From assembly GCF_016793705.1 (NCBI RefSeq), contig NZ_JAEULO010000067.1, forward strand, positions 1-63,337: a DNA stretch of 63,337 nt, read 5' to 3'. The first letter of the stretch is position 1; each line of letters starts with the position of its first letter. Of the stretch, positions 1 to 63,337 are shown one piece after another. The DNA comes from Tabrizicola sp. (GTDB lineage Bacteria > Pseudomonadota > Alphaproteobacteria > Rhodobacterales > Rhodobacteraceae). The translations under genes and the position numbers were made by a program. Under the pieces are notes generated by a model. It worked only from the letters and a program-made list of their open reading frames with translations, made no database searches and was not told where the DNA came from.

Positions 1-195
1 CACGGCATCGCGATCAACGTCGAGCCGGACCTGACGCATTTCGACGGAATCATCCCCTGCGGCATCCGCGACCACGGGGTGACAAGCCTGGTCGACCTCG
101 GCCTGCCGGTGACGATGTCCGACCTCGACGCCGCGCTGATGGCGACCTTCCCGCGCCGGTTCCAGGGCTTCTGTTCCAGCCGGGATGTGGCATAG
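1..195 (+). CDS. lipB: Octanoyltransferase LipB, C-terminal fragment
   Basis: Only the last 64 codons are in the window. The fragment reads through [11 protein letters not shown] and [17 protein letters not shown]. The Cys in PCGI matches the acyl-accepting cysteine of lipoyl(octanoyl) transferases, which move octanoate from acyl carrier protein to lipoyl domains of 2-oxoacid dehydrogenases. The reading frame ends at a TAG at 193-195. The 5' part, with the catalytic Lys region, lies outside the window. It is followed 92 bp later by the cytochrome c2 gene on the same strand, with no visible link in function. Confidence 0.88.
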
Positions 196-287
196 CATCA
201 GGATGCTATTGCATAACAGCCGCCCCCGCCCCCATGTTTCGCCCGTGGAGGCGCTGCGATGCGCGCCCCGAACCAAGTGAGGACATC

Positions 288-698
288 ATGACGAAGTTCA
301 TCCTTCTTGCCGTTGCCGCCGCTGCCCTGGCGGCCCCCGCTTTCGCGGGCGACCCCGCGGCGGGCGAGGCTGCGTTCAAGAAGTGCAAGGCCTGCCATTC
401 GGTCATCGGCGCCGACGGGACCGAGATCCAGAAGGGCGGCAAGACCGGCCCGAACCTTTATGGCGTGATCGGTCGCGCGGTGGCCTCGGACCCCGACTTC
501 AAGTATGGCGACGGACTTCTGGCCGCCGGTGCCACCGGCGCGGTCTGGGACGAGGCCTCGCTGGCCGCCTATGTCGCCGATCCGAGCGCCTGGGTGCAAC
601 AGACCAGTGGCGATGCGGCGGCCAAGTCGAAGATGTCCTTCAAGCTTGCCTCGGGCGGCGAGGACGTCGCGGCCTACCTCGCCTCGGTCGCGCAGTAA
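288..698 (+). CDS. cycA: Cytochrome c2, periplasmic electron carrier
   Basis: 136-residue precursor. A Sec signal peptide (about residues 1-20, ending PAFAG) is followed by a mature domain starting GDPAAGEAAFKKCKACHS, with the CxxCH haem c site near the N-terminus. KGGKTGPNLYGVIGR and the MSFKLASGGEDVAAYLASV tail, with the distal Met ligand, closely resemble Rhodobacter capsulatus cytochrome c2 from memory. It shuttles electrons from the bc1 complex to the oxidase (and to the reaction centre in phototrophs). The ATG at 288 was chosen over the in-frame ATG at 234 because it gives a clean signal peptide. The terminal oxidase subunit I gene follows. Confidence 0.93.
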   Translation: MTKFILLAVAAAALAAPAFAGDPAAGEAAFKKCKACHSVIGADGTEIQKGGKTGPNLYGVIGRAVASDPDFKYGDGLLAAGATGAVWDEASLAAYVADPSAWVQQTSGDAAAKSKMSFKLASGGEDVAAYLASVAQ

Positions 699-723
699 CG
701 CCGCCGCCTGCGGTCGAACGCAA

Positions 724-762
724 GGGCGCGATCCCCGCCGGGGTCGCGCCCTTTGCTTTTTC
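724..762 (+). terminator. Intrinsic terminator after cycA
   Basis: A GC-rich hairpin (GGGCGCGA...TCGCGCCC with an inner CCCC/GGGG stem and one bulged T) is followed by TTTGCTTTTTC. It lies 25 bp after the cycA stop and separates cycA from the oxidase gene. Confidence 0.75.
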
Positions 763-902
763 ACCGGAATTTCTGCCCTCTGCGGCAAAGTCATGCATTG
801 CGACCTTTCCTCTGCGGGGCTAAGACGGGATCGCAAGGGAAACCGGGCGGGCCTGCGGGCGCGTGAACGGACAAGACGAAACGACCATAGCGGGAGCAGC
901 CA

Positions 903-2579
903 ATGGCGGACGCAGCCATCCACGGCCACGAACATCACCGACCCGGGTTCTTCACCCGCTGGTTCATGTCGACCAACCACAAGGACATCGGGATTCTCTA
1001 TCTCTTCGTCGGCGGTCTCGTCGGCCTGATCTCGGTCATCTTCACCGTCTACATGCGGCTCGAACTGATGGAACCGGGTGTGCAGTATATGTGTCAGGAA
1101 GGCGCGCGCTTCATCGCCTCCAGTGAGGTCTGCACGCCGAACGGGCACCTGTGGAACGTGATGATCACCTATCACGGCGTCCTGATGATGTTCTTCGTGG
1201 TGATCCCGGCGCTTTTCGGTGGCTTCGGCAACTATTTCATGCCGCTCCAGATCGGCGCGCCGGACATGGCCTTCCCGCGGATGAACAACCTCTCCTTCTG
1301 GCTCTATGTCGCCGGGACCTCGCTGGGCGTGGCCTCGCTTCTGTCGCCGGGCGGCGGTGGCGACCTCGGCTCGGGCGCGGGCGTGGGCTGGGTGCTTTAC
1401 CCGCCGCTGACCACCACGGCGGAAGGCGGCTATGCGATGGATCTCGCGATCTTCGCCGTCCACCTGTCGGGCGCCTCCTCGATCCTGGGGGCGATCAACA
1501 TGATCACCACCTTCCTGAACATGCGCGCCCCCGGCATGACGCTGCACAAGGTGCCGCTCTTCGGCTGGTCGATCTTCGTGACCGCCTGGCTGATCCTCTT
1601 GGCCCTGCCGGTGCTGGCAGGCGCGATCACCATGCTTCTGACCGACCGCAACTTCGGGACCACCTTCTTCACCCCCTCGGGCGGCGGCGACCCGATCCTC
1701 TACCAGCACATCCTGTGGTTCTTCGGCCACCCGGAGGTTTACATCATCATCATTCCGGCCTTCGGGATCATCTCCCAGGTGATCGCGACCTTCTCGCGCA
1801 AGCCGATCTTCGGCTACCTGCCGATGGTCTATGCGATGGTGGCGATCGGCGTCCTGGGCTTCGTCGTCTGGGCGCATCACATGTACACCGTCGGCATGTC
1901 GCTGACCCAGCAGAGCTACTTCATGCTGGCGACCATGGTCATCGCGGTGCCCACGGGCGTGAAGATCTTCTCCTGGATCGCGACGATCTGGGGCGGGTCG
2001 GTGGAACTCAAGACGCCGATGCTCTGGGCCTTCGGTTTCCTGTTCCTGTTCACCGTCGGCGGCGTGACCGGGATCGTCCTGAGCCAGGCCCCGGTGGATC
2101 GCGCCTACCATGACACCTACTATGTCGTCGCGCACTTCCACTACGTGATGTCGCTGGGCGCCGTCTTCGGCATCTTCGCCGGGGTCTATTTCTGGATCGG
2201 CAAGATGTCCGGCCGCCAGTATCCGGAATGGGCGGGCAAGCTGCATTTCTGGATGATGTTCATCGGCTCGAACCTCACCTTCTTCCCGCAGCACTTCCTG
2301 GGCCGCCAGGGCATGCCGCGCCGCTACATCGACTATCCCGAGGCCTTCGCCTACTGGAACTGGTTCTCCTCGGTCGGCGCCTTCATCTCGTTCGCGTCCT
2401 TCGTGTTCTTCATCGGCATCGTATTCTATACCCTGACCCGCGGCGCGAAGATCACCCAGAACAACTACTGGAACGAATACGCCGACACCCTGGAATGGAC
2501 CCTGCCCTGCCCGCCGCCCGAACACACGTTCGAGCAGCTGCCGAAGCAGTCCGACTGGGACCGCAGCCACGCGCATTGA
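903..2579 (+). CDS. ctaD: Cytochrome c oxidase (aa3-type) subunit I
   Basis: 558 residues, the normal size, with 12 hydrophobic helices. It catalyses O2 reduction and proton pumping in the inner membrane. Visible ligands: low-spin haem a His91 ([10 protein letters not shown]) and His413 in HFHYVMSLG; haem a3 His411 in the same motif; CuB His276 in GHPEVY, with the cross-linking Tyr280, and His325/His326 in WAHHMY. The D-channel Asp121 ([12 protein letters not shown]), Glu278 and the K-channel Lys354 (TGVKIFSW) are all present, so the proton paths look intact. It stands alone without subunits II/III, as known for Rhodobacter. A strong terminator follows. Confidence 0.97.
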
Positions 2580-2594
2580 GCGCCTGACCTGATC

Positions 2595-2637
2595 GAAGGC
2601 CCCGGGTTGCGACCGCACCCCGGGGCCTTCTTCTTTC
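2595..2637 (+). terminator. Intrinsic terminator after ctaD
   Basis: A 12-bp stem GAAGGCCCCGGG / CCCGGGGCCTTC with an 11-12 nt loop is followed by TTCTTTCC. It starts 16 bp after the ctaD stop. Confidence 0.85.
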
Positions 2638-2652
2638 CGAAAGGGGCGCCCG

Positions 2653-3603
2653 ATGCGTGTCGTGGTCTTTCTGGTCGTGCTCGTCGCCGTGGCGCTGGTG
2701 GGCTATGTCGGCATCAGCGGTTTCTTCCTGGCCCATACCGCGGCGGGCCTGCTGACGGTCGGGCCCCTTGCCGCCGCGCTGGCGACAGCCGAACCGCCGA
2801 GCGATCCGCTCGCGCTCGGCTACCGGGGCGATCCGATGGCGGCGCTTTCGCTGCCGTTCGAGACGGTCTCGCTGGCGACGCCCCTCGGCCCGGCCGAGGC
2901 CTGGCTTGTCCCCGCGGAGGGCGCCGAAGTGGGCCGCGCGGTCTATGTCCACGGCATCGCCGGCGCGCGGGAGGACGGCTATCGCGCGTTGTCCATCCTG
3001 CACGAGGCAGGGTGGTCCGTGCTCCTCATCACCTATCGCAACGACCCCGGCGCCCCGGCCAGCCCCGATGGCAGCTACGGTTTCGGCCTGACCGAATGGC
3101 CCGACCTGGAAGCCGCCGTCGCGGAACTGGCCCCCTCGGACAGCGACCCGAAACTCCTGATCGTCGCCGAGTCGATGGGCGGCGCGATTCTCGGCCAGTT
3201 CCTGATGCAAAGCCCGCTTGCCACCCGCGTGCAGGCTGTCGCCCTCGACAGCCCGGCAATCAGCTTCGGTGCCGTCATCAACCATCTCGCCGTACAGGGT
3301 GGCAAGCCCCTTCCCCGGCTCGTCTCCTGGGCGGCGCAACAGATGCTGACCGTCATCTCTCCCCTGCCTCTCGCCCGGTCGGACGTCGCCGCCGCCTTCG
3401 CTGCCTTCCCCGGGCCGCTGTTCCTAGCCCATGGCAGCGCCGACCGCATCGTGCCCATCGGCCCCTCGCAAGCCCTCGCCGCCGCCCGCAGCGTGCCGAC
3501 CGTCAGCCTCTGGACCGGCGCCGACCACCTCGGCTCTTATGCCGAGGATCCGCAGGCCTACCGCGCCGCCTTCCGGGACTTCCTGGCACAGCTTTCACCC
3601 TGA
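2653..3603 (+). CDS. Membrane-anchored alpha/beta hydrolase
   Basis: 316 residues with an N-terminal hydrophobic helix (about 3-25) that could anchor it in the membrane facing the periplasm. Hydrolase features in order: the oxyanion loop VYVHGIAGAREDG, the nucleophile elbow VAESMGGA (an AxSxG variant of GxSxG), an acid in AHGSADRIVP and the His in TGADHLGSY. The triad is therefore complete and the protein is probably an active serine hydrolase of unknown substrate. It lies between the ctaD terminator and a DUF2244 gene that starts 6 bp after its stop, so the two are likely co-transcribed. Confidence 0.8.
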   Translation: MRVVVFLVVLVAVALVGYVGISGFFLAHTAAGLLTVGPLAAALATAEPPSDPLALGYRGDPMAALSLPFETVSLATPLGPAEAWLVPAEGAEVGRAVYVHGIAGAREDGYRALSILHEAGWSVLLITYRNDPGAPASPDGSYGFGLTEWPDLEAAVAELAPSDSDPKLLIVAESMGGAILGQFLMQSPLATRVQAVALDSPAISFGAVINHLAVQGGKPLPRLVSWAAQQMLTVISPLPLARSDVAAAFAAFPGPLFLAHGSADRIVPIGPSQALAAARSVPTVSLWTGADHLGSYAEDPQAYRAAFRDFLAQLSP

Positions 3604-3609
3604 CGGCCC

Positions 3610-4095
3610 ATGCCCTATGAATGGCTCCCCTCCGAGAGCGAAACCCACCGGCTGCATCTCTGGCCGCACCGTTCGCTGACGCAGCGCGGCTTCGTCTGGT
3701 TCGTCGGCCTCACCGCCGCGCTGATCGCCGTGCCGCTGTTCGCCCATCTTGGCAGCCCCGTCCTCTGGGCGCTCCTTCCCTTCCTCGTGGGCACGATCTG
3801 GGCGATCTGGTTCGCCCTGCGCAAGAACGGCCGCGACCGCGACATCGTCGAGGAGCTGACGCTTTCCCCCGACCGCATCACGCTGGTGCGCCACGGGCCG
3901 GGGGGCAAGCGGCAGGACTGGGAGGCGAACCCCTACTGGCTGCGCGTCACCCTGCATCAGACCGGCGGCCCGGTGCCGAACTACCTGACGCTGAAGGGCG
4001 AGGGCCGCGAGGTGGAACTTGGCGCCTTCCTGTCGGAAGAGGAGCGTGTGGCGTTGAAGGACGAACTGCAGGACCGCATCGCCCGGCTGCGTTGA
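3610..4095 (+). CDS. DUF2244 family inner-membrane protein
   Basis: 161 residues with two adjacent hydrophobic helices at about 28-66 (FVWFVGLTAALIAVPLF and LWALLPFLVGTIWAIWFAL), then a soluble beta-rich domain with DIVEELTLSPDRITLVRHGP and NYLTLKGEGREVELGAFLSEEER. This fold order (two TM helices plus a PH-like sheet) and length fit DUF2244, a family often found near alphaproteobacterial oxidase genes. The biochemical role is unknown; an accessory role in oxidase biogenesis is only suggested by position. Confidence 0.72.
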   Translation: MPYEWLPSESETHRLHLWPHRSLTQRGFVWFVGLTAALIAVPLFAHLGSPVLWALLPFLVGTIWAIWFALRKNGRDRDIVEELTLSPDRITLVRHGPGGKRQDWEANPYWLRVTLHQTGGPVPNYLTLKGEGREVELGAFLSEEERVALKDELQDRIARLR

Positions 4096-4133
4096 CTGCC
4101 CTTCGCCCCGGCTCGCTTCCAAGGGGCCGGCGC

Positions 4134-4592
4134 CTACCCCAGCCGCGCCTTGACCAGCGCGCCGACCGCGCCGAAATCCATCTGGCCGGTGTAGCGCGCC
4201 TTCAAGGCCGCCATCACCTTGCCCACGTCGCGGATCGAGGCCGCCCCCGTCTCGGCCACCGCCGCATCGACCGCCGCCGCAACCTCGGCCTGATCCATCT
4301 GGCGCGGCAGGAATTCCTGGATCACCCCGATCTCGGCCAGTTCCTTCTCGGCCAGCTCCAGCCGCCCACCCTCTTCATAGGCGCGGGCTGATTCCTGCCG
4401 CTGCTGCACCATCTTGCCCATGATCTGAAGGATCTCGGCCTCGCCGACCTCGCCGCCGTCCGCTTCGCCCCGCACGGCGATCTCGCGGTCCTTGATGGCG
4501 GCGTTGATCAGGCGCAGCGTCGACAGCCGGTCGGCCTCCTTCGCCTTCATGGCCTCTTTCAGGGCCGTCTGCAGACGGTCGCGCAAAAGCAT
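4134..4592 (-). CDS. GatB/YqeY domain protein
   Basis: 152 residues starting MLLRDRLQTALKEAMKAKEADRLSTLRLI, the diagnostic N-terminus of YqeY-type proteins, and ending with the helical YqeY tail (IRDVGKVMAALKARYTGQMD). The fold matches the C-terminal tRNA-binding domain of GatB and is thought to act on tRNA amidation, but the true role is unsettled. Start at 4592 is chosen because the longer frame adds a non-conserved 21-residue leader. It is divergent from carA, and the AT-rich 180-bp gap between them should hold both promoters. Confidence 0.88.
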   Translation of the reverse strand: MLLRDRLQTALKEAMKAKEADRLSTLRLINAAIKDREIAVRGEADGGEVGEAEILQIMGKMVQQRQESARAYEEGGRLELAEKELAEIGVIQEFLPRQMDQAEVAAAVDAAVAETGAASIRDVGKVMAALKARYTGQMDFGAVGALVKARLG

Positions 4593-4771
4593 GGTCGGTC
4601 TTTCCGGTAGTTTCCCCAAGGATCGGACATTACTCTGAACCGCACTGGACCGCAACCGTAGCGAATTTTTCCAAGATATTGATTTTATGTGAAAAACCTT
4701 TTAGCGCCCGCCCTTGACCCTGCGCGCCCCGCCCCTTAGTTTCCGCGCAATTTGCCAAATGGAGAGTCGAT

Positions 4772-5926
4772 ATGCCCGCCCCGCGCGATGCGACCGCCTG
4801 CCTCGCCCTTGCCGACGGCACGCTCTTCTACGGCAAGGGCTTCGGCGCCACCGGCGAAACCGTCGCCGAACTGGTCTTCAACACCGCGATGACCGGCTAT
4901 CAGGAGATCATGACCGACCCCTCCTACGCAGGCCAGGTTGTGACCTTCACCTTCCCGCACATCGGCAACACCGGCATCACGCCCGAGGATGACGAGACGG
5001 CCGCCCCCGCAGCCGCCGGCATGGTGGTGAAATGGGATCCGACCGAACCCTCGAACTGGCGCGCGACCGGAGAACTGACCCAGTGGCTGACGAAGATCGG
5101 CCGCATCGGCATCGGCGGGATCGACACCCGCAGGCTGACCCGCGCCATCCGCCAGCAGGGCGCGCCGCATGTGGCGCTTGCCCATGACCCCGAGGGCCGC
5201 TTCGACATCGAGAAACTGGTTGCCAGGGCCCGGGCCTGGCGCGGCCTTGTCGGCCTCGACCTCGCCAAGGACGTGACCTGCGCCCAGTCCTACCGCTGGG
5301 ACGAGAAACGCTGGGCCTGGCCCGAGGGCTATACCCGCCGCGACGGCCCCGGCCTGCGCGTCGTGGCGGTGGACTATGGCGCGAAACGCAACATCCTGCG
5401 CTGCCTTGCCTCGGTCGGCTGCGAAGTGACCGTCCTGCCCGCCACCGCGACCGCCGAGGACGTGCTGGCGCTGAACCCCGAAGGCGTGTTCCTCTCGAAC
5501 GGCCCCGGCGACCCGGCGGCGACCGGCGAATATGCCGTACCGATGATCCAGGGCGTGCTGCAGAAGGACCTGCCCGTTTTCGGCATCTGCCTTGGCCACC
5601 AGATGCTCGCCCTCGCTCTCGGCGCCAAGACCCGCAAGATGAACCACGGCCATCACGGCGCGAACCATCCGGTGAAGGACCTGACCACCGGCAAGGTCGA
5701 GATCACCTCGATGAACCACGGCTTCACGGTCGATGCAGATACCCTGCCGAAGGGCGTCTCCGAGACGCATGTGAGCCTCTTCGACGGCACCAACTGCGGC
5801 ATCGCGGTCGATGGCAAGCCGGTCTATTCCGTCCAGTACCACCCCGAGGCCTCGCCCGGTCCGCAGGACAGCTTCTATCTGTTCGAGCGTTTTGCCGAAG
5901 CGATGAAATCCCGCCGCGCCGCCTGA
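4772..5926 (+). CDS. carA: Carbamoyl-phosphate synthase small subunit
   Basis: 384 residues, the standard length. The N-terminal domain (about 1-150, FYGKGFGATGETVAELVFNT, TGYQEIMTDPSYAGQ) contacts the large subunit. The C-terminal class I glutaminase carries Cys273 in FGICLGHQMLALALG and the His/Glu pair in QYHPEASPGP, so glutamine hydrolysis should be intact. It supplies ammonia to CarB for arginine and pyrimidine synthesis. carB is not in the window, a split arrangement that is common in this group. Confidence 0.97.
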   Translation: MPAPRDATACLALADGTLFYGKGFGATGETVAELVFNTAMTGYQEIMTDPSYAGQVVTFTFPHIGNTGITPEDDETAAPAAAGMVVKWDPTEPSNWRATGELTQWLTKIGRIGIGGIDTRRLTRAIRQQGAPHVALAHDPEGRFDIEKLVARARAWRGLVGLDLAKDVTCAQSYRWDEKRWAWPEGYTRRDGPGLRVVAVDYGAKRNILRCLASVGCEVTVLPATATAEDVLALNPEGVFLSNGPGDPAATGEYAVPMIQGVLQKDLPVFGICLGHQMLALALGAKTRKMNHGHHGANHPVKDLTTGKVEITSMNHGFTVDADTLPKGVSETHVSLFDGTNCGIAVDGKPVYSVQYHPEASPGPQDSFYLFERFAEAMKSRRAA

Positions 5927-5932
5927 GCGGCG

Positions 5933-5947
5933 TTAACGGCCCGTTAA
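5933..5947. promoter_or_regulatory. CtrA-type box (TTAA-N7-TTAA)
   Basis: TTAACGGCCCGTTAA is followed by C, matching the CtrA consensus TTAA-N7-TTAAC, and is also a perfect dyad. It sits about 43 bp upstream of the ATG of the glycosyltransferase gene and only 7 bp after carA. By simple base odds (about 16% each for A and T) such a site is expected well under once in the window. Confidence 0.5.
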
Positions 5948-5989
5948 CCCGCCGCGCGCAAGCTGAGGCGCGGACAACGGGGACCGGGC

Positions 5990-7856
5990 ATGGGTGCGGC
6001 CGAAAGGATCAGGGTCGAACTGCCGCCAGTGGGGGCACGGGGTCCGCGCCGCAGCTTTGCGGTTGGCGCCTCGCTCTTGCGCGAAGGCGTGGTCTCGCCC
6101 GACGAGATGCTGACCGCCCTTTCGCATCAGGGGCGCGAATCGGGGCGGCTGCCGGATGTGCTGCGCGCGCGGCCTGGTGGTGGAACGCGACCTTCTCGGC
6201 GTCGACGCCCGGAACTGGGGCATTCGCCTTGTCGATCTTGACGCAGCCCTTCCCGATCCCCGGTTGATCGATGCCGTCGGCGTGCAGGATTGCCTGCGCC
6301 ACGGTCTCGTCCCGTGGCAGAAGGCGGGTGACGTGACCATCGTTGCCACCTCCCGGCCCGGGGATTTCCGTCGGCTGCGCCCGATGCTGGAAGCGCGGCT
6401 CGGGCCGGTGGCGGCGGGCCTCGCGTCCCAGCGCGCGATCCTGTCCGCGATCCACGCCCGTCGCGGCGACCTTCTGGCCCGGGCGGCGGAAAACCGGGTC
6501 GCCGCCGCCGAAAGCTGCCGCAACTGGCCGGGTCTGCACCGCTCTCGCCTCGCGATGGCCCTGCTTGCGGTCGCGCTCGCGGCGCTGCTGATCGCGCCCC
6601 TGGCGACCGGCCTTGCCGCGCTGGCCTTCGCCGTCGTCTCGCTGGCCTGCATCGTCCTTCTGAAACTCGCCGCCACCATCGCCGCGCTCCGTGCGCCGCC
6701 GCTCAGCCCCGACCCGGCCAGCGACGCGATTCCGCCCGTGGTTTCGGTAATCGTGGCGCTTTACCGTGAGGCTGACATCGCCCCCCGCCTTGTCCGCCGC
6801 CTCGCGCGGCTTGATTATCCGGCCGAACTCCTCGATGTGATCCTTGCGGTCGAGGCCGAGGATCGCGTCACCCTCGACGCGCTCGCCAGCGCCGAGCTTC
6901 CGCCCTGGATGCGGGTGGTGGTCGTGCCGGAAGGTCAGGTCAAGACCAAGCCGCGCGCATTGAACCACGCGCTCGACCATGCCCGCGGCGCCATCGTCGG
7001 GGTCTACGACGCCGAGGACGCGCCCGACCACGACCAGTTGCAGCGCGTCGTCGCGCGCTTCCAGCGCTCGGGGCCGGAGGTTGCCTGCCTGCAAGGCATG
7101 CTCGACTACTACAACCCCCGCACCAACTGGCTCAGCCGCTGTTTCACCATCGAATATGCCGGCTGGTTCCGCCTGGTCCTGCCCGGCCTCGCGCGCCTCG
7201 GCCTCGTGGTTCCCCTCGGCGGCACCACGCTCTTCTTCCGGCGTGACGTGCTGGACCAGCTTGGCGCCTGGGATGCCCATAACGTGACCGAGGATGCCGA
7301 TCTCGGCATCCGCCTCGCCCGCCACGGCTACCGGACCGAATTGATCGATACCGTGACGCAGGAGGAGGCGAACTGCCGCGCGCTGCCCTGGATCAAGCAG
7401 CGCTCGCGCTGGATCAAGGGCTACATCATGACCTGGGCTGTCCACATGCGGCAGCCCGTGCTTCTCTGGCGGCAGTTGGGGTGGAAGGGCTTTCTCGGCT
7501 TCCAGGTCCTCTTCCTCGGCACCATCGCGCAATTCCTGCTGGCGCCTTTGCTCTGGTCCTTCCTGCTTTTACCCTTCGGCTTCGTCCATCCACTCCACGC
7601 CGCCCTGCCCGGCCCCGCGCTCTGGACCATGGCCGCCGTCTTCTTCCTGTCCGAGGTTGCCAATATCTCCATCGGCGCGCTCGGCCTTCGCCGCACCCGG
7701 CATGGACTCAGCCTCCTCTGGGTGCTGACGCTGAAGGTCTATTATCCGCTCGCCTCGCTCGCCGCCTACAAGGGCCTCATGGAACTGGCGACCCGCCCCT
7801 TCTACTGGGACAAGACCACCCACGGGGTTTTCGACCACACTGAAGGGAAGGGCTGA
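5990..7856 (+). pseudogene. MshEN-domain family 2 glycosyltransferase, split by a frameshift
   Basis: Two frames join into one protein. Frame one (from ATG 5990) encodes GASLLREGVVSPDEML...GRLPDVLRAR; the second frame (open from 6156 to 7856) continues GLVVERDLL...WGIRLVDLDA. Together they form a T2SSE_N/MshEN-like N-terminal domain (about 20-160). The frames meet in TGCGCGCGCGG near 6162-6172, where two missing bases would restore a protein of about 622 residues. Next come two TM helices, then a GT-A domain with VSVIVALYREA, VYDAEDAPD, TEDADLGIRL and the processive-type QRSRWIKG motif, and C-terminal TM helices. The layout resembles XagB-like exopolysaccharide synthases. The break may be real or a sequencing error; the second frame alone still holds the whole GT domain. 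Confidence 0.75.
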
Positions 7857-7904
7857 CGCGCCGCACCTGTTTACATGCAGCGCATCGACGGGGTTTCCCG
7901 GGGC

Positions 7905-8540
7905 TCACCGCGTCCGCAGTTCCCCGGCCTCCACCCGCAGCCGGGTCTCGAAGGCCTGACTGATATGCGACTTGAGCGCGAGGTAAGCCGCCTCGCCATC
8001 GCCCGCCTCGATCGCCGCGACGATCTTCGCGTGCTCGTCCAGCGCCACCTCGTCCCGCCCCTCGGCGGCGAAGGAGGTGTTCGCCATCAGGGCCATGCTG
8101 CGATGAACGAGGTCCAGCTGCTGCACCAGAAACCGGTTGTGGCTGGCAAGATGGATCTGCTTGTGGAACCGCTTGTTCGCGCGGGACAGCGCCTTGGGGT
8201 CGCCCCCCAGCAGCGCCCGGTCCTCGGCGACCATGCTTTTCAGCACCCGCACCTCCTCGGGCGTCGCGTGCCGGGCCGCCAGCCGCGCCGCCAGCCCTTC
8301 GAGTTCCGTCCGCACCGCGTAAAGCTCGGCCAGCTGGTTGTGGTCCAGCGACGCCACGATCAGGCTCCGCCCGTCCCGCGTCAGCATCGCCTGCGTCTCA
8401 AGCCGTTGCAGCGCCTCACGCACCGGCGTGCGGGAAACCCCCAGCCGTTCGGCCAGCTCGCTTTCCACCAGCCGGTCGCCGGGCTTGTAGACCCCGGCCT
8501 CGATCGCTTCCATCAGCAGCGTATAGGCGTCTTTCTGCAC
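7905..8540 (-). CDS. GntR family regulator, FCD-type
   Basis: 211 residues. The N-terminal winged helix-turn-helix (about 5-65) has the GntR signature GVYKPGDRLVESELAERLG followed by VSRTPVREAL. The C-terminal all-helical FCD domain (about 75-200) shows LYAVRTELEGLAARLA, FHKQIHLASHNRFL and DEHAKIVAAIEAGD, with the His/Asp residues that usually bind a metal and a carboxylic effector. The start is a GTG at 8540, preceded by a GGAAGGGG ribosome site. It is convergent with the glycosyltransferase gene and divergent from the HAD-family gene. The effector cannot be told from sequence. Confidence 0.9.
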   Translation of the reverse strand: MQKDAYTLLMEAIEAGVYKPGDRLVESELAERLGVSRTPVREALQRLETQAMLTRDGRSLIVASLDHNQLAELYAVRTELEGLAARLAARHATPEEVRVLKSMVAEDRALLGGDPKALSRANKRFHKQIHLASHNRFLVQQLDLVHRSMALMANTSFAAEGRDEVALDEHAKIVAAIEAGDGEAAYLALKSHISQAFETRLRVEAGELRTR

Positions 8541-8637
8541 CGCATTGGCCCCTTCCCTTGCGGCGCGGACCCTAGCGCGCCCTGAGCCTTGCGATCAACC
8601 CTTCCCAATGCCGCAGTCCCGCACTACACCCGTTCCC

Positions 8638-9297
8638 ATGCCGAAACAGGATTTCACCCCCGATTTCGCCCAGGTCACCACCTGGGTCTTCGACCTCGAC
8701 AACACGCTCTACCCGCCGCACATGCGGCTATTCGACCAGATCGAGGTCCGGATGACCGACTGGGTCATGCAGGCGCTGCAGGTCGACCGCGCCCACGCCG
8801 ACCATTTGCGCGCCTATTACTGGGCGACCTACGGCACCACGCTCGCCGGCCTGATGCGCGAACATGGCGTCGACCCCGGCCCCTACCTGAATGAAGTCCA
8901 CGACATCGACTTCTCGGTTCTCTCGCCCGACCCCGACCTCGCCCGCAGCATCGCCTCCCTGCCCGGCCGCAAGATCATCTACACCAACGCCTGCGCGCCC
9001 TATGCCGAGAAAGTCCTTGCCGCGCGGGGGCTTGCCGGCCTTTTCGACGCGATCTACGGGGTGGAGCACGCCGAATTCCACCCCAAGCCCGACGCCCATG
9101 CCTTCGCCACCGTCTTCGCGAAGGACGGCCTCGACCCGACGCGCGGCGCGATGTTCGAGGATGACAGCCGCAACCTCGCGGTGCCGCACGCGCTGGGGAT
9201 GAAGACCGTCCATGTCGCGCCCCGGCCCGAACCTGCGGACCACATCCACCACCACACCGACGACCTCGCCGCCTTCCTCGCCCGCCTTGTGGGGTGA
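8638..9297 (+). CDS. HAD-family pyrimidine 5'-nucleotidase-like protein
   Basis: 219 residues. HAD motifs in order: I, VFDLDNTLYPP; II, IIYTNA; III, the Lys in HPKPDAHAF; IV, MFEDDSRNL. The DNTLYP signature and length match the pyrimidine 5'-nucleotidase/YjjG-like group that dephosphorylates nucleotides. Start 8638 (MPKQDF) is preferred because upstream in-frame residues look random; ATG 8608 is the alternative. It runs with a small membrane protein and a UbiH-like gene, all on the plus strand. Confidence 0.85.
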   Translation: MPKQDFTPDFAQVTTWVFDLDNTLYPPHMRLFDQIEVRMTDWVMQALQVDRAHADHLRAYYWATYGTTLAGLMREHGVDPGPYLNEVHDIDFSVLSPDPDLARSIASLPGRKIIYTNACAPYAEKVLAARGLAGLFDAIYGVEHAEFHPKPDAHAFATVFAKDGLDPTRGAMFEDDSRNLAVPHALGMKTVHVAPRPEPADHIHHHTDDLAAFLARLVG

Positions 9298-9364
9298 CAC
9301 TCCGCCGCATCGCCCCTGCGCGCCATTGCCCTAGATGACCGGCATACGCTGCGCGAGGATGCCG

Positions 9365-9607
9365 ATGACCGCCACCACCCTTCCCGCCCCCGGCCTGCCT
9401 GGCCGCCTTGTCCGCGCCCTTCCGGTGATCGGCCGCGTCATCCGCGAGGTGGAGCGCGAGATCGACGCCGTCTACTACCTGCTCACCATCTTCGTGACCG
9501 CCGTCGTCCTCGCCGTCCAGACCTGGGGCCTGCCCGCCCTGGTCCTGACCGCGCTCGCGCTGGTCCCGGTGATGTTCGTCCTCCTCGTCATCCTCGCCCG
9601 GCCCTGA
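9365..9607 (+). CDS. Small two-helix membrane protein, unknown
   Basis: 80 residues with two hydrophobic segments (YYLLTIFVTAVVLAVQTW and ALVLTALALVPVMFVLLVIL) after a short amphipathic N-terminus (VIREVEREIDAVY). GAGG sits 8 bp before the ATG at 9365, which decides this start over the ATG at 9359. No family is recognised. It lies between the HAD gene and the FAD monooxygenase in the same direction and is probably in their transcript. Confidence 0.6.
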   Translation: MTATTLPAPGLPGRLVRALPVIGRVIREVEREIDAVYYLLTIFVTAVVLAVQTWGLPALVLTALALVPVMFVLLVILARP

Positions 9608-9669
9608 GGCGTCCTGCCCTCTGGCCCCGGCCCGCGCCCCGCCCTATGCTGGCGACCGGAGACCCGACG

Positions 9670-10866
9670 ATGCGCGAAACCACCGATATCCTGATTTCCG
9701 GCGGCGGCGTCGCCGGGCTGACCGCCGCCTGTGCCTTGGGCGCGGCGGGGTTCCGGGTGATCTGCGTCGACCCCACGCCCCCGGTCACGGAAGGCGAGGC
9801 CGAGGGCGCCGACCTGCGCACCACCGCCTTCCTGCAACCCTCGATCCCGGTGCTTGAGGCCGCAGGCCTCTGGTCGCGGCTGGAACCCCATGCCGCCGCG
9901 CTTCAGGTGATGCGGATCATCGACGCGGGTGGCCCCGAGCCCGAGGCGCGCCTCACCAAGGAGTTCGACGCCACCGACATTTCCGACGCGCCCTTCGGCT
10001 GGAACCTGCCCAACTGGCTCCTCCGCCGCGAGATGGTGGCCCGCCTTGCCGAACTGCCGAACGTGAGCTTCCGCCCCGGCACCGGCTTCGCCCGGATGCT
10101 GGCGCGCGAGGCCGAGGCTCTCGTCACCCTCACCGACGGCCGCCAGATCGCCACGAAACTGGTGATCGGCGCCGATGGCCGCAGCTCCCCCGTCCGCGAA
10201 GCCATTGGCATTGCAGCGAAAACCATCCGCTACGGCCAGAAGGCGCTGGCCTTCGCCGTGGCACACGACCTGCCACACCGGAACGTCTCGACCGAAGTCC
10301 ATCGCAAGGGCGGCCCCTTCACCCTCGTGCCGCTGCCCGACCGAGAGGGCAAACCTGCCTCCGCCGTGGTCTGGATGGAGACGGGACCGGAGATCGCCCG
10401 CCTCGCCGCCCTGCCCGTACCGGCGTTCGAGGCCGAGATGACCACCCGCTCCTCCGGCATCCTCGGGCCGCTCAAGCTCCTCACCCGCCGCTCGGTCTGG
10501 CCGATCATCAGCCAGATCGCCGACCGGATGTCCGGCCCGCGGACGGTGCTGATGGCCGAGGCCGCGCATGTCGTCCCGCCCATCGGCGCGCAGGGGTTGA
10601 ATATGTCGCTGGCCGATCTTGCCGTGCTCCTCGACCTGGCCGAGAGGCACCGCGAGGACCCCGGCGCCCGCGCCGTGACCGAGGCCTTCCACCGCGCCCG
10701 CCACCTGGAGGTGCAGGCCCGCGTCACCGGCATCGACATCCTGAACCGTGCCTCGATGGCCGAGACGCCGATGCTGCGCGACCTCAGGGCGCGGGGGCTG
10801 GAGGCGCTATATTCCACCCGTCCCGTGCGGCAGGTGCTGATGCGGGCCGGGCTTGGGGTCAGGTAA
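9670..10866 (+). CDS. UbiH/UbiF-type FAD-dependent hydroxylase
   Basis: 398 residues. The N-terminal FAD-binding motif reads ILISGGGVAGLTAACALG, the middle DG motif VIGADGRSSPVREAI, and the C-terminal flavin motif AEAAHVVPPIGAQGLNMSLAD (normally GDAAH; the GD is AE here). This is the class A monooxygenase layout of the ubiquinone-ring hydroxylases UbiH/UbiF/UbiL. Which ring position it hydroxylates cannot be told. GGAG lies 9 bp before ATG 9670. It would support the ubiquinone pool used by the respiratory chain. Confidence 0.85.
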   Translation: MRETTDILISGGGVAGLTAACALGAAGFRVICVDPTPPVTEGEAEGADLRTTAFLQPSIPVLEAAGLWSRLEPHAAALQVMRIIDAGGPEPEARLTKEFDATDISDAPFGWNLPNWLLRREMVARLAELPNVSFRPGTGFARMLAREAEALVTLTDGRQIATKLVIGADGRSSPVREAIGIAAKTIRYGQKALAFAVAHDLPHRNVSTEVHRKGGPFTLVPLPDREGKPASAVVWMETGPEIARLAALPVPAFEAEMTTRSSGILGPLKLLTRRSVWPIISQIADRMSGPRTVLMAEAAHVVPPIGAQGLNMSLADLAVLLDLAERHREDPGARAVTEAFHRARHLEVQARVTGIDILNRASMAETPMLRDLRARGLEALYSTRPVRQVLMRAGLGVR

Positions 10867-10921
10867 GGCGGGTTTCACCCAGCCTTCGAAGGCCCCGTAG
10901 AGTGGGTGAACCCTCCACCCC
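10867..10921. repeat. Degenerate GTAGGGTGGGT-type inverted repeat
   Basis: The gap holds GGGTTTCACCCAGCC and GTAGAGTGGGTGAACCC. These are imperfect relatives of the repeat units at 54220-54345 (GTAGGGTGGGTGCCAACCCACC). It lies between convergent genes. Confidence 0.5.
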
Positions 10922-12046
10922 TCACAACACCGCATCCACCGCGCGTTTCAACCGCGCGACCGTGCCCTCAACGTCCTTCAGCTTGTCCAGCCCGAAGAGC
11001 CCCAGCCGGAAGGTGCGGAACTCCGGCCCCTCCCCCACCTGCAGGGGCACGCCCGCCGCGATCTGCAAGCCTTCGGCGCGGAACTTCGCGCCGTTCTGCA
11101 CCTCGGGGTCGCTGGTGTAGCTCACCACCACCCCCGGCGCCTGGAAGCCTTCCGCCGCCACGGAGGGAACACCCTTCGCCGCCAGCATCGCCCGGACCGC
11201 GCGGCCGAGCGTCCATTGCGCCGCCTTGGCCTCGGCAAAGCCCATGTCCCTGGTCTCGACCATCGCATCGCGGAAACCCAGGATCGCATCGGTCGGCATG
11301 GTCGCGTGATAAGCGTGGCCGCCCTTCTCATAGGCCTCCATGATCGCGCGCCATTTCTTCAGGTCCAGCGCGAAACTGTTGGACGCCGTCTCTGCCAGCC
11401 GCGCCTCCGCCGTGGGCGACAGCACCACCACCCCCGCGGAGGGAGAGGCCGACCAGCCCTTCTGCGGGGCGGAGATCAGCACATCCACCCCGGTCGCGGC
11501 CATGTCGACCCAGACGCAGCCCGATGCGATGCAGTCCAGCACCATCAGCGCGCCCACCTCATGCGCGGCCGCGGCGATCTGCGTGATGTAGTCATCCGGC
11601 AGGATGATCCCCGACGAGGTCTCGACATGCGGCGCGAACACCGCATCCGGCTTCACCTCGCGGATCTTCGCCACCACCTCCTCGATCGGTGGCGGGGCAT
11701 AGGGCGCACGCGCATCGTTCCCCGCCTGCCGCGCCATCACCACCGTGGTCTCGGCGGCGAAGCCCCCCGCCTCGAAGATCTGCGTCCAGCGATAGCTGAA
11801 CCAGCCGTTCCTGACGATCAGCGCCCGGCCCCTGCTGAACTGCCGCGCGACCGCTTCCATCGCATAGGTCCCGCCCCCCGGCACCAGCGCCACCGCCGAA
11901 CCCTTGTAGACCTCCTTCAGCAGCCCGGAGACATCGCGCATCACCTCTTGGAACCGCGCCGACATATGGTTGAGGCTGCGGTCGGTGAAGACCACCGAGA
12001 ATTCCTGCAACCCCTCCGGGTCGATATGCGGATGCGGCAAAGTCAT
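10922..12046 (-). CDS. Class V PLP aminotransferase (alanine-glyoxylate type)
   Basis: 374 residues. The fold-type I aminotransferase pattern is seen: LVPGGGTYAMEAVARQF near the cofactor phosphate site, VLDCIASGCVW with the PLP-ring Asp, and the Schiff-base Lys in LISAPQKGWSASPSAG. The family includes alanine-glyoxylate and serine-pyruvate aminotransferases, which move amino groups to glyoxylate or pyruvate. Amino donor and acceptor are not predictable here. It is followed at a 61-bp distance by two Lrp-type regulators on the same strand, which may control it. Confidence 0.85.
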   Translation of the reverse strand: MTLPHPHIDPEGLQEFSVVFTDRSLNHMSARFQEVMRDVSGLLKEVYKGSAVALVPGGGTYAMEAVARQFSRGRALIVRNGWFSYRWTQIFEAGGFAAETTVVMARQAGNDARAPYAPPPIEEVVAKIREVKPDAVFAPHVETSSGIILPDDYITQIAAAAHEVGALMVLDCIASGCVWVDMAATGVDVLISAPQKGWSASPSAGVVVLSPTAEARLAETASNSFALDLKKWRAIMEAYEKGGHAYHATMPTDAILGFRDAMVETRDMGFAEAKAAQWTLGRAVRAMLAAKGVPSVAAEGFQAPGVVVSYTSDPEVQNGAKFRAEGLQIAAGVPLQVGEGPEFRTFRLGLFGLDKLKDVEGTVARLKRAVDAVL

Positions 12047-12107
12047 GTGGGCCTCCCTTTTTCCGGAAGCGTAACGGGGCGGCGCAGGGTGGGCAATACT
12101 GCCAAGG

Positions 12108-12569
12108 CTACCCCAGCGGCCCCGGCCTCCGCTCCTCGGTCAGCAGCACGTTGGCCTCGACGTTGCCCACCCCCGGCAGGGTCATGATCCGCCGCCTTAG
12201 CACCCGCTCGAAATCCGCCAGGTCGCGCGCCACCACCCGCAGCCGATAGTCGAAAAGCCCCAGCACATGCTGCACCACCTGCACTTCCGGAATCGCCTGC
12301 ACCGCGCGCTCGAAATCCTCCAGCGAAACCCGCCCCTTGGTCGCAAGCTTCACCCCCAGGAAGACCGTCACCCCGAAGCCCAGCTTCTCGCGGTCCACCT
12401 CCACCGCCAGCCCCTTCAGCACCCCGGCCTCGGTCAGCCGCCTGACCCGCCGCCAGGCCGCCGGCTGCGACAGGCCCAGCCGTCGCCCCAACTCCCCCGC
12501 CGACAGCGTGCCCTCTGCCGAGAGCGCCCGCAGGATCGCGCGGTCGGTGTCGTCGAGATCCAGGCTCAC
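12108..12569 (-). CDS. Lrp/AsnC family regulator, second of a pair
   Basis: 153 residues. N-terminal helix-turn-helix (DDTDRAILRALSAEGTL, GLSQPAAWRRVRRLTEAGVL), then an Lrp/AsnC ligand-binding (RAM) domain with PEVQVVQHVLGLFDYRLRV. The start is a GTG at 12569 that overlaps the TGA of the preceding regulator (GTGA), so translation is coupled. It is about as long as the upstream paralogue and clearly related to it. The pair probably forms hetero- or homo-oligomers sensing amino acids. Confidence 0.9.
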   Translation of the reverse strand: MSLDLDDTDRAILRALSAEGTLSAGELGRRLGLSQPAAWRRVRRLTEAGVLKGLAVEVDREKLGFGVTVFLGVKLATKGRVSLEDFERAVQAIPEVQVVQHVLGLFDYRLRVVARDLADFERVLRRRIMTLPGVGNVEANVLLTEERRPGPLG

Positions 12570-13024
12570 AGCGGCAGCCCCCCGGTTTCCTTGATCGTGG
12601 CGACCAGCATCAGCGCCTCCACCTCGGCGATATGCGGCAGGGTCAGGATGCGGTCGCGGTAGATGCCGGTCCAGTGCCCCATGTCGCGTGCGATCACGTT
12701 CAGCCGCACATCGACCCGGCCGAGAAAGGTCTCGATGAAGGTCACTTCCGCCACCTCGCGCGCGGCCTGGATGAACTCGTCGAAGGCGCGCGGGTTGGTC
12801 TTGTCCAGCGTGAAGCGCAGCGAAACCTCCACGGCATATCCCAGCGCCCGCCAGTCGATCGCCGCGCCTTCCGCCTTGATCACGCCGCCCTCGCGCAGCC
12901 GGTCCAGCCGCCGCCACAGCGTCGCCGCCGTCACTCCGGCCCGTTCGGCAAGCTCGGCCCGCTCCAGCCCCGGCTCGGCCAGCCAGTGACGCAGGATGCG
13001 GCGGTCGGTGTCGTCGATCTGCAT
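12566..13024 (-). CDS. Lrp/AsnC family regulator, first of a pair
   Basis: 152 residues. It begins MQIDDTDRRILRHWLAEPG, with a winged helix region (ERAGVTAATLWRRLDRLREG) and a C-terminal RAM domain (EVTFIETFLGRVDVRLNV). It is divergently transcribed from ilvC, and its start overlaps a promoter region with a 22-bp dyad (13047-13068). Its stop overlaps the start of the second Lrp gene. Control of ilvC, of itself, or of the aminotransferase downstream is likely from position only. Confidence 0.92.
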   Translation of the reverse strand: MQIDDTDRRILRHWLAEPGLERAELAERAGVTAATLWRRLDRLREGGVIKAEGAAIDWRALGYAVEVSLRFTLDKTNPRAFDEFIQAAREVAEVTFIETFLGRVDVRLNVIARDMGHWTGIYRDRILTLPHIAEVEALMLVATIKETGGLPL

Positions 13025-13037
13025 GAAAATCTCTTGA

Positions 13038-14174
<1,137 letters not shown>

Positions 14175-14198
14175 TCGCGCACCTGGCATGGACAACCG

Positions 14199-14228
14199 AA
14201 AGGGCGCCCTCGGGCGCCCTTTTCCTTT
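14199..14228 (+). terminator. Intrinsic terminator after ilvC
   Basis: AAAGGGCGCC-CTCG-GGCGCCCTTT, then TCCTTT; a 10-bp stem with a tetraloop, 24 bp after the ilvC stop. Confidence 0.88.
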
Positions 14229-14281
14229 GCCGCAGTTGCAGGGCTGCGCCACAGTCGGGCGGCCCTTGCCAAGGAAAGCCG

Positions 14282-14599
14282 ATGCGCCGCTGGATTCCCA
14301 TCGCCCTGATCACCCTCGCCGTCCTCTGGTTCATCCTGACCAATGTCGGCTCCAGCCTGGCCCTCGCCGACATCGGCGCCCGGCCCATCCTCGCTTTGGC
14401 CAAAGGCGGCCAACGCATCCCGGTGGGACAGCCCGGCCAAACCGCCGCTGGCGACGAGGCGCGGGGTCAGGGCGGCGAGGGCGTGATGTTCGGCTATCGT
14501 TTCACCTACCTCTTGCCGGGCGGCGAGACGGTCGCCTGCACCATCCGCTTCAGAAGTCTTACTTGCACCGGCGGCTGGATACCCGAACGCACCCCCTGA
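14282..14599 (+). CDS. Small exported or anchored protein, unknown
   Basis: 105 residues. One N-terminal hydrophobic helix (WIPIALITLAVLWFIL) could be an uncleaved anchor or signal peptide, then a polar Gly/Gln-rich stretch and a short domain (MFGYRFTYLLPGGETVACTIRF) with two Cys (ACTIRF, LTCTGG) that might pair in the periplasm. AAGGAAAG precedes the ATG. No family is recognised. It lies alone between ilvC and a glycosyltransferase-like gene. Confidence 0.6.
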   Translation: MRRWIPIALITLAVLWFILTNVGSSLALADIGARPILALAKGGQRIPVGQPGQTAAGDEARGQGGEGVMFGYRFTYLLPGGETVACTIRFRSLTCTGGWIPERTP

Positions 14600-14681
14600 C
14601 CACGGGTGCGTCCCGCTACCCTTGACGCCGCGCGCCCCGACCGGCAACGCTTACTTGGCACGGCGCTGCCTCGGGGGAATA

Positions 14682-15458
14682 ATGGCCACACTTCTGATCC
14701 TGATGCCCACCGGCGGCCGGATCGACACCCCCGCCGTCCACAGCTTGCTGGGCCTCACCCAGGCCCTGCCAAGGCGCGGCATCCCCTTCGCGCTGAAGAC
14801 CTACGAATGGTCCGACCTCGTCATCTCGCGCAACTACCTGATGTCCTGCTTCCTCGCCGACCGGAAGTTCAGCCATGCGCTTCTTCTCGACAGCGACATG
14901 AGCTATCAGCCGCAGGTCTTCTTCGACCTCCTCGACTTCGATGCCGATTTCACCGTCGCGCCCTATCCGCAGCGGCAGATGCGCTGGAACTCCTTCCGCG
15001 CCCTGATTGAACGCGAGGCGGCGAAGCCCGAGGCCGAGCGTGCGCCGACCGACAGGCTGATCGCGGAATCCCTGCGCTACAATGTCTCCGAAGTCTTCGA
15101 TGCCGGACAGCCCTGGCCCCACGAGGCGCGGGGTGGCTTCCGCAAGGTTCCGGGCGCGGGCACCGGCTTCATGCTGATCCGCCGCGCGGTTCCGGAGCGG
15201 ATGGTCGACGCCGGCGTGGCGCAACCCGTTCCCGGCTTCAACGGCCCGGGCTATCCCGGCGCGGATTTCCACGATTTCTTCAGCCACCTGCGCGGGCGCG
15301 GCGGCGCGATCATGCATGGCGAGGACACTTCGTTCTGCCGCCGCTGGATCGAAGGCTGTGGCGGCGAGATCTGGTGCCACGAAAGCGCGAAGATCACCCA
15401 TCACGGCGATCTTGCCTATCCGGGCGACTACGCGCTGGCCCCGAAGCCGCGCGGGTGA
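14682..15458 (+). CDS. GT-A fold glycosyltransferase-like protein
   Basis: 258 residues. MATLLILMPTGGRIDTPAVHSLLGL starts a GT-A-like nucleotide-sugar domain. HALLLDSDMSYQP holds a DxD motif for metal and sugar-nucleotide binding. GAGTGFMLIRRAVPERM and GEDTSFCRRWIEGC, with ITHHGDL at the end, resemble the acceptor/metal half of small family 2-like transferases. The catalytic Asp/His set looks intact. The start at 14682 has GGGGG upstream. Acceptor unknown. Confidence 0.72.
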   Translation: MATLLILMPTGGRIDTPAVHSLLGLTQALPRRGIPFALKTYEWSDLVISRNYLMSCFLADRKFSHALLLDSDMSYQPQVFFDLLDFDADFTVAPYPQRQMRWNSFRALIEREAAKPEAERAPTDRLIAESLRYNVSEVFDAGQPWPHEARGGFRKVPGAGTGFMLIRRAVPERMVDAGVAQPVPGFNGPGYPGADFHDFFSHLRGRGGAIMHGEDTSFCRRWIEGCGGEIWCHESAKITHHGDLAYPGDYALAPKPRG

Positions 15459-15474
15459 ACTGGCCACCCCGGCG

Positions 15475-15945
15475 TCAGTTCTCGCGCTGGACAAACCCCG
15501 TCGCCGCCGTCCAGGTCCATGACGGTACATCCGGTCGACCCGGCGCGATCAATGTGACGACGCCATCCTCCGCCTTCACCGCCAGCGGAACGCAGCTCGT
15601 CAGCGGCCCGAACGGGTCTTCCGGGAAAAGGCCCAGCTTCACCACATAGTAGTCCAGCGGATCGCCGCCGTCGCAGGTCTGCGTCCCGGTAACTGATGCG
15701 ACAACGAGCGGTGCCCCGAACAGCGCCTCGTTTTCCGTCCCATCGGCCACCGCGACGATGTCCACTTCCGCCCCGGACAGCATCTCGACCTGCTCGCTCC
15801 CCGAGGCGCTGATGCTCAGGACTTCCATGCCGTCGGCTGCCGTGATCGTCGCCACCTTGTCGTCCATCAGCCGGACTACCTGTGGCTCGGCCAGCGCCGC
15901 CGTGGTCGTCAGGATCATTCCCGCAAGAGCCAGCCGTGTCCTCAT
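15475..15945 (-). CDS. Secreted protein of unknown function, paralogue of its neighbour
   Basis: 156 residues with a Sec signal (MRTRLALAGMILTTTAALAEP). Its second half, CDGGDPLDYYVVKLGL, then FGPLTSC, then SWTWTAATGF, lines up with CGAAPFVLALPEE, GPLDSC and VWVWNPTTGL of the upstream gene, so the two share a module with two conserved Cys. Its ATG overlaps the stop of that gene (ATGA), so they form one operon. Periplasmic; no function can be stated. Confidence 0.65.
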   Translation of the reverse strand: MRTRLALAGMILTTTAALAEPQVVRLMDDKVATITAADGMEVLSISASGSEQVEMLSGAEVDIVAVADGTENEALFGAPLVVASVTGTQTCDGGDPLDYYVVKLGLFPEDPFGPLTSCVPLAVKAEDGVVTLIAPGRPDVPSWTWTAATGFVQREN

Positions 15946-16757
15946 TCGCCCATCTCTCCGTTCAGTGCCGCCCAGGCCTCGACAGGCCAGTCGCCGGAAT
16001 CCTCCGGCCAGAGATGCGGCTTGGCTTCGCCTGACACCGCCCAGGCCGCGAACACCCGCTGGCTTGCCGCGTGCAAATATAGCACAGCCCAGTCCGTCTC
16101 GCAGCTATACTTCAGGCAGGCCCGACCCAGATAGCCCTCGGCCGTCAGGTCGCCCGAGCCGAGGTCGGAAATCCGTTCCGCGAAGACCGGATAGTCGGCG
16201 CCAAGCCCCGTTTCCAGCGCAGACAGCACCGGCGCCAGCTTCATCGCATCGACCGGATGCGCCTGTGCCAGCGTCGGCAGGGCCTCCCATCCGGCACCGC
16301 TATCCGCACTGAACTCCTCGGGCAAGGCTTCGGTCAGGCCAGTGGTCGGGTTCCAGACCCAGACTTCGCCCGGCTCGGACGGCAGGGGTTCGATGGAAAA
16401 CACCAGCGCCTCGGGCTGAACCTGCATCGTGAACTCGCGGCAGCTGTCGAGCGGCCCGTAAAGTGCAGGACCCGTTTCTTCCGGCAGCGCCAGCACGAAG
16501 GGCGCCGCCCCGCAGGCGTTCCCGCCGGACCCAGCAACCCCGGTGACGACCGTGACCCCGGCCAGCGTCTGCACTGCCTCGTCCAGGTAGATCACCCCGT
16601 TCTCGTGCAGCACCTCGCCATCGACCAGAAGGGCCGCACTGCCCATCCCGTCATCGGTGACGCTGAGCTTGTGCCCGGCAATCGTCAGGTCCTCGGCCCA
16701 GGCCGCCGAACTCCACAGCAGCACCGTCAGGCCCATTCCCTCGACCAGCTTCCGCAT
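15942..16757 (-). CDS. Secreted two-part protein of unknown function
   Basis: 271 residues from MRKLVEGMGLTVLLWSS, a signal peptide ending AAWA. Residues about 20-140 are the module shared with the downstream gene. The remaining half (about 150-270; LACLKYSCETDWAVLYLHAAS-like region with Cys in CLKYSCE, then AAWAVSGEAKPHLWP) is extra. A CtrA-type box lies 99-114 bp upstream. The longer start at 16778 would place polar residues before the signal, so 16757 is preferred. Confidence 0.62.
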   Translation of the reverse strand: MRKLVEGMGLTVLLWSSAAWAEDLTIAGHKLSVTDDGMGSAALLVDGEVLHENGVIYLDEAVQTLAGVTVVTGVAGSGGNACGAAPFVLALPEETGPALYGPLDSCREFTMQVQPEALVFSIEPLPSEPGEVWVWNPTTGLTEALPEEFSADSGAGWEALPTLAQAHPVDAMKLAPVLSALETGLGADYPVFAERISDLGSGDLTAEGYLGRACLKYSCETDWAVLYLHAASQRVFAAWAVSGEAKPHLWPEDSGDWPVEAWAALNGEMGE

Positions 16758-16855
16758 CTTTTGCTCCTGTCCTGTCATGTCCGGGCCAAGCTTGCCCGGC
16801 CAGCCAGCCCCGCACCAGATCGGAAAGCCTGACCTTCATCGCCCGCACCCAAGGC

Positions 16856-16871
16856 TTAAGATCACCTTAAC
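16856..16871. promoter_or_regulatory. CtrA-type box (TTAA-N7-TTAAC)
   Basis: TTAAGATCACCTTAAC matches the full CtrA consensus including the final C. It lies about 100 bp upstream of the secreted-protein operon that starts at 16757 on the minus strand, in an otherwise gene-free 174-bp gap. Confidence 0.5.
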
Positions 16872-16912
16872 AAGAAATGACAAGATGCTGTTTTTGCAGG
16901 ATTTCGGAAGAT

Positions 16913-16927
16913 TGTCCACCGTGGACA
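16913..16927. repeat. 15-bp palindrome just after glmM
   Basis: TGTCCACCGTGGACA, a dyad around a central C, ends 4 bp beyond the glmM stop codon (minus strand). The same 15 bases occur at 54469-54483, 6 bp beyond the matB stop. Role unknown: operator, short hairpin or family repeat. Confidence 0.6.
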
Positions 16928-16931
16928 GGTT

Positions 16932-18275
16932 TCAGACCGCCGCCTCCACTGCCCCCACGATCTCGTCCACCACCGCCGTCAGCAGGGCCTCGTCCTCGCA
17001 TTCCGCCATCACCCGGATCAGCGGCTCGGTCCCCGATTTCCGGATCAGGATGCGCCCCCTCCCCTCGATCCTCGCCTCGCTCGCCCGGATCACCGCCTGC
17101 ACCGCTTCCACCTCCAAAGGCCGCGCACCGGCGGCGAAACGGACGTTCTTCAGCAGCTGCGGGACCGTCGCGAAGGACCGGGTCAGCTCGGACGCGGGCC
17201 GCCCGGTCCGCACCATCTCGGCCAGGAACTGCAAGCCCGCGACCAGCCCGTCGCCGGTGGTCGCATAATCGGTCATCACGATATGCCCCGACTGCTCGCC
17301 CCCGAGGTTGAACCCCCCCTCGCGCATCCGTTCCACCACATACCGGTCTCCCACCGCCGTCCGCTCCAGCCGCAGGCCCCGACCCTCCAGGAACCGCTCC
17401 AGGCCGAGGTTCGACATCACCGTCGCGACCAGCGCACCCCCGGCCAACCGCCCCTCATCGGCCCACCGCGCCGCCAGCAGCGCCATGATCTGATCGCCAT
17501 CGGCGACCCGGCCGGTCTCGTCCAGGATCATGATCCGGTCCGCATCGCCATCCAGGCTGATCCCGACATGCGCGCCGTGGGCCACCACCCCCTCGGCCGC
17601 CGTCTCGGTGTGGGTCGAGCCGCAGCGGTCGTTGATGTTGGTCCCGTTCGGGGCGACGCCGACCGGGATCACCTCGGCCCCAAGCTCCCACAGCACCTCC
17701 GGCGCCGCCTTGTAGGCCGCCCCGTTGGCGCAGTCGATCACCACCTTCAGCCCGTCCAGCCGCAAACCGTTCGGGAAGCTCGTCTTGACGAACTCCTGGT
17801 AGCGCCCCCGCCCGTCCTCGATCCGCTTGGCCCGGCCGATGTTCTCTGGCTTGGCCGGCGCGATCTCGCCCTCCACCATCGCCTCGATCTCGGCCTCGGC
17901 GGCATCGGACAGCTTGAACCCGTCCGGGCCGAAGAACTTGATCCCGTTGTCCTGGTGCGGGTTGTGTGAGGCGCTGATCATTACCCCCACATCCGCCCGC
18001 ATCGAGCGCGTCAGGTAGCCCACCGCCGGGGTCGGCACCGGGCCCAGAAGCAGCACGTTCATGCCCGTCGAGGTGAACCCCGCCGTCAGCGCGTTTTCCA
18101 GCATGTAACCCGAGAGCCGCGTGTCCTTGCCGATCACCACCCGGTGCGCGGCCGAGCCATCCCGGCGGAAGTAGCGCCCCGCCGCCGCACCCAGCTTCAG
18201 CGCCAGCTCCGCCGTCATCGGCCAGCTGTTCGCCCGGCCGCGCACGCCATCGGTGCCGAAAAGCTTGCGGGTCAT
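16932..18275 (-). CDS. glmM: Phosphoglucosamine mutase
   Basis: 447 residues, full length. [13 protein letters not shown] is the family start; [14 protein letters not shown] carries the phosphoserine (Ser103); [11 protein letters not shown] binds Mg; GEQSGHI and [14 protein letters not shown] are the sugar- and phosphate-binding loops. It converts glucosamine-6-P to glucosamine-1-P for UDP-GlcNAc, peptidoglycan and LPS. Its ATG overlaps the folP stop (ATGA), the common folP-glmM coupling. Confidence 0.97.
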
Positions 18276-19291
18276 GCGTCGTCCTCCAGATGATCGGTGT
18301 TCAGCGCCTGCCAGAGCCGCAGCGCCTGCCGCGTCTCGGCCACGTCATGCACGCGGATGACCTGCGCCCCCTGTGCCACCCCGGCGAGAGCGGTCGCAAT
18401 CGACCCGGGCGCGCGGTCCTGCGGGTCGGATGCCCCGCCAATGGAACCGATGAACCGCTTGCGCGAGGTGCCAAGCAGGATCGGGCAGCCGAGGCCGTGG
18501 AAAAGCGACAGGCCCCGCAGGAGCGTCAGGTTGTGGGCTTGCGTCTTCCCGAAGCCGATGCCGGGGTCGAGCATGATCCGGGCGCGGTCGATCCCCAGGG
18601 CTTCGGCGCGGGCCAGCCGGGTGGCGAGCGCATCGTAGACGTCGAGTAGCACGTCGGCATAGCGCGGGTCGTCCTGCATGGTCGCGGGCACGCCTTGCGC
18701 GTGCATCAGGATGACCGGCACGCCCGCCCCCGCCACCAGGGGGCCAAGCGTGGGGTTGAAGTCGAAGGCCGAGACGTCGTTGACAAGGCTCGCCCCCGCC
18801 TCCAGAGCCGCTTCCGCGACCGGGGCCTTGCGGGTGTCGATGGAGATCGGCGCGGTCAACCCGCCCTCGCGCAGGGCGCGGATCACCGGGGCGGTGCGGG
18901 AAATTTCCTCGTCGACCGGCACCTCTGCCGCGCCGGGGCGGGTGCTTTCGCCGCCGATGTCGATGATCTCGGCCCCTTTCGCCATCGCCCGGGCTTGCGC
19001 CACGGCGGCCTCGGCGCCGAGGAACCGTCCTCCATCCGAAAAGCTGTCCGGGGTCACGTTCAGGATGCCCATCAGCCGGGGCCTTTCCAGCGCCAGCCCG
19101 GCGAACGAAGCGCGCGGGGCAGTCAGGCGGTGCAGGACCGGTGCGGGAAGCTCGGAGGCGGCGATGATCCGGCCCGCGACGGAGCGCGACAGAACCTCGA
19201 CCCGGTCGAACCAGCACCAACCCCCGGCGAGCGTCAATGCCCCCGAAGGCCGGGCGACATCCGTCATCGCGATGGGGCGGAAATACTCCAT
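18272..19291 (-). CDS. folP: Dihydropteroate synthase
   Basis: 339 residues from [12 protein letters not shown]-barrel signatures: [31 protein letters not shown], the Arg in [28 protein letters not shown] and GTSRKRFIG. It joins p-aminobenzoate to dihydropterin pyrophosphate in folate synthesis. The N-terminal 65 residues before the barrel are longer than in E. coli. It sits in the order folB-folP-glmM on the minus strand; 46 bp separate it from folB. Confidence 0.95.
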
Positions 19292-19337
19292 GGGTTTGGG
19301 AGTGGCCGATGCCAAAGCCCTTGGCAAGGGGGAAGCG

Positions 19338-20240
19338 TCAGGCGCGTTTCACGGGGACGCGGCTTCCCGCCGGAACTGCAACCTGTCCGTGAACGACCAG
19401 CGCGGTGGCCGACATTGTTTCGGCAAGCCACAGGGCAAGCCCCACCGGATCGCTGCCCTTCGGCCCGTCCACCGCATCCAACACCAGCTTCGAGGGCGCC
19501 CAGACCACCGACTGCCCGCGCTTGATCGCCCAGTCGATCTCGGTCCGGGTCGCCACCACCACGCAGCGCGGGTCGCGGGCGGCAAGGGTCCAGGCGTTCT
19601 GTTCCACCGCCAGAAGGTCCACCCGGCGCTGGGTCGGCTTGTGGCCGGTGACGGGGCGCGGCAGATCGGGCAGGCCGACGGTCAGGATCAGCGGCAGACC
19701 TTCGGCCAGCAGCGCATCCAGCCGGGCGGAGAGGTCGGGCGCATGGATCGTCGCATTGTCGAGGAAGACGACCAGCGGATGCACCGCCTCCAGCCCCTCG
19801 TCGCCATGCTTCTGCACCGGATGCTCGGCGCGGGAGCGGACGATCTCCACCCCCAGCGCATAGGGGCCGACGTCCAGCTTCTCGATCCGCACGAAGACCC
19901 GCATCGCGGCGGGTTCGGCCAGGATGCGCTCGGCCACACGCTCGGCCAGTGTCTCCAGCAGGTTAAGCCGTTCCGCCGCGAGTTCCGCCGCGATGGATTC
20001 GGTGATCCGGTCGTAGCTGAGGATGCGGTCGACGTCATCCTCCAGCGGCTCTGTCACCGGGCGCACCTCGACCACCACGTTGAAGCGCAGGCGCTGCTTG
20101 TGGCCGCGTTCCTTCTGGAAGGCGCCGATATCGGCCTCGACCACATGGTCACGCAGGGAAATCCGGTCGCGCGGCGCGGCCCCGGCCGAGGCTTCGGCCC
20201 GGTCTTCCGGATGGGCAAAGGCCAGCTCGATGTCGGACAT
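19338..20240 (-). CDS. folB: Dihydroneopterin aldolase with a C-terminal extra domain
   Basis: 300 residues, against about 120 for FolB alone. Residues about 25-145 are the aldolase: VVEADIGAFQKERGHKQ with the pterin-binding region, ILSYDRITESI, LLETLAERVAERIL and the catalytic Lys in FVRIEKLDVGPYALGVEI. Residues about 150-300 form a second domain of unknown role with VFLDNATIHAPDL, VDLLAVEQNAWTLAARDP and GSDPVGLALWLAETMSAT; the last part faintly recalls amino-acid-kinase-type motifs. It acts upstream of folP in folate synthesis. The extension is in frame and shares the codon style, so it looks like a true fusion. Confidence 0.85.
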   Translation of the reverse strand: MSDIELAFAHPEDRAEASAGAAPRDRISLRDHVVEADIGAFQKERGHKQRLRFNVVVEVRPVTEPLEDDVDRILSYDRITESIAAELAAERLNLLETLAERVAERILAEPAAMRVFVRIEKLDVGPYALGVEIVRSRAEHPVQKHGDEGLEAVHPLVVFLDNATIHAPDLSARLDALLAEGLPLILTVGLPDLPRPVTGHKPTQRRVDLLAVEQNAWTLAARDPRCVVVATRTEIDWAIKRGQSVVWAPSKLVLDAVDGPKGSDPVGLALWLAETMSATALVVHGQVAVPAGSRVPVKRA

Positions 20241-20335
20241 GGGGCGCGCGCAGCTCCTCGGCGGTTCGGCCCCTCATACCACGCGGAACGCGCGGGCCAA
20301 GCGATAAGGCGTCAGCTATGCAGCGATTGGCGACA

Positions 20336-20959
20336 TCAGCCCTTGGCGCCAGGCTGACGATAGAAGAGATGCGCGCCGATGGAGGCCGTCTTGGCGAAAC
20401 GCTTGGACCAGCTGGGGCGGACGCCCTTCGTGTGGAAATGCGTCGCACCATCCGTCAGGATCCGCGGCGCACCGTCCAGCATGGCCCGGGCAATACGGCC
20501 CGCGACGTCCCGGGCACCCTTCTCGCGCATCTTGGTCTTGCCGTTGCAGACGTAGGAGAACTGGCAGCCGCCACCGCCCCGCTGCTTGACCACGCCGCAC
20601 ACCGTGCGCGGGTAAAGCGGGCTGTCGACGCGGTTCAGGATCACCTCGGCCACGGCGATCTGGCCTTCCAGGCTTTCGCCGCGGGCCTCGAAATACAGCG
20701 CCTGGGTCAGGCACTCCCATTGCTCGTCACCCGTTGGCTCGGGCCGAGCCATCAACCAGTCCTCGGTGATGCCATTGGTCATCGCGATGGCCGGCAGGGG
20801 ACCGTTCAGATCTGGCGCGGGAAGGCGCCTGAGGTCGGCTTCATAGGAGGCCGGGGTCGGCATCAGGCCGAACATGCCGGTCGCCCAGCTGGTATCTGCC
20901 GCAGCGGTACTGGCTGCCAGCGCCATCGCCAGCGCGAGGGCCGCAAGGTCGCGTTTCAT
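20336..20959 (-). CDS. SleB-like cell wall hydrolase
   Basis: 207 residues from MKRDLAALALAMALAAST, a signal peptide ending TAAA. The domain (about 85-200) has the Hydrolase_2 pattern ECLTQALYFEARGESLEGQ with the catalytic Glu, VAEVILNRVDSPLYPRTVC, CQFSYVCNGK and THFHTKGVRPSW. SleB-type enzymes cleave peptidoglycan glycan strands as lytic transglycosylases. Exported, so it acts in the periplasm. The longer frame to 21040 has no signal, so MKRD is the start. Confidence 0.88.
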   Translation of the reverse strand: MKRDLAALALAMALAASTAAADTSWATGMFGLMPTPASYEADLRRLPAPDLNGPLPAIAMTNGITEDWLMARPEPTGDEQWECLTQALYFEARGESLEGQIAVAEVILNRVDSPLYPRTVCGVVKQRGGGGCQFSYVCNGKTKMREKGARDVAGRIARAMLDGAPRILTDGATHFHTKGVRPSWSKRFAKTASIGAHLFYRQPGAKG

Positions 20960-21146
20960 TCTGCTCTTCCGTCTTTGGTTTCCCGGCGGAAGTCTCCCCG
21001 CCTTGGCAAGCTGGCGGCGAGGTACGGGAACCGCGGGCATGGGTCCACCGCTGTTGCGGAAATGCCACGGAAATTAATGCTGCATGAGCGAAATGTCGCC
21101 GAAAAATCGGCAGAATCTCTTAAGATTATTCAGCAAGCAACTGATA

Positions 21147-23693
21147 TTAAATATCTTTCGTCCTGTCGTTGAGCGCGAGATGCGCCGCCGCCAGCCTCGC
21201 CATCGGCACCCGGTAAGGCGAACAGGAGACATAGTCGAACCCGGCCCGGCGGCAGAAGTCGATGGATTCCGGGTTGCCGCCATGTTCGCCGCAGATCGAC
21301 AAAGTCAGATCTTTCCGGGTCTTGCGGCCCCTATCGGCCCCGATGTGCAGCAGTTCGCCCACCCCATCGACGTCGAGGATATGGAACGGGTCTTCCGGGA
21401 AGACACCCTGCCGGACATAGGTGTTCATGAACCGCCCGGCGTCATCACGGCTCAACCCGTAGGTCATCTGGGTGAGGTCGTTGGTGCCGAAGGACAGGAA
21501 GGCTGCGTGCTGGGCGATCTCTCCGGCCCGAAGCGCCGCGCGCGGGGTTTCGACCATCACCCCGAGCTTGTAGTCGAACCCGGCCCCCGCCTTGGTGCGC
21601 ACCATCGCCGCCACCGCGTCGATCCGGGTCTTGACCAGTTCCACCTCGCGCCGGGCGCTGACCAGCGGGATCATGATCTCGGGCACCACCGGGGCGCCGC
21701 GGCGGGCGCTTTCGATGGTCGCCTCGAAGATCGCCTGGGCCTGCATGTCGTAGATTTCCGGCAGGACAACGCCCAGCCGGACGCCGCGCATCCCGAGCAT
21801 CGGGTTCACCTCGGTCAGCGCCTCGGCCCGGCGGGTGACTTCGCTGAGGGGCCGGTCCAGAGCTTCGGACAGGTCGCGCAGGCCTTCGCGGTCCGAGGGC
21901 AGGAATTCGTGCAGGGGCGGGTCGAACAGGCGGATGCAGACCGGCAGTCCCTGCATGATTTCAAAGAGCTGCACGAAATCGGCGCGCTGCATCGGCAGAA
22001 GCCGGGCGAGCGCGGCGGCCCGGTCGCCGGGGCTGTCGGCGAAGATCATCTCGCGCATGACGATCAGACGATCCTCGTCGAAGAACATATGCTCGGTCCG
22101 GCAGAGGCCGATCCCTTGCGCCTCGAACTTCCGCGCAGTTTCGGCATCGGCGGGGGTATCGGCATTGGCGCGGATACCGATGTCGCGCACCTCGTCGGCC
22201 CAGGCCAGCAGCCTGCGGAAACTGTCGTCCAGCCCGGGGGGCAGCATTTCCGCAGCACCCGCCAGCGCCTCGCCCTTCGATCCGTCCAGGGTCACCACGT
22301 CGCCCTCGCGGAAGATGCGCCCGTCGATCGCGGTCAGCTTCCTGTCGCGCGCATCCAGCCGCAGTTCCGACGCGCCCACCACGCAAGGCAGCCCCAGCCC
22401 CCGCGCGATCACCGCGGCGTGCGAGGTCATGCCGCCGCGTTCGGTCAGCACCGCCGCTGCCGAATGCATGCCGCGAATATCCTCGGGCGCGGTTTCCCGG
22501 CGGACGAGAATGCAGGCCTCGCCCCGCGCCGCCGCTGCCTGCGCTGCGGTGGAGGAAAACACCAGAATCCCCGTTGCCGCCCCGGGTGAGGCCGCGATTC
22601 CCCGGGCGATCACATCGCGTTCCCCGCGCGGGTCGACCTGGTGGTGAAGGAGTTCGGACAGCGCGCGCGGTTCGACCCGCAGCACCGCCTCGTCCTTCGG
22701 GATCACCCCATCCTCGGCCAGCGCCACCGCGATCCGCAGCCCCGCCCGGGCCGAACGTTGCACCTTGACAGCGTCCAGCACGGCCAAGCGGCCATCCTCG
22801 ATGGTGAATTCGACCTGCATCTCCTCGCGGAGACGGGTGCGGCAGGTGGTACCGAACTCCACCAGTTTCGCGAAGATCTCGGGCGAGACATCCTCCAGCG
22901 AGGGCCCACGCGGGTCGCGCGTCAGATACAGGGCCTCGGTCGTCTTCAGCGCGTCGCGGCCCTGGCTTTGCCCCAGATAGCGCCCGGTGATCTGCGGTTG
23001 GCCCGTCACCGGATCGACGAACTGGATCACACCCGAGCCGGAAATGCCCTGCCCGATCCCCTGCGCCATCTCCTGCACGACAAGGCCCAGCGCCGCCTCG
23101 TCCGGGGCGCCCTTGGCCTGGCGCAACAGGCGGGCGGAAGTTCCTTCCCACGCCCGCGCCATCGACCGCAGAACTTCCGACAGCTGCTGAGCGGGATCCT
23201 GCGGGAAGGGCTCGTCGGTCTCGACCTCGTATTCCCGCAGCGCATCCTTCAACGCGCCCGGCCCCGGCTTCAGCCCGTCGAACACGTCGGGGTCGAGCCT
23301 TGCCACATGGATCGCATAGGCCTGCACGAAGCGCAGATACAGCGCATCCGCCGCCGCCTCGCCATGGGTTTCGGCCAGCCGGGCATGGCGCTTGGCGTTG
23401 AGGCCGATGTTGAGGATCGTCCCCGGCCCGCCCCAATCGGGGTTCGCGGGGCTGGGGCGCACGCTGATCAGCGGGCCATCACCGAAATGGTCGAGGATAC
23501 CGGCAGCATCCACCCCATGCCCTGCGGCGATGGCGCGGATGGTGGTTGCGGGCAGGGCCACGGATTTCGGCACCGGCAGGTCCAGCCGCACCAGCCGTTG
23601 CAGGCATTTTGCCCGCCAGCCATGCGCCGCCGTCGCGATCTGCGCCGAGGGCGTGATCTGGACGAACTCCGCGATGGGATCGTGTTTCTGCAC
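21147..23693 (-). CDS. Pyruvate phosphate dikinase-like protein with a degraded ATP-binding half
   Basis: 848 residues. The C-terminal two thirds match PPDK: the phospho-His in TERGGMTSHAAVIARG, the PEP-barrel region with GIGLCRTEHMFF, EVNPMLGMRGVRLG, MVETPRAAL, FGTNDLTQMTYG and the acid Cys in SICGEHGGNP. The N-terminal ATP-grasp half is altered: the GGKG loop is AHGW, VRSGA...MPGMMDT reads VRPSPANPDWGGPGT, and the usual LQTR becomes LDAV (Gln and Arg ligands lost). PEP-pyruvate chemistry could remain while the ATP step looks impaired. It lies downstream of glyS, a usual order in this group. Confidence 0.85.
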   Translation of the reverse strand: MQKHDPIAEFVQITPSAQIATAAHGWRAKCLQRLVRLDLPVPKSVALPATTIRAIAAGHGVDAAGILDHFGDGPLISVRPSPANPDWGGPGTILNIGLNAKRHARLAETHGEAAADALYLRFVQAYAIHVARLDPDVFDGLKPGPGALKDALREYEVETDEPFPQDPAQQLSEVLRSMARAWEGTSARLLRQAKGAPDEAALGLVVQEMAQGIGQGISGSGVIQFVDPVTGQPQITGRYLGQSQGRDALKTTEALYLTRDPRGPSLEDVSPEIFAKLVEFGTTCRTRLREEMQVEFTIEDGRLAVLDAVKVQRSARAGLRIAVALAEDGVIPKDEAVLRVEPRALSELLHHQVDPRGERDVIARGIAASPGAATGILVFSSTAAQAAAARGEACILVRRETAPEDIRGMHSAAAVLTERGGMTSHAAVIARGLGLPCVVGASELRLDARDRKLTAIDGRIFREGDVVTLDGSKGEALAGAAEMLPPGLDDSFRRLLAWADEVRDIGIRANADTPADAETARKFEAQGIGLCRTEHMFFDEDRLIVMREMIFADSPGDRAAALARLLPMQRADFVQLFEIMQGLPVCIRLFDPPLHEFLPSDREGLRDLSEALDRPLSEVTRRAEALTEVNPMLGMRGVRLGVVLPEIYDMQAQAIFEATIESARRGAPVVPEIMIPLVSARREVELVKTRIDAVAAMVRTKAGAGFDYKLGVMVETPRAALRAGEIAQHAAFLSFGTNDLTQMTYGLSRDDAGRFMNTYVRQGVFPEDPFHILDVDGVGELLHIGADRGRKTRKDLTLSICGEHGGNPESIDFCRRAGFDYVSCSPYRVPMARLAAAHLALNDRTKDI

Positions 23694-23793
23694 CGCAGCA
23701 CCTTTTGTTCAGGTGCAGAATACGCCGAAAGACCCGTCACGCAAGCGTCACATGGGGCGTCGGTGCTGAATCTTCGGGCGACAGGAAAACCCG

Positions 23794-23851
23794 CCCCGGA
23801 CTTGATCCGGGGCCTCGTGGGTCAAAGGGAGGCCCCGGATCAAGTCCGGGG
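23794..23851. repeat. Perfect 23-bp inverted repeat between glyS and the PPDK-like gene
   Basis: Arms at 23794-23816 and 23829-23851 are exact reverse complements, with a 12-nt loop. Each arm contains the smaller dyad CCCCGGA-CTTGA-TCCGGGG, a REP-like unit known to me from many alphaproteobacteria. On the minus strand the stem is followed by GGGTTTTCC, so it may also end glyS transcription (stop at 23860). Confidence 0.8.
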
Positions 23852-23859
23852 CGCTCTCC

Positions 23860-25995
23860 CTAGCCTTCGATCCGCGTCAGATCGGCAACGCCGGAACAGA
23901 TGGTCCTGATGCGGTGGAGGAGGTTCAGCCGGTTCCGGCGGATGATCTCGTTGTCCGCGTTCACCTGAACGGCGGTGAAGAAGGCATCGATGGGCGCGCG
24001 GAGGGCGGCCATCGCGGACATGGCGGTGGCGAAATCCTCTTGTGCCATAGCGGGCGTGATGGTCGCCTCGGCCTTGTCCAGCGCGGCGAATAGGGCGCGT
24101 TCCGCATCGGTTTCGGCGAACTTCGGGTCCGCGCCGAAGGAATATTCCACGCCGTCCTTGGCCTCGGCTTGGCTCAGGATGTTGTTCGCCCGCTTGAACC
24201 CTTGCAGAAGGTTCGCCCCGTCCTCGGTTTTCAGCGTTTCCGACAGCGCCGTGGCCCGCTTGACGAGGAGCGTCAGGTCGTCGTTCCCCGGCATGGCGAG
24301 GCAGGCGTCGATGACATCGTGCCGGATGCCCTGGTCCTTGAGGTAGACCTTGAGGCGGTCGTGGAAGAAATCCAAAAGCGCCTGGCTCAGTTCCTCAATC
24401 TTATACTGGATCTCTTCAGCCGTGAGCGGCTCAACCCTTCTTTGATCGTGCTGCTGCGAGCGCACAGCGTCTTCCAACGCCCCACGGTAGATTGCGCTAA
24501 TCGCCAAATTCTTCACTTGATTATTCAGTACGAGGCGAATGCATCCAATGGCTGCGCGTCTCAGAGCAAACGGGTCTTTCGATCCGGTGGGCAACTCTTC
24601 AATGCCAAAGAATCCGCCCAAGACGGCACCCTTGTCGGCCAGCGCCACGGCGACCGAGACCGGCTCGGTCGGCACCCCGTCCCCCTCCCCCTTCGGCCGC
24701 CAGTGGTCTCGCGCCGCATCCGCCACCGCAGGCTTCTCCCCCGCCTCCAGCGCGTAATAGCGGCCCATCACGCCCTGCAACTCGGGGAACTCGCCCACCA
24801 TCGAGGAGCGCAGGTCCAGCTTCGCCAGCCGCGCCGCGCGTTCGGAATCCTCGGGATCGGCCCCGACCAGCGGCGCAATCTCCCGCGCCAATGCCGCGAT
24901 CCGGTCGATCCGTTCCGCCTGGCTCCCGAGCTTGTTGTGGAAGGTCACGGCCTTCAGACCCTCGGCCCATTCGGCCATCCCGGCCTTGGCAACCCGCAGG
25001 TCGTTTTCCCAGAAGAACTTCGCGTCGGAGAGCCGCGCCGCGAGGACCTTCTGGTTGCCCTTCAGGATCACCGCGCCGCCGTCCGGGGCCTCGATGTTGG
25101 CGACCGTCACGAAGCCCTCGATCCGCCCGGTCTTCGGGTTCCTGACCGAGAAGAACTTCTGGTGCTCCTTCATCGAGGTCTGCAACACCTCCGGCGGCAG
25201 GGCGAGGAACTGGTCAGCGATCCGCCCCATCAGCGGCACCGGCCATTCGACCAACCCCGCGACCTCGGTCAGCAGGCCCGGATCGCCGACCACTTCCATC
25301 CCGGCGGCGAAGGCCAGGTTCTGCGCCCCCTGCCAGATCGCCGCCTCGCGTTCCGCCGTGTCCAGCACCACCCGCGCGCGCTTCAGCTTCACAGCGTAAT
25401 CATCGAAGCCCTGGACGGTGAACCGCCCGTTGCCCATGAAGCGGTGGCCTTCGGTCACGTTGCCCGCGACGATCCCGTCCACGGTCAGCGGCACCACATG
25501 CGCGCCGCCTTCATCGGACAGCAGGCAGATGATCGACTGCAAGGGCCGCACCCAGCGCAACGACCCCGCGCCCCAGCGCATCGACTTCGGCCAGGGGAAG
25601 GCGCGGATCACCGCTTCCAGCACCTCGGCCACGATCTCCGCCGCCTCCCGGCCCGGCTTTTCGACCACGGCATAGAAGGTCTCGCCCTTCTTCTCCGTCC
25701 GCCGCTCCAGCTGGTCCAGCGTCAGGCCCGTGGAGCGCAGGAACCCCTCCACCGCCTGCGCGGGGGCAGAGGTCGACGGCCCCTTGCGTTCCTCCCTGAC
25801 CGGGCGGCTCTCGGCGGTCAGCCCCTCAACCGACAGCACCAGCCGCCGCGGCGTCGAAAAGGCCCCGGCAGAGGCATAGGTCAGCCCGGCCTCGACCAGC
25901 CCGTCCGTCACCAGCCTGCGCAGGTCGTCGCGGGCCTTTCCCTGCATCCGCGCCGGGATTTCCTCGGAGAAGAGTTCGATCAAGAGGTCGGGCAT
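23860..25995 (-). CDS. glyS: Glycine-tRNA ligase beta subunit
   Basis: 711 residues, normal for the beta chain. It starts [18 protein letters not shown], the family signature; TSMKEHQKFFSVRN, RLSDAKFFWENDL, FHNKLGSQAERIDRI and ELQGVMGRYYALEAGE are conserved blocks. The C-terminal tRNA-anticodon binding part is present. It forms the alpha2-beta2 enzyme with GlyQ. Its ATG shares one base with the stop of the small membrane protein (TGATG), so the three genes are coupled. Confidence 0.97.
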   Translation of the reverse strand: MPDLLIELFSEEIPARMQGKARDDLRRLVTDGLVEAGLTYASAGAFSTPRRLVLSVEGLTAESRPVREERKGPSTSAPAQAVEGFLRSTGLTLDQLERRTEKKGETFYAVVEKPGREAAEIVAEVLEAVIRAFPWPKSMRWGAGSLRWVRPLQSIICLLSDEGGAHVVPLTVDGIVAGNVTEGHRFMGNGRFTVQGFDDYAVKLKRARVVLDTAEREAAIWQGAQNLAFAAGMEVVGDPGLLTEVAGLVEWPVPLMGRIADQFLALPPEVLQTSMKEHQKFFSVRNPKTGRIEGFVTVANIEAPDGGAVILKGNQKVLAARLSDAKFFWENDLRVAKAGMAEWAEGLKAVTFHNKLGSQAERIDRIAALAREIAPLVGADPEDSERAARLAKLDLRSSMVGEFPELQGVMGRYYALEAGEKPAVADAARDHWRPKGEGDGVPTEPVSVAVALADKGAVLGGFFGIEELPTGSKDPFALRRAAIGCIRLVLNNQVKNLAISAIYRGALEDAVRSQQHDQRRVEPLTAEEIQYKIEELSQALLDFFHDRLKVYLKDQGIRHDVIDACLAMPGNDDLTLLVKRATALSETLKTEDGANLLQGFKRANNILSQAEAKDGVEYSFGADPKFAETDAERALFAALDKAEATITPAMAQEDFATAMSAMAALRAPIDAFFTAVQVNADNEIIRRNRLNLLHRIRTICSGVADLTRIEG

Positions 25996-26543
25996 CACTT
26001 CAGTCCTTCGGGCACGGGCGGGCAGCCCTCCGGCGCGGGGCGTCCCTCGAAGACTTCCCTGCCGCAGGCATTGATCTGGTTCCAGGCGAAGCCGCGCCCG
26101 TCGCCCATCACGGCGACCACACGGTCGACGCCATAGGTGATGTTCGGCTCGGACAGGAAGGCCAGCGCCTCCCCCTTCTCCAGCGCGCCACCGATGGCGG
26201 CGGCATCGAAGCAGTCGAAGCCTGAGGGCGCGATCAGGGGCTCGGCACCGGGATAGTCCCGGTAGGTCTCGGTCAGCGTCGCCAGCGTCAGCGGCGTGGT
26301 GAAACAGGCGCGGAACTTGATAGGCGAGCTGTCGGCGTCGATCCCCTGCACTCCGTTGACGATGATCGCCTCGGGCTGGTCGCTGGTCAGCGGCACCAGC
26401 CGGATCTCCGCGCCCGGCTGGAAGGCGACGGGCGTGTAATAGGCGCGCTCGGCGGTATACCACAGGAAGCCGCCCGTAATGGCCGCAACGATCACGATAG
26501 CCCCCACGATGAGCTTGCCGGCATTGATCGGGCCCGCATTCAC
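25995..26543 (-). CDS. Small membrane-anchored protein between glyQ and glyS (DUF6446-like)
   Basis: 182 residues from a GTG start that overlaps the glyQ stop (GTGA). One N-terminal TM helix ([20 protein letters not shown]) is followed by a periplasmic domain with Cys in FRACFT, FDCFD, NACGRE and GCPPVPEG. From memory it fits DUF6446, a family seen in this position in Rhodobacterales; this was not checked. Overlaps with both synthetase genes imply equal expression, but a link to tRNA charging is not evident. Confidence 0.7.
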
Positions 26544-27466
26544 GCGTCCATCCCCGCCTCGGTCAGCCGGAAGGCATCGGCGCATTTCTTCGCCAAGGCC
26601 CGCACCCGGCCGATATAGGCCTGGCGTTCGGTCACGCTGATCACACCCCGCGCGTCGAGCAGGTTGAAGAGATGGCTCGCCTTGATCGTCTGGTCATAGG
26701 CGGGATGCGCCATGATGATCCGCTTGCCCGTCTTCGGGTCCTCGGGCTCGAAGGCGAGGAGACGCTCGCATTCGGCCTCGGCGTCCTGGAAATGCCGGAA
26801 CAGCATCTCGGTCGTCGCACCGTCGAAGTTGTGGCGGGAGTATTCCTCCTCGGTCTGGCGGAAGATGTCGCCATAGGTCAGCGGGATCGGGCTGTCGGGG
26901 TCGTTGAAGGGCATGTCCATGACGTGATCGACGCCCATCACATACATCGCCAGCCGTTCCAGCCCATAGGTCAGCTCGCCACTGACGGGCTTGCAGTCAT
27001 GCCCGCCGACCTGCTGGAAATAGGTGAACTGGCTGACCTCCATCCCGTCGCACCAGACCTCCCAGCCCAGGCCCCAGGCGCCGAGGGTGGGGCTTTCCCA
27101 GTCATCCTCGACAAAGCGGATGTCGTGCAGGCCAAGGTCGATGCCGATGGCCGCGAGCGAGCCGAGATAGAGGTCCTGAAGGTTCGCAGGCGAGGGTTTG
27201 ATGATCACCTGGTACTGGTAATAGTGCTGAAGCCGGTTCGGGTTCTCGCCATAGCGCCCGTCGGTCGGGCGGCGCGAGGGCTGGACATAGGCCGCCGCCC
27301 AGGGCTTCGACCCCAGGGACCGCAGCGTGGTGGCGGGGTGGAAGGTGCCCGCGCCCACTTCCATGTCATAGGGTTGCAAGACCGCGCAGCCCTGCGCCGC
27401 CCAGTAGGATTGCAGCCGCAGGATGATTTCCTGAAAGCTCTTCGGGGTCGTCGGGGCGTCGGACAT
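26540..27466 (-). CDS. glyQ: Glycine-tRNA ligase alpha subunit
   Basis: 308 residues. Class II motifs: [53 protein letters not shown], and [20 protein letters not shown], with [14 protein letters not shown] for ATP and glycine. The start at 27466 ([11 protein letters not shown]) is chosen because the longer frame to 27550 is not conserved. It leads the glyQ/small protein/glyS operon, divergent from the pseudoprotease gene. Confidence 0.97.
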
Positions 27467-27630
27467 GGGCGGCCTCTGGCGGGGGCGGAACGTGCCGCCT
27501 TCCCTATCCACTGGGGGCCAGAGGGTCAATTCCGGAAAGGACCGGCGCAAACGTGACCCGTTTCACCCTTGCCGCCGCGCGCGCATTTACTAATGTCGCG
27601 CGAAGCGCTTCCGCCTTTCAGGACCTCTTC

Positions 27631-29382
27631 ATGTTCAGACCCGTTGCCCTTCTTGCCCTGCTTCTCTCTGCCCTCATCCTGTTGCAGCCAAGGGCGGGCG
27701 CCGCGCAGGACGACACAGTCTGGCTTCAGGTCGAGGCCCTGCCAAACATGGTCTCCGCGAAGGATCGGGCGCAGGCCTACACCTCGCTTTTCCCCGACAC
27801 GGCAGGCTTCCAGCTGCGTTCGGGATGGTATGGCATCATGATCGGCCCCTACCCGGCTGCCGAAGCGGCCATCAAGCTTGAAGCGCTCAAGCGCGAAGGA
27901 CAGATCCCCGCCGACAGCTTCATCGCCTATTCCCGCGATTTCCGCGACCAGTACTGGCCGGAAAACGGAGACCCGCCACTGATCCCCGCAACCAATGATG
28001 CTGCCACCGCCGAACCCGACCCCGCCGTCGACCCCGAACCCGCCGAGGCGCCCGACGAAACCCGCGCCGAGGCCCGCGACAGCGAGGCGCTGCTTCTGCC
28101 CGAGGATCGCAAGGACCTGCAAACCGCGCTGCAATGGTTCGGCTTCTACGCCAGCGGCATCGACGGCGCCTTCGGGCCCGGCACCCGCAATTCCATGGCC
28201 GCCTGGCAAGAGGCTGAGGGGCTGGAGCCGACCGGCATCCTGACCACCCGCCAGCGCCGTGCGCTCCTCGACGCCTGGAAGGGCGAGCTTTCGACCTTCG
28301 GCTTCACCGAGGTGGTCGAGGCCGAATCCGGCATCACCGTCACCCTGCCGCTGGGCCTTGTCGAATTCGACCATTACGAGCCGCCCTTCGTCCACTACCG
28401 CGCCAAGGCCGAGGGCGCCCCCCGCATCCTCCTCATCTCGCAGCCGGGCGACCAGGCCGCGCTCTATGGGCTTTACGACGTGCTGCAGACGCTGGAATCC
28501 GTGCCGCTCGACGGCGCGCGCGACCGGGGGGATCGCGATTTCCGCATTCGCGGCACCAGCGCCACCACCGACACCACCGTCTTCGCCGCGCTGAAGGGCG
28601 ACCGGATCAAGGGCTGGATGCTGATCTCCACCCCCGGCAACGAGGCGCGCGACGCCCGCATCCTGCAAGTGCTGGAACAAAGCTTCAAACCCGACGGGGA
28701 CAGCGTGCTTGACCCCGGCATGGTGGCGATGGACGCCGGCACAAGGGCGGGGCTCCTCTCCGGCCTCGAAGTGCGGAAACCGAAGCTCAGCCGCACCGGC
28801 TTTTTCATCTCGCCCGAAGGCGCGGTACTGACCACCACCGAGGCCGTCGCCGAATGCGGTCGCGTCACCATCGACCGCGCCACGGAGGCCGAGGTCACGC
28901 TGACCGACGCGAGGAGCGGACTTGCGCTTTTGAAACCGAAATCGCCCCTCGCCCCCCGCGCCGTGGCAGGCTTCGCCACCACCCCCGGTCGGCCCGGCAG
29001 CGAAGTGACCGTTCCCGGCTATTCCTACGAAGACCGCCTGCCCGCCCCCACCCTGACCTTCGGCACGCTCGACGACCTGACCGGCCTGAACGGCGAGTCG
29101 GGGCTGAACCGGCTGTCGCTGCAATCGCTGCCCGGCGATGCGGGCGGCGCGGTGCTGGATGCCTCGGGTGCCGTCCTGGGCATGCTGTTGCCCGCCGCCC
29201 CCGCTGGCGGCAAGCAGCTGCCCGCAGGCGTGGCCTTCGCACTTCCCAATGCCGAGATCGCCCGCCTTCTGACTCCCACCGGGGTGACGCCTCTTCCTGC
29301 AACCAACACCAGCGCCCTTTCGCCCGCCGCACTGGCCGACACCGCGATGGGGATGACCGCGCTCGTCTCCTGCTGGGAGTGA
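27631..29382 (+). CDS. Secreted SPOR/peptidoglycan-binding protein with inactive trypsin-like domain
   Basis: 583 residues. Signal peptide (FRPVALLALLLSALILL, cut near AGAAQ); a SPOR-like stretch at about 25-95 (WYGIMIGPYPAAEAAIKLE); an acidic Pro/Glu linker; a peptidoglycan-binding domain at about 150-210 (LQWFGFYASGIDGAFGPGTRNSM); then, from about 385 to 540, a chymotrypsin-like half. Its catalytic spots read LTTTEAVAEC (normally the His of TNAHVV), ARSGLALLK (normally Asp) and LPGDAGGAVL (normally Ser). All three residues are lost, so it is probably a wall-binding scaffold. AGGA precedes the ATG. Confidence 0.8.
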   Translation: MFRPVALLALLLSALILLQPRAGAAQDDTVWLQVEALPNMVSAKDRAQAYTSLFPDTAGFQLRSGWYGIMIGPYPAAEAAIKLEALKREGQIPADSFIAYSRDFRDQYWPENGDPPLIPATNDAATAEPDPAVDPEPAEAPDETRAEARDSEALLLPEDRKDLQTALQWFGFYASGIDGAFGPGTRNSMAAWQEAEGLEPTGILTTRQRRALLDAWKGELSTFGFTEVVEAESGITVTLPLGLVEFDHYEPPFVHYRAKAEGAPRILLISQPGDQAALYGLYDVLQTLESVPLDGARDRGDRDFRIRGTSATTDTTVFAALKGDRIKGWMLISTPGNEARDARILQVLEQSFKPDGDSVLDPGMVAMDAGTRAGLLSGLEVRKPKLSRTGFFISPEGAVLTTTEAVAECGRVTIDRATEAEVTLTDARSGLALLKPKSPLAPRAVAGFATTPGRPGSEVTVPGYSYEDRLPAPTLTFGTLDDLTGLNGESGLNRLSLQSLPGDAGGAVLDASGAVLGMLLPAAPAGGKQLPAGVAFALPNAEIARLLTPTGVTPLPATNTSALSPAALADTAMGMTALVSCWE

Positions 29383-29385
29383 CGC

Positions 29386-30834
29386 TCAGCGCCGCCAGAA
29401 GCTTGGGAGCACCATGACAAGGATGGCCAGCAGGCCAAGGCGGCCCAGGATCATGCAAAGCGACATGATGGCGATGGCGCCGGGCGGAAAGTCGATGAAG
29501 GTTCCGGTCCGCTCGACCAGCGGCCCGAAGCCGTAGCCGACATTGCCCAGCGAGGTCCAGACCGCGAACAGGGCCGAGACGGTGTCGACGCCCATCAGCG
29601 TCATCGCCACGCTCATCGTGCCGAGGATCAGGATGAAGCTCGACACGAAGAGGATCAGCGCGTTCAGCACGTCCTCCTCTACCGGGCGGCCCTCGTAGCG
29701 GATCGGGTCGACTGCCGAGGGATTGCCGATCCGCCGGATCTCGCGTTTCAGGACGGCGATCACCAGCTGCACCCGGAAGACCGACAGGCCCGCCGCCGAG
29801 GACCCCGAACAGGCGCCGATCACCCCGATCACGAAGGCAACCACCAGCATGAAGCCGCCCCAGCCCGCAAAGCTTGTCGTGCCGAAGCCGGTCGATGACA
29901 TGATCGAACTCAGGTTGAACAGGCTCTGCCTGATCGCCTCCTCGACGCCGATGTTCGTGGTCAGTATCCGCCAGAGCGCGACGGCGGCGACCGCCATACC
30001 CAGCCAGCGCGCATAGGCCCGGACCTGTGCATCCTGCCACAGCGGCACGACCGAGCCGTTCATCAGCTGGACGTAACGGATGTAGGGCAGGCTTGCCAGG
30101 AACATGAACAGCGACGAGGCGTACTGGATCGGCGCATTGTAGCGGGTGAAGGAATCGTCATTGGTCGAGAACCCCCCTGTCGCCACGGTGGACATGCCAT
30201 GCACCACCGCCTCGAAGGATGGCATCCCCAGCACGGCATAGACGACCATCGTGGACCCGGTCAGCGCCAGGTAGACCACCAGCAGCTGCTGGGCGATGTC
30301 GGTGGCGCGCGGCAGCACCTTGCCGAAGGTGTCGAAGCCCTCGGTGCGGAAGAACTGCATCCCGCCGATCCGCATCAGCGGCAGGAAGATCATCGCGATG
30401 AAGGCGATGCCAAGCCCGCCAAGCCAGTTCAGCATCCCGCGCCAGAGGGTCATGCCCTGCGGCAGGTCCGCCAGGCCCGAGATCACCGAAGCCCCGGTCG
30501 TGGTGATGCCGGAAACCGCCTCGAAATAGGCGTTGTTCAGCGAAAGCCCCGGGGCTCCGATCCAGAACGGCAGCGCGCCGAAGAAGGGGACCAGGAACCA
30601 GATCGCCGAGGTCAGAAGATAGGCCTGCCGCGTGTCCAGCCCGCGACCCAGCGCATTGCCGGTGGAAAGCGTCAGCCCTCCGCCCACCACCCCGGTCAGC
30701 GCGGCGCAAGCGAGGAAATGGTAGCCGTTCTGAAGCCCCGCGCGCCAGTCGATGATGGCCGGGGCCAGCATCAGGATCGCGAGGACGATCAGGATGCGGC
30801 CGATGACATAGGCGACGGGGCGGAGGTCAACCAT
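29386..30834 (-). CDS. trkH: TrkH family potassium uptake protein
   Basis: 482 residues with about ten hydrophobic helices and four selectivity-type loops: SGITTTGASV, VHGMSTVATGGFS, LSSIMSSTGFGTT and WTSLGNVGYGFGP. This is the Trk/Ktr membrane channel that moves K+ and works with a TrkA regulator, which is not in the window. Only 3 bp separate its stop from the convergent pseudoprotease gene. It follows folE2 on the same strand by 58 bp. Confidence 0.95.
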   Translation of the reverse strand: MVDLRPVAYVIGRILIVLAILMLAPAIIDWRAGLQNGYHFLACAALTGVVGGGLTLSTGNALGRGLDTRQAYLLTSAIWFLVPFFGALPFWIGAPGLSLNNAYFEAVSGITTTGASVISGLADLPQGMTLWRGMLNWLGGLGIAFIAMIFLPLMRIGGMQFFRTEGFDTFGKVLPRATDIAQQLLVVYLALTGSTMVVYAVLGMPSFEAVVHGMSTVATGGFSTNDDSFTRYNAPIQYASSLFMFLASLPYIRYVQLMNGSVVPLWQDAQVRAYARWLGMAVAAVALWRILTTNIGVEEAIRQSLFNLSSIMSSTGFGTTSFAGWGGFMLVVAFVIGVIGACSGSSAAGLSVFRVQLVIAVLKREIRRIGNPSAVDPIRYEGRPVEEDVLNALILFVSSFILILGTMSVAMTLMGVDTVSALFAVWTSLGNVGYGFGPLVERTGTFIDFPPGAIAIMSLCMILGRLGLLAILVMVLPSFWRR

Positions 30835-30892
30835 GGTCGGGCATGGCTACGCGGCGCCGCGCGTCACGTCAATCCGGACCGTCAGCGCCCGG

Positions 30893-31978
<1,086 letters not shown>

Positions 31979-32131
31979 CGGGCTGGTCCTTTCGGTTCGG
32001 GCGGGCCATGGCCGCGCCGTCAATTTCCGGAATCTTCTACGAGAGAGGCCCGCCGCCGGATCACCCTGGTCCGGGGCAGGTCTCCATCACATAGGCATTC
32101 CGCCGCCCAAAGCAAGCGCCGATTGCGACGA

Positions 32132-33316
32132 TCACGCGACCGAAAGCGCCCGCGTCAGGTCGGCGATCAGGTCATCCGCATCTTCCAGCCCCAGCGACAG
32201 CCGGATCAGGCCGGGGGTGATCCCCAGCGCATCCTTCTGGTCCTGCGGCAGCCGCTGGTGCGTCGTGGTCGCCGGATGGGTTGCGATGGTTTTCGCATCG
32301 CCCAGGTTGTTCGAGATCTTCACGATCTCCAGCGCGTTCATGAAGCGGAAGGCCGCCTCCTTGCCGCCCGCCACCTCGAACGTGACCAGCGTGCCGCCCG
32401 ATCCCATCTGCGCCATCGCCAGCGCGTGCTGCGGGTGGCTGGCGAGCCCCGGGAAGATCACCTTCGTCACCTTCGGATACGCCGACAGCGCCCTGGCCAC
32501 CGTCAGCGCGGTATCGGCCATCGCCCGGCAGCGCAAATCCAGCGTCGCCATACCGTTCAGGTGCATCCAGGCAGTGAACGGGCTCATGCTGCCGCCGGTG
32601 TGCTTCATGTAGGGTTCCAGCACCTTGCGGATGAACTCCTGCGTACCGCAGACCACGCCCCCCAGCGCCCGGCCCTGGCCATCGACATGCTTCGTCGTGG
32701 AATAGACCACCACATCCGCACCCTGCTCCACCGCGCGGGAAAAGACCGGCGTCGCGAAGACGTTGTCGCAGATCACCAGTGCCCCCGCGGCATGGGCGAT
32801 CTGGCTCACGCCGCGAATGTCCACCAGCTCCAGCGTCGGGTTCGACATCGATTCGAAGAACACCGCCTTGGTTCCCGGCACCACCGCCTTGCGCCACTGG
32901 TCGAGGTCGGCGCCGTCGACGAAGGTCACCTTGACACCGAAGCGCTGGAGCACCTCCTCCAGCACGTAAAGACAGGACCCGAAGAGCGCGCGGGAACTGA
33001 CCACATGATCCCCGGCCCGCAGGCAGGACATCAGCGCGCCCGAGACAGCCGCCATCCCGCTCGCCGTCGCGAAGGCGTCCTCCGTGCCCTCCAGCGCGGC
33101 GATCCGCTCCTCGAACATGCGGGTCGTCGGGTTGCCGTAGCGGGCATAGATGAACTCGTCCTCGCCCGCCTTCACGAAGCGCGCCTCCGCCGCCTCGGCG
33201 GTGGGGTAGACAAAGCCCTGCGTCAGGAAGATCGCCTCGGCCATCTCGCCATATTGGCTGCGGCGGGTGCCTTCGTGCACCAGTTGCGTGCGGGTCTTCC
33301 AGTCCTTCGATGACAT
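32132..33316 (-). CDS. metZ: O-succinylhomoserine sulfhydrylase
   Basis: 394 residues of the Cys/Met-metabolism PLP family. YARYGNPTTRMFEERIAALEG, ICDNVFATP and the Schiff-base Lys in YSTTKHVDGQGRALGG are present, with SLGLEDADDLIADL at the end. It makes homocysteine from succinyl- (or acetyl-)homoserine and sulfide. The SAM-II riboswitch and terminator upstream strongly support the methionine role. GGGAGG precedes the ATG at 33316. Confidence 0.95.
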   Translation of the reverse strand: MSSKDWKTRTQLVHEGTRRSQYGEMAEAIFLTQGFVYPTAEAAEARFVKAGEDEFIYARYGNPTTRMFEERIAALEGTEDAFATASGMAAVSGALMSCLRAGDHVVSSRALFGSCLYVLEEVLQRFGVKVTFVDGADLDQWRKAVVPGTKAVFFESMSNPTLELVDIRGVSQIAHAAGALVICDNVFATPVFSRAVEQGADVVVYSTTKHVDGQGRALGGVVCGTQEFIRKVLEPYMKHTGGSMSPFTAWMHLNGMATLDLRCRAMADTALTVARALSAYPKVTKVIFPGLASHPQHALAMAQMGSGGTLVTFEVAGGKEAAFRFMNALEIVKISNNLGDAKTIATHPATTTHQRLPQDQKDALGITPGLIRLSLGLEDADDLIADLTRALSVA

Positions 33317-33333
33317 CGCGGGCCTCCCGGCCA

Positions 33334-33367
33334 ATAAAAAGCCCCGGACAACCAAAAGGTGCCGGGG
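33334..33367 (-). terminator. Attenuator hairpin in the metZ leader
   Basis: Reading the minus strand, GCCCCGG, then a 14-nt loop, then CCGGGGC and TTTTTATT. It lies between the SAM-II aptamer and the metZ ribosome site, so it can end transcription early when SAM is bound. Confidence 0.8.
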
Positions 33368-33379
33368 CAACGCCCTTCA

Positions 33380-33434
33380 CCTCTTTAGCGGCTTGTTTAA
33401 CGTGGCCCGCAATCCGGTAACAAAGCGCCACGGA
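33380..33434 (-). ncRNA. SAM-II riboswitch of metZ
   Basis: On the minus strand the leader reads CCGTGGCGCTTTG, then GCCACGTTAAACAAG and CCGCTAAAGAGG. Stem P1 is CGTGGC/GCCACG; loop bases GCGG pair with the downstream CCGC to form the pseudoknot; TTAAACAAGCCGCTAAAG is the diagnostic SAM-II core. It lies 64-118 bp before the metZ start. Confidence 0.9.
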
Positions 33435-33543
33435 GGCCTGCATACGCCCGTGGCTCGGCAGGGTCAATGCCGCCGCTCCCATCGCCCTTGATTTTCCCCG
33501 ACAGGTGACGGACGCTCCAGCCGCAACCACTTTGCAGGCCCCC

Positions 33544-34659
33544 ATGCGCCCGTTCCTCTTCGTCCTTGCCGCCCTGATCCCCGCCGCCGCCCAGGCTCAG
33601 ACCTGCGACGACCGCGGCCAGGATTACGAGGCCCGGATCGCCCTTTGCGACCAGGCCTTCGAGGCCGCCGAAACACCCGAGGCCGCCGCCCAGGCCCTGT
33701 CGCTCAAGGGTGAGGCGCAGCGGATGCTCGGCCAGCTCGACGAGGCTGCCGCCACCCTGCAACAGGCGCTCGGCTACACGCCGGAAAACGCCTGGGTCTG
33801 GGTCGAGCTGGGCAATGTCCGCTACGACCAGGGCGACAGCGCCGGGGCGCTCGCGCATTATTCCGCCGCGCTGGCGGTCGAGGACTATATCGACGCCTGG
33901 GCCAACCGGGCCGAAAGCTGGTGGCAGTTCAACGCCGGCCAGCGCTGTTCCGACGATGCCGACAACGCCCTTCGGATCGACCCGCAATATGCCTATGCGA
34001 ACGAGATCAAGGGCCGCTGCCTGATCGACCTCGGCCGGGCGGAAGAGGCGCTGTCCTACTTCGACACCGCGATCTCGCTGGTCCCCGGCTACCAGAACGC
34101 CTACCGCAACAAGCTGGCCGCGCTGGCCGCCCTTGGCCGGTACGAGGATGTCGTCGCCGTCGCGGACGAAGCGCTCCGCCCAGACGTGGTCGCCGATCCG
34201 AACCCGTCGATCGAGGAAGACATCCTCGCCCGCCGCCTTCTCGCCCTTGGCGAATACGCGCCCCCCGCGACGGTGGCGACCGAGGCAGAGGCGCTGCTCA
34301 AGCGCTATCCGGAGAACCTTGCCGCGGTGAACGTGCAAGGCGCGGCCTTGCTGGCCAACGGCAAGGCCGAGGAGGCCGACCGCGTGACCCAGGTCCTGCG
34401 CCAGAACCCGAACGGCGCCCGGATGGAGGCCACCTATCACGACACGCTGGCCCGGATCGACGCCGCCCTGGGCCGGATGGAGGATGCCTATGCCAATTTC
34501 GAGGCCGCGCTGAACCTCGACGCCGCGCTCTCGAAGACCTATGCCCGCAAACTGTCGGAACTGGGCTTCCTGCCCCTGTCGAACGCGCCCTCCGGGGTGT
34601 TGACCGCGCTTCGGCGCTGCATCGACGTGAAGAAGGCCGCCTGCGTCATGTCGCAATGA
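33544..34659 (+). CDS. Secreted TPR-repeat protein
   Basis: 371 residues from MRPFLFVLAALIPAAAQAQT, a signal peptide. Several 34-residue TPR units follow from about 45 to 350 (for example AWVWVELGNVRYDQGDSAGA and AYANEIKGRCLIDLGRAEEA), with conserved small and Tyr/Trp positions. Cys at TCDD, ALCDQ, RCSDD and CLIDL hint at disulfides. Such proteins usually scaffold protein contacts in the periplasm. No partner is visible nearby; the gene is divergent from metZ. ATG 33544 gives the signal peptide. Confidence 0.78.
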   Translation: MRPFLFVLAALIPAAAQAQTCDDRGQDYEARIALCDQAFEAAETPEAAAQALSLKGEAQRMLGQLDEAAATLQQALGYTPENAWVWVELGNVRYDQGDSAGALAHYSAALAVEDYIDAWANRAESWWQFNAGQRCSDDADNALRIDPQYAYANEIKGRCLIDLGRAEEALSYFDTAISLVPGYQNAYRNKLAALAALGRYEDVVAVADEALRPDVVADPNPSIEEDILARRLLALGEYAPPATVATEAEALLKRYPENLAAVNVQGAALLANGKAEEADRVTQVLRQNPNGARMEATYHDTLARIDAALGRMEDAYANFEAALNLDAALSKTYARKLSELGFLPLSNAPSGVLTALRRCIDVKKAACVMSQ

Positions 34660-34684
34660 AAAGGGCGCCCGCAGGGGCGCCCGG
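34656..34684 (-). terminator. Intrinsic terminator overlapping a convergent gene end
   Basis: On the minus strand GGGCGCCC-CTGC-GGGCGCCC-TTTTCATT. It serves the membrane-protein gene at 34706-35338, and its T-tract lies over the stop codon of the convergent TPR gene. Confidence 0.8.
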
Positions 34685-34705
34685 AACGCGGCGGTGTCAC
34701 GCCCC

Positions 34706-35338
34706 TCAGGCCTCGTGGCCCGCATCCAGGTTGATCACCGTCAGCACCATGGCGCGCAACACCGTATGCCCGATGATCGGCAGCACCGCCCAGAACAGAA
34801 GCCAGTGCGACGGATCGACCGCGCGGATCATGGTTTCGTTCAGCAGGAGGAAGCCGAAGTTGTAGACCACCATCATCCTGGTCAGGTTCGGCAGGTGCTC
34901 GGCCATCTCGGCATCCGGCCAGAAGCTTGCGGCGGTCGAGACGCGCTTGTTCAGCACGTCCTGAAGGAAGACGCCCGCGATCACCACGTAGAACGCGCTC
35001 TGCATCCGCTGGCACCACAGCGGATCGTCGACCATTGCCACCACCAGCAGCGGCAGGCCCGCGAAAAGCACTGCGAAGACCACGGCCTGCGCCACCGAAT
35101 AGCGCGTCAGCATGCGGCGCACCATGCCCTCGAACCCCATGCCGACCCGCACCGCCAGCGCCAGCAGGAAGGCTGTGGCAAAGGCCTGTCCGCCCTGCTC
35201 CGGCCCCAGAGCCACCGACAGCACCGGATAGCCGATGAGCAGCACCGCGCCGGGCAGATACAGCGCGCGCGACAGGGGCGGCAGGTCCTGGAACAGGCTC
35301 AGGAACAGGCGGAGAAGATCGAATGGCGTGCGGTGCAT
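34706..35338 (-). CDS. Multi-pass membrane protein, unknown
   Basis: 210 residues with about six hydrophobic helices (ALYLPGAVLLIGYPVLSVAL, FATAFLLALAVRV, AQAVVFAVLFAGLPLLVVAM, AFYVVIAGVFLQDVL, WLLFWAVLPIIGHTVLRAM). No motif identifies a transporter or enzyme. A clear terminator follows; its transcript starts in the 97-bp gap after yciB. Confidence 0.65.
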   Translation of the reverse strand: MHRTPFDLLRLFLSLFQDLPPLSRALYLPGAVLLIGYPVLSVALGPEQGGQAFATAFLLALAVRVGMGFEGMVRRMLTRYSVAQAVVFAVLFAGLPLLVVAMVDDPLWCQRMQSAFYVVIAGVFLQDVLNKRVSTAASFWPDAEMAEHLPNLTRMMVVYNFGFLLLNETMIRAVDPSHWLLFWAVLPIIGHTVLRAMVLTVINLDAGHEA

Positions 35339-35435
35339 GGTGAACCCCTCTGAAGCTCACCTTCGGGTTTAGAGAGGCATCAAGGCAGAGCTGGGGCAGA
35401 ACCCCGCCCCAAGCGGGGCATTCCTGTGCCGCGCC

Positions 35436-36044
35436 TCAGGCTTCGTCCTCCGGCTCCTCGATCAGGTAGCCGTGCAGCGCCATGAAGTTCGCCATCAGGA
35501 ACAGAAACAGCGCCGCGGGCATCGCGAAGGTCTCCAGGATGACCCAGGTCTCTTCGGACTGGGTGCGCCAGATCACCTCGTTCGCCACCGCAAGGGCCGC
35601 AAACATCAGTGCAAGCCTGCGGGTGAGTATCATCCAACCCTCTGGTTTCATGGGCAAAGCCTCGGCCATCACCCATTGCAGCAGACTCTTGCCGCGGACA
35701 AGGCCCGCCCCCAGGATCAGCGCGAAGGTGCCATAGACGAAGGTTGTCTTCATCTTGAAGAAGGTCGCGTCGTTGAACCAGGCCGTGAGCCCGCCGAAGA
35801 AGACGACCATCACACCGACGAAGACCTGCATCCGGCTGATCGTGCCCGTCAATAACCAGAGGATGAGTGATGCAACCAGAAGCAACGGAACCAGGATCAG
35901 CGCCGCCACAATGAAGCCAGAATACTCGGTCGCGCCGAAGGTGAACGACTCATCCTTGATCCGCATGTAGATCAGGAAGAAGACCACGGTCGGGCCCAGT
36001 TCCAGCACCTGCTTGAGAATCGGGTTGATCTTCCGCTCGGCCAT
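35436..36044 (-). CDS. yciB: YciB/IspZ family inner membrane protein
   Basis: 202 residues with five to six TM helices. LGPTVVFFLIYM at the N-terminus, GTISRMQVFVGVMVVFFGGLTAWFND, TTFVYGTFALILGAG and WRTQSEETWVILETFAMP match the septation protein A/YciB family, which is linked to envelope upkeep and intracellular septation; the molecular role is unclear. GCCCCGC/GCGGGG and TTCT downstream (about 35400-35421) may be its terminator. It follows the paralogous secreted pair and ftsY in order, as often seen in this group. Confidence 0.88.
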   Translation of the reverse strand: MAERKINPILKQVLELGPTVVFFLIYMRIKDESFTFGATEYSGFIVAALILVPLLLVASLILWLLTGTISRMQVFVGVMVVFFGGLTAWFNDATFFKMKTTFVYGTFALILGAGLVRGKSLLQWVMAEALPMKPEGWMILTRRLALMFAALAVANEVIWRTQSEETWVILETFAMPAALFLFLMANFMALHGYLIEEPEDEA

Positions 36045-36097
36045 CGCCTCATCCTTCCTGGCAACTCTGGCCTATCTGGCGCGGATCATCGCCATGT

Positions 36098-36982
36098 TCA
36101 AGGACCAAGCCCCGGCTGCCAGTCGACCGTCAGCACGGCATCCGCCAAAAGCCGTGCAAGCGCCGCCGCCCCCGAAGGATCGTCCGACAGAGCCAATGGC
36201 CCGAGGCGAGCCGCGCCCAGTCCGGCCTCGGAGGTGAAATCGAGCACCATCCTTCCCCGACCCTGCGGCAGAGCGGCCACGACAGCCTCAAGCTCGGAGG
36301 CAGTGTCGCCCGCAAGTCTCGTGATCGGCAGGTTCTCCAGCAGCCGGCGCAGCGCCTCACGCGCCGCATCCACAGCGGCATTGCCGGTCGCGCCTTCGGC
36401 AAGTCGGCCTCCCGCCGCCTCCATGACCGGCCGCAAGAGCCGGCCATCATTGCGCCAGTCGAGGCGCAGGCCAGTCAGCGTCGCCAAGGCCAGGCTCTCC
36501 CGCGAAAACCCTCCGCCGCTCAGCTCTGCCTCCAGCAACAGCTCGGTGCCGCCCGAAAGCACCACCCTCACGTCGCGCAATTCCAGCCCGTCCCGCTCTG
36601 CAGACCGCTGCAATGTCAGCGTCGCATCCACGGTCTGAAGCCGCAGGACCGATCGCAGCACGGCATCTTCGGACCGGTCGCCCACCTGCGGCGCGATCCG
36701 CGCCCGGCCAACCCGCAGCGACAGGCTTTCCGGTCCATCCCCGGTTTCGCTGCCTGCCAGTTCCAGCCGCTCGACACTGATCCTGGGCAGGTCCCCGGCG
36801 CGCAGCGTGGCACCCTCGGCCACGCACCAGCCGTCGACTGTCGGGCTCGGCGGCAGGGTCACGCCGTAGCCGGTCAGTCCCTGAAACAGCGCCGCAAGCC
36901 TGTCGCATCCCATGGCCACCGGCTCGGCCGCGACTGGTGCCGTCAGCCCGAACGCAAATGCGAGCGCGAGCCTAAGGCGCAT
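36098..36982 (-). CDS. Secreted protein, paralogue of its upstream neighbour
   Basis: 294 residues from MRLRLALAFAFGLTAPVAAEP (signal peptide). A Cys-containing start (MGCDRLAAL, DGWCVAEG), a beta-rich middle and an end LADAVLTVDWQPG parallel the next gene (ALCAAAWAK, GDWCSVRA, GVSLDVDWT). The pair thus shares architecture, two N-terminal Cys and the final VDW motif. It overlaps the upstream gene by 11 bp. Function unknown; probably periplasmic. Confidence 0.65.
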   Translation of the reverse strand: MRLRLALAFAFGLTAPVAAEPVAMGCDRLAALFQGLTGYGVTLPPSPTVDGWCVAEGATLRAGDLPRISVERLELAGSETGDGPESLSLRVGRARIAPQVGDRSEDAVLRSVLRLQTVDATLTLQRSAERDGLELRDVRVVLSGGTELLLEAELSGGGFSRESLALATLTGLRLDWRNDGRLLRPVMEAAGGRLAEGATGNAAVDAAREALRRLLENLPITRLAGDTASELEAVVAALPQGRGRMVLDFTSEAGLGAARLGPLALSDDPSGAAALARLLADAVLTVDWQPGLGP

Positions 36983-37904
36983 CGGCGTGTGTCCAATCGA
37001 CATCCAGCGACACTCCGTCGAACAGCGGCGCAGCCTCGGCGATCGTGTCCGGCACGCCGGTCGCCGCATAGCCCGCCACCCGCGCCGGACCGGTCCCCGG
37101 CGCGGCGCGCAGCGCCATGGTCAGTTCGCCAGAGGGATTCGGCAACTCCATGATCAGGGCAAGAAGCGCGTCCTTGCTGGCGACCGAGAAGCTGGATTCT
37201 GGCAAGTTGACCACGACAGTGATCAGATCTGTCCGAAGCGCATCCACAGCGGCAACCATATCGCCTTCATACGGCAAGAAAGCTGTTCCGAGAGGCATCA
37301 GCAGATAGCCCTCGAACAACCCGTGCGTGGTGATCCGCAGGTCAGCCTCCGACAGTACAAATCCGGTCATGGACATCTGTCCCGCGCCCGGCGACGACAG
37401 ATCGACCCGGTCCACCCGCGCCGAAAGCTCCACCAGGTTGTCGCCGGGGAAGTCCACGCTCAGCACATCCAGCCGCAGCACCTTCTCCCCCGCGTCCCAG
37501 GAGAGCGAGGCCTGCGCATCAATCCCGTTCGGACGCGCCTGCGCCGCGAACAGCCAGTCCATCTGCGGGTTTCCGGTCTGAACGACCATACGCAGCCCCT
37601 CGACCACGATTTCCAGGTCTTCCGGCGCGGTCGAGCCGTCCGCAATCCAGCCCAGCGCCGACCCGCGAAACATCAGCCGGTCGACGTGCAGGTCGGGGGT
37701 GTACTGCCCCTCAAGGTCAAGAACCGGGGCCCGCACGCTGCACCAGTCCCCGTCCTGCGTCACCTCGGCCGTCAGATTCGTGCCAAGACCGGCCAGGCCC
37801 TCGCTCACTTTGGCCCAGGCCGCTGCGCACAGGGCCTGCCCCGCCAGCCCCTCGGCGCCCGCCGGGCTTGCCAGCACCAGCGCCAGAAGCCCCGCGCGGA
37901 TCAT
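36972..37904 (-). CDS. Secreted protein, second of a paralogous pair next to ftsY
   Basis: 310 residues from MIRAGLLALVLASPAGAEG (signal peptide). A Cys pair (ALCAAAWAK, GDWCSVRA) is followed by a long beta-rich domain with repeated leucine/aspartate strands (VLRLDVLSVDFPGDNLVELS). Its ATG overlaps the ftsY stop region by 4 bp (ftsY ends 37901), so it is coupled to ftsY. The fold recalls bacterial lipid-binding or AsmA-like beta sheets, but this is a guess. Confidence 0.65.
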   Translation of the reverse strand: MIRAGLLALVLASPAGAEGLAGQALCAAAWAKVSEGLAGLGTNLTAEVTQDGDWCSVRAPVLDLEGQYTPDLHVDRLMFRGSALGWIADGSTAPEDLEIVVEGLRMVVQTGNPQMDWLFAAQARPNGIDAQASLSWDAGEKVLRLDVLSVDFPGDNLVELSARVDRVDLSSPGAGQMSMTGFVLSEADLRITTHGLFEGYLLMPLGTAFLPYEGDMVAAVDALRTDLITVVVNLPESSFSVASKDALLALIMELPNPSGELTMALRAAPGTGPARVAGYAATGVPDTIAEAAPLFDGVSLDVDWTHADAP

Positions 37905-39025
37905 GCCTCCGCCCCGACCAGCGCGCGGGCGAACTCCTCCGGGTCGAAGGGTGCCAGGTCGTCGATCTGCTCGCCCACGCCGATGGCATGGATCGGCAGC
38001 CCGAACTTGTCGGCCAGTGCGACCAGCACGCCGCCCTTGGCCGTCCCGTCCAGCTTCGTCATCACCAGACCGCTCACCTCTGCGATCTTGCGGAAGATGT
38101 CGACCTGCGTCACCGCGTTCTGACCCGTCGTCCCGTCCAGCACCAGAAGCGTATTGTGCGGCGCCGTCGGATCGACCTTGCGGATGACGCGCACGATCTT
38201 CGCCAGTTCCTCCATCAGGTCCTGCCGGTTCTGCAACCGCCCCGCCGTGTCGATCATCAGAAGGTCCGCGCCATCGGCGCGCGCCCTGGTCAAGGCGTCG
38301 AAGGCCAGCGAGGCCGGGTCCGACCCCTCCGGCGCGGTCAAGACCGGTACGCCAGCCCGCTTGCCCCAGATCTGCAACTGCTCCACCGCCGCCGCGCGGA
38401 ACGTGTCGCCCGCCGCGATCACCACTTCTTTCCCCGCCGCCTTGAACTGGCTGGCCAGCTTGCCGATCGTGGTGGTCTTGCCCGAGCCGTTCACCCCCAC
38501 CACCAGCACCACCTGCGGCTTCTGCGGGTACAGGGGCATCGGCCGCGCCACCGGCTCCATGATACGCGCCACCTCGGCCGCCAGGGCCGCCCGCAGCTCG
38601 CCGGTGGAAATCCGCCGACCGAACCGCCCCTCGGCGATGTTCGCCGTTACCCGCACCGCCGTGTCGACCCCCATGTCGGCCTGGATCAGCAGTTCCTCCA
38701 GGCTTTCCAGCATGGCGTCGTCCAGCACCCGGCGCGGCTCCTCGCTCCGGCCCATCAGCCGCCCGAAAAGCCCCGGCTTCTCCAACGCCGGCTTCGGCTC
38801 GACCGGCTTCGGCGGCGCGGGCTCCGGCGCGGCTGGCTCCGGCGCCTTTGCAACGGGCTCAGCGGGGTCCTCCGCCATCGGCGCACCTGCCTGCGCAGGC
38901 GCCTCGGGCTCGGGCGACAGGGCCTCGCCGGTCTCCGCCCCTTCCGCCACCAGCGCCTCCAGCCCCTCGCCGATCTTGTCCGACGACCGGAACAGCCGAT
39001 CCTTGAGTTTCTTGAAGAACGACAT
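37901..39025 (-). CDS. ftsY: Signal recognition particle receptor FtsY
   Basis: 374 residues. An acidic/proline-rich A domain (about 12-90, runs of PEP and PAEP), then the N domain (LDDAMLESLEELLIQADMG) and the G domain with G1 GVNGSGKTTTIGKLA, G2 DTFRAAAVEQL, G3 DTAGRLQN, G4 TKLDGTAKGG and the closing GVGEQIDDLAPFDP. It docks the SRP-ribosome complex at the membrane. ATG at 39025 gives the conserved MSFFKKLKDRLF start. Confidence 0.97.
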   Translation of the reverse strand: MSFFKKLKDRLFRSSDKIGEGLEALVAEGAETGEALSPEPEAPAQAGAPMAEDPAEPVAKAPEPAAPEPAPPKPVEPKPALEKPGLFGRLMGRSEEPRRVLDDAMLESLEELLIQADMGVDTAVRVTANIAEGRFGRRISTGELRAALAAEVARIMEPVARPMPLYPQKPQVVLVVGVNGSGKTTTIGKLASQFKAAGKEVVIAAGDTFRAAAVEQLQIWGKRAGVPVLTAPEGSDPASLAFDALTRARADGADLLMIDTAGRLQNRQDLMEELAKIVRVIRKVDPTAPHNTLLVLDGTTGQNAVTQVDIFRKIAEVSGLVMTKLDGTAKGGVLVALADKFGLPIHAIGVGEQIDDLAPFDPEEFARALVGAEA

Positions 39026-39086
39026 GGGCGGCACCCCTGGCTGGTTTTCCCTCACCTAGTCGCTTTGACAGGCCATGGAAAGGCCG

Positions 39087-39782
39087 TCAGCCCGTGGCCG
39101 CGCCCCAGAACACCAGTGCCCCCCAGCCGATCAGCGCCTGCCCGGTCCAGTAGGCGGGCCAGAGCATCAGCGCCAGCCCGCGCCGCAAGGCCGGGTCGCG
39201 GGCGACGAACATCTGCACCGCCAGCATAAGGTCGGACAGGATGAACAAGGCCGCCCCCGCCCGCAGCATCCCTTGCCCCGGCGCCCCAGGCAGAAGCACC
39301 GCCGCCGCCCCCATCAGCCCGATCAGCGCCACGTAAGCACGCACCGGCCCCCGCAGGCTGCCCGTGCACGGGGCCAGCCAGACCTCGGTCGAGACCAGCA
39401 GCGCCGCCAGCCCCGCCAGCGCGGCGCCCGTGCCGGGAGAAACCGCGTCGAACCCCAACTCCCCCGACCGCAACAGGAAGCCGCCCGCATAGGCCAGATG
39501 CCCCAGCCCGAAGGCTCCGACTCCCGCCAGGAACGCCCTCTCTGCCTTCCACGCCAGACACAGATCGCCCAGCGCGCCCAGCGCAAGGCCCAGAGGCACC
39601 AGACAGAACCACCCGCCGCCGCGCTGCCCGGCCAACGCGACTGCCAGCGCGAGGAGCGCGGTGGAGGCCGTCTTGACCGCGGCCCCAAGCACCCCCTTCA
39701 CCTCCCGCATCGCAAAGTGCAGCCCGTAGACCACCGCTGCCCCCAGCGCCAACCCCGCGAGCACGCCGCTCCCCCACTCCAT
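39087..39782 (-). CDS. YhhN family (lysoplasmalogenase-like) membrane protein
   Basis: About 231 residues with eight hydrophobic helices. VKTASTALLALAVAL, LGLALGALGDLCLAWK, GVGAFGLGHLAYAGGFLL and AGAALFILSDLMLA match the YhhN/TMEM86 pattern, with Asp residues in GALGDL and LSDLML that are thought to be catalytic. Such proteins cleave alkenyl-ether or related lipids in animals; bacterial substrate unknown. An alternative ATG is at 39791. The longer frame to 39908 lacks homology. Confidence 0.75.
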   Translation of the reverse strand: MEWGSGVLAGLALGAAVVYGLHFAMREVKGVLGAAVKTASTALLALAVALAGQRGGGWFCLVPLGLALGALGDLCLAWKAERAFLAGVGAFGLGHLAYAGGFLLRSGELGFDAVSPGTGAALAGLAALLVSTEVWLAPCTGSLRGPVRAYVALIGLMGAAAVLLPGAPGQGMLRAGAALFILSDLMLAVQMFVARDPALRRGLALMLWPAYWTGQALIGWGALVFWGAATG

Positions 39783-40086
39783 TCCGCCCATCTCCGCGAT
39801 ACCCTGCAAAGCCAAGGGTGCGCCCTGGCCCACCCGCCGACAAGTCCTCGCCCCCGATTTCGCAAGCACTCTGCCTGCCGCCCGCGCCAGCCCATGGGAA
39901 CGCCACACCTTCCCTTCCTCTTGGTCCTGATATTCCCTTCACGCGCCCCCCACGCCCCCGGCCGCCAGCTCCCTCGCGACGAGAAGACGCAGTCGCACGA
40001 GGAGCCTCCCCGCGACAGAAAACCCGGTTGCGCCCGGAGCGATTTCCTCGAAAGCTGCCCGCACACCCTTCAACCGGACCACCACC
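39783..40086. other. Intergenic gap between divergent genes
   Basis: 304 bp between the divergent YhhN-like and AlkB-like genes. It is C-rich on the plus strand, with no convincing ORF, RNA or repeat. It must contain both promoters, but no clear -35/-10 pair stands out. Confidence 0.5.
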
Positions 40087-41145
40087 CTGACCCGTCCCCT
40101 CTCCCTTGCCGCCTTCGCTGCAGCCTCGCTCCTGCCGCTCGCCCTCCTCGGCCTTGGCCTGACCCTCGGGGGCGCATGGCTCTGGGCCGCCTTCCTCTAC
40201 ATGGCCTGCCTCGGCCTCCTCCTCGACCAGCTCATCCCGCTCGTCCCCGGCCAGGCCGAGGGCACCGAATTCCCCGCCGCCGACCTCCTCCTGATCGCCA
40301 TCGGCCTCGGCGCACTTGCCCTCCTTCCCGCCGCCACCTGGGCCATCGCCGGAGCCTCTCCTCTCACCCCCGCGCAACGGTTCCTCGCCTTCCTCGCGAC
40401 CGGCTTCTGGCTTGGCCAGGTCGTCCACCCCGCCGCGCACGAACTTATTCACCGCCCGCAGCGCGCCCTCTTCCGCCTCGGCGCCACGGTCTACGCAGCC
40501 CTCCTCTTCGGACAGCACACCAGCGCCCACCGCCTTGTCCACCACCGCGCCGTCGCCACGCCGGACGACCCGAACTCCGCCCGGGCCGGGGAAAGCTTCT
40601 ACCGCTTCGCCCGCCGCGCCTGGATCGGCAGCTTCCGGCAGGGAGCCCGCGCCGAATCCGCTCTCCGCGCCGGCCGCGCGGGCCTCCACCCCTATGCCAC
40701 CTGGCTTGCCATCAGCGCCGCCGCACTGATCCTCGCCACCCTTGTCGCGGGCCTGCCCGGGTTCCTAGCCTGGACCGGCCTCGCGCTTCACGCGCAAAGC
40801 CAGGTCCTCCTCTCCGACTATGTCCAGCACTACGGCCTGACCCGCGCCCGCCTGCCCGACGGCCGGTACGAACCGGTCGGCCCCGCCCACAGCTGGAACA
40901 CCGCGCACTGGTTCACTTCGGCGATGATGCTGAACGCGCCGCGCCATTCCGACCACCATGTCCATCCCGCGCGCCCCTATCCCGCGCTGCGCCTGACCGA
41001 CGCGGCGCCCCGCCTGCCCTGGCCGCTGCCGCTCGCCTGCGCCATGGCGCTTGCCCCCCGGCTCTGGCGCCGCGCCATGGCCCCCCATCTCGCCCGATGG
41101 CGGGAATCCAGACCTGTGGACACCCCAGAAGACACGGCGGCTTGA
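40087..41145 (+). CDS. AlkB-like membrane hydroxylase (alkane 1-monooxygenase family)
   Basis: About 352 residues if it starts at the CTG at 40087; the first in-frame ATG is 40201. Residues coded before 40201 (TRPLSLAAFAAASLLPLALL and GGAWLWAAFLY) form the first TM hairpin expected of the family, which supports the longer protein. Di-iron histidine motifs: HELIHRP, GQHTSAHRLVHH, APRHSDHHVHP, and NTAHW. ATPDDPNSARAGESFYRF is a family block. Members hydroxylate alkanes or fatty chains with O2. 56 bp separate it from the seven-gene secreted-protein array, so they may share a transcript. Confidence 0.75.
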   Translation: MTRPLSLAAFAAASLLPLALLGLGLTLGGAWLWAAFLYMACLGLLLDQLIPLVPGQAEGTEFPAADLLLIAIGLGALALLPAATWAIAGASPLTPAQRFLAFLATGFWLGQVVHPAAHELIHRPQRALFRLGATVYAALLFGQHTSAHRLVHHRAVATPDDPNSARAGESFYRFARRAWIGSFRQGARAESALRAGRAGLHPYATWLAISAAALILATLVAGLPGFLAWTGLALHAQSQVLLSDYVQHYGLTRARLPDGRYEPVGPAHSWNTAHWFTSAMMLNAPRHSDHHVHPARPYPALRLTDAAPRLPWPLPLACAMALAPRLWRRAMAPHLARWRESRPVDTPEDTAA

Positions 41146-41201
41146 CTGGCCAATCCCGCGCCGCTCTGGCACTCTGACGCCCAGTCCAACGGAGCCCCCG
41201 G

Positions 41202-41594
41202 ATGCGTGCCCTTTTCCTTGTCCTTGCCCTTGCCACCACCCCGGCGCTTGCCGAAACCCCGCTCGACGCCGACCAGTTCGACTCCGCCACCCGCGGCGAC
41301 ACCATCACCTACGATTATGGCAACGGCCTCTTCGGCACCGAGGAGTACCTTGACGGCCGCCGCGTCCGCTGGGCCTTCGAGGGCGACCTCTGCATCTATG
41401 GCGTCTGGTATCAGAAGGGCGACGAGATCTGCTTCGAGTACGAGGATGACCCCACCCCCGCCTGCTGGCTGTATTTCCTGGAGAGCGACCGGATCAGGGG
41501 CCGCTACATGGGCGAGGGCGGCGGCTGGGAGATCCTGGAGTCGTCCCGCGAAGGCGGTCCCCTGCCCTGCGCCGGGCCCGATGTCGGCGTCTAG
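41202..41594 (+). CDS. Array protein 1: secreted Cys4 protein, unknown
   Basis: 130 residues. Signal MRALFLVLALATTPALAE, then the array pattern: TPLDADQF, GRRVRWAFEGDLC, GVWYQKGDEICFEYEDDP, ACWLYF and LPCAGPDVGV at the C-terminus. Four Cys (DLC, EIC, ACW, LPC) recur in all seven members and probably form two disulfides in the periplasm. Four bases separate it from the next gene. GGAG lies before the ATG. No known family is recognised with confidence. Confidence 0.8.
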   Translation: MRALFLVLALATTPALAETPLDADQFDSATRGDTITYDYGNGLFGTEEYLDGRRVRWAFEGDLCIYGVWYQKGDEICFEYEDDPTPACWLYFLESDRIRGRYMGEGGGWEILESSREGGPLPCAGPDVGV

Positions 41595-41598
41595 GGCG

Positions 41599-41991
41599 AT
41601 GCGCACAGCCCTTGTCCTCGGCGCGGTGCTGACCGGCCCGGCCCAAGCCGAACCGCCGATGACGGCTGCCGAATTCTCCGCCTATGTCGGCACCGACACG
41701 CTCACCTACGGCTACAGCACTGGCATCGTCGGCATCGCCGCTTACGGCCCCGACCAGACGCTGGTCTGGCGCTATGAAGGCAGCGACTGTGTCAACGGCC
41801 GCTATTACCAGTCGGGCGACGAGATCTGCTTCAGCTTTGAGGTCAGGGAAATATCGGTCTGCTGGCATTTCGCTCTGGGCTCCGGTCGGCTGCATGGCAC
41901 GGCCACCAACACCCCCGGCAACGACCGCATCTTCGAGATCGGCCGCTCCGACCGCCCGCTCGACTGTCCCGATCTCCGACCGGGAGTGTGA
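41599..41991 (+). CDS. Array protein 2: secreted Cys4 protein, unknown
   Basis: 130 residues. Signal MRTALVLGAVLTGPAQAE; PMTAAEFSAYV; SDCVNGRYYQSGDEICFSFE; SVCWHF; LDCPDLRPGV. All four Cys are kept. It is the most diverged copy in the middle (GIAAYGPDQTLVW instead of YLPGRKVRW). ATG 41599 lies in frame inside a longer open frame whose upstream part is a shadow of array gene 1. Confidence 0.78.
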   Translation: MRTALVLGAVLTGPAQAEPPMTAAEFSAYVGTDTLTYGYSTGIVGIAAYGPDQTLVWRYEGSDCVNGRYYQSGDEICFSFEVREISVCWHFALGSGRLHGTATNTPGNDRIFEIGRSDRPLDCPDLRPGV

Positions 41992-41995
41992 AGCG

Positions 41996-42397
41996 ATGTG
42001 TCTGAAGACGCTTCCCGTTCTTCCCGCCCTCCTCCTCGCCGCTCCGGCGCTGGCCGAGACCCCGATGACCGGCGAGGAGTTCGAGGCCTACGTGACCGGG
42101 AAGACCATGGACTACTTCGCCGACGGCCAGACCTTCGGGCGCGAGGTCTACCTGCCCGGTCGCAAGGTCCGCTGGGCCTATACTGCCGACGAGTGCAAGA
42201 TCGGGCACTGGTTCGCCGAAGGCGAGACCATCTGCTTCCTTTACGACGGTGACCCCGAGTCGAAATGCTGGATCATCTGGCCCGATGGCCAAGGCCTCTC
42301 CGCCAGCTACATGACCGACACCCCCGACATCGCGCCGCGCACCGTGCGCGAGACGACCGAACCGCTCGCCTGCCCCGGCCCCGATGTGGGAGTGTGA
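41996..42397 (+). CDS. Array protein 3: secreted Cys4 protein, unknown
   Basis: 133 residues. Signal MCLKTLPVLPALLLAAPALAE; TPMTGEEFEAYVTGKTMDY; YLPGRKVRWAYTADEC; GHWFAEGETICFLYDGDP; KCWIIW; EPLACPGPDVGV. It shares ETTEPLAC with array protein 6 and VTGKT with array protein 4, pointing to exchange or recent common ancestry among members. Gap of 4 bp to each neighbour. Confidence 0.8.
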   Translation: MCLKTLPVLPALLLAAPALAETPMTGEEFEAYVTGKTMDYFADGQTFGREVYLPGRKVRWAYTADECKIGHWFAEGETICFLYDGDPESKCWIIWPDGQGLSASYMTDTPDIAPRTVRETTEPLACPGPDVGV

Positions 42398-42401
42398 CCC
42401 G

Positions 42402-42800
42402 ATGCTCCGCCCGACCGTTGCCCTCGCGCTCTTCTTCCTGGCCACTCCCTCCCTTGCCGAAACCCCGATCACGGCCGAGGTCTTCGAGGCCCATGTCACC
42501 GGCAAGACCCTGACCTATCGCCAGTTCGGCAACCTCTTCGGGATCGAGCAATACCTGCCAGACCGCAAGGTCCGCTGGTCGACCGCGCCGAACGAATGCC
42601 AGTATGGCAGCTGGTATCCGCAGGGCGAGAACATCTGCTTCGTCTACGAATACGATCCCACCCCTGCCTGCTGGACCTTCTGGATGAAGGACGGCGCCTT
42701 GGTGGCGCTTTCCACCAGCGGCGTCGCGGGCGAGGAGCTGCACGAGGTCGACGCCTCCGACCAGGGCCTGCCCTGCCCCGGGCCCGACGTGGGGGTCTGA
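42402..42800 (+). CDS. Array protein 4: secreted Cys4 protein, unknown
   Basis: 132 residues from MLRPTVALALFFLATPSLAE. TPITAEVFEAHVTGKTLTY; GNLFGIEQYLPDRKVRW; NECQYGSWYPQGENICFVYEYDP; ACWTFW; LPCPGPDVGV. The start is 42402 rather than the upstream ATG 42384, since only this gives a signal peptide and the usual 4-bp spacing. Its stop shares a base with the next start (TGATG). Confidence 0.8.
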   Translation: MLRPTVALALFFLATPSLAETPITAEVFEAHVTGKTLTYRQFGNLFGIEQYLPDRKVRWSTAPNECQYGSWYPQGENICFVYEYDPTPACWTFWMKDGALVALSTSGVAGEELHEVDASDQGLPCPGPDVGV

Positions 42801-43186
42801 TGCTGCGCGCCGCCCTAAGCCTTGTCTGCCTCGCCACGGCGGCCGCTGCGGAAACTCCGATGACCGTCGCCGAGTTCGAAGCCTGGTCGACCGGCCGGAC
42901 GCTAGACTACTTCGTCGACGGCGCGCTCTGGGGCAGCGAGATGCACCTGGCAGGTCGCGCCACCGTCGATGCGGATGCGGGCGGGATCTGCCGGTCGGGT
43001 CATTGGTATCCGCAAGGCGACGACGTCTGCTTCGTCTACGATCTCAATCCCGGCCCCTATTGCTGGCGCTTCTTCCGGGACGGCGATCAGGTCCGCGCCG
43101 AATTCCTGGGCGAAGCCTTTGCCGACACTATCACCATCACCCTCTCCGACGCAGCAATCCCCTGTACCCCCGAGGTGGGGGTCTGA
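42800..43186 (+). CDS. Array protein 5: secreted Cys4 protein, unknown
   Basis: 128 residues. Signal MLRAALSLVCLATAAAAE; TPMTVAEFEAWSTGRTLDY; GGICRSGHWYPQGDDVCFVYDLNP; YCWRFF; IPCTPEVGV. The YLPGRKVRW block is replaced by HLAGRATVD. Translation is coupled to array gene 4 by TGATG, and one base separates it from gene 6. Confidence 0.8.
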   Translation: MLRAALSLVCLATAAAAETPMTVAEFEAWSTGRTLDYFVDGALWGSEMHLAGRATVDADAGGICRSGHWYPQGDDVCFVYDLNPGPYCWRFFRDGDQVRAEFLGEAFADTITITLSDAAIPCTPEVGV

Positions 43187-43187
43187 C

Positions 43188-43577
43188 ATGCGCGCTTTCC
43201 TCGTCCTTCTCCTCTCCGTCACCCCGGCGCTTGCCGAACCCCTCGTCACCGCCGAGGAATTCGATGCCCTCACCCTGGGCCGCACGATGACCTGGTCCGA
43301 ATTCGGCGCGGTCTACGGCGTGGAGCAATATCTGCCGGGTCGCAAGGTGCGCTGGACGGTCCTCGGCGACGATTGCAAGACCGGCCACTGGTATCAGGAC
43401 GGGACGGCGATCTGCTTCCAGTATGAAGACGACATCGCGCCCGACTGCTGGGAGATCACCGCCTCCGGCCCCGATCTTCTGGCCCGCTACACCACCAACC
43501 CGCCCGAGGCCGACCCCGTGATCGTGACCGAAACCACCGAGCCCCTCGCCTGCTTCGGCCCCGAGGTCGGCGCCTGA
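43188..43577 (+). CDS. Array protein 6: secreted Cys4 protein, unknown
   Basis: 129 residues. Signal MRAFLVLLLSVTPALAE; LVTAEEFDALTLGRTMTW; YGVEQYLPGRKVRWTVLGDDC; GHWYQDGTAICFQYEDD; DCWEI; EPLACFGPEVGA. Closest by eye to array members 3 and 4. It overlaps the last member by one base (TGATG). Confidence 0.8.
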   Translation: MRAFLVLLLSVTPALAEPLVTAEEFDALTLGRTMTWSEFGAVYGVEQYLPGRKVRWTVLGDDCKTGHWYQDGTAICFQYEDDIAPDCWEITASGPDLLARYTTNPPEADPVIVTETTEPLACFGPEVGA

Positions 43578-43984
43578 TGCGTGCGCTTGTTTTCGCACTC
43601 CTGCTTCTGCCCGCCGTCGCCCTTGCCGAAGGCACCGCGCCGCAACCCGCCGATCCCCCGATGACCGCCGAAGCCTTCGAGCGTTTCGTTCAGGGCCGCA
43701 CCATGGACACCCACGACCGGACCGGCCGCTACGGGGTGGAGACCTTCCTCCCCGGCCGCCGCGCGATCTGGCGCGATGCGGCGCAATGCCTGGAAGGCAG
43801 CTGGCGTCCGCAAGGCGACCAGATCTGCTTCGACTACCGGGGAATCGACACGCCCTATTGCTGGACCTACCACGACCGCGGCGGCTGGCTGATGGCCTGG
43901 CTCGACGGCAACCGCGCGGGTGAAGCGATCATGCTCTATCCGGCGGAAGAGGTGGTCACCTGCGAAGGGTTTCTAGGAGCTTAG
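43577..43984 (+). CDS. Array protein 7: secreted Cys4 protein, unknown
   Basis: 135 residues. Signal MRALVFALLLLPAVALAE, an extra GTAPQPADP linker, then PMTAEAFERFVQGRTMDTH; FLPGRRAIW; AQCLEGSWRPQGDQICFDY; YCWTYH; VTCEGFLGA. The C-terminal CPGPDVGV block is degenerate. Its stop overlaps by 4 bp the stop of the low-GC gene on the other strand, which marks the end of the array. Confidence 0.8.
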   Translation: MRALVFALLLLPAVALAEGTAPQPADPPMTAEAFERFVQGRTMDTHDRTGRYGVETFLPGRRAIWRDAAQCLEGSWRPQGDQICFDYRGIDTPYCWTYHDRGGWLMAWLDGNRAGEAIMLYPAEEVVTCEGFLGA

Positions 43985-44700
43985 TGATCACCTGACATTT
44001 GCAAAGCGAGGTATGTCTCAATCTCGATGGCCACTTCCTCGTATGGTACGGAGAACCATTCGGCACCAAAGCCATTTTCAATGCGACGTGACCCAAATCG
44101 CCTATGCAGAAAGGTTTCCAGCCCTACCTCTCTGTCGGTTCTGGCAATGACGCGAAGAACGGGGTGGCCCGGATTTCCTGTTGAGTATTGGCTCAGAATT
44201 CGTCGCAGAACCTCACCCCCGCCGCTTCGGTCATGCCGACCGATTTTGGTGCATTTGTCACCCAGACGATCAAGCCTCGAGTCGGTGTAGACGTAGACAG
44301 CCCGCGAGCCTTCTCCGATGACGGTCGCCTGCGCGACGATCTCTTTGGCCCGAACCGAGAGTGCCCGATTACCCCCAAACTCGATTTCGATGGCAACCGC
44401 GGCTTCAAGCTCGATCCTGACCGTGGACCACGACGAAAGCATACCGTCTTTCGACAGATGCACTACCTTGCCTTTTGCAAAGCCATTTCTCATCAGAGTC
44501 CAAATGGCCGCTGATCGGATGTCATCTTTCCAGCCTTTACCATCGTCAAAATGGAAGGGCGCGCCGATTCTGTCCGCATAGCGATCAATAACTTCGTCTA
44601 CCGACGTTGGCATATCGCCGTTCGTGACATCCTCTATCAAGAGCGGCGCGACCGCGCGCTGAAGAGGTCGGATCGCGCGAATAACATCTGCCGTCTTCAT
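43981..44700 (-). CDS. Winged-helix-like plus GIY-YIG/T5orf172-like protein, low GC
   Basis: 239 residues. Residues about 1-90 resemble an Mrr-type N-terminal winged helix (VDEVIDRYADRIGA, RSAAIWTLMRNGFAKG). Residues about 131-225 read AVYVYTD, TKIGRHDRSGG, STGNPGHPVLRVI, LETFLHRRFGSRR, GAEWFSVP. This is the T5orf172/Mug113 pattern of the GIY-YIG superfamily, with candidate catalytic Arg155 and Glu195. By my count a sampled 60-bp line is 50% GC, against about 68-70% in neighbours, which suggests transfer. It lies alone, convergent with the array. A nuclease role, perhaps in defence, is an inference. Confidence 0.65.
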   Translation of the reverse strand: MKTADVIRAIRPLQRAVAPLLIEDVTNGDMPTSVDEVIDRYADRIGAPFHFDDGKGWKDDIRSAAIWTLMRNGFAKGKVVHLSKDGMLSSWSTVRIELEAAVAIEIEFGGNRALSVRAKEIVAQATVIGEGSRAVYVYTDSRLDRLGDKCTKIGRHDRSGGGEVLRRILSQYSTGNPGHPVLRVIARTDREVGLETFLHRRFGSRRIENGFGAEWFSVPYEEVAIEIETYLALQMSGDH

Positions 44701-44788
44701 CGTTTATCCCACCTCTACAAGCTAGCGCTCCATTCGGTAGTGAACCATCTTGCTCGAAATTCGCCGAAAATATGACTGTGCCGGAACG

Positions 44789-46348
44789 TCAGAACAGGCT
44801 CCCCTGCCCGCTCTCCCCGTCCCCCTTCGGCCGCTTGCCGGCCCGGCCCCCGACCGGAAGCCGCCCGTCCCGGAACTCGATCTCCAGCGCCGAGGCCCTC
44901 TCCGCCGCCGCCTTCGAAGTGACGACCGCCCCGTCCCCCCGCACGACCGCATAGCCCCGCTTCAGGGTCGCCGCGTAGCCCAGCGTCGCCCGCGTCCGGT
45001 CCAGCGCCTCCAGCCGGTCATTGAGCCGCGCGAAGCGGGTGGCGGGCGCCGCTTCCAGCCGCTCGGAAAGCCGCGCCAGATCGCGCCGCCCCTCCGCCGT
45101 CTTCCGCCCCGCATCGCCCAGCATCCGGGCCAGCGCCGGAGCCAGCCGCGCCGCCAGCGCCTCCAGCCGCTCCCCCCGCCGCTCCAGCCGCAGAAGCACC
45201 GCCCGCCCCAGCCGCTCCCCGCGCGAGGTCAGCATATCCCCCTGACGCGCCAGCCCGGCCCGCAGCGCCTGCGGCTGCAACCGCCCCGCCAGCCGGTCGA
45301 ACTCCCGGTGCTTCTTCGCGACCGCCAGCCCCAGCCCGGTCCCGAGCCGCAGCGCCCCCGCGTCCAGCCGCTGCCGAGGGGTTGCGACCAGCACCTCCAC
45401 GCGCGGCAAGGCCCGCGACAGATCGCGCAGCCGCTGCCGCCGCAGCACCACCCCCTGCCCGATCCCGCGCACCAGTCGCGCGCCCAGCGCCTCCAGCGTC
45501 GCCAGAAGCTCCAGTCGCACCGGCACCGCCAGCTCTGCCGCAGCCGTGGGCGTCGGCGCGCGCAGGTCGGCGGCGAAGTCGATCAGCGTCGTGTCGGTCT
45601 CATGCCCGACGGCCGAGATCAGCGGGATCGCCGACGCCGCCGCCGCCCGCACGACGATCTCCTCGTTGAAACCCCAGAGGTCCTCCAGCGACCCGCCGCC
45701 CCGTGCCACGATCAGCACGTCGGGGCGCGGGATCGCCCCGCCCTCGGGCAGCGCGTTGAAGCCCCGGATCGCGGCGGCCACCTGCGCCGCGCAGTCCTGC
45801 CCCTGCACCGCCACCGGCCAGACCAGCACATGCCGGGGAAAGCGGTCTCGCAGCCGATGCAGGATGTCCCGGATCACCGCGCCACTGGGAGACGTCACCA
45901 CCCCGATCACCCGCGGCAGATAGGGGATGGCCTTCTTCCCTGCGGCGTCGAACAGCCCCTCCGCCGCCAGCGCGGCGCGGCGCTTCTCCAGCATCGCCAT
46001 CAAGGCGCCCGCCCCCGCCGGGGCCACGTCCTCGACGATCAGCTGGTATTTTGATTGGCCGGGAAAGGTGGTCATCCGCCCGGTGGCGACCACCTCCATC
46101 CCCTCCTCGGGCCGGACCTGCATCCGCGACACCTGGCCCTTCCAGCTGATCGCCGCGATCACCGCCCGGTCGTCCTTCAGGTCGAAATACAAGTGCCCCG
46201 AGGCCGGTCGCGACACCCGTCCCACCTCGCCCCGGACCCGCACCAGCCCGAACTCACCCTCGATCACCCGCTTCACCGCGCCCGAAAGCTCGGAGACGGT
46301 GTATTCCGGCTGGTTGCCCGGCGGGGCGGGATCGTCGATCAGGTCCAT
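44789..46348 (-). CDS. xseA: Exodeoxyribonuclease VII large subunit
   Basis: 519 residues. The N-terminal OB fold (YTVSELSGAVKRVIEGEFG, VRGEVGRVSRPASGHLYFDLKD) binds DNA; the catalytic centre has GVVTSPSGAVIRDIL, RPDVLIVARGGGSLEDLWGFN and PLISAVGHETDTTLIDFAADLRAPTP (the Asp/His signature). A long coiled coil (about 300-460) and the closing GYAVVRGDG follow. It cuts single-stranded DNA with XseB, which is not in this window. Confidence 0.96.
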   Translation of the reverse strand: MDLIDDPAPPGNQPEYTVSELSGAVKRVIEGEFGLVRVRGEVGRVSRPASGHLYFDLKDDRAVIAAISWKGQVSRMQVRPEEGMEVVATGRMTTFPGQSKYQLIVEDVAPAGAGALMAMLEKRRAALAAEGLFDAAGKKAIPYLPRVIGVVTSPSGAVIRDILHRLRDRFPRHVLVWPVAVQGQDCAAQVAAAIRGFNALPEGGAIPRPDVLIVARGGGSLEDLWGFNEEIVVRAAAASAIPLISAVGHETDTTLIDFAADLRAPTPTAAAELAVPVRLELLATLEALGARLVRGIGQGVVLRRQRLRDLSRALPRVEVLVATPRQRLDAGALRLGTGLGLAVAKKHREFDRLAGRLQPQALRAGLARQGDMLTSRGERLGRAVLLRLERRGERLEALAARLAPALARMLGDAGRKTAEGRRDLARLSERLEAAPATRFARLNDRLEALDRTRATLGYAATLKRGYAVVRGDGAVVTSKAAAERASALEIEFRDGRLPVGGRAGKRPKGDGESGQGSLF

Positions 46349-46479
46349 GGCGCATTGATGCCCCGGCCCGGGCCGGGTTGCAACACGGGGCCGGGGTGAC
46401 GGCGCAGTGGTTTCAACCGGCGGGGCAGGTTAAACTTCGGTCACGAGCCGTGTCACCCTCCCGCCGCAGGTCCCGACCG

Positions 46480-46734
46480 ATGTTCCGCAACCCCGCCCTT
46501 CCTGCAATCCTTGCGGCGCTTCCGGCGATGGGCGAACTCACCCTTGCGTCCCCGGCATTCGCACAGGACTGCGACCCGAACTATTCCGGCAAATGCGTCC
46601 CCGTCGCGTCGGACGTCGACTGCGCCGGGGGAAACGGCAACGGGCCTGCCTATGTGGATGGGCCGGTCTATGTCGTCGGCAGCGACATCTACGGGCTGGA
46701 CCGGGACGGCGATGGTGTGGCCTGCGACAGGTAG
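46480..46734 (+). CDS. Secreted excalibur-like calcium-binding protein
   Basis: 84 residues. Signal peptide (about 1-28, ending ASPAFAQ), then DCDPNYSGKCVPVASDVDC and the excalibur signature LDRDGDGVACDR. The DxDxDG loop resembles an EF-hand calcium site, with Cys that pair. Excalibur domains are found in extracellular proteins of unclear role. It is divergent from xseA. Confidence 0.8.
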   Translation: MFRNPALPAILAALPAMGELTLASPAFAQDCDPNYSGKCVPVASDVDCAGGNGNGPAYVDGPVYVVGSDIYGLDRDGDGVACDR

Positions 46735-46743
46735 CCCCGGCGC

Positions 46744-46989
46744 TCAATCGTCATCCCCCATCCTTTCCGACCCGCCCTGCCGCGGCGGAAGCGGACCGTG
46801 CTTCCGGCGATAGGCCGCATAGCTTCCGACAACCATCACCGCGCCGATCCCCGCCAGCCACAGGGGGCCCATCCCGATCCCCCAGAAGATCACCGCCATC
46901 CCCGCTGCCTCGGTCAACCAGACCAGAGGCGATGGCTTCGGTCGGTCCGGCTTGCCGACGCCCAGGGTCACCGCAACATCCGGTTCCAC
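46744..46989 (-). CDS. Small membrane protein, unknown
   Basis: 81 residues from a GTG at 46989 with GGGAGG 5 bp upstream; a GTG at 47004 is the alternative. Two hydrophobic segments (LTEAAGMAVIFWGIGMGPLW and LAGIGAVMVVGSYAAY) precede a charged tail (RRKHGPLPPRQ). No family is recognised. It is divergent from purD and convergent with the excalibur gene (9 bp between them). Confidence 0.55.
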   Translation of the reverse strand: MEPDVAVTLGVGKPDRPKPSPLVWLTEAAGMAVIFWGIGMGPLWLAGIGAVMVVGSYAAYRRKHGPLPPRQGGSERMGDDD

Positions 46990-47053
46990 GCTTGCCTCCC
47001 ACACGCCCGCATCCTAAGAGGCCTTCACTTTCAGGCCAAGCGGGGGCGCTTCC

Positions 47054-48322
47054 ATGAACATCCTTATCCTCGGTTCCGGCGGTCGCGAACATGCCCTTGC
47101 CTGGGCGGTGAAGCAGAACCCGAAATGCGACCGGCTGATCGTCGCCCCCGGCAACGCGGGGACCGCAACGCTTGCCGAGAACGCCGACATCGACATCCTC
47201 GACGGCGCCACCGTCGTCACCTTCTGCGAGGAGAATGCCGTCGACTTCGTCATCATCGGCCCCGAAGCCCCCCTCGCCGCCGGTGTCGCCGACGCCTGCC
47301 GCGCAGCGGGACTGCTCACCTTCGGCCCCTCCGCAGCGGCCGCAAGGCTTGAGGCTTCGAAGGCCTTCACCAAGGACATCTGCGACGCCTGCGGCGCACC
47401 GACCGCAGCCTGGGCCCGCTTCACCGAAGCCGCCTCCGCCCGCGCCTATGTCCAGGCGCAGGGCGCGCCCATCGTGGTCAAGGCCGACGGCCTCGCCGCC
47501 GGGAAGGGCGTCGTCGTCGCGATGACCGAGGCCGAGGCCCTTGCCGCCCTCGACGAGATGTTCGGCGGCAGTCTCGGCGCGGCGGGCGCTGAGGTGGTGA
47601 TCGAGGAGTTCATGGCTGGCGAGGAGGCCAGTTTCTTCATCCTCACCGACGGCACCACCGCGCTCCCCATCGGCACCGCGCAGGACCACAAGCGGGCCTT
47701 CGACGGCGATACCGGCCCGAACACCGGCGGCATGGGCGCCTATTCCCCCGCCCCCGTGCTGACCGAGGCGATCCAGAAGCAGGCGATGGACGAAATCGTC
47801 CTGCCCGCCATTGCCGAAATGGCGAGGCGCGGCACGCCCTACCAGGGGGTGCTCTATGCGGGCCTGATGATCCAGGACGGCAAGGCACGGCTGGTCGAAT
47901 ACAACTGCCGCTTCGGCGACCCCGAGGCGCAGGTACTGATGATGCGGCTCGGTGCACAGGCGCTGGACCTGATGCACGCCTGCGCCGAGGGGCGGCTGAC
48001 CGGAGCGCGGGTCAACTGGGCCGACGACCATGCCCTGACCGTGGTGATGGCCGCCAAGGGCTACCCCGGCGCCTATGCGAAAGGCTCCGAGATCCGCGGC
48101 CTCGACCGCTGCCCGGAGGACAGCCGCCACATGGTCTTCCATGCCGGAACGGTGGAGACTGACGGGCGCATCCTCGCCAATGGGGGGCGGGTGTTGAACG
48201 TCACCGCCCGCGGCGACACGCTGGAGGACGCCCGCAACCGCGCCTATGCGATGATCGACCACCTGCGCTGGCCCGAGGGCTTCTGCCGCTCCGACATCGG
48301 CTGGCGGGCGCTTCGGAAATAG
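47054..48322 (+). CDS. purD: Phosphoribosylamine-glycine ligase
   Basis: 422 residues. It begins MNILILGSGGREHALAW; ATP-grasp blocks include PIVVKADGLAAGKGVVVA, TALPIGTAQDHKRAFDGDTGPNTGGMGAYSP and VEYNCRFGDPEAQVLM. It joins glycine to phosphoribosylamine, step 2 of purine synthesis. It stands alone, with lysC 98 bp further on. Confidence 0.97.
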   Translation: MNILILGSGGREHALAWAVKQNPKCDRLIVAPGNAGTATLAENADIDILDGATVVTFCEENAVDFVIIGPEAPLAAGVADACRAAGLLTFGPSAAAARLEASKAFTKDICDACGAPTAAWARFTEAASARAYVQAQGAPIVVKADGLAAGKGVVVAMTEAEALAALDEMFGGSLGAAGAEVVIEEFMAGEEASFFILTDGTTALPIGTAQDHKRAFDGDTGPNTGGMGAYSPAPVLTEAIQKQAMDEIVLPAIAEMARRGTPYQGVLYAGLMIQDGKARLVEYNCRFGDPEAQVLMMRLGAQALDLMHACAEGRLTGARVNWADDHALTVVMAAKGYPGAYAKGSEIRGLDRCPEDSRHMVFHAGTVETDGRILANGGRVLNVTARGDTLEDARNRAYAMIDHLRWPEGFCRSDIGWRALRK

Positions 48323-48420
48323 GGCGCTGGCGTGCGCATTTTCGCCGCCCCGGCCACTTGCACCTGCGACGGGGCTTGCATAAGACGCGCGGGACTTCTG
48401 ACGGGCCCTTGGAGGGGACC

Positions 48421-49677
48421 ATGCCGCTTCTGGTGATGAAATTCGGCGGAACCTCGGTCGCCGACCTCGCGCGGATCGAGAACGCCGCGAAGAAGGTGCA
48501 GGCCGAGGTCGAACGTGGCTATGACGTGATCGTCATCGTCAGCGCCATGTCGGGCAAGACCAACGAACTGGTCGGCTGGGTCGAGACCACCTCCAAGCTT
48601 TACGACGCCCGCGAATATGACGCCGTGGTCGCCAGCGGAGAGAACGTGACCGCCGGCCTGATGGCGCTGCGCCTGCAGGAAATGGGCATCCCGGCGCGCA
48701 GCTGGCAGGGCTGGCAGGTGCCGATCAACACCACCTCGGCGCATTCCTCGGCCCGCTTCGTCTCGATCCCGCGCGACCACCTCGATGCCAAGTTCGCCGA
48801 GGGCTTCAAGGTCGCCGTCGTCGCGGGCTTCCAGGGCGTCAGCCCCGAGGGCCGGATCACCACCCTTGGCCGGGGCGGCAGCGACACCACCGCCGTCGCC
48901 TTCGCCGCCGCCTTCGGGGCGGAGCGCTGCGACATCTACACCGATGTCGATGGCGTCTACACCACCGACCCGCGCATCAGCCCGAAGGCCCGGAAGCTCC
49001 CGAAGATCGCCTTCGAGGAGATGCTGGAACTCGCCTCGCTGGGCGCCAAGGTCTTGCAAACCCGCTCGGTCGAGCTGGCGATGCGCTACAAGGTGCGGCT
49101 GCGCGTGCTGTCCTCCTTCGAGGACACCGACGAAACATCTGGAACCCTGGTCTGCGACGAGGATGAAATCATGGAATCGAAAGTAGTCTCCGGCGTCGCC
49201 TATTCCCGCGACGAGGCGAAGATGACGCTTCTCAAGGTCGAGGACCGGCCCGGCGTCGCCGCCGCCATCTTCGGCTCGCTGGCGGATGCGGGTGTCAATG
49301 TCGACATGATCGTGCAGAATATCTCCGAACAGGACGACCCCGCCGACAAGCGCGCCCATACCGACATGACCTTCAGCCTGCCGACCAACCAGGTCGACCG
49401 CGCGAGAAAGGCCATCGACGAGGCGGCGGCGGCGGGCAAGTTCGTCTTCACCTCGGTCGTCACCGATACCGATGTCGCCAAGGTCTCGGTCGTGGGGATC
49501 GGGATGCGGTCGCAGGTCGGCGTTGCGGCCCGGATGTTTGCGGCGCTGGCGGCGGAAAACGTGAACATCAAGGTGATCACCACCTCCGAGATCAAGATCT
49601 CCGTCCTGATCGACCGCAAATACATGGAGCTTGCCGTCCAGGCGCTGCACGACACGTTCGAGCTGGAAAAGGCCTGA
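48421..49677 (+). CDS. lysC: Aspartate kinase
   Basis: 418 residues. Kinase domain: LLVMKFGGTSVADLARIE, VVASGENVTAGLMALRLQ, TTLGRGGSDTTAVAFAA and DIYTDVDGVYTTDPR. Two ACT domains follow (EDRPGVAAAIFGSLADAGVNVDMIVQN; VGIGMRSQVGVAARMFAAL) for lysine/threonine feedback. It opens the Lys/Thr/Met branch. ATG 48421 has GGAGGGG. An in-frame ATG at 49168 (MESKVVSG) could make a separate ACT-only beta chain, as known for other lysC genes. Confidence 0.96.
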   Translation: MPLLVMKFGGTSVADLARIENAAKKVQAEVERGYDVIVIVSAMSGKTNELVGWVETTSKLYDAREYDAVVASGENVTAGLMALRLQEMGIPARSWQGWQVPINTTSAHSSARFVSIPRDHLDAKFAEGFKVAVVAGFQGVSPEGRITTLGRGGSDTTAVAFAAAFGAERCDIYTDVDGVYTTDPRISPKARKLPKIAFEEMLELASLGAKVLQTRSVELAMRYKVRLRVLSSFEDTDETSGTLVCDEDEIMESKVVSGVAYSRDEAKMTLLKVEDRPGVAAAIFGSLADAGVNVDMIVQNISEQDDPADKRAHTDMTFSLPTNQVDRARKAIDEAAAAGKFVFTSVVTDTDVAKVSVVGIGMRSQVGVAARMFAALAAENVNIKVITTSEIKISVLIDRKYMELAVQALHDTFELEKA

Positions 49678-49689
49678 CACCCGCGAGGG

Positions 49690-50070
49690 CTATGCCGCCC
49701 CGGCTTCCGGTCCGTCGGCGGGCGATCCGGCCAGATCCCGCACGCAGCGGGCCAGATGATCGCTGACCACGGGCTTGCGGAACCAGCCCGCGCCGGTCAG
49801 ACCATGCCGGATGGCACTGTCCTGATCCTCGCCGATGATGAGAACCGGCACCCCCGCCCCGGCCCGGTCCAGCGCCAGGACAATCTGCTCGGGACCGGCG
49901 TCGTCGATGTCGAGGATGACCGCCCGATAGTGAAGCGACGGATCGGCGTGGTCATCGACCGCGAACCCTTCCGCCCACAGCGCCTGCCTCAAGTCCAGCC
50001 CCAAGACGGCGTTCCTGAGCAGGCACAGCACGGCGCCCGTCTCGACTTTCACCTCGAATTGGCCCTGCAT
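49690..50070 (-). CDS. Degenerate receiver-like protein
   Basis: 126 residues. It resembles a response-regulator receiver: beta-1 VLCLLRNAVLG, phospho-site strand YRAVILDIDDAG (Asp kept), beta-4 VPVLIIGEDQDS and FRKPVVSDHL with Lys. The two acidic residues after beta-1 are missing, so Mg-dependent phosphorylation is doubtful. AGGAGG lies 6 bp before the ATG. No histidine kinase is adjacent; it is convergent with lysC. Confidence 0.65.
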   Translation of the reverse strand: MQGQFEVKVETGAVLCLLRNAVLGLDLRQALWAEGFAVDDHADPSLHYRAVILDIDDAGPEQIVLALDRAGAGVPVLIIGEDQDSAIRHGLTGAGWFRKPVVSDHLARCVRDLAGSPADGPEAGAA

Positions 50071-50263
50071 GCCTGTCCTCCTTTTGCCATCATGCCAGAG
50101 TCATCAAGAAATAATATTGATTTCATATACTTGCTATTATCACTCTGGGCCAACCCCATGCCTGGAGAGAACCGCGCAACCAAAGGGATAGAAGAGGATC
50201 ACGGCACAACCATCTCTTGCAGACTTTCAGTATTTCACGCATAATGAGCAAGATATTCCGCTC
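50071..50263. promoter_or_regulatory. AT-rich divergent promoter region
   Basis: 193 bp between the receiver-like gene (minus) and the ribbon-helix-helix gene (plus). About 50105-50150 is strongly AT-rich (AATAATATTGATTTCATATAC), unlike the surroundings, and is flanked by CCAGAGT and ACTCTGG. It probably holds both promoters; no consensus element is certain. Confidence 0.45.
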
Positions 50264-50524
50264 ATGACGGCGCTGCCGATGAACGACCCGAAAACCACCG
50301 CAGGGACCCCCGAAATCGGCAAGCGCGCCGAAAGGCTTCAGGTCATGCTGGCGGAAGAAGAGCTTACGGCGCTCGACGACTGGCGCTTCAACGCCCGGAT
50401 GCCCAGCCGATCGGCCGCTGTGCGCGAACTGATCCGCCGTGGCCTCGCCGCCGAGGGCTATTTCACGCAGGCGACGCAGAACGACCAGTCGTCCAGCTTC
50501 GGCATTTTCGACCGCAAGGGCTAA
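50264..50524 (+). CDS. Ribbon-helix-helix-type small DNA-binding protein
   Basis: 86 residues. RLQVMLAEEELTALDDWRF gives a beta strand and helix, and MPSRSAAVRELIRRGLA the second helix, as in CopG/MetJ-like RHH proteins. The tail is polar (QATQNDQSSSFGIF). Starts at 50264 or 50279 (MNDPKTT) are both possible; neither has a strong ribosome site. No toxin gene is next to it, so it is probably a regulator rather than an antitoxin. Confidence 0.68.
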   Translation: MTALPMNDPKTTAGTPEIGKRAERLQVMLAEEELTALDDWRFNARMPSRSAAVRELIRRGLAAEGYFTQATQNDQSSSFGIFDRKG

Positions 50525-50692
50525 GCCGGCCAAACCGCCCCCGACCGCCGCGACAGTGACCATTCGCACCGATCACGTCCTGCTGCCCGATCCGCAGGCA
50601 CCGGCACAAAGCCCCGCAACCCGCGCGCGCAAATCCGTTTTCTTCCTGTCACGGCCCACCTATAGAGAGAGGAAGACCGGAAGGACGCCGCC

Positions 50693-52936
50693 ATGCCCGA
50701 ACGCAGCGAAAGTGACAGCCGCAAGCTTCTGCGCCGTCTGCGCGACATGCTGGCCATTCCCGGGCGCGGCCAGGACCGGCTCGACCAGATCACCCATCTG
50801 ATCGCCGACAGCATGAAGACCGAGGTCTGCTCGATCTACCTCTTCCGCGATCCCGAAACGCTGGAACTTTGCGCCACCGAGGGCCTGAAGCCCGAAGCGG
50901 TCCACCAGACCCGGATGAAGCTGGGCGAGGGCCTTGTCGGGCGTGTCGCCCGCTCTGGCCAGCCGGTCAACACCGCGAACGCCCCGGGCGAGAAGGGCTT
51001 CCGCTTCATGCCCGAGACGGGCGAGGAGATCTATTCCTCCTTCCTCGGCGTACCGATCCAGCGGGTCGGCGAGAAGCTCGGCGTCCTCGTCGTCCAGTCC
51101 AAGACCGCCCGCGAGTTTTCCGAGGACGACATCTACGCTCTCGACGTCGTCGCGATGGTGCTGGCCGAGATGACCGAGCTTGGCGCCTTCACCGGCGAGG
51201 AAGGCGGCATGAAGGCGCTGCACAAGCAGCCGGTGATGTTCCGCGCCACAAGCGGACAGGAAGGCGCGGCGGAAGGCCGGGTCTGGCTGCACGAACCCCG
51301 CGTCGTCATCACCAACCCCGTCGCCGACGACCCGTTGACCGAGATCGACCGCATCCGCGGCGCGGTGGGGGAATTGCGGGTGTCCATCGACGACCTCTTG
51401 GAAGCCGAGCAACTCGACAAGGACCAGAAACAGGTCCTGGAAGCCTACCGGATGTTCGCCCATTCCCGCGGCTGGCTGCGCCGGATGGAGGAAGACATCA
51501 TGCGCGGCCTCTCCGCCGAGGCGGCGGTGGAAAAGGAACAGTCCGCCGCCCGCGCCCGGATGGAGCAGGTCCCCGACCAGTATCTGCGCGAGCGTCTTCA
51601 GGACCTTGACGACCTGTCGAACCGGCTTCTGCGCATCCTGACCGGCCAGGGCAAGGACACCGGGGCCGAGATGCCCGACAACCCGATCCTCGTCGCCCGC
51701 AACATCGGCCCGGCCGAACTGCTGGACTATGGCCGCAAGCTGAAGGGCGTGGTGCTTGAAGAGGGTTCGGTCGGCAGCCATGCCGCCATCGTCGCCCGTG
51801 CGCTGGCGATCCCGCTGGTGATCAGCGCAAGTCGCGTCGTGGCCGAGGCGCTGAACGGCGATCACATCCTTGTCGACGGCGATCAGGGCATCGTCCATCT
51901 GCGACCCGAGGAAACCGTCGCCCGCGCCTTCCGTGACAAGATCGCCATGCAGGCCGAAGCGCAGAAGCGCTACGCCTCGCTTCGCAAGCTCCCCGCTACC
52001 ACGCTCTGCGGCACGACGATCGGGCTGCACATGAACGCGGGTCTGATGGCCGACCTGCCCAGCCTTGAAAACTCGGGCGCGGACGGGGTGGGCCTGTTCC
52101 GCACCGAATTGCAGTTCCTCATCCGCTCGAAGATGCCGCAGCGGGCAGAGCTTGCAGCGCTCTACGCCCGCGTGATGGATGCCGCCAAGGGCAAGCGCGT
52201 CGCCTTCCGCACCCTCGACATCGGGTCGGACAAGGTGCTCCCCTACATGAAGCCGCCCGAGGAGCCGAACCCCGCGATGGGCTGGCGCGCGGTCCGCGTC
52301 GGGCTCGACAAGCCGGGCGTCCTCAGGATGCAGTTGCAGGCGCTGATCCGCGCCGCGAGGGGCCGCTCCCTGACGGTGATGTTCCCGCTGATCACCGAGC
52401 TGAGCGAGTTCCAGCAGGCCCGCGCCCATGCCCTGCGCGAACTGCACCGCGAGAAATCGCTGGGCCACCCCGTCCCCGAACGGCTGGAAATCGGCGCAAT
52501 GATGGAGACGCCGAGCCTCGCCTATGCGCCCCGCGCCTTCTACGAGCTGACGGATTTCATCAGTGTCGGCGGCAACGACCTGAAGCAGTTCTTCTTCGCC
52601 GCCGACCGCGAGAACGAGCTGGTCCGCCGCCGCTACGACACGCTGAACCTGACTTTCCTCGCCTTCCTGGAACATATCGTCGCCCGCTGCGCCGAGACCG
52701 GCACCGCGCTCTCCTTCTGCGGCGAGGATGCGGGCCGCCCGATCGAGGCGCTGGCGCTGGCCGCGATCGGCTTCCGCACCCTCTCGATGCGTCCGGCCTC
52801 GGTCGGCCCGGTCAAGGCGCTTCTGCGCAAGGTGAACCTGACCGAGGCGCGCGCGGTGATCGACCGGGCGCGGGCCGAGGGGGCCGAAAGCGCGCGGCCC
52901 GCACTGATGGAATGGCTGGCGACGGTCGGGGCGTAG
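50693..52936 (+). CDS. ptsP: PEP-protein phosphotransferase with GAF domain (EI-Ntr)
   Basis: 747 residues. An N-terminal GAF domain (about 20-165; EVCSIYLFRDPETLEL, GLVGRVARSGQPVNTANAP) is followed by the EI N-domain, the phospho-His in GSVGSHAAIVARALAIPLV, and the PEP-binding barrel (GADGVGLFRTELQFL, AFRTLDIGSDK, PAMGWRAVRVGL, GAMMETPSLAY, FISVGGNDLKQFFFA, SFCGEDAGRP). It starts the nitrogen PTS that phosphorylates NPr and EIIA-Ntr. NPr is not in the window. The ATG follows GGAAGGACG. Confidence 0.95.
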   Translation: MPERSESDSRKLLRRLRDMLAIPGRGQDRLDQITHLIADSMKTEVCSIYLFRDPETLELCATEGLKPEAVHQTRMKLGEGLVGRVARSGQPVNTANAPGEKGFRFMPETGEEIYSSFLGVPIQRVGEKLGVLVVQSKTAREFSEDDIYALDVVAMVLAEMTELGAFTGEEGGMKALHKQPVMFRATSGQEGAAEGRVWLHEPRVVITNPVADDPLTEIDRIRGAVGELRVSIDDLLEAEQLDKDQKQVLEAYRMFAHSRGWLRRMEEDIMRGLSAEAAVEKEQSAARARMEQVPDQYLRERLQDLDDLSNRLLRILTGQGKDTGAEMPDNPILVARNIGPAELLDYGRKLKGVVLEEGSVGSHAAIVARALAIPLVISASRVVAEALNGDHILVDGDQGIVHLRPEETVARAFRDKIAMQAEAQKRYASLRKLPATTLCGTTIGLHMNAGLMADLPSLENSGADGVGLFRTELQFLIRSKMPQRAELAALYARVMDAAKGKRVAFRTLDIGSDKVLPYMKPPEEPNPAMGWRAVRVGLDKPGVLRMQLQALIRAARGRSLTVMFPLITELSEFQQARAHALRELHREKSLGHPVPERLEIGAMMETPSLAYAPRAFYELTDFISVGGNDLKQFFFAADRENELVRRRYDTLNLTFLAFLEHIVARCAETGTALSFCGEDAGRPIEALALAAIGFRTLSMRPASVGPVKALLRKVNLTEARAVIDRARAEGAESARPALMEWLATVGA

Positions 52937-53004
52937 ACGCGGGTTACTATTGCCGGTTCCGAAACGATCTGTCCGCCGAACGCGTTGCAGCGCGGACCCC
53001 GGGC

Positions 53005-53053
53005 TTGACCCAAGTCAAACGCTGCGCGGCACAGGCTGGCTACATTTGGCCGG
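53005..53053 (+). promoter_or_regulatory. FNR-type (FnrL) class II promoter candidate
   Basis: TTGACCCAAGTCAA (53005-53018) is a perfect TTGAC-N4-GTCAA dyad. A TACATT -10 hexamer lies at 53041-53046, which puts the dyad centre at -41.5 from a start near 53053, the exact class II FNR geometry. It is upstream of the luciferase-like gene (ATG 53082). The left arm also resembles part of a CCCCGGGCTTGACCC repeat. Confidence 0.6.
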
Positions 53054-53081
53054 GATATTTCTTCCCTTGTCAGGTGCCCCA

Positions 53082-54167
53082 ATGGAATTCGGTCTGTTCT
53101 TTTTCGCCAACGATACCTCCGGCGCCGGTCAGACCGGCAAATACGACCTGATCTTTCAGGCCGCCCGCTGGGCCGATCAGAACGGCATGGCCCGGCTCTG
53201 GGTGCCCGAGCGCCATTTCCACAGCTTCGGCGGGCTTTCGCCCAACCCCTCGGTCTTGGCCGCCGCGCTGGCCGGGGTGACAAGCCGCATCCAGATCTGC
53301 GCGGGCAGCGTCGTCCTGCCGCTGCACGACCCGATCCGCGTCGCCGAGGAATGGTCCATCGTCGACAACGTCTCGGGCGGACGGGTCGGTCTCGGCATCG
53401 CCAGCGGCTGGGTGCCGAACGACTTCGTCATCTCGGGCCACCAGGACGATTTCCGGAACCGCAAGCAGGTGTTCCGCGACCGCACCGAAACCCTGCGGCG
53501 TCTGTGGCGGGGCGAGCCGCACCGCGTGCAGAATCCCTTGGGCGAAGAGGTCGATGTCCGCGTCATGCCCCGCCCGGTACAGCCGGAGCTGCCAATCTGG
53601 ATCACCGCCGCCGCCAACCCCGAAACCTTCGTCGAGGCCGGGGCAATGGGTGCGAACGTGCTGACCCATCTCCTCGGCCAGACGGTCGAGGATCTGGCGC
53701 AGAAGATCACCGCCTATCGCGCGGCCCGCGCCGCCGCCGGACATCCGGGGCGCGGCCTCGTCACCCTGATGCTGCACACGCTGGTCGGCGATGACGACGA
53801 CGAGGTGCACGACCTCGCCCGCCAGCCGATGATGGACTACCTCGGCGCCTCCTTCGACCTCGCGTCGAAGCACCTCGCCTCGGTGCCCTTCCTCAAGGAC
53901 CCCGGCAAGATCGACGTCACGCAGCTGACGCCGGACCTCGCCGAGGCCGCACTGGAGGCTTCGTTCGAGAAGTACTTCTACATGGGCAGCCTGTTGGGCT
54001 CCTACGACAAGTGCCTCGCGACGGTGGACCATCTGGCCAAGCTGGATGTCGACGAGGTGGCCTGTCTGGTCGACTTCGGCGTCGATCCTGCGGTGGTGAT
54101 GAAGGGGCTGGAGAACCTGAACGTGCTGCGCAAGCTGGCGAACCCCGAGCCCCTGCGCGCCGCCTGA
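53082..54167 (+). CDS. Luciferase-like (LLM class) flavin monooxygenase
   Basis: 361 residues. It starts MEFGLFFFANDTSG; then RLWVPERHFHSFGG, SRIQICAGSVVLPLHDPIRV, VGLGIASGWVPNDF and LPIWITAAANPETFVEAGAMG. This is the LLM fold that uses reduced FMN, in the subgroup (TIGR04020-like, from memory) usually seen with secondary-metabolite clusters. No such cluster is here. Its substrate is unknown. An FNR-class promoter precedes it, suggesting oxygen-linked control. matB is convergent, 322 bp away. Confidence 0.85.
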   Translation: MEFGLFFFANDTSGAGQTGKYDLIFQAARWADQNGMARLWVPERHFHSFGGLSPNPSVLAAALAGVTSRIQICAGSVVLPLHDPIRVAEEWSIVDNVSGGRVGLGIASGWVPNDFVISGHQDDFRNRKQVFRDRTETLRRLWRGEPHRVQNPLGEEVDVRVMPRPVQPELPIWITAAANPETFVEAGAMGANVLTHLLGQTVEDLAQKITAYRAARAAAGHPGRGLVTLMLHTLVGDDDDEVHDLARQPMMDYLGASFDLASKHLASVPFLKDPGKIDVTQLTPDLAEAALEASFEKYFYMGSLLGSYDKCLATVDHLAKLDVDEVACLVDFGVDPAVVMKGLENLNVLRKLANPEPLRAA

Positions 54168-54489
54168 TCGGGTTTGCCGGAAGCTCCTCGTGCGCCTTCG
54201 GCTTCTCGTCGGAGCCTCCGTAGGGTGGGTGCCAACCCACCATCCCACCCATCCACCCGCGCAATGCGGTGGGTTTCACCCACCCTACAGGTCCCTTCCC
54301 GCGCGAGGGGCGACGCAGTCGGGTAGGGTGGGTGCCAACCCACCATTCCCTTACCCCGCGGCGGGGCGCAAAAATCATCGATCAACCGACGCCCGGCCCC
54401 AAATTCCAAGCCTTTCCAAATCCTTAACATCCACGCATAACTTATTGATTCTAAATATAAACCAGATATGTCCACCGTGGACACATCCC
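54168..54489. repeat. Repeat-filled gap with three GTAGGGTGGGT units
   Basis: 322 bp between convergent genes. Units GTAGGGTGGGTGCCAACCCA with CCAT following occur at 54220-54243 and 54322-54345 in the same direction, and an inverted one (GGTGGGTTTCACCCACCCTAC) at 54268-54288. The rest is AT-rich towards matB (54420-54465) and holds the palindrome at 54469-54483. No gene is visible. Confidence 0.8.
54469..54483. repeat. 15-bp palindrome just after matB
   Basis: TGTCCACCGTGGACA, identical to the copy after glmM (16913-16927), ending 6 bp beyond the matB stop codon, with AT-rich DNA on its downstream side. Confidence 0.6.
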
Positions 54490-55947
54490 TCACCCGCCCG
54501 AGAAAAGCCCCGCGTGGGCCCGTCGCAGCTCGGCCTTCTGGACCTTCCCCATCGCATTCCTCGGAAGCTCCTCCAGCACCAGCACCCGCTTCGGTATCTT
54601 GAACCCCGCCAGCCGCTCCCGCAGCGCCTCCCGGACCGCAGCCTCTTCCACCGACCCCACCACGCAAGCCACCACCGCCTCACCGAAGTCCGGGTGCGGC
54701 ACCCCGATCACCGCCGATGCGGCGACCCCCGGCAGATCGTCCAGCGCCGCCTCCACCTCCGCCGGGTAGACGTTCAGCCCGCCGGTGATCACCAGATCCT
54801 TGGCCCGGCCGAGGATCGAGAGATACCCCTCCCCGTCGAAGGCCCCCATGTCCCCGGTGACGAACCAGCCCTCCCGGAACTCCTCCGCCGTCTTCTCCGG
54901 CAGCCGCCAGTAGCCCTTGAAAACGTTCGGCCCCCTCACCTCGATCGCCCCCGCCTCGCCCGGCGGCAGCACCCCCTCCGGCCCCGCGATCCGCACCTCC
55001 ACCCCCGGCAGCGGCATGCCGACGGTGCCGGCCTTCCGCGCGCCCTGATAGGGGTTCGAGGTGATCATGTTGGTCTCGGTCATCCCGTAGCGTTCCAGGA
55101 TCGCATGACCGGTCCTCTCCTTCCACTCCGCGTGGGTGGCGGGAGAAAGCGGCGCGGAGCCGGAGATGAAGAGGCGCACCCCGGCGCAGACCTCACCCGT
55201 CAGGCCGGGGTCGGAAAGGAGGCGGGTGTAGAAGGTGGGGACGCCCATCATCACCGTGGCCCGCGGCAGAGCCTCCAGCACGGCGGCGGGCTGGAAGGCG
55301 CGGTGGAAGATCATGCTGGCTCCGGAATAGAGGACGCAGTTGGTGGCCACGAAAAGCCCGTGGGTATGGAAGACCGGCAGGGCATGGAGGAGGACGTCGC
55401 CCCCGGTGAACCGCCAAAGCCCGACCAGCGCCTCGGCGTTCGAGGCGAGGTTTTCCCGGCTCAGCATCACCCCTTTCGACCGCCCCGTGGTGCCCGAGGT
55501 GTAGAGGATCGCGGCGAGGTCGTCGGGACCGTGGGCGGGGTCGGCAAAGTCCGCGCCTTGCCCCTCGGCCAGCGCCAGAAGCTCCGGCAGCGCCATCACC
55601 CGCGCGTTCAGGGCGGCAAGGCCTGCCACCCGCTCGGGGTCCGCCACGGCCAGGGCGGGCTCGGCGTCGGTCAGGAAATGCGCGGTCTCGGCCACGGTGT
55701 AGCCGGGGTTGACCGGCAGGAAGACGACACCTGCGCGCAGGCAGGCGAGGTAGAGCGAGAGCACCGCCTCGCATTTCTCCACCTGGAGGAGCAGACGGTC
55801 GCCCTTCCGGAGCCCCAGCGAAAGGAGCGCATTCGCCAGCCGCCCGGTTTCAGCCAGCAACCCGGCATAGGTCAGGCCCCCCGTGATCCAGACCCGGTCC
55901 GGATCGGCTGCCATCTCTTTCAGCTTCGCGATGACATCGGTGCTCAT
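54490..55947 (-). CDS. matB: Malonate-CoA ligase
   Basis: 485 residues of the AMP-forming family. P-loop LYTSGTTGRSKGVMLS; MatB-specific LPVFHTHGLFVATN and TVMMGVPTFYTRLL; LFISGSAPLSPATHAEW; ERYGMTETNM; TGDMGAFDGEGY; LVITGGLNVYPAEVE; and the catalytic Lys in PRNAMGKVQK. MatB makes malonyl-CoA (or methylmalonyl-CoA) from the free acid, ATP and CoA. It is alone, without a malonate transporter or decarboxylase. The start is 55947 (MSTDVIAKL) rather than 55980. Confidence 0.93.
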   Translation of the reverse strand: MSTDVIAKLKEMAADPDRVWITGGLTYAGLLAETGRLANALLSLGLRKGDRLLLQVEKCEAVLSLYLACLRAGVVFLPVNPGYTVAETAHFLTDAEPALAVADPERVAGLAALNARVMALPELLALAEGQGADFADPAHGPDDLAAILYTSGTTGRSKGVMLSRENLASNAEALVGLWRFTGGDVLLHALPVFHTHGLFVATNCVLYSGASMIFHRAFQPAAVLEALPRATVMMGVPTFYTRLLSDPGLTGEVCAGVRLFISGSAPLSPATHAEWKERTGHAILERYGMTETNMITSNPYQGARKAGTVGMPLPGVEVRIAGPEGVLPPGEAGAIEVRGPNVFKGYWRLPEKTAEEFREGWFVTGDMGAFDGEGYLSILGRAKDLVITGGLNVYPAEVEAALDDLPGVAASAVIGVPHPDFGEAVVACVVGSVEEAAVREALRERLAGFKIPKRVLVLEELPRNAMGKVQKAELRRAHAGLFSGG

Positions 55948-56004
55948 GCGCTTCTCCCCTTGCCCGCGCCATTTACCCAAGCGCCGGGGAGAAGAGCAAC
56001 CGGA

Positions 56005-56757
56005 TCAGGCGCGGATCACCTTGGGCGGGGTCACGGCAAGGCGGAACTCGGCCTCCACCGCCTCGGCGCCATGGACACGCCCGAGCTTCACCAGCTCGAA
56101 GCGGACGCGGGCGATCTCGCGGTAGTAGGAGAGGAAGGCGGCGTTCAGCGCGGCGCCGGAGACCGCACCGATCACCGGGACGGCCTGCGCAGCCAGCTTC
56201 TGGCCCAGCACGGCGGCGAGCCTCGGGGCAATGGTGCGGATCAGGTTCTGCGCCGTCGAGCCGGTCAGCGCCAGGCGCGAGGCGAGGAAGGAGGTGTTGA
56301 CCCCGTCATCCTGCGCCAGCGGGCTGCCGGCGGCGAAGACCTGAAGGCATTCGGCGCGGACCCAGTCCTCGTCGGGGTCAAGACCCGCCTCGCGCGCCAC
56401 GCTGCGGATCGTGTTCAGGAACAGGGTCACGGTCACCGGCAGCTCAGCCACCGCCGTCGCCAGCCCCCCGGCCCCTCCCGCCGCGCCCGCCGCCACGGCG
56501 GCCATCATCGGCGCGCGGGTGCCAAGGTCGGGGGCGCGGGAGGCGATACCGTAGGAGGCCTCCAACGCCTGCGCCGTCAGCTTCTCCAACTGGTTTCGGA
56601 CACCCTGCGGCAAGGCGGAAAGCTGGTGTTCCAGCGTGCCGCCAAGGCGGTTCACCAGCCGGATCACCGGGCCGTTCGCGCGCTTGTAGCGGCGGGCGAG
56701 CGGGGCGATCTCGGCGGCAAGGTCGGCGGTAGAGGCAACGGGCAGGGTCTGGTCCAT
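56005..56757 (-). CDS. EcsC family protein
   Basis: 250 residues. An N-terminal helical part is followed by a Gly/Ala-rich hydrophobic hairpin (MAAVAAGAAGGAGGLATAVAELPVTVTLFLN) and FAAGSPL, then APRLAAVLGQKLAAQAVPVIGAVSGAALNAAFLSYYREIA split over two helices. This order matches the EcsC domain, whose role in Bacillus is linked to an ABC exporter; here no transporter is near. ATG 56757; a TTG at 56763 is the alternative. Confidence 0.78.
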   Translation of the reverse strand: MDQTLPVASTADLAAEIAPLARRYKRANGPVIRLVNRLGGTLEHQLSALPQGVRNQLEKLTAQALEASYGIASRAPDLGTRAPMMAAVAAGAAGGAGGLATAVAELPVTVTLFLNTIRSVAREAGLDPDEDWVRAECLQVFAAGSPLAQDDGVNTSFLASRLALTGSTAQNLIRTIAPRLAAVLGQKLAAQAVPVIGAVSGAALNAAFLSYYREIARVRFELVKLGRVHGAEAVEAEFRLAVTPPKVIRA

Positions 56758-56797
56758 ACCCAAGGATATGGGACGCCTTGCGCCCCGCGCAATGGGA

Positions 56798-57283
56798 TCA
56801 GGTCGCCTTGGTCACGACCCCGGTCACGCCGTCCCACGACCCCGCCTTCAACTCCAGCCCCAGGATGCGGTCGGGGTTGGTGGGGGGCGGCATCTCCACC
56901 CCGCTCAGCTTCGTGAAGCCAAAGCGGGCGTAATAGGGCGCGTCGCCGACCAGCATCACGCGCTCCCAGCCCAGCCGCCGCGCTTCGCCCAGGCTTTCGT
57001 TGATGAGAAGCCCTCCCAGCCCCTCGCCCTGGTGGGTCGGGTGGACGGCGACGGGACCGAGGAGGAGGACGTCATGTTCGCCGATCAGCGCGGGCCAGTA
57101 GCGGATCACCGCCGCCAGCGCGCCGGTATCGTCGCGCAGCGTCAGGCACAGGGGGGCGACGGTCGGCACGCCGTCGCGCAGGCGGTAGGAGGACAGCGCG
57201 GTGCGGCCGGGGGCGAAACAGAGGTCGTAAAGGGCCTCGACCTCCCACCAGTCGTCTTCTGTCTCTTCCTCAAGCCGGTACAC
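56798..57283 (-). CDS. GNAT family N-acetyltransferase
   Basis: About 161 residues from a GTG at 57283 (start of VYRLEEETEDDWWEVE); the frame reaches 57397 but the extra residues are Arg-rich and overlap the divergent promoter. GNAT motif A is VLLLGPVAVHPTHQGEGLGGLL; then RLGWERVMLVGDAPYYARFGF and a C-terminal domain. It likely acetylates an amine with acetyl-CoA; substrate unknown. It is divergent from the flavin reductase gene. Confidence 0.85.
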   Translation of the reverse strand: MYRLEEETEDDWWEVEALYDLCFAPGRTALSSYRLRDGVPTVAPLCLTLRDDTGALAAVIRYWPALIGEHDVLLLGPVAVHPTHQGEGLGGLLINESLGEARRLGWERVMLVGDAPYYARFGFTKLSGVEMPPPTNPDRILGLELKAGSWDGVTGVVTKAT

Positions 57284-57395
57284 GCCTGTGCTTTCCCCAC
57301 CTGTCTTTCGCCGCCGAATCCGCTGGCACCGGGCCGTAACATGGCGCAGGGTCACGATCAATTTGCGACGGGCAATTTGTGAAAAGGTCTGCCTC

Positions 57396-57977
57396 ATGTT
57401 CTACCGCCCCGCCGATGACCACGGGCTGCCGCACAGCCCCTTCTCGGCCATCGTCTCGCCCCGGCCGATCGGCTGGATTTCCACTCGCGCCGCAACCGGC
57501 GACAACCTTGCGCCCTATTCCTTCTTCAACGCCGTCGGCTACACCCCGCCGCAAGTGATGTTCGCGGGCGACTACCGCGACAGCATGATCAACGCGATGG
57601 AGAGCGGGGTCTTCGCGGTGAACATCGTGGCCGAAGCCGCGCTGGAGGTGATGAACGCCACCTCTGCCCGCTTCCCGCGCGGGACGGACGAGTTCCTCGC
57701 GGCGGGCGTGGCGAAGGCGGAATGCGTCGCCATCGACTGCCCGCGCGTGGCCGATGCGCCCGCGACGCTGGAATGCCGGGTGGTGAAGCTGGTCGACCTG
57801 ATCGGCCCGGAGCGGGTGCTGATCGGCGAGGTGGTGGGGGTGCATCTGCGCGACGACTGTCTGGTGGACGGGCGGCTGGACCCGGCGCGCTACAACCCGG
57901 CGGCGCGGCTTGGCTATCACGACTACACCTTCGTCCGCGAAGTGCGGGAATTGCGCCGCCCGAAGGACCCGGTCTGA
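57396..57977 (+). CDS. Flavin reductase-like domain protein
   Basis: 193 residues. MFYRPADDHGLPHSPFSAIVSPRPIGWIST, then NLAPYSFFNAVGYTPPQVMF and FAVNIVAEA show the FMN-binding split-barrel of the flavin reductase (DIM6/NTAB) group. Members pass electrons from NAD(P)H to FMN or serve oxygenases. The PACE-family gene starts one base after its stop. Start at 57396 is chosen because the conserved domain begins here. Confidence 0.86.
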   Translation: MFYRPADDHGLPHSPFSAIVSPRPIGWISTRAATGDNLAPYSFFNAVGYTPPQVMFAGDYRDSMINAMESGVFAVNIVAEAALEVMNATSARFPRGTDEFLAAGVAKAECVAIDCPRVADAPATLECRVVKLVDLIGPERVLIGEVVGVHLRDDCLVDGRLDPARYNPAARLGYHDYTFVREVRELRRPKDPV

Positions 57978-58397
57978 ATGACGCCCACCCGCCGCAAGAT
58001 CGTCTACGCCGTCAGTTTCGAGACGCTGGGCACGCTGGTGGCCTCGGTCGCGTTGATGCTCATGTCCGACGCAAGCGCCGGGTCGTCGCTGGTGCTGTCG
58101 ATCCTGACCGCAACCATCGCGCTGAGCTGGTCCTTCGTCTTCAACACCGTCTTCGAGGCCTGGGAGGCGCGACAGCCGGTCAAGGGCCGGTCGCTGAAAC
58201 GCCGGACCGCCCACGCGCTCATGTTCGAGGGCGGGCTGGTGCTGATCTGCATTCCGGTCATGGCCTGGTGGCTGCAGGTCGGCTATCTGGAGGCGCTGGT
58301 CTACGAGGCCGGGCTGATCGCCCTCTTCATCGCCTACACCTATGCCTTCACCTGGGGGTTCGACCGGGTGTTCGGCCTGCCTGCCTCGGCCAGGTAG
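57978..58397 (+). CDS. PACE family efflux protein
   Basis: 139 residues with four TM helices in two similar halves. TPTRRKIVYAVSFETLGT and RRTAHALMFEGGL carry the paired Arg/His and FE motifs of the bacterial transmembrane pair domain. PACE proteins (AceI-like) export chlorhexidine and other biocides or polyamines by proton exchange. The ATG follows the stop of the flavin reductase gene directly, so both are co-translated. Confidence 0.85.
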   Translation: MTPTRRKIVYAVSFETLGTLVASVALMLMSDASAGSSLVLSILTATIALSWSFVFNTVFEAWEARQPVKGRSLKRRTAHALMFEGGLVLICIPVMAWWLQVGYLEALVYEAGLIALFIAYTYAFTWGFDRVFGLPASAR

Positions 58398-58471
58398 CGC
58401 TTGCACCCACGGCGGACATCTGTATAAGGCCGCATCCTTTCCGCTTATCCATGAACCGGCGATGCCTCTCG

Positions 58472-58504
58472 TGGACGGGCTGCGGGAAGGGGTTTCGCCC
58501 GTCC
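58472..58504 (+). promoter_or_regulatory. Leader hairpin upstream of rpsF
   Basis: GGACGGGC, a 16-nt loop, then GCCCGTCC, 31 bp before the rpsF ATG, without a T-tract. It could be part of an autoregulatory leader bound by S6:S18, known for other rpsF genes. I could not confirm that consensus. Confidence 0.35.
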
Positions 58505-58535
58505 TATGAAGCCGCCCCGAAACGAAGGAACGCAC

Positions 58536-58994
58536 ATGCCGCTTTACGAGCATGTCTTCATCGCGCGTCAGGACCTGTCCAACGCGCAAGCCGAAGGCCT
58601 TATCGAACATTTCTCCACGGTCCTCTCGGACAACGGCGGCAAGGTCGTCGAGAACGAGTACTGGGGCGTCAAGACGATGGCCTACAAGATCAACAAGAAC
58701 CGCAAGGGCCACTATGCCTTCCTGAAGTCGGACGCGCCCGCCGCGGCCGTGCAGGAGATGGAACGCCTGATGCGGCTCCATGACGACGTGATGCGCGTGC
58801 TGACCATCAAGGTCGACAAGCATGCCGAAGGCGTCTCGGTCCAGATGCAGAAGCGCGACGAGCGTGACCGCGATGGCGAGCGTTCGGATCGTGGCGACCG
58901 CGGCGGTTTCGGCGGTGAGCGCCGTGAGCGTCCGTCGTTCGGCGACCGTCCCGACCGTGGCGACCGCCCGTCGTTCGGCGCCCCGCGTCGTTGA
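58536..58994 (+). CDS. rpsF: Ribosomal protein bS6
   Basis: 152 residues. MPLYEHVFIARQDLSNAQ is the S6 start; YWGVKTMAYKINKNRKGHY is the core strand pair that contacts S18 and 16S rRNA. After about residue 100 comes a charged, Arg/Asp/Gly-rich tail with repeated RPSFG-x-R blocks (RERPSFGDRPDRGDRPSFG). The tail is longer than in E. coli and probably disordered. It leads rpsF-rpsR-rplI. Confidence 0.97.
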   Translation: MPLYEHVFIARQDLSNAQAEGLIEHFSTVLSDNGGKVVENEYWGVKTMAYKINKNRKGHYAFLKSDAPAAAVQEMERLMRLHDDVMRVLTIKVDKHAEGVSVQMQKRDERDRDGERSDRGDRGGFGGERRERPSFGDRPDRGDRPSFGAPRR

Positions 58995-59016
58995 TCTGTA
59001 GATAAGGACATCCAAA

Positions 59017-59244
59017 ATGGCGAACAAACCGTTTTTCCGCCGCCGCAAGGTCTGCCCCTTCTCGGGCGACAACGCTCCGGCGATCGACTACAAGGACACC
59101 CGTCTTCTGCAGCGCTACATCTCCGAGCGCGGCAAGATCGTCCCGTCCCGCATCACCGCAGTCTCGGCGAAGAAGCAGCGTGAACTGGCCCAGGCCATCA
59201 AGCGCGCCCGCTTCCTGGCCCTGCTGCCCTATGCCGTGAAATAA
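59017..59244 (+). CDS. rpsR: Ribosomal protein bS18
   Basis: 75 residues, normal length. [55 protein letters not shown] and [10 protein letters not shown] are all conserved. It pairs with S6 on the 30S platform. 22 bp after rpsF and 12 bp before rplI, within one operon. Confidence 0.98.
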
Positions 59245-59256
59245 GGAGCGACGCAC

Positions 59257-59826
59257 ATGCAAGTCATCCTTCTGGAACGTGTGGCCAAGCTTGGCCAGAT
59301 GGGCGAGGTCGTGAACGTCAAGGACGGCTACGCCCGCAACTTCCTTCTGCCGCAGGGCAAGGCCCTTCGCGCGAACGACGCCAACATCAAGTCGTTCGAG
59401 GTGAAGAAGGCACAGCTGGAAGCCACCAACCTGGAAACCCGCAAGGAAGCCGAAGCTGTCGGCGCCAAGCTGGACGGCCAGGTCTTCGTGGTGATCCGTT
59501 CGGCCTCTGACGCCGGCGCGCTGTATGGTTCGGTCACGCCGCGCGATGCGGCCGAAGCCGCGACCGAGGCGGGCTTCACCGTCCATCGCGGCCAGATCGT
59601 GCTGGACCGCCCGATCAAGGACCTGGGTCTGCACACCGTCTCGGTGTCGCTGCACCCGGAAGTCGCGGTGAAGATCAAGCTGAACGTCGCCCGTTCGGTC
59701 GAAGAGGCCGAGCTGCAGGCATCGGGCAAGTCGATCCAGGAACTCGCCGCCGAAGCGGAAGCCCAGGCCGAGTTCGAGATCGCCGAGCTGTTCGACGAAG
59801 TCGGAGCAGCTGCGTCGGAAGAATAA
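59257..59826 (+). CDS. rplI: Ribosomal protein bL9
   Basis: 189 residues. N-terminal domain [35 protein letters not shown]; the linking helix; then the C-terminal domain with [13 protein letters not shown] and [15 protein letters not shown] Glu/Ala-rich tail of about 40 residues after position 150 is longer than in E. coli. It binds 23S rRNA near L1. A terminator follows. Confidence 0.97.
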
Positions 59827-59851
59827 GCCTTTCCCGTCAGGGATTTGCGAA

Positions 59852-59885
59852 GCCGCGTCCGGGTGATCGGGCGCGGTTTTTTCTT
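59852..59885 (+). terminator. Intrinsic terminator after rplI
   Basis: CCGCG(T)CC, loop, GG(G)CGCGG followed by TTTTTTC, 25 bp after the rplI stop. Confidence 0.85.
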
Positions 59886-59889
59886 TGGG

Positions 59890-59965
59890 CACCTGATGTT
59901 CAACAAAGTTGACTTTTGTTGCACATCAGGTGATGTTCTACAAAAGAAAGAACTGTAGAACATCA
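59890..59965 (+). promoter_or_regulatory. Duplicated dyad operator and promoter of the nucleotidyltransferase gene
   Basis: Four copies of TGATGTKCWACA form two dyads, each 12-11-12 bp: half-sites at 59894-59905, 59917-59928 (inverted), 59931-59942 and 59954-59965 (inverted). The second dyad is perfect and its last base is the A of the ATG. TTGACT (59909-59914), a 17-bp gap and GATGTT (59932-59937) may be the -35 and -10. Confidence 0.7.
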
Positions 59966-60978
59966 TGCAATATCACAGTGCCACAGCTCAAGCCGCCTAC
60001 CACGACCTGCGCCGGTCCCTGATGGATGATCAGGTTGCCGGGATCCGCGGCACGCCGAAACGGGAAGAGCGCAAGGGCCGCAGATACTGGTACGACACCT
60101 ATCGTATCGGCGATCAGGTGAAGAAAGCCTATATCGGCGAGGACACCCCTGAAATGGCGGCCCGGATCGAGAACCATCTCCGCCTGGCTCAGGATGCCAA
60201 GCTGCGCGCCGAGGCCCGGACGCGGCTGGTTCGCATATTGCGCGCCGAGGGGTTTCTGCCTGTCGATGGGGCTTCCGGCCGCCTTTACAGCACGCTGGCA
60301 CGAACCGGCGTGTTCCGGTTGGGCGGCACGGTTGTCGGTACGCATGCCTTCCGGCACTACGAAGGCGAGCTGGGCATCCGCCTTGCCCAGGACGAGGTTG
60401 CCCAGACCAACGATCTCGACATTGCGCAGTTCGAACGCCTCTCCCTGGCACTTGGCGACCATGTCGAGGAGCCCTTGGCAAACACCTTTGCAGAACTGGA
60501 CTTTGCTCCGGTTCCCTCGCTGTCCGGAACCGCCGTCTGGAAATGGCGTCAAACCCGGACCGACACCTACGTGGAATTCCTGACGCCGTCCTTTCGCCCC
60601 GAGGAAGACATCCGCGACCTGCCCGCCCTGGGAGTGTCGGCCCAGTCCCTGCATTTCCTGAACTACCTGATCGCCGAACCGATCAACGCGGCCGCGCTCT
60701 ACCGATCTGGTGTCCTCATCCAGGTGCCTCGCCCCGAACGCTACGCGATCCACAAACTCATCATTGCGGATCGCCGGCGCGCCGGTCCCGACCAGCTGAA
60801 ATCGCGGAAAGACCGCGCGCAGGCGGCGCTTCTGATCGAGGCCTTGGCCGAGGACCGCCCGGACGAGCTGCGCGAGGCCTATGGGGATGCGATGGAGCGC
60901 GGGCCGCAATGGCGGGCGCATATCGCGGCGACGCTGAAGCGGATGCCCGAGACCGCCGCAAAGCTTGCCGCACTCTGA
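59965..60978 (+). CDS. Nucleotidyltransferase-fold protein (GSU2403/COG5397-like)
   Basis: 337 residues. A basic N-terminal part (TPKREERKGRRYWYDTYRIG) is followed at about 110-155 by FRLGGTVVGTHAFRHYEGELG and QTNDLDIAQF, a nucleotidyltransferase-type G[GT]-x and DxD pair (NTP_transf_8-like, from memory). The rest is helical, with basic blocks (RPERYAIHKLIIADRR). Substrate unknown; relatives include orphan MNT-like or toxin-like proteins. GC (68% in a sampled line) matches the genome. The duplicated dyad at its start points to tight control. Confidence 0.65.
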   Translation: MQYHSATAQAAYHDLRRSLMDDQVAGIRGTPKREERKGRRYWYDTYRIGDQVKKAYIGEDTPEMAARIENHLRLAQDAKLRAEARTRLVRILRAEGFLPVDGASGRLYSTLARTGVFRLGGTVVGTHAFRHYEGELGIRLAQDEVAQTNDLDIAQFERLSLALGDHVEEPLANTFAELDFAPVPSLSGTAVWKWRQTRTDTYVEFLTPSFRPEEDIRDLPALGVSAQSLHFLNYLIAEPINAAALYRSGVLIQVPRPERYAIHKLIIADRRRAGPDQLKSRKDRAQAALLIEALAEDRPDELREAYGDAMERGPQWRAHIAATLKRMPETAAKLAAL

Positions 60979-61035
60979 CCAGCCGCTGTCGGCGGCGGGA
61001 TAGCCACCGGCCTTGGCGCGGATAGCGTGGCGGGC

Positions 61036-61980
61036 ATGCAGATGACAGCCACCAGTCGCGGTATCCTTGCCCTTGTCGTGGGGATCGCCGTCTTTTCCTT
61101 GCAGGACGTGATCCTGAAGCTCCTGTCCGGCGACTACCCGCTGTATCAGGCGATGATCATCCGCAGCCTGACCGCCGTTCCGCTGCTCCTCATCATCGTC
61201 CGGGTCCTTGACGGTCGCCTGACCACGATCACCACGCCGAACTGGGGCTGGATGCTGGCGCGGGGCTTCCTGAACTTCGTTGCCTATACCGCCTATTACC
61301 TTGGATTGGCGGCGATGCCGATGGCGGATACGGTGGCGCTGTTCTTCACCGCCCCCCTGTTCATCACCCTCTTCGCGGCCTTCTTCTTCAAGGAGCGGAT
61401 CGGACCGACCAACCTCTTTGCCCTGTTGGCCGGATTTGCGGGCATGCTGATGATCTTCAACCCCAGCGACAGCGTCTTCGACCCTGCCGCACTGCTGCCG
61501 GTCATCGGCGCGTTTGGCTATGCCCTGACCCAGCTGGCGACCCGCATCCTCGGCCGGACCGAGACGGCGGCAGCGATGACCTTCTGGGGCAACCTGACCT
61601 TTCTGGCCAGCGCGCTGGCGCTTGCGGCCGTCTTCGGCTCGGGCGCCTATGCCGGAGCGAGCCATCCCTCGCTGGCCTTCCTGACCCGGGGCTGGCAGGA
61701 GATGCCCCTGCGCGACCTCTTGTTGTTCATGTCCTGCGGGGTCATCGCCTCGATCGGCCTGTCGCTTCTGACCTACGCCTACCGCGTCGCGCCTTCCTCC
61801 TCGGTCGCACCCTTCGAATACAGCTTCATCATCTGGGGCGTGCTCTGGGGCTGGCTGTTCTGGTCGCAGCTTCCCACAACCCTGGCCTGGGCGGGAATCG
61901 GGCTGCTGATCGGGGCGGGGCTGATGGTGATCCGGGTGGAAGCGCAGAACGAAAAGGCCGCGCCCGAAGGCGCGGCCTGA
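61036..61980 (+). CDS. EamA/DMT family transporter
   Basis: 314 residues with ten TM helices in two EamA repeats (ILALVVGIAVFSLQDVILKLL ... TAYYLGLAAMPMADTVALFF; second half from LPVIGAFGYALTQLATRIL to APFEYSFIIWGVLWGW). It probably exports a small metabolite or amino acid; substrate unknown. ATG 61036 chosen; ATG 61042 also possible. Its 3' end contains the tig terminator of the other strand. Confidence 0.88.
   Translation: MQMTATSRGILALVVGIAVFSLQDVILKLLSGDYPLYQAMIIRSLTAVPLLLIIVRVLDGRLTTITTPNWGWMLARGFLNFVAYTAYYLGLAAMPMADTVALFFTAPLFITLFAAFFFKERIGPTNLFALLAGFAGMLMIFNPSDSVFDPAALLPVIGAFGYALTQLATRILGRTETAAAMTFWGNLTFLASALALAAVFGSGAYAGASHPSLAFLTRGWQEMPLRDLLLFMSCGVIASIGLSLLTYAYRVAPSSSVAPFEYSFIIWGVLWGWLFWSQLPTTLAWAGIGLLIGAGLMVIRVEAQNEKAAPEGAA
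61951..61978 (-). terminator. tig terminator inside the DMT gene 3' end
   Basis: On the minus strand AGGCCGCGCC-TTCG-GGCGCGGCCT-TTTCGTT: a 10-bp stem with a C(UUCG)G loop and T-run. It lies 30 bp past the tig stop and within the last codons of the convergent transporter gene. Confidence 0.85.
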
Positions 61981-62007
61981 TCTTCCCTGCCGGACCTGAC
62001 CGGCCTC

Positions 62008-63337
62008 TTACATCTCGTCCAGCGCCTCGACGGCCTTCTGGAGCTTCTCTTTCGAGATTTCCTTCTCGGTCACTTTCGCCAGGCCGACGAGGTGGTCGAC
62101 GACCTTGTCCTCGAAGACCGGGGCGCGCAGCTGTTGCTGCATCTGCTGGTTCTTCTGCACGAATTCGAAGAACTGGCGTTCCTGCCCCGGATACTGGCGG
62201 GCGGCGGCCAGAACGGCCTGGGTCATCTCGGCGTCGGTAACGGTGACTTCGGCCTTGCGACCGACTTCCGCGAGCAGAAGGCCCAGACGCACGCGGCGCT
62301 CGGCCAGCTTCTTGTGCTCGTCCGTGGTCTCGATATGGCCGTGGTCGTGGCCATGCTCATGCGGATTTTCTTCGTGCCACAGCTGATGGGCGATCTGGTT
62401 GGCTTCCGCCTCGACCAGGTTGCCCGGCAGATCGAACTTGACCATGCCATCCAGCTGGTCCAAGAGCGAGCGCTTCAGCACCGCGCGGGCCGCGCCCTTG
62501 TATTCAGCCTCCAGCCGCTCGGCGACCTGGGCCTTCAGCGCGGCGAGGTCGTCGGCGCCGAATTTCTTCGCCAGCTCGTCGTCGATCTCGGCGGCTTTCG
62601 GTTCCTTCACCGCCTTCACCGTGCAGGCGAAGACCGCGGCCTTGCCGGCCAGATGCGCGGCGCCGTAATTTTCCGGGAAGGACACGTTGACCGTCACTTC
62701 ATCGCCGACCTTGGCGCCGACGAGCTGGTCCTCGAAGCCGGGGATGAAGCTCTTCGAACCCAGCACCAGCGGGTAGTCTTCCGCCGAGCCGCCATCGAAC
62801 AGCTCGCCGTCGACCGAGCCCTTGAAGTCGATCACGATCTGGTCGCCGTCCTTGGCCTTCGCGCCCTTCTTGCGGTCGTCGTAGGACTTGGCGGAACCGG
62901 CGAGATTGTCCAGCGCCTCGGCAATCGCCTTGTCGTCGGCCTTCACCACCAGCTTCTCCAGCTTGATCTTGCCGGCGTCGACATCCGGAATCGGCGGCAG
63001 CGCGTCATAGGACATCTCGACCACGACATCCTGGCCTTCTTTCCAGTTTTCGCCACCGACCATCTTCACTTCGGGCTGCAGCGCCGGGCGGTCGCCGGTC
63101 TTGTCGAAATGGTCCTTCATCGCGCCGTCGATGGCGTCCTGCATCGCGTCGCCCAGGATGCGGGTGCCGAACTGCTTCTTCAGGATCGCCAGCGGGACCT
63201 TGCCCTTGCGGAAGCCCTTGATCTCGACCTCGGGCTGCGCCTCGATCAGCTTTTCCTGGACCTTCGCGTCCAGTTCGGCCGCCGTCACCGTGATGGTGTA
63301 GCCGCGCTTGAGGCCTTCGTTCAGGGTCTCGGTGACC
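62008..63337 (-). CDS. tig: Trigger factor, lacking only its first residues
   Basis: The window cuts the gene about two codons into its N-terminus; the visible part starts [17 protein letters not shown]. 443 codons with: ribosome-binding [17 protein letters not shown]; PPIase domain ([32 protein letters not shown]); and a long helical C-terminal chaperone arm. The arm has a His-rich loop ([18 protein letters not shown]) not usual in E. coli. It folds nascent chains at the tunnel exit. The ATG at 63288 in this frame is a false start. Confidence 0.97.

Follow-up and report, generated by a model that had tools for sequence, protein, structure and literature searches.

The 63,337-nucleotide stretch of Tabrizicola sp. 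DNA analysed here (the window) carries at positions 41202-43984 an array of seven genes for small secreted proteins, and this array is an old tandem expansion, in place, of one Rhodobacteraceae gene for a periplasmic protein. Because the lineages of the copies and their order are conserved, recent exchange was not found and selection looks purifying, the array represents a lasting collection of specialised members, some of them lost sporadically, and not an actively shuffled generator of variety. Open reading frames and homology both confirmed the tandem array of seven 128-135 aa homologues described in the first-pass annotation. All genes lie on the forward strand. Copy 1 (41202..41594, ORF of 130 aa) encodes a secreted four-Cys barrel protein of paralogue type 1, and copies 2 to 7 represent type 2 (41599..41991, 130 aa), type 3 (41996..42397, 133 aa), type 4 (42402..42800, 132 aa), type 5 (42800..43186, 128 aa), type 6 (43188..43577, 129 aa), and type 7 (43577..43984, 135 aa), respectively. 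The intergenic gaps, measured from the ORF coordinates, are +4, +4, +4, -1, +1, and -1 bp from copy 1 to copy 7, within the -1 to +4 bp noted earlier, and this spacing by itself suggests that the copies are co-transcribed from one mRNA. The gene of an AlkB-like membrane desaturase/hydroxylase (40201..41145, forward strand; PF00487, FA_desaturase, E 1.7e-24) ends 56 bp upstream of copy 1, as had been pointed out before, and is possibly on the same transcript as the array. The neighbours of the array are FtsY, YhhN, the desaturase, a MUG113/GIY-YIG-like protein, XseA, and PurD. No Rfam elements were found in positions 40900-44200, and no promoters were detected in positions 40000-44900 with the sigma-70 consensus, the only one used.

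Copy 4 matched the other six copies with E values from 6.6e-35 to 5e-20, far above chance, and these seven were the only family matches in the whole assembly. Judged by eye from the sequences, all seven copies have a signal peptide with an [A/S]xA-E cleavage site and none has a lipobox. All four cysteines of the mature part are kept without exception, in 7/7 copies and in 91/91 aligned family members, which agrees with the initial description of Sec-exported four-Cys proteins; copies 3 and 5 have one extra Cys each within the signal peptide. The motif pattern proposed for all copies was looser than described, although its Cys frame was kept. Copy 2 reads YGPDQTLVW and CVNGRYY, copy 5 has HLAGRATVDA in place of YLPGRKVRW (type 5 is without the RW of that motif), copy 7 reads CLEGSWR, and the C-x-GP-x-VGV ending is missing from copies 2, 5, 6, and 7. 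Ten positions of the 91-member alignment never vary, all of them Cys, Gly, Phe, or Trp; E30, R36, and E96 are near-invariant. Within this common frame there are type-specific conserved residues, as read from a consensus table with no statistical test. No Pfam or NCBIfam model matched any of the seven copies, i.e., no well-described domain covers the set.

Structure prediction, which had been proposed for the mature chains, gave confident barrel models for copies 4 and 7 (AlphaFold, pLDDT 90 and 92.7, respectively), with a predicted fold of a helix and eight strands. Two disulfides, C60-C71 and C47-C106 in the mature numbering of copy 4, are probable. The nearest solved structures found by Foldseek included potempin E, lipocalins, avidins, and TP0435 (4U3Q), all of them weak matches that did not get down to E 0.001. 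Potempin E (PotE, 8EHC) headed the PDB matches for copy 4 (E 8e-3, TM 0.48/0.55) and ranked fifth for copy 7 (E 1.9e-2). The potempin TM values against the two models ranged from 0.47 to 0.58, and lipocalins and other barrels scored roughly as high, with TM about 0.4-0.65 for lipocalin/avidin-type calycins and TP0435. A PDB sequence search gave a best E of 0.22, to an unrelated enzyme, and returned no solved inhibitor and no potempin up to E 10. Lipocalins carry a GxW signature at the first strand. The barrels of lipocalin and avidin calycins are alike in model, but the first strand of the present family reads GKTLTY, and there was no sequence match. Periplasmic barrels with a disulfide are also found in Inh (PF02974) and MliC (PF09864); neither model matched the seven copies (E cut-off 1) or the 91 members (E cut-off 0.1).

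The tree sorts the copies found across Tabrizicola into seven paralogue lineages, and the gene order of the types was identical in all 29 multi-copy genus loci examined. Type 1 is the slowest-evolving type and was present in 31/31 genus loci, one of which was typed by hand (clade of 31 rows, SH-aLRT 98; median within-type identity 78%). Measured against the window copy its median identity was 81%; the AlkB-like protein encoded next to the array reached 74%. Type 4 was present in 29/31 genus loci, the remaining two being single-copy contig ends (30 rows, support 100). Types 6 and 7 comprised 24 rows each, with supports of 96 and 100, respectively, and type 7 has the longest stem branch. Type 3 is rare, being found in only two other loci (3 rows, support 98), and type 2 is sporadic (7 rows, support 99, median identity 47%). 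Type 5 consists of two subclades, 5a (89) and 5b (94), with a weakly supported union (81); types 2 and 5 evolve fast. Several lineages extend beyond the genus, type 1 being present also in genomes G285 and G022, types 2 and 6 in G022, type 4 in G285, and type 7 in G178. Most of the copies have same-type orthologues in other Tabrizicola species, and in several species individual copies have been disrupted or lost. The culturable species Tabrizicola aquatica carries five copies at its locus (L104). The longer gaps in loci L183, L204, L208, and L185 were checked for broken copies. A weak family remnant (best E 0.001) appeared in the gap of L208 alone, and the two translated frames from the L183 gap were unlike the family.

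The first reading of the array had seen in it selection for variety, with partial exchange between copies 3 and 6, which have the word ETTEPLAC in common. Neither was borne out. The codons of this word differ at several synonymous sites and same-type copies elsewhere carry ETTEPLAC or similar words in both types, so that it is not a tract of recent exchange. Only 16 out of 2501 60-nt windows were closer to an other-type paralogue from the same genome than to any same-type orthologue, none of them with at least 85% identity, and recent gene conversion between copies was rejected on this ground. The presence of same-type orthologues in the genus and the constant order speak likewise against ongoing selection for variety. 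Median within-type omega, from the pairs kept (dS of 0.1-1.2), was 0.16-0.50; with the reservation that dS is saturated, these values point to purifying selection inside each lineage. The dS values of same-genome paralogues (0.58-1.00) and orthologue medians (0.72-1.01) were similar. Positive selection could not be read from dN/dS, since dS saturates under GC-rich codon use.

A family search mapped the range and copy number, as recommended earlier. Matches were found in 241 of 295 sampled Rhodobacteraceae genomes, mostly one each; by our own count, 189 of the 241 genomes have a single match. The usual locus is ftsY - AlkB-like - [gene] - xseA - purD, and single-copy relatives sit at the same ftsY/xseA locus. 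The array is a property of the genus, and tandem arrays recur in other genera as well. Accordingly, the idea of a recent drift product among genomes with always a single copy held in one part only: most other genera do show one match, yet an old expansion spans the whole genus. Mobile or viral spread of the family was rejected. Among 72,556 plasmid records, one matched the single-copy relative L122 used as query, a 1.58 Mb Pseudorhodobacter replicon; no phage record matched copy 4, and none of 157 pattern matches in viral contigs was confirmed with a single-copy profile.

The best explanation, in which we have about even confidence, is that the array is an old expansion of periplasmic binders with lineage-specific partners. 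Each product would leave the cytoplasm through Sec, lose its signal to signal peptidase I, and fold into a helix and an eight-stranded antiparallel barrel, and the proteins would act as non-enzymatic periplasmic binders made together from one mRNA. Specialisation of each lineage to a partner or ligand of its own may predate the genus, with types 1 and 4 as the putative core and the other types as accessory members that would come and go by loss. This is consistent with the seven lineages (1-4, 6, and 7 well supported, 5 weaker) in constant order, with their sharing among genera and the single-copy relatives at the same locus, and with the type-specific residues and low within-type omega, subject to the dS caveat. 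The models are confident, their nearest solved structures include, besides TP0435, an inhibitor and ligand carriers, and the invariant residues are not a catalytic set. In addition, distant relatives keep C60/C71 and the tandem expansion recurs. On the other hand, the Foldseek matches are weak and a barrel alone is not proof of binding, the near-invariant E30, R36, and E96 are compatible with an enzymatic role, within-type conservation may be due in part to recent shared descent within a single genus, and the single transcript is suggested by spacing alone. Also, the fast evolution of types 2 and 5 and the broken or missing copies are what relaxed redundancy would give. A redundant dosage array, in which all copies do the same job and drift under weak constraint, would further fit the single match in most other genera; we consider it quite unlikely in view of the constant order, the long-lived separate lineages with their type-specific residues, and the strong conservation of type 1 relative to the AlkB-like protein.

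Enzyme inhibition is the leading specific form of binding. Each barrel would plug a cognate peptidase or lysozyme, as potempins or Inh do, with seven targets in all, and the small size, the cysteines, and the divergence of paralogues fit, as do the ranks of potempin E among the structural matches. Each potempin of Tannerella forsythia is a small lipoprotein directed at one particular protease, which is co-expressed and encoded directly after it (PMC7296668). The likeness is that of a set of related small secreted barrels. The present proteins differ in having a cleavable signal without lipobox and no sequence match to a solved inhibitor, the Pfam matches of the 91 members up to E 0.1 include no inhibitor model, and potempin E scores no better than lipocalins and others. 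The window has no adjacent protease; indeed, the immediate neighbours scanned carry neither protease nor toxin, in keeping with the earlier remark that no partner gene is visible. As a whole, this form is possible, with the chances rather against it. The AlkB-like hydroxylase/desaturase was itself considered as a partner, with the array products as accessory proteins that would deal, on the periplasmic side, with the lipid or hydrocarbon on which it acts. Its gene often stands ahead of the locus on the same strand (81/113 loci, at a distance of -20 to 300 bp), a close homologue (E 1e-60 or below) occurs in 133/241 family-positive versus 16/54 family-negative genomes (raw counts, with kinship ignored), and lipocalin-type carriers are among the fold matches. 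However, 19 of the 113 loci, having at least 5 kb of upstream sequence, show no AlkB match at E 1e-15, and L257 has an array at a locus without the gene. These loci, together with the 16 family-negative genomes that keep a homologue, rule out an obligate partner and make an accessory role very unlikely. A repertoire selected for variety, as first suggested, might give immunity-like protection or act as decoys against phages or the toxins of rivals; this would account for a unit of seven secreted paralogues that differ widely and for recurrent amplification. Such a repertoire is highly improbable given the stable order and orthology, the lack of recent exchange and of a neighbouring toxin gene, a PADLOC result of 0/7 at E 0.01, and the negative phage (copy 4) and viral contig (single-copy profile) searches.

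Literature searches gave nothing on the family, and no assigned function, as far as titles and the beginnings of abstracts show. Rhodobacteraceae are abundant in the sea, and a family present in about four fifths of the sampled genomes (241/295) is covered by none of the models in the libraries used. With seven pre-sorted lineages and their type-specific residues, partner specificity may be readable by comparing copies, and the recurrent expansion at one chromosomal locus offers a way to test what drives tandem amplification of binders. A bolder proposal, which we regard as unlikely, is that an undescribed superfamily of periplasmic disulfide barrels supplies here a series of specific inhibitors or receptors that is ordered and fixed in the genus, with the ftsY-xseA locus in Rhodobacteraceae as a recurrent site of amplification of a single-copy binder and each lineage having its own target.

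Distant kin of the family include the uncharacterised DUF995 (PF06191), a name that turned up in a single paper of the literature searched, where it occurs once. No family member passes the Pfam cut-off for DUF995; none of the seven copies matched even at E 1, and 1 of the 91 members did so at E 0.068. Aligned by hhalign with one DUF995 protein, L142, the family profile scored 33.9 (probability 59%), compared with a maximum of 17.4 in 60 shuffles; repeat 1 of this protein alone gave 26.2 (29%) versus 17.8, and repeat 2 alone 34.0 (76%) versus 18.7, with 60 shuffles each. Proteins of both kinds are small and secreted, have a stretch near the N-terminus that looks helical, and contain a GKT/GNT strand, GxW, and a pair of spaced cysteines. 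The DUF995 proteins examined carry two Cys per domain, in contrast to four in the family. DUF995 proteins and the relatives at L147, L148, L218, and L219 are without both C47 and C106 but keep the C60/C71 pair, and the C60-C71 disulfide is probably common to the wider superfamily. In the L142 DUF995 protein the Cys pair is in register, with C-x10-C in both repeats as in the family.

The seven adjacent genes at 41202-43984 encode proteins of 128-135 aa and are spaced by +4, +4, +4, -1, +1 and -1 bp, which agrees with the tight tandem array described in the first-pass annotation. Copies 2-7 were 33-44% identical to copy 1 when aligned end to end. The claimed retention of all four cysteines in every copy was confirmed, as these lie within the 13 invariant columns of the seven-copy alignment; the motifs proposed earlier are valid as a family pattern, but are not letter-exact in each copy. 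The assembly, 3.84 Mb in size and 94.5% complete, gave no further family matches. Pfam and NCBIfam gave no match to any of the seven copies at E 1 or below, and a Pfam scan of 91 family members returned stray weak matches only, each in at most three of the 91; DUF995 was matched by one member (E 0.068). The family had no significant match in PHROGs (five proteins searched, best E 0.11) or PADLOC, and none of the PDB sequences fell below E 0.22 against the family profile.

At E 0.001 or below, 241 of 295 sampled Rhodobacteraceae genomes matched the family, 189 with one match and 52 with two or more (counted by hand from the listing, matches anywhere in the genome included). In the order-level sample 46 of 61 genomes matched, all 61 being Rhodobacteraceae, while the class-level sample gave 5 of 240: three Rhodobacteraceae, including the genome of the window, and two distant matches (E 1.6e-5 and 7.3e-4). 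A genome-collection scan confirmed at least 365 stretches; titles of the best 80 named Rhodobacteraceae, Paracoccaceae, genera which we take to belong to these, or broad alphaproteobacterial MAG labels. The one exception, contig L070, is labelled Enemella evansiae, an actinobacterium; it bears a typical Rhodobacteraceae family member and is probably contaminated or mislabelled.

Comparison of the window with 22 fetched loci revealed a conserved block of intracellular septation protein A, FtsY, the AlkB-like desaturase (PF00487), the family gene, XseA in the opposite orientation, and PurD, some loci being without some of these genes. Of 113 loci, a set counting one genome twice (L104 and L183), 81 had the AlkB-like gene upstream in the same orientation, at a distance of -20 to 300 bp. 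No AlkB match was found in 23 of the loci; upstream sequence of 5 kb or more was present in 19 of these. Close AlkB homologues (E 1e-60 or below) occurred in 133 of 241 family-positive versus 16 of 54 family-negative genomes, as raw counts uncorrected for kinship. On these counts, the AlkB-like gene is a usual neighbour of the family gene, not an obligate partner. Between the array and xseA, a MUG113/T5orf172 (GIY-YIG-like) gene at 43981-44700 on the minus strand converges with copy 7, whose end it overlaps. A search of the 113 other loci, some of which stop short of xseA, gave no relative of this gene at E 1e-15, which makes a local insertion probable. A small plus-strand ORF at 46378-46734 may encode a signal peptide, and its product ends in a Cys-containing stretch, GLDRDGDGVACDR, that presumably resembles an excalibur-type calcium-binding end.

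Within Tabrizicola, 31 of 32 genomes matched the family and 28 of the 32 had 3-8 matches, some of them outside the array and several genomes being incomplete. Array loci were examined in 30 genomes (31 loci: the window, L038 and L183-L211), leaving out G576 (two matches, of which the listed one was weak and lay on a different contig) and G582 (no match). A quick tree of 130 columns, with SH-aLRT support only and no bootstraps, was built from 153 array proteins (the 31 loci plus genomes G022, G285 and G166) together with 14 single-copy proteins, after removal of pieces below 90 aa and of L104, the duplicate genome. Types 1, 2, 3, 4, 6 and 7 formed clades (SH-aLRT 96-100), and type 5 formed two, 5a and 5b (89 and 94), with weak union (81). 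Each of the 29 multi-copy loci kept the order 1-2-3-4-5-6-7, with members missing. L191 had an extra type-7-like copy, typing failed for one L038 copy, and a type-1 row of L201 was assigned by hand. In genomes other than the window's, most neighbouring copies were spaced by -4 to +6 bp, and the exceptions reached 382 bp. In L200 (genome G584, 2762-4304) stop codons interrupt two array members, evidence that copies are lost by decay. A single copy was seen at locus L072, from a species that bears the name Tabrizicola rongguiensis and may belong to the window's genus, which counts against a simple picture.

In a more careful tree of 60 rows (bootstrap/SH-aLRT), window types grouped with copies from other genera: type 1 with G285 and G022 (99/94), type 2 with G022 (99/90), type 4 with G285 (99/98), type 6 with G022 (100/92) and type 7 with G178 (100/97). 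The grouping of type 5 with G022 was not well supported (96/69), and type 3 was not resolved by this tree. Other genera had amplifications of their own: three of four G032 copies formed one clade (100/98) and the two G314 copies another (100/98). Arrays of 2-4 copies adjoin FtsY or XseA in G206, G093, G032 and G178; G058 has five copies within 17 kb, a stretch in which neither FtsY nor XseA was matched. What is new is that none of the model libraries searched covers the family, that its seven paralogue lineages stand in an array of fixed order, and that expansion has recurred at a single locus; already known are the fold type and the general kind, small secreted paralogues. Literature searches, at the level of titles and abstract starts, found nothing on this family.

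Of 2501 segments of 60 nt, only 16 resembled a paralogue of a different type in their own genome more closely than any orthologue of their own type, and in none of these did the identity reach 85%. Median within-type identity was 78% for type 1, 67% for type 7, 65% for type 3 (three rows), 64% for types 4 and 6, 61% for 5b, 50% for 5a and 47% for type 2. Median omega was 0.16-0.50 (pairs with dS 0.1-1.2), of which only the ranking is useful because dS was saturated. Median identity to the window copy was 81% for type 1, 70% for type 7, 67% for type 4, 66% for type 6, 50% for 5a and 47% for type 2, and among genus loci holding each neighbour 74% for the AlkB-like protein (28 loci), 81% for FtsY (15) and 86% for XseA (21). 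By these identities, most types evolve faster than the neighbour genes, type 1 at about the rate of FtsY.

Models of mature copy 4 (pLDDT 90.0, pTM 0.82, 91-row alignment) and of copy 7 (pLDDT 92.7, pTM 0.84, 58-row alignment) predicted one helix and eight strands. Foldseek gave no PDB match at E 0.001 or below for either model, and no viral structure matched at this threshold. Leading sub-threshold PDB matches were potempin E, lipocalins, biotin-carboxylase-type chains, TP0435, and DUF4847 and DUF4909 proteins, the kind of which leads us to infer closure of the strands into a barrel. The array proteins would reach the periplasm, form disulfide-stabilised barrels there, and act as binders, each lineage with a distinct partner. 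Cys, Gly, Phe and Trp make up the ten invariant family residues, and since the near-invariant ones include Glu and Arg, the proteins may instead be enzymes. Each lineage, at consensus level, adds conserved residues of its own, type 1 having a conserved run around RGRYMGEGGGWEI and type 5 having lost the RW pair; for the added residues, we read the proteins as putative binders with distinct partners, rather than as enzymes or pure dosage. The partner of such binders may be an enzyme, inhibited in a potempin-like manner, or a small ligand. According to passages of PMC7296668, related secreted inhibitors, the potempins, can each serve one protease with which they are paired in the genome; unlike these, the array is without such pairing.

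Relatives without C47 (copy 4 mature numbering) are also without C106 yet keep C60 and C71 (L147, L148, L218, L219, L142 and L143), which suggests disulfides C60-C71 and C47-C106. In profile comparison with the family, L147, L148, L218 and L219 scored 38.8-53.7, where shuffles reached at most 15.8-19.6; for the DUF995 (PF06191) protein L142 the score was 33.9 and the shuffle maximum 17.4. The DUF995 proteins L142 and L143 resemble the family in the C60/C71 pair but differ in having neither C47 nor C106. The other four represent a branch of small secreted two-Cys proteins, with ends resembling GN-P/A-x-N-F/L, which occurs in Rhodobacteraceae and other Alphaproteobacteria; three tested members had no Pfam model. 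Other four-Cys relatives (E about 1e-16 to 1e-23) lie outside the array proper, in L212, L213, L214, L215, L216, L217, L220 and L222; those in L213 form a tandem pair, and the one tested of the eight, L212, had no Pfam name.
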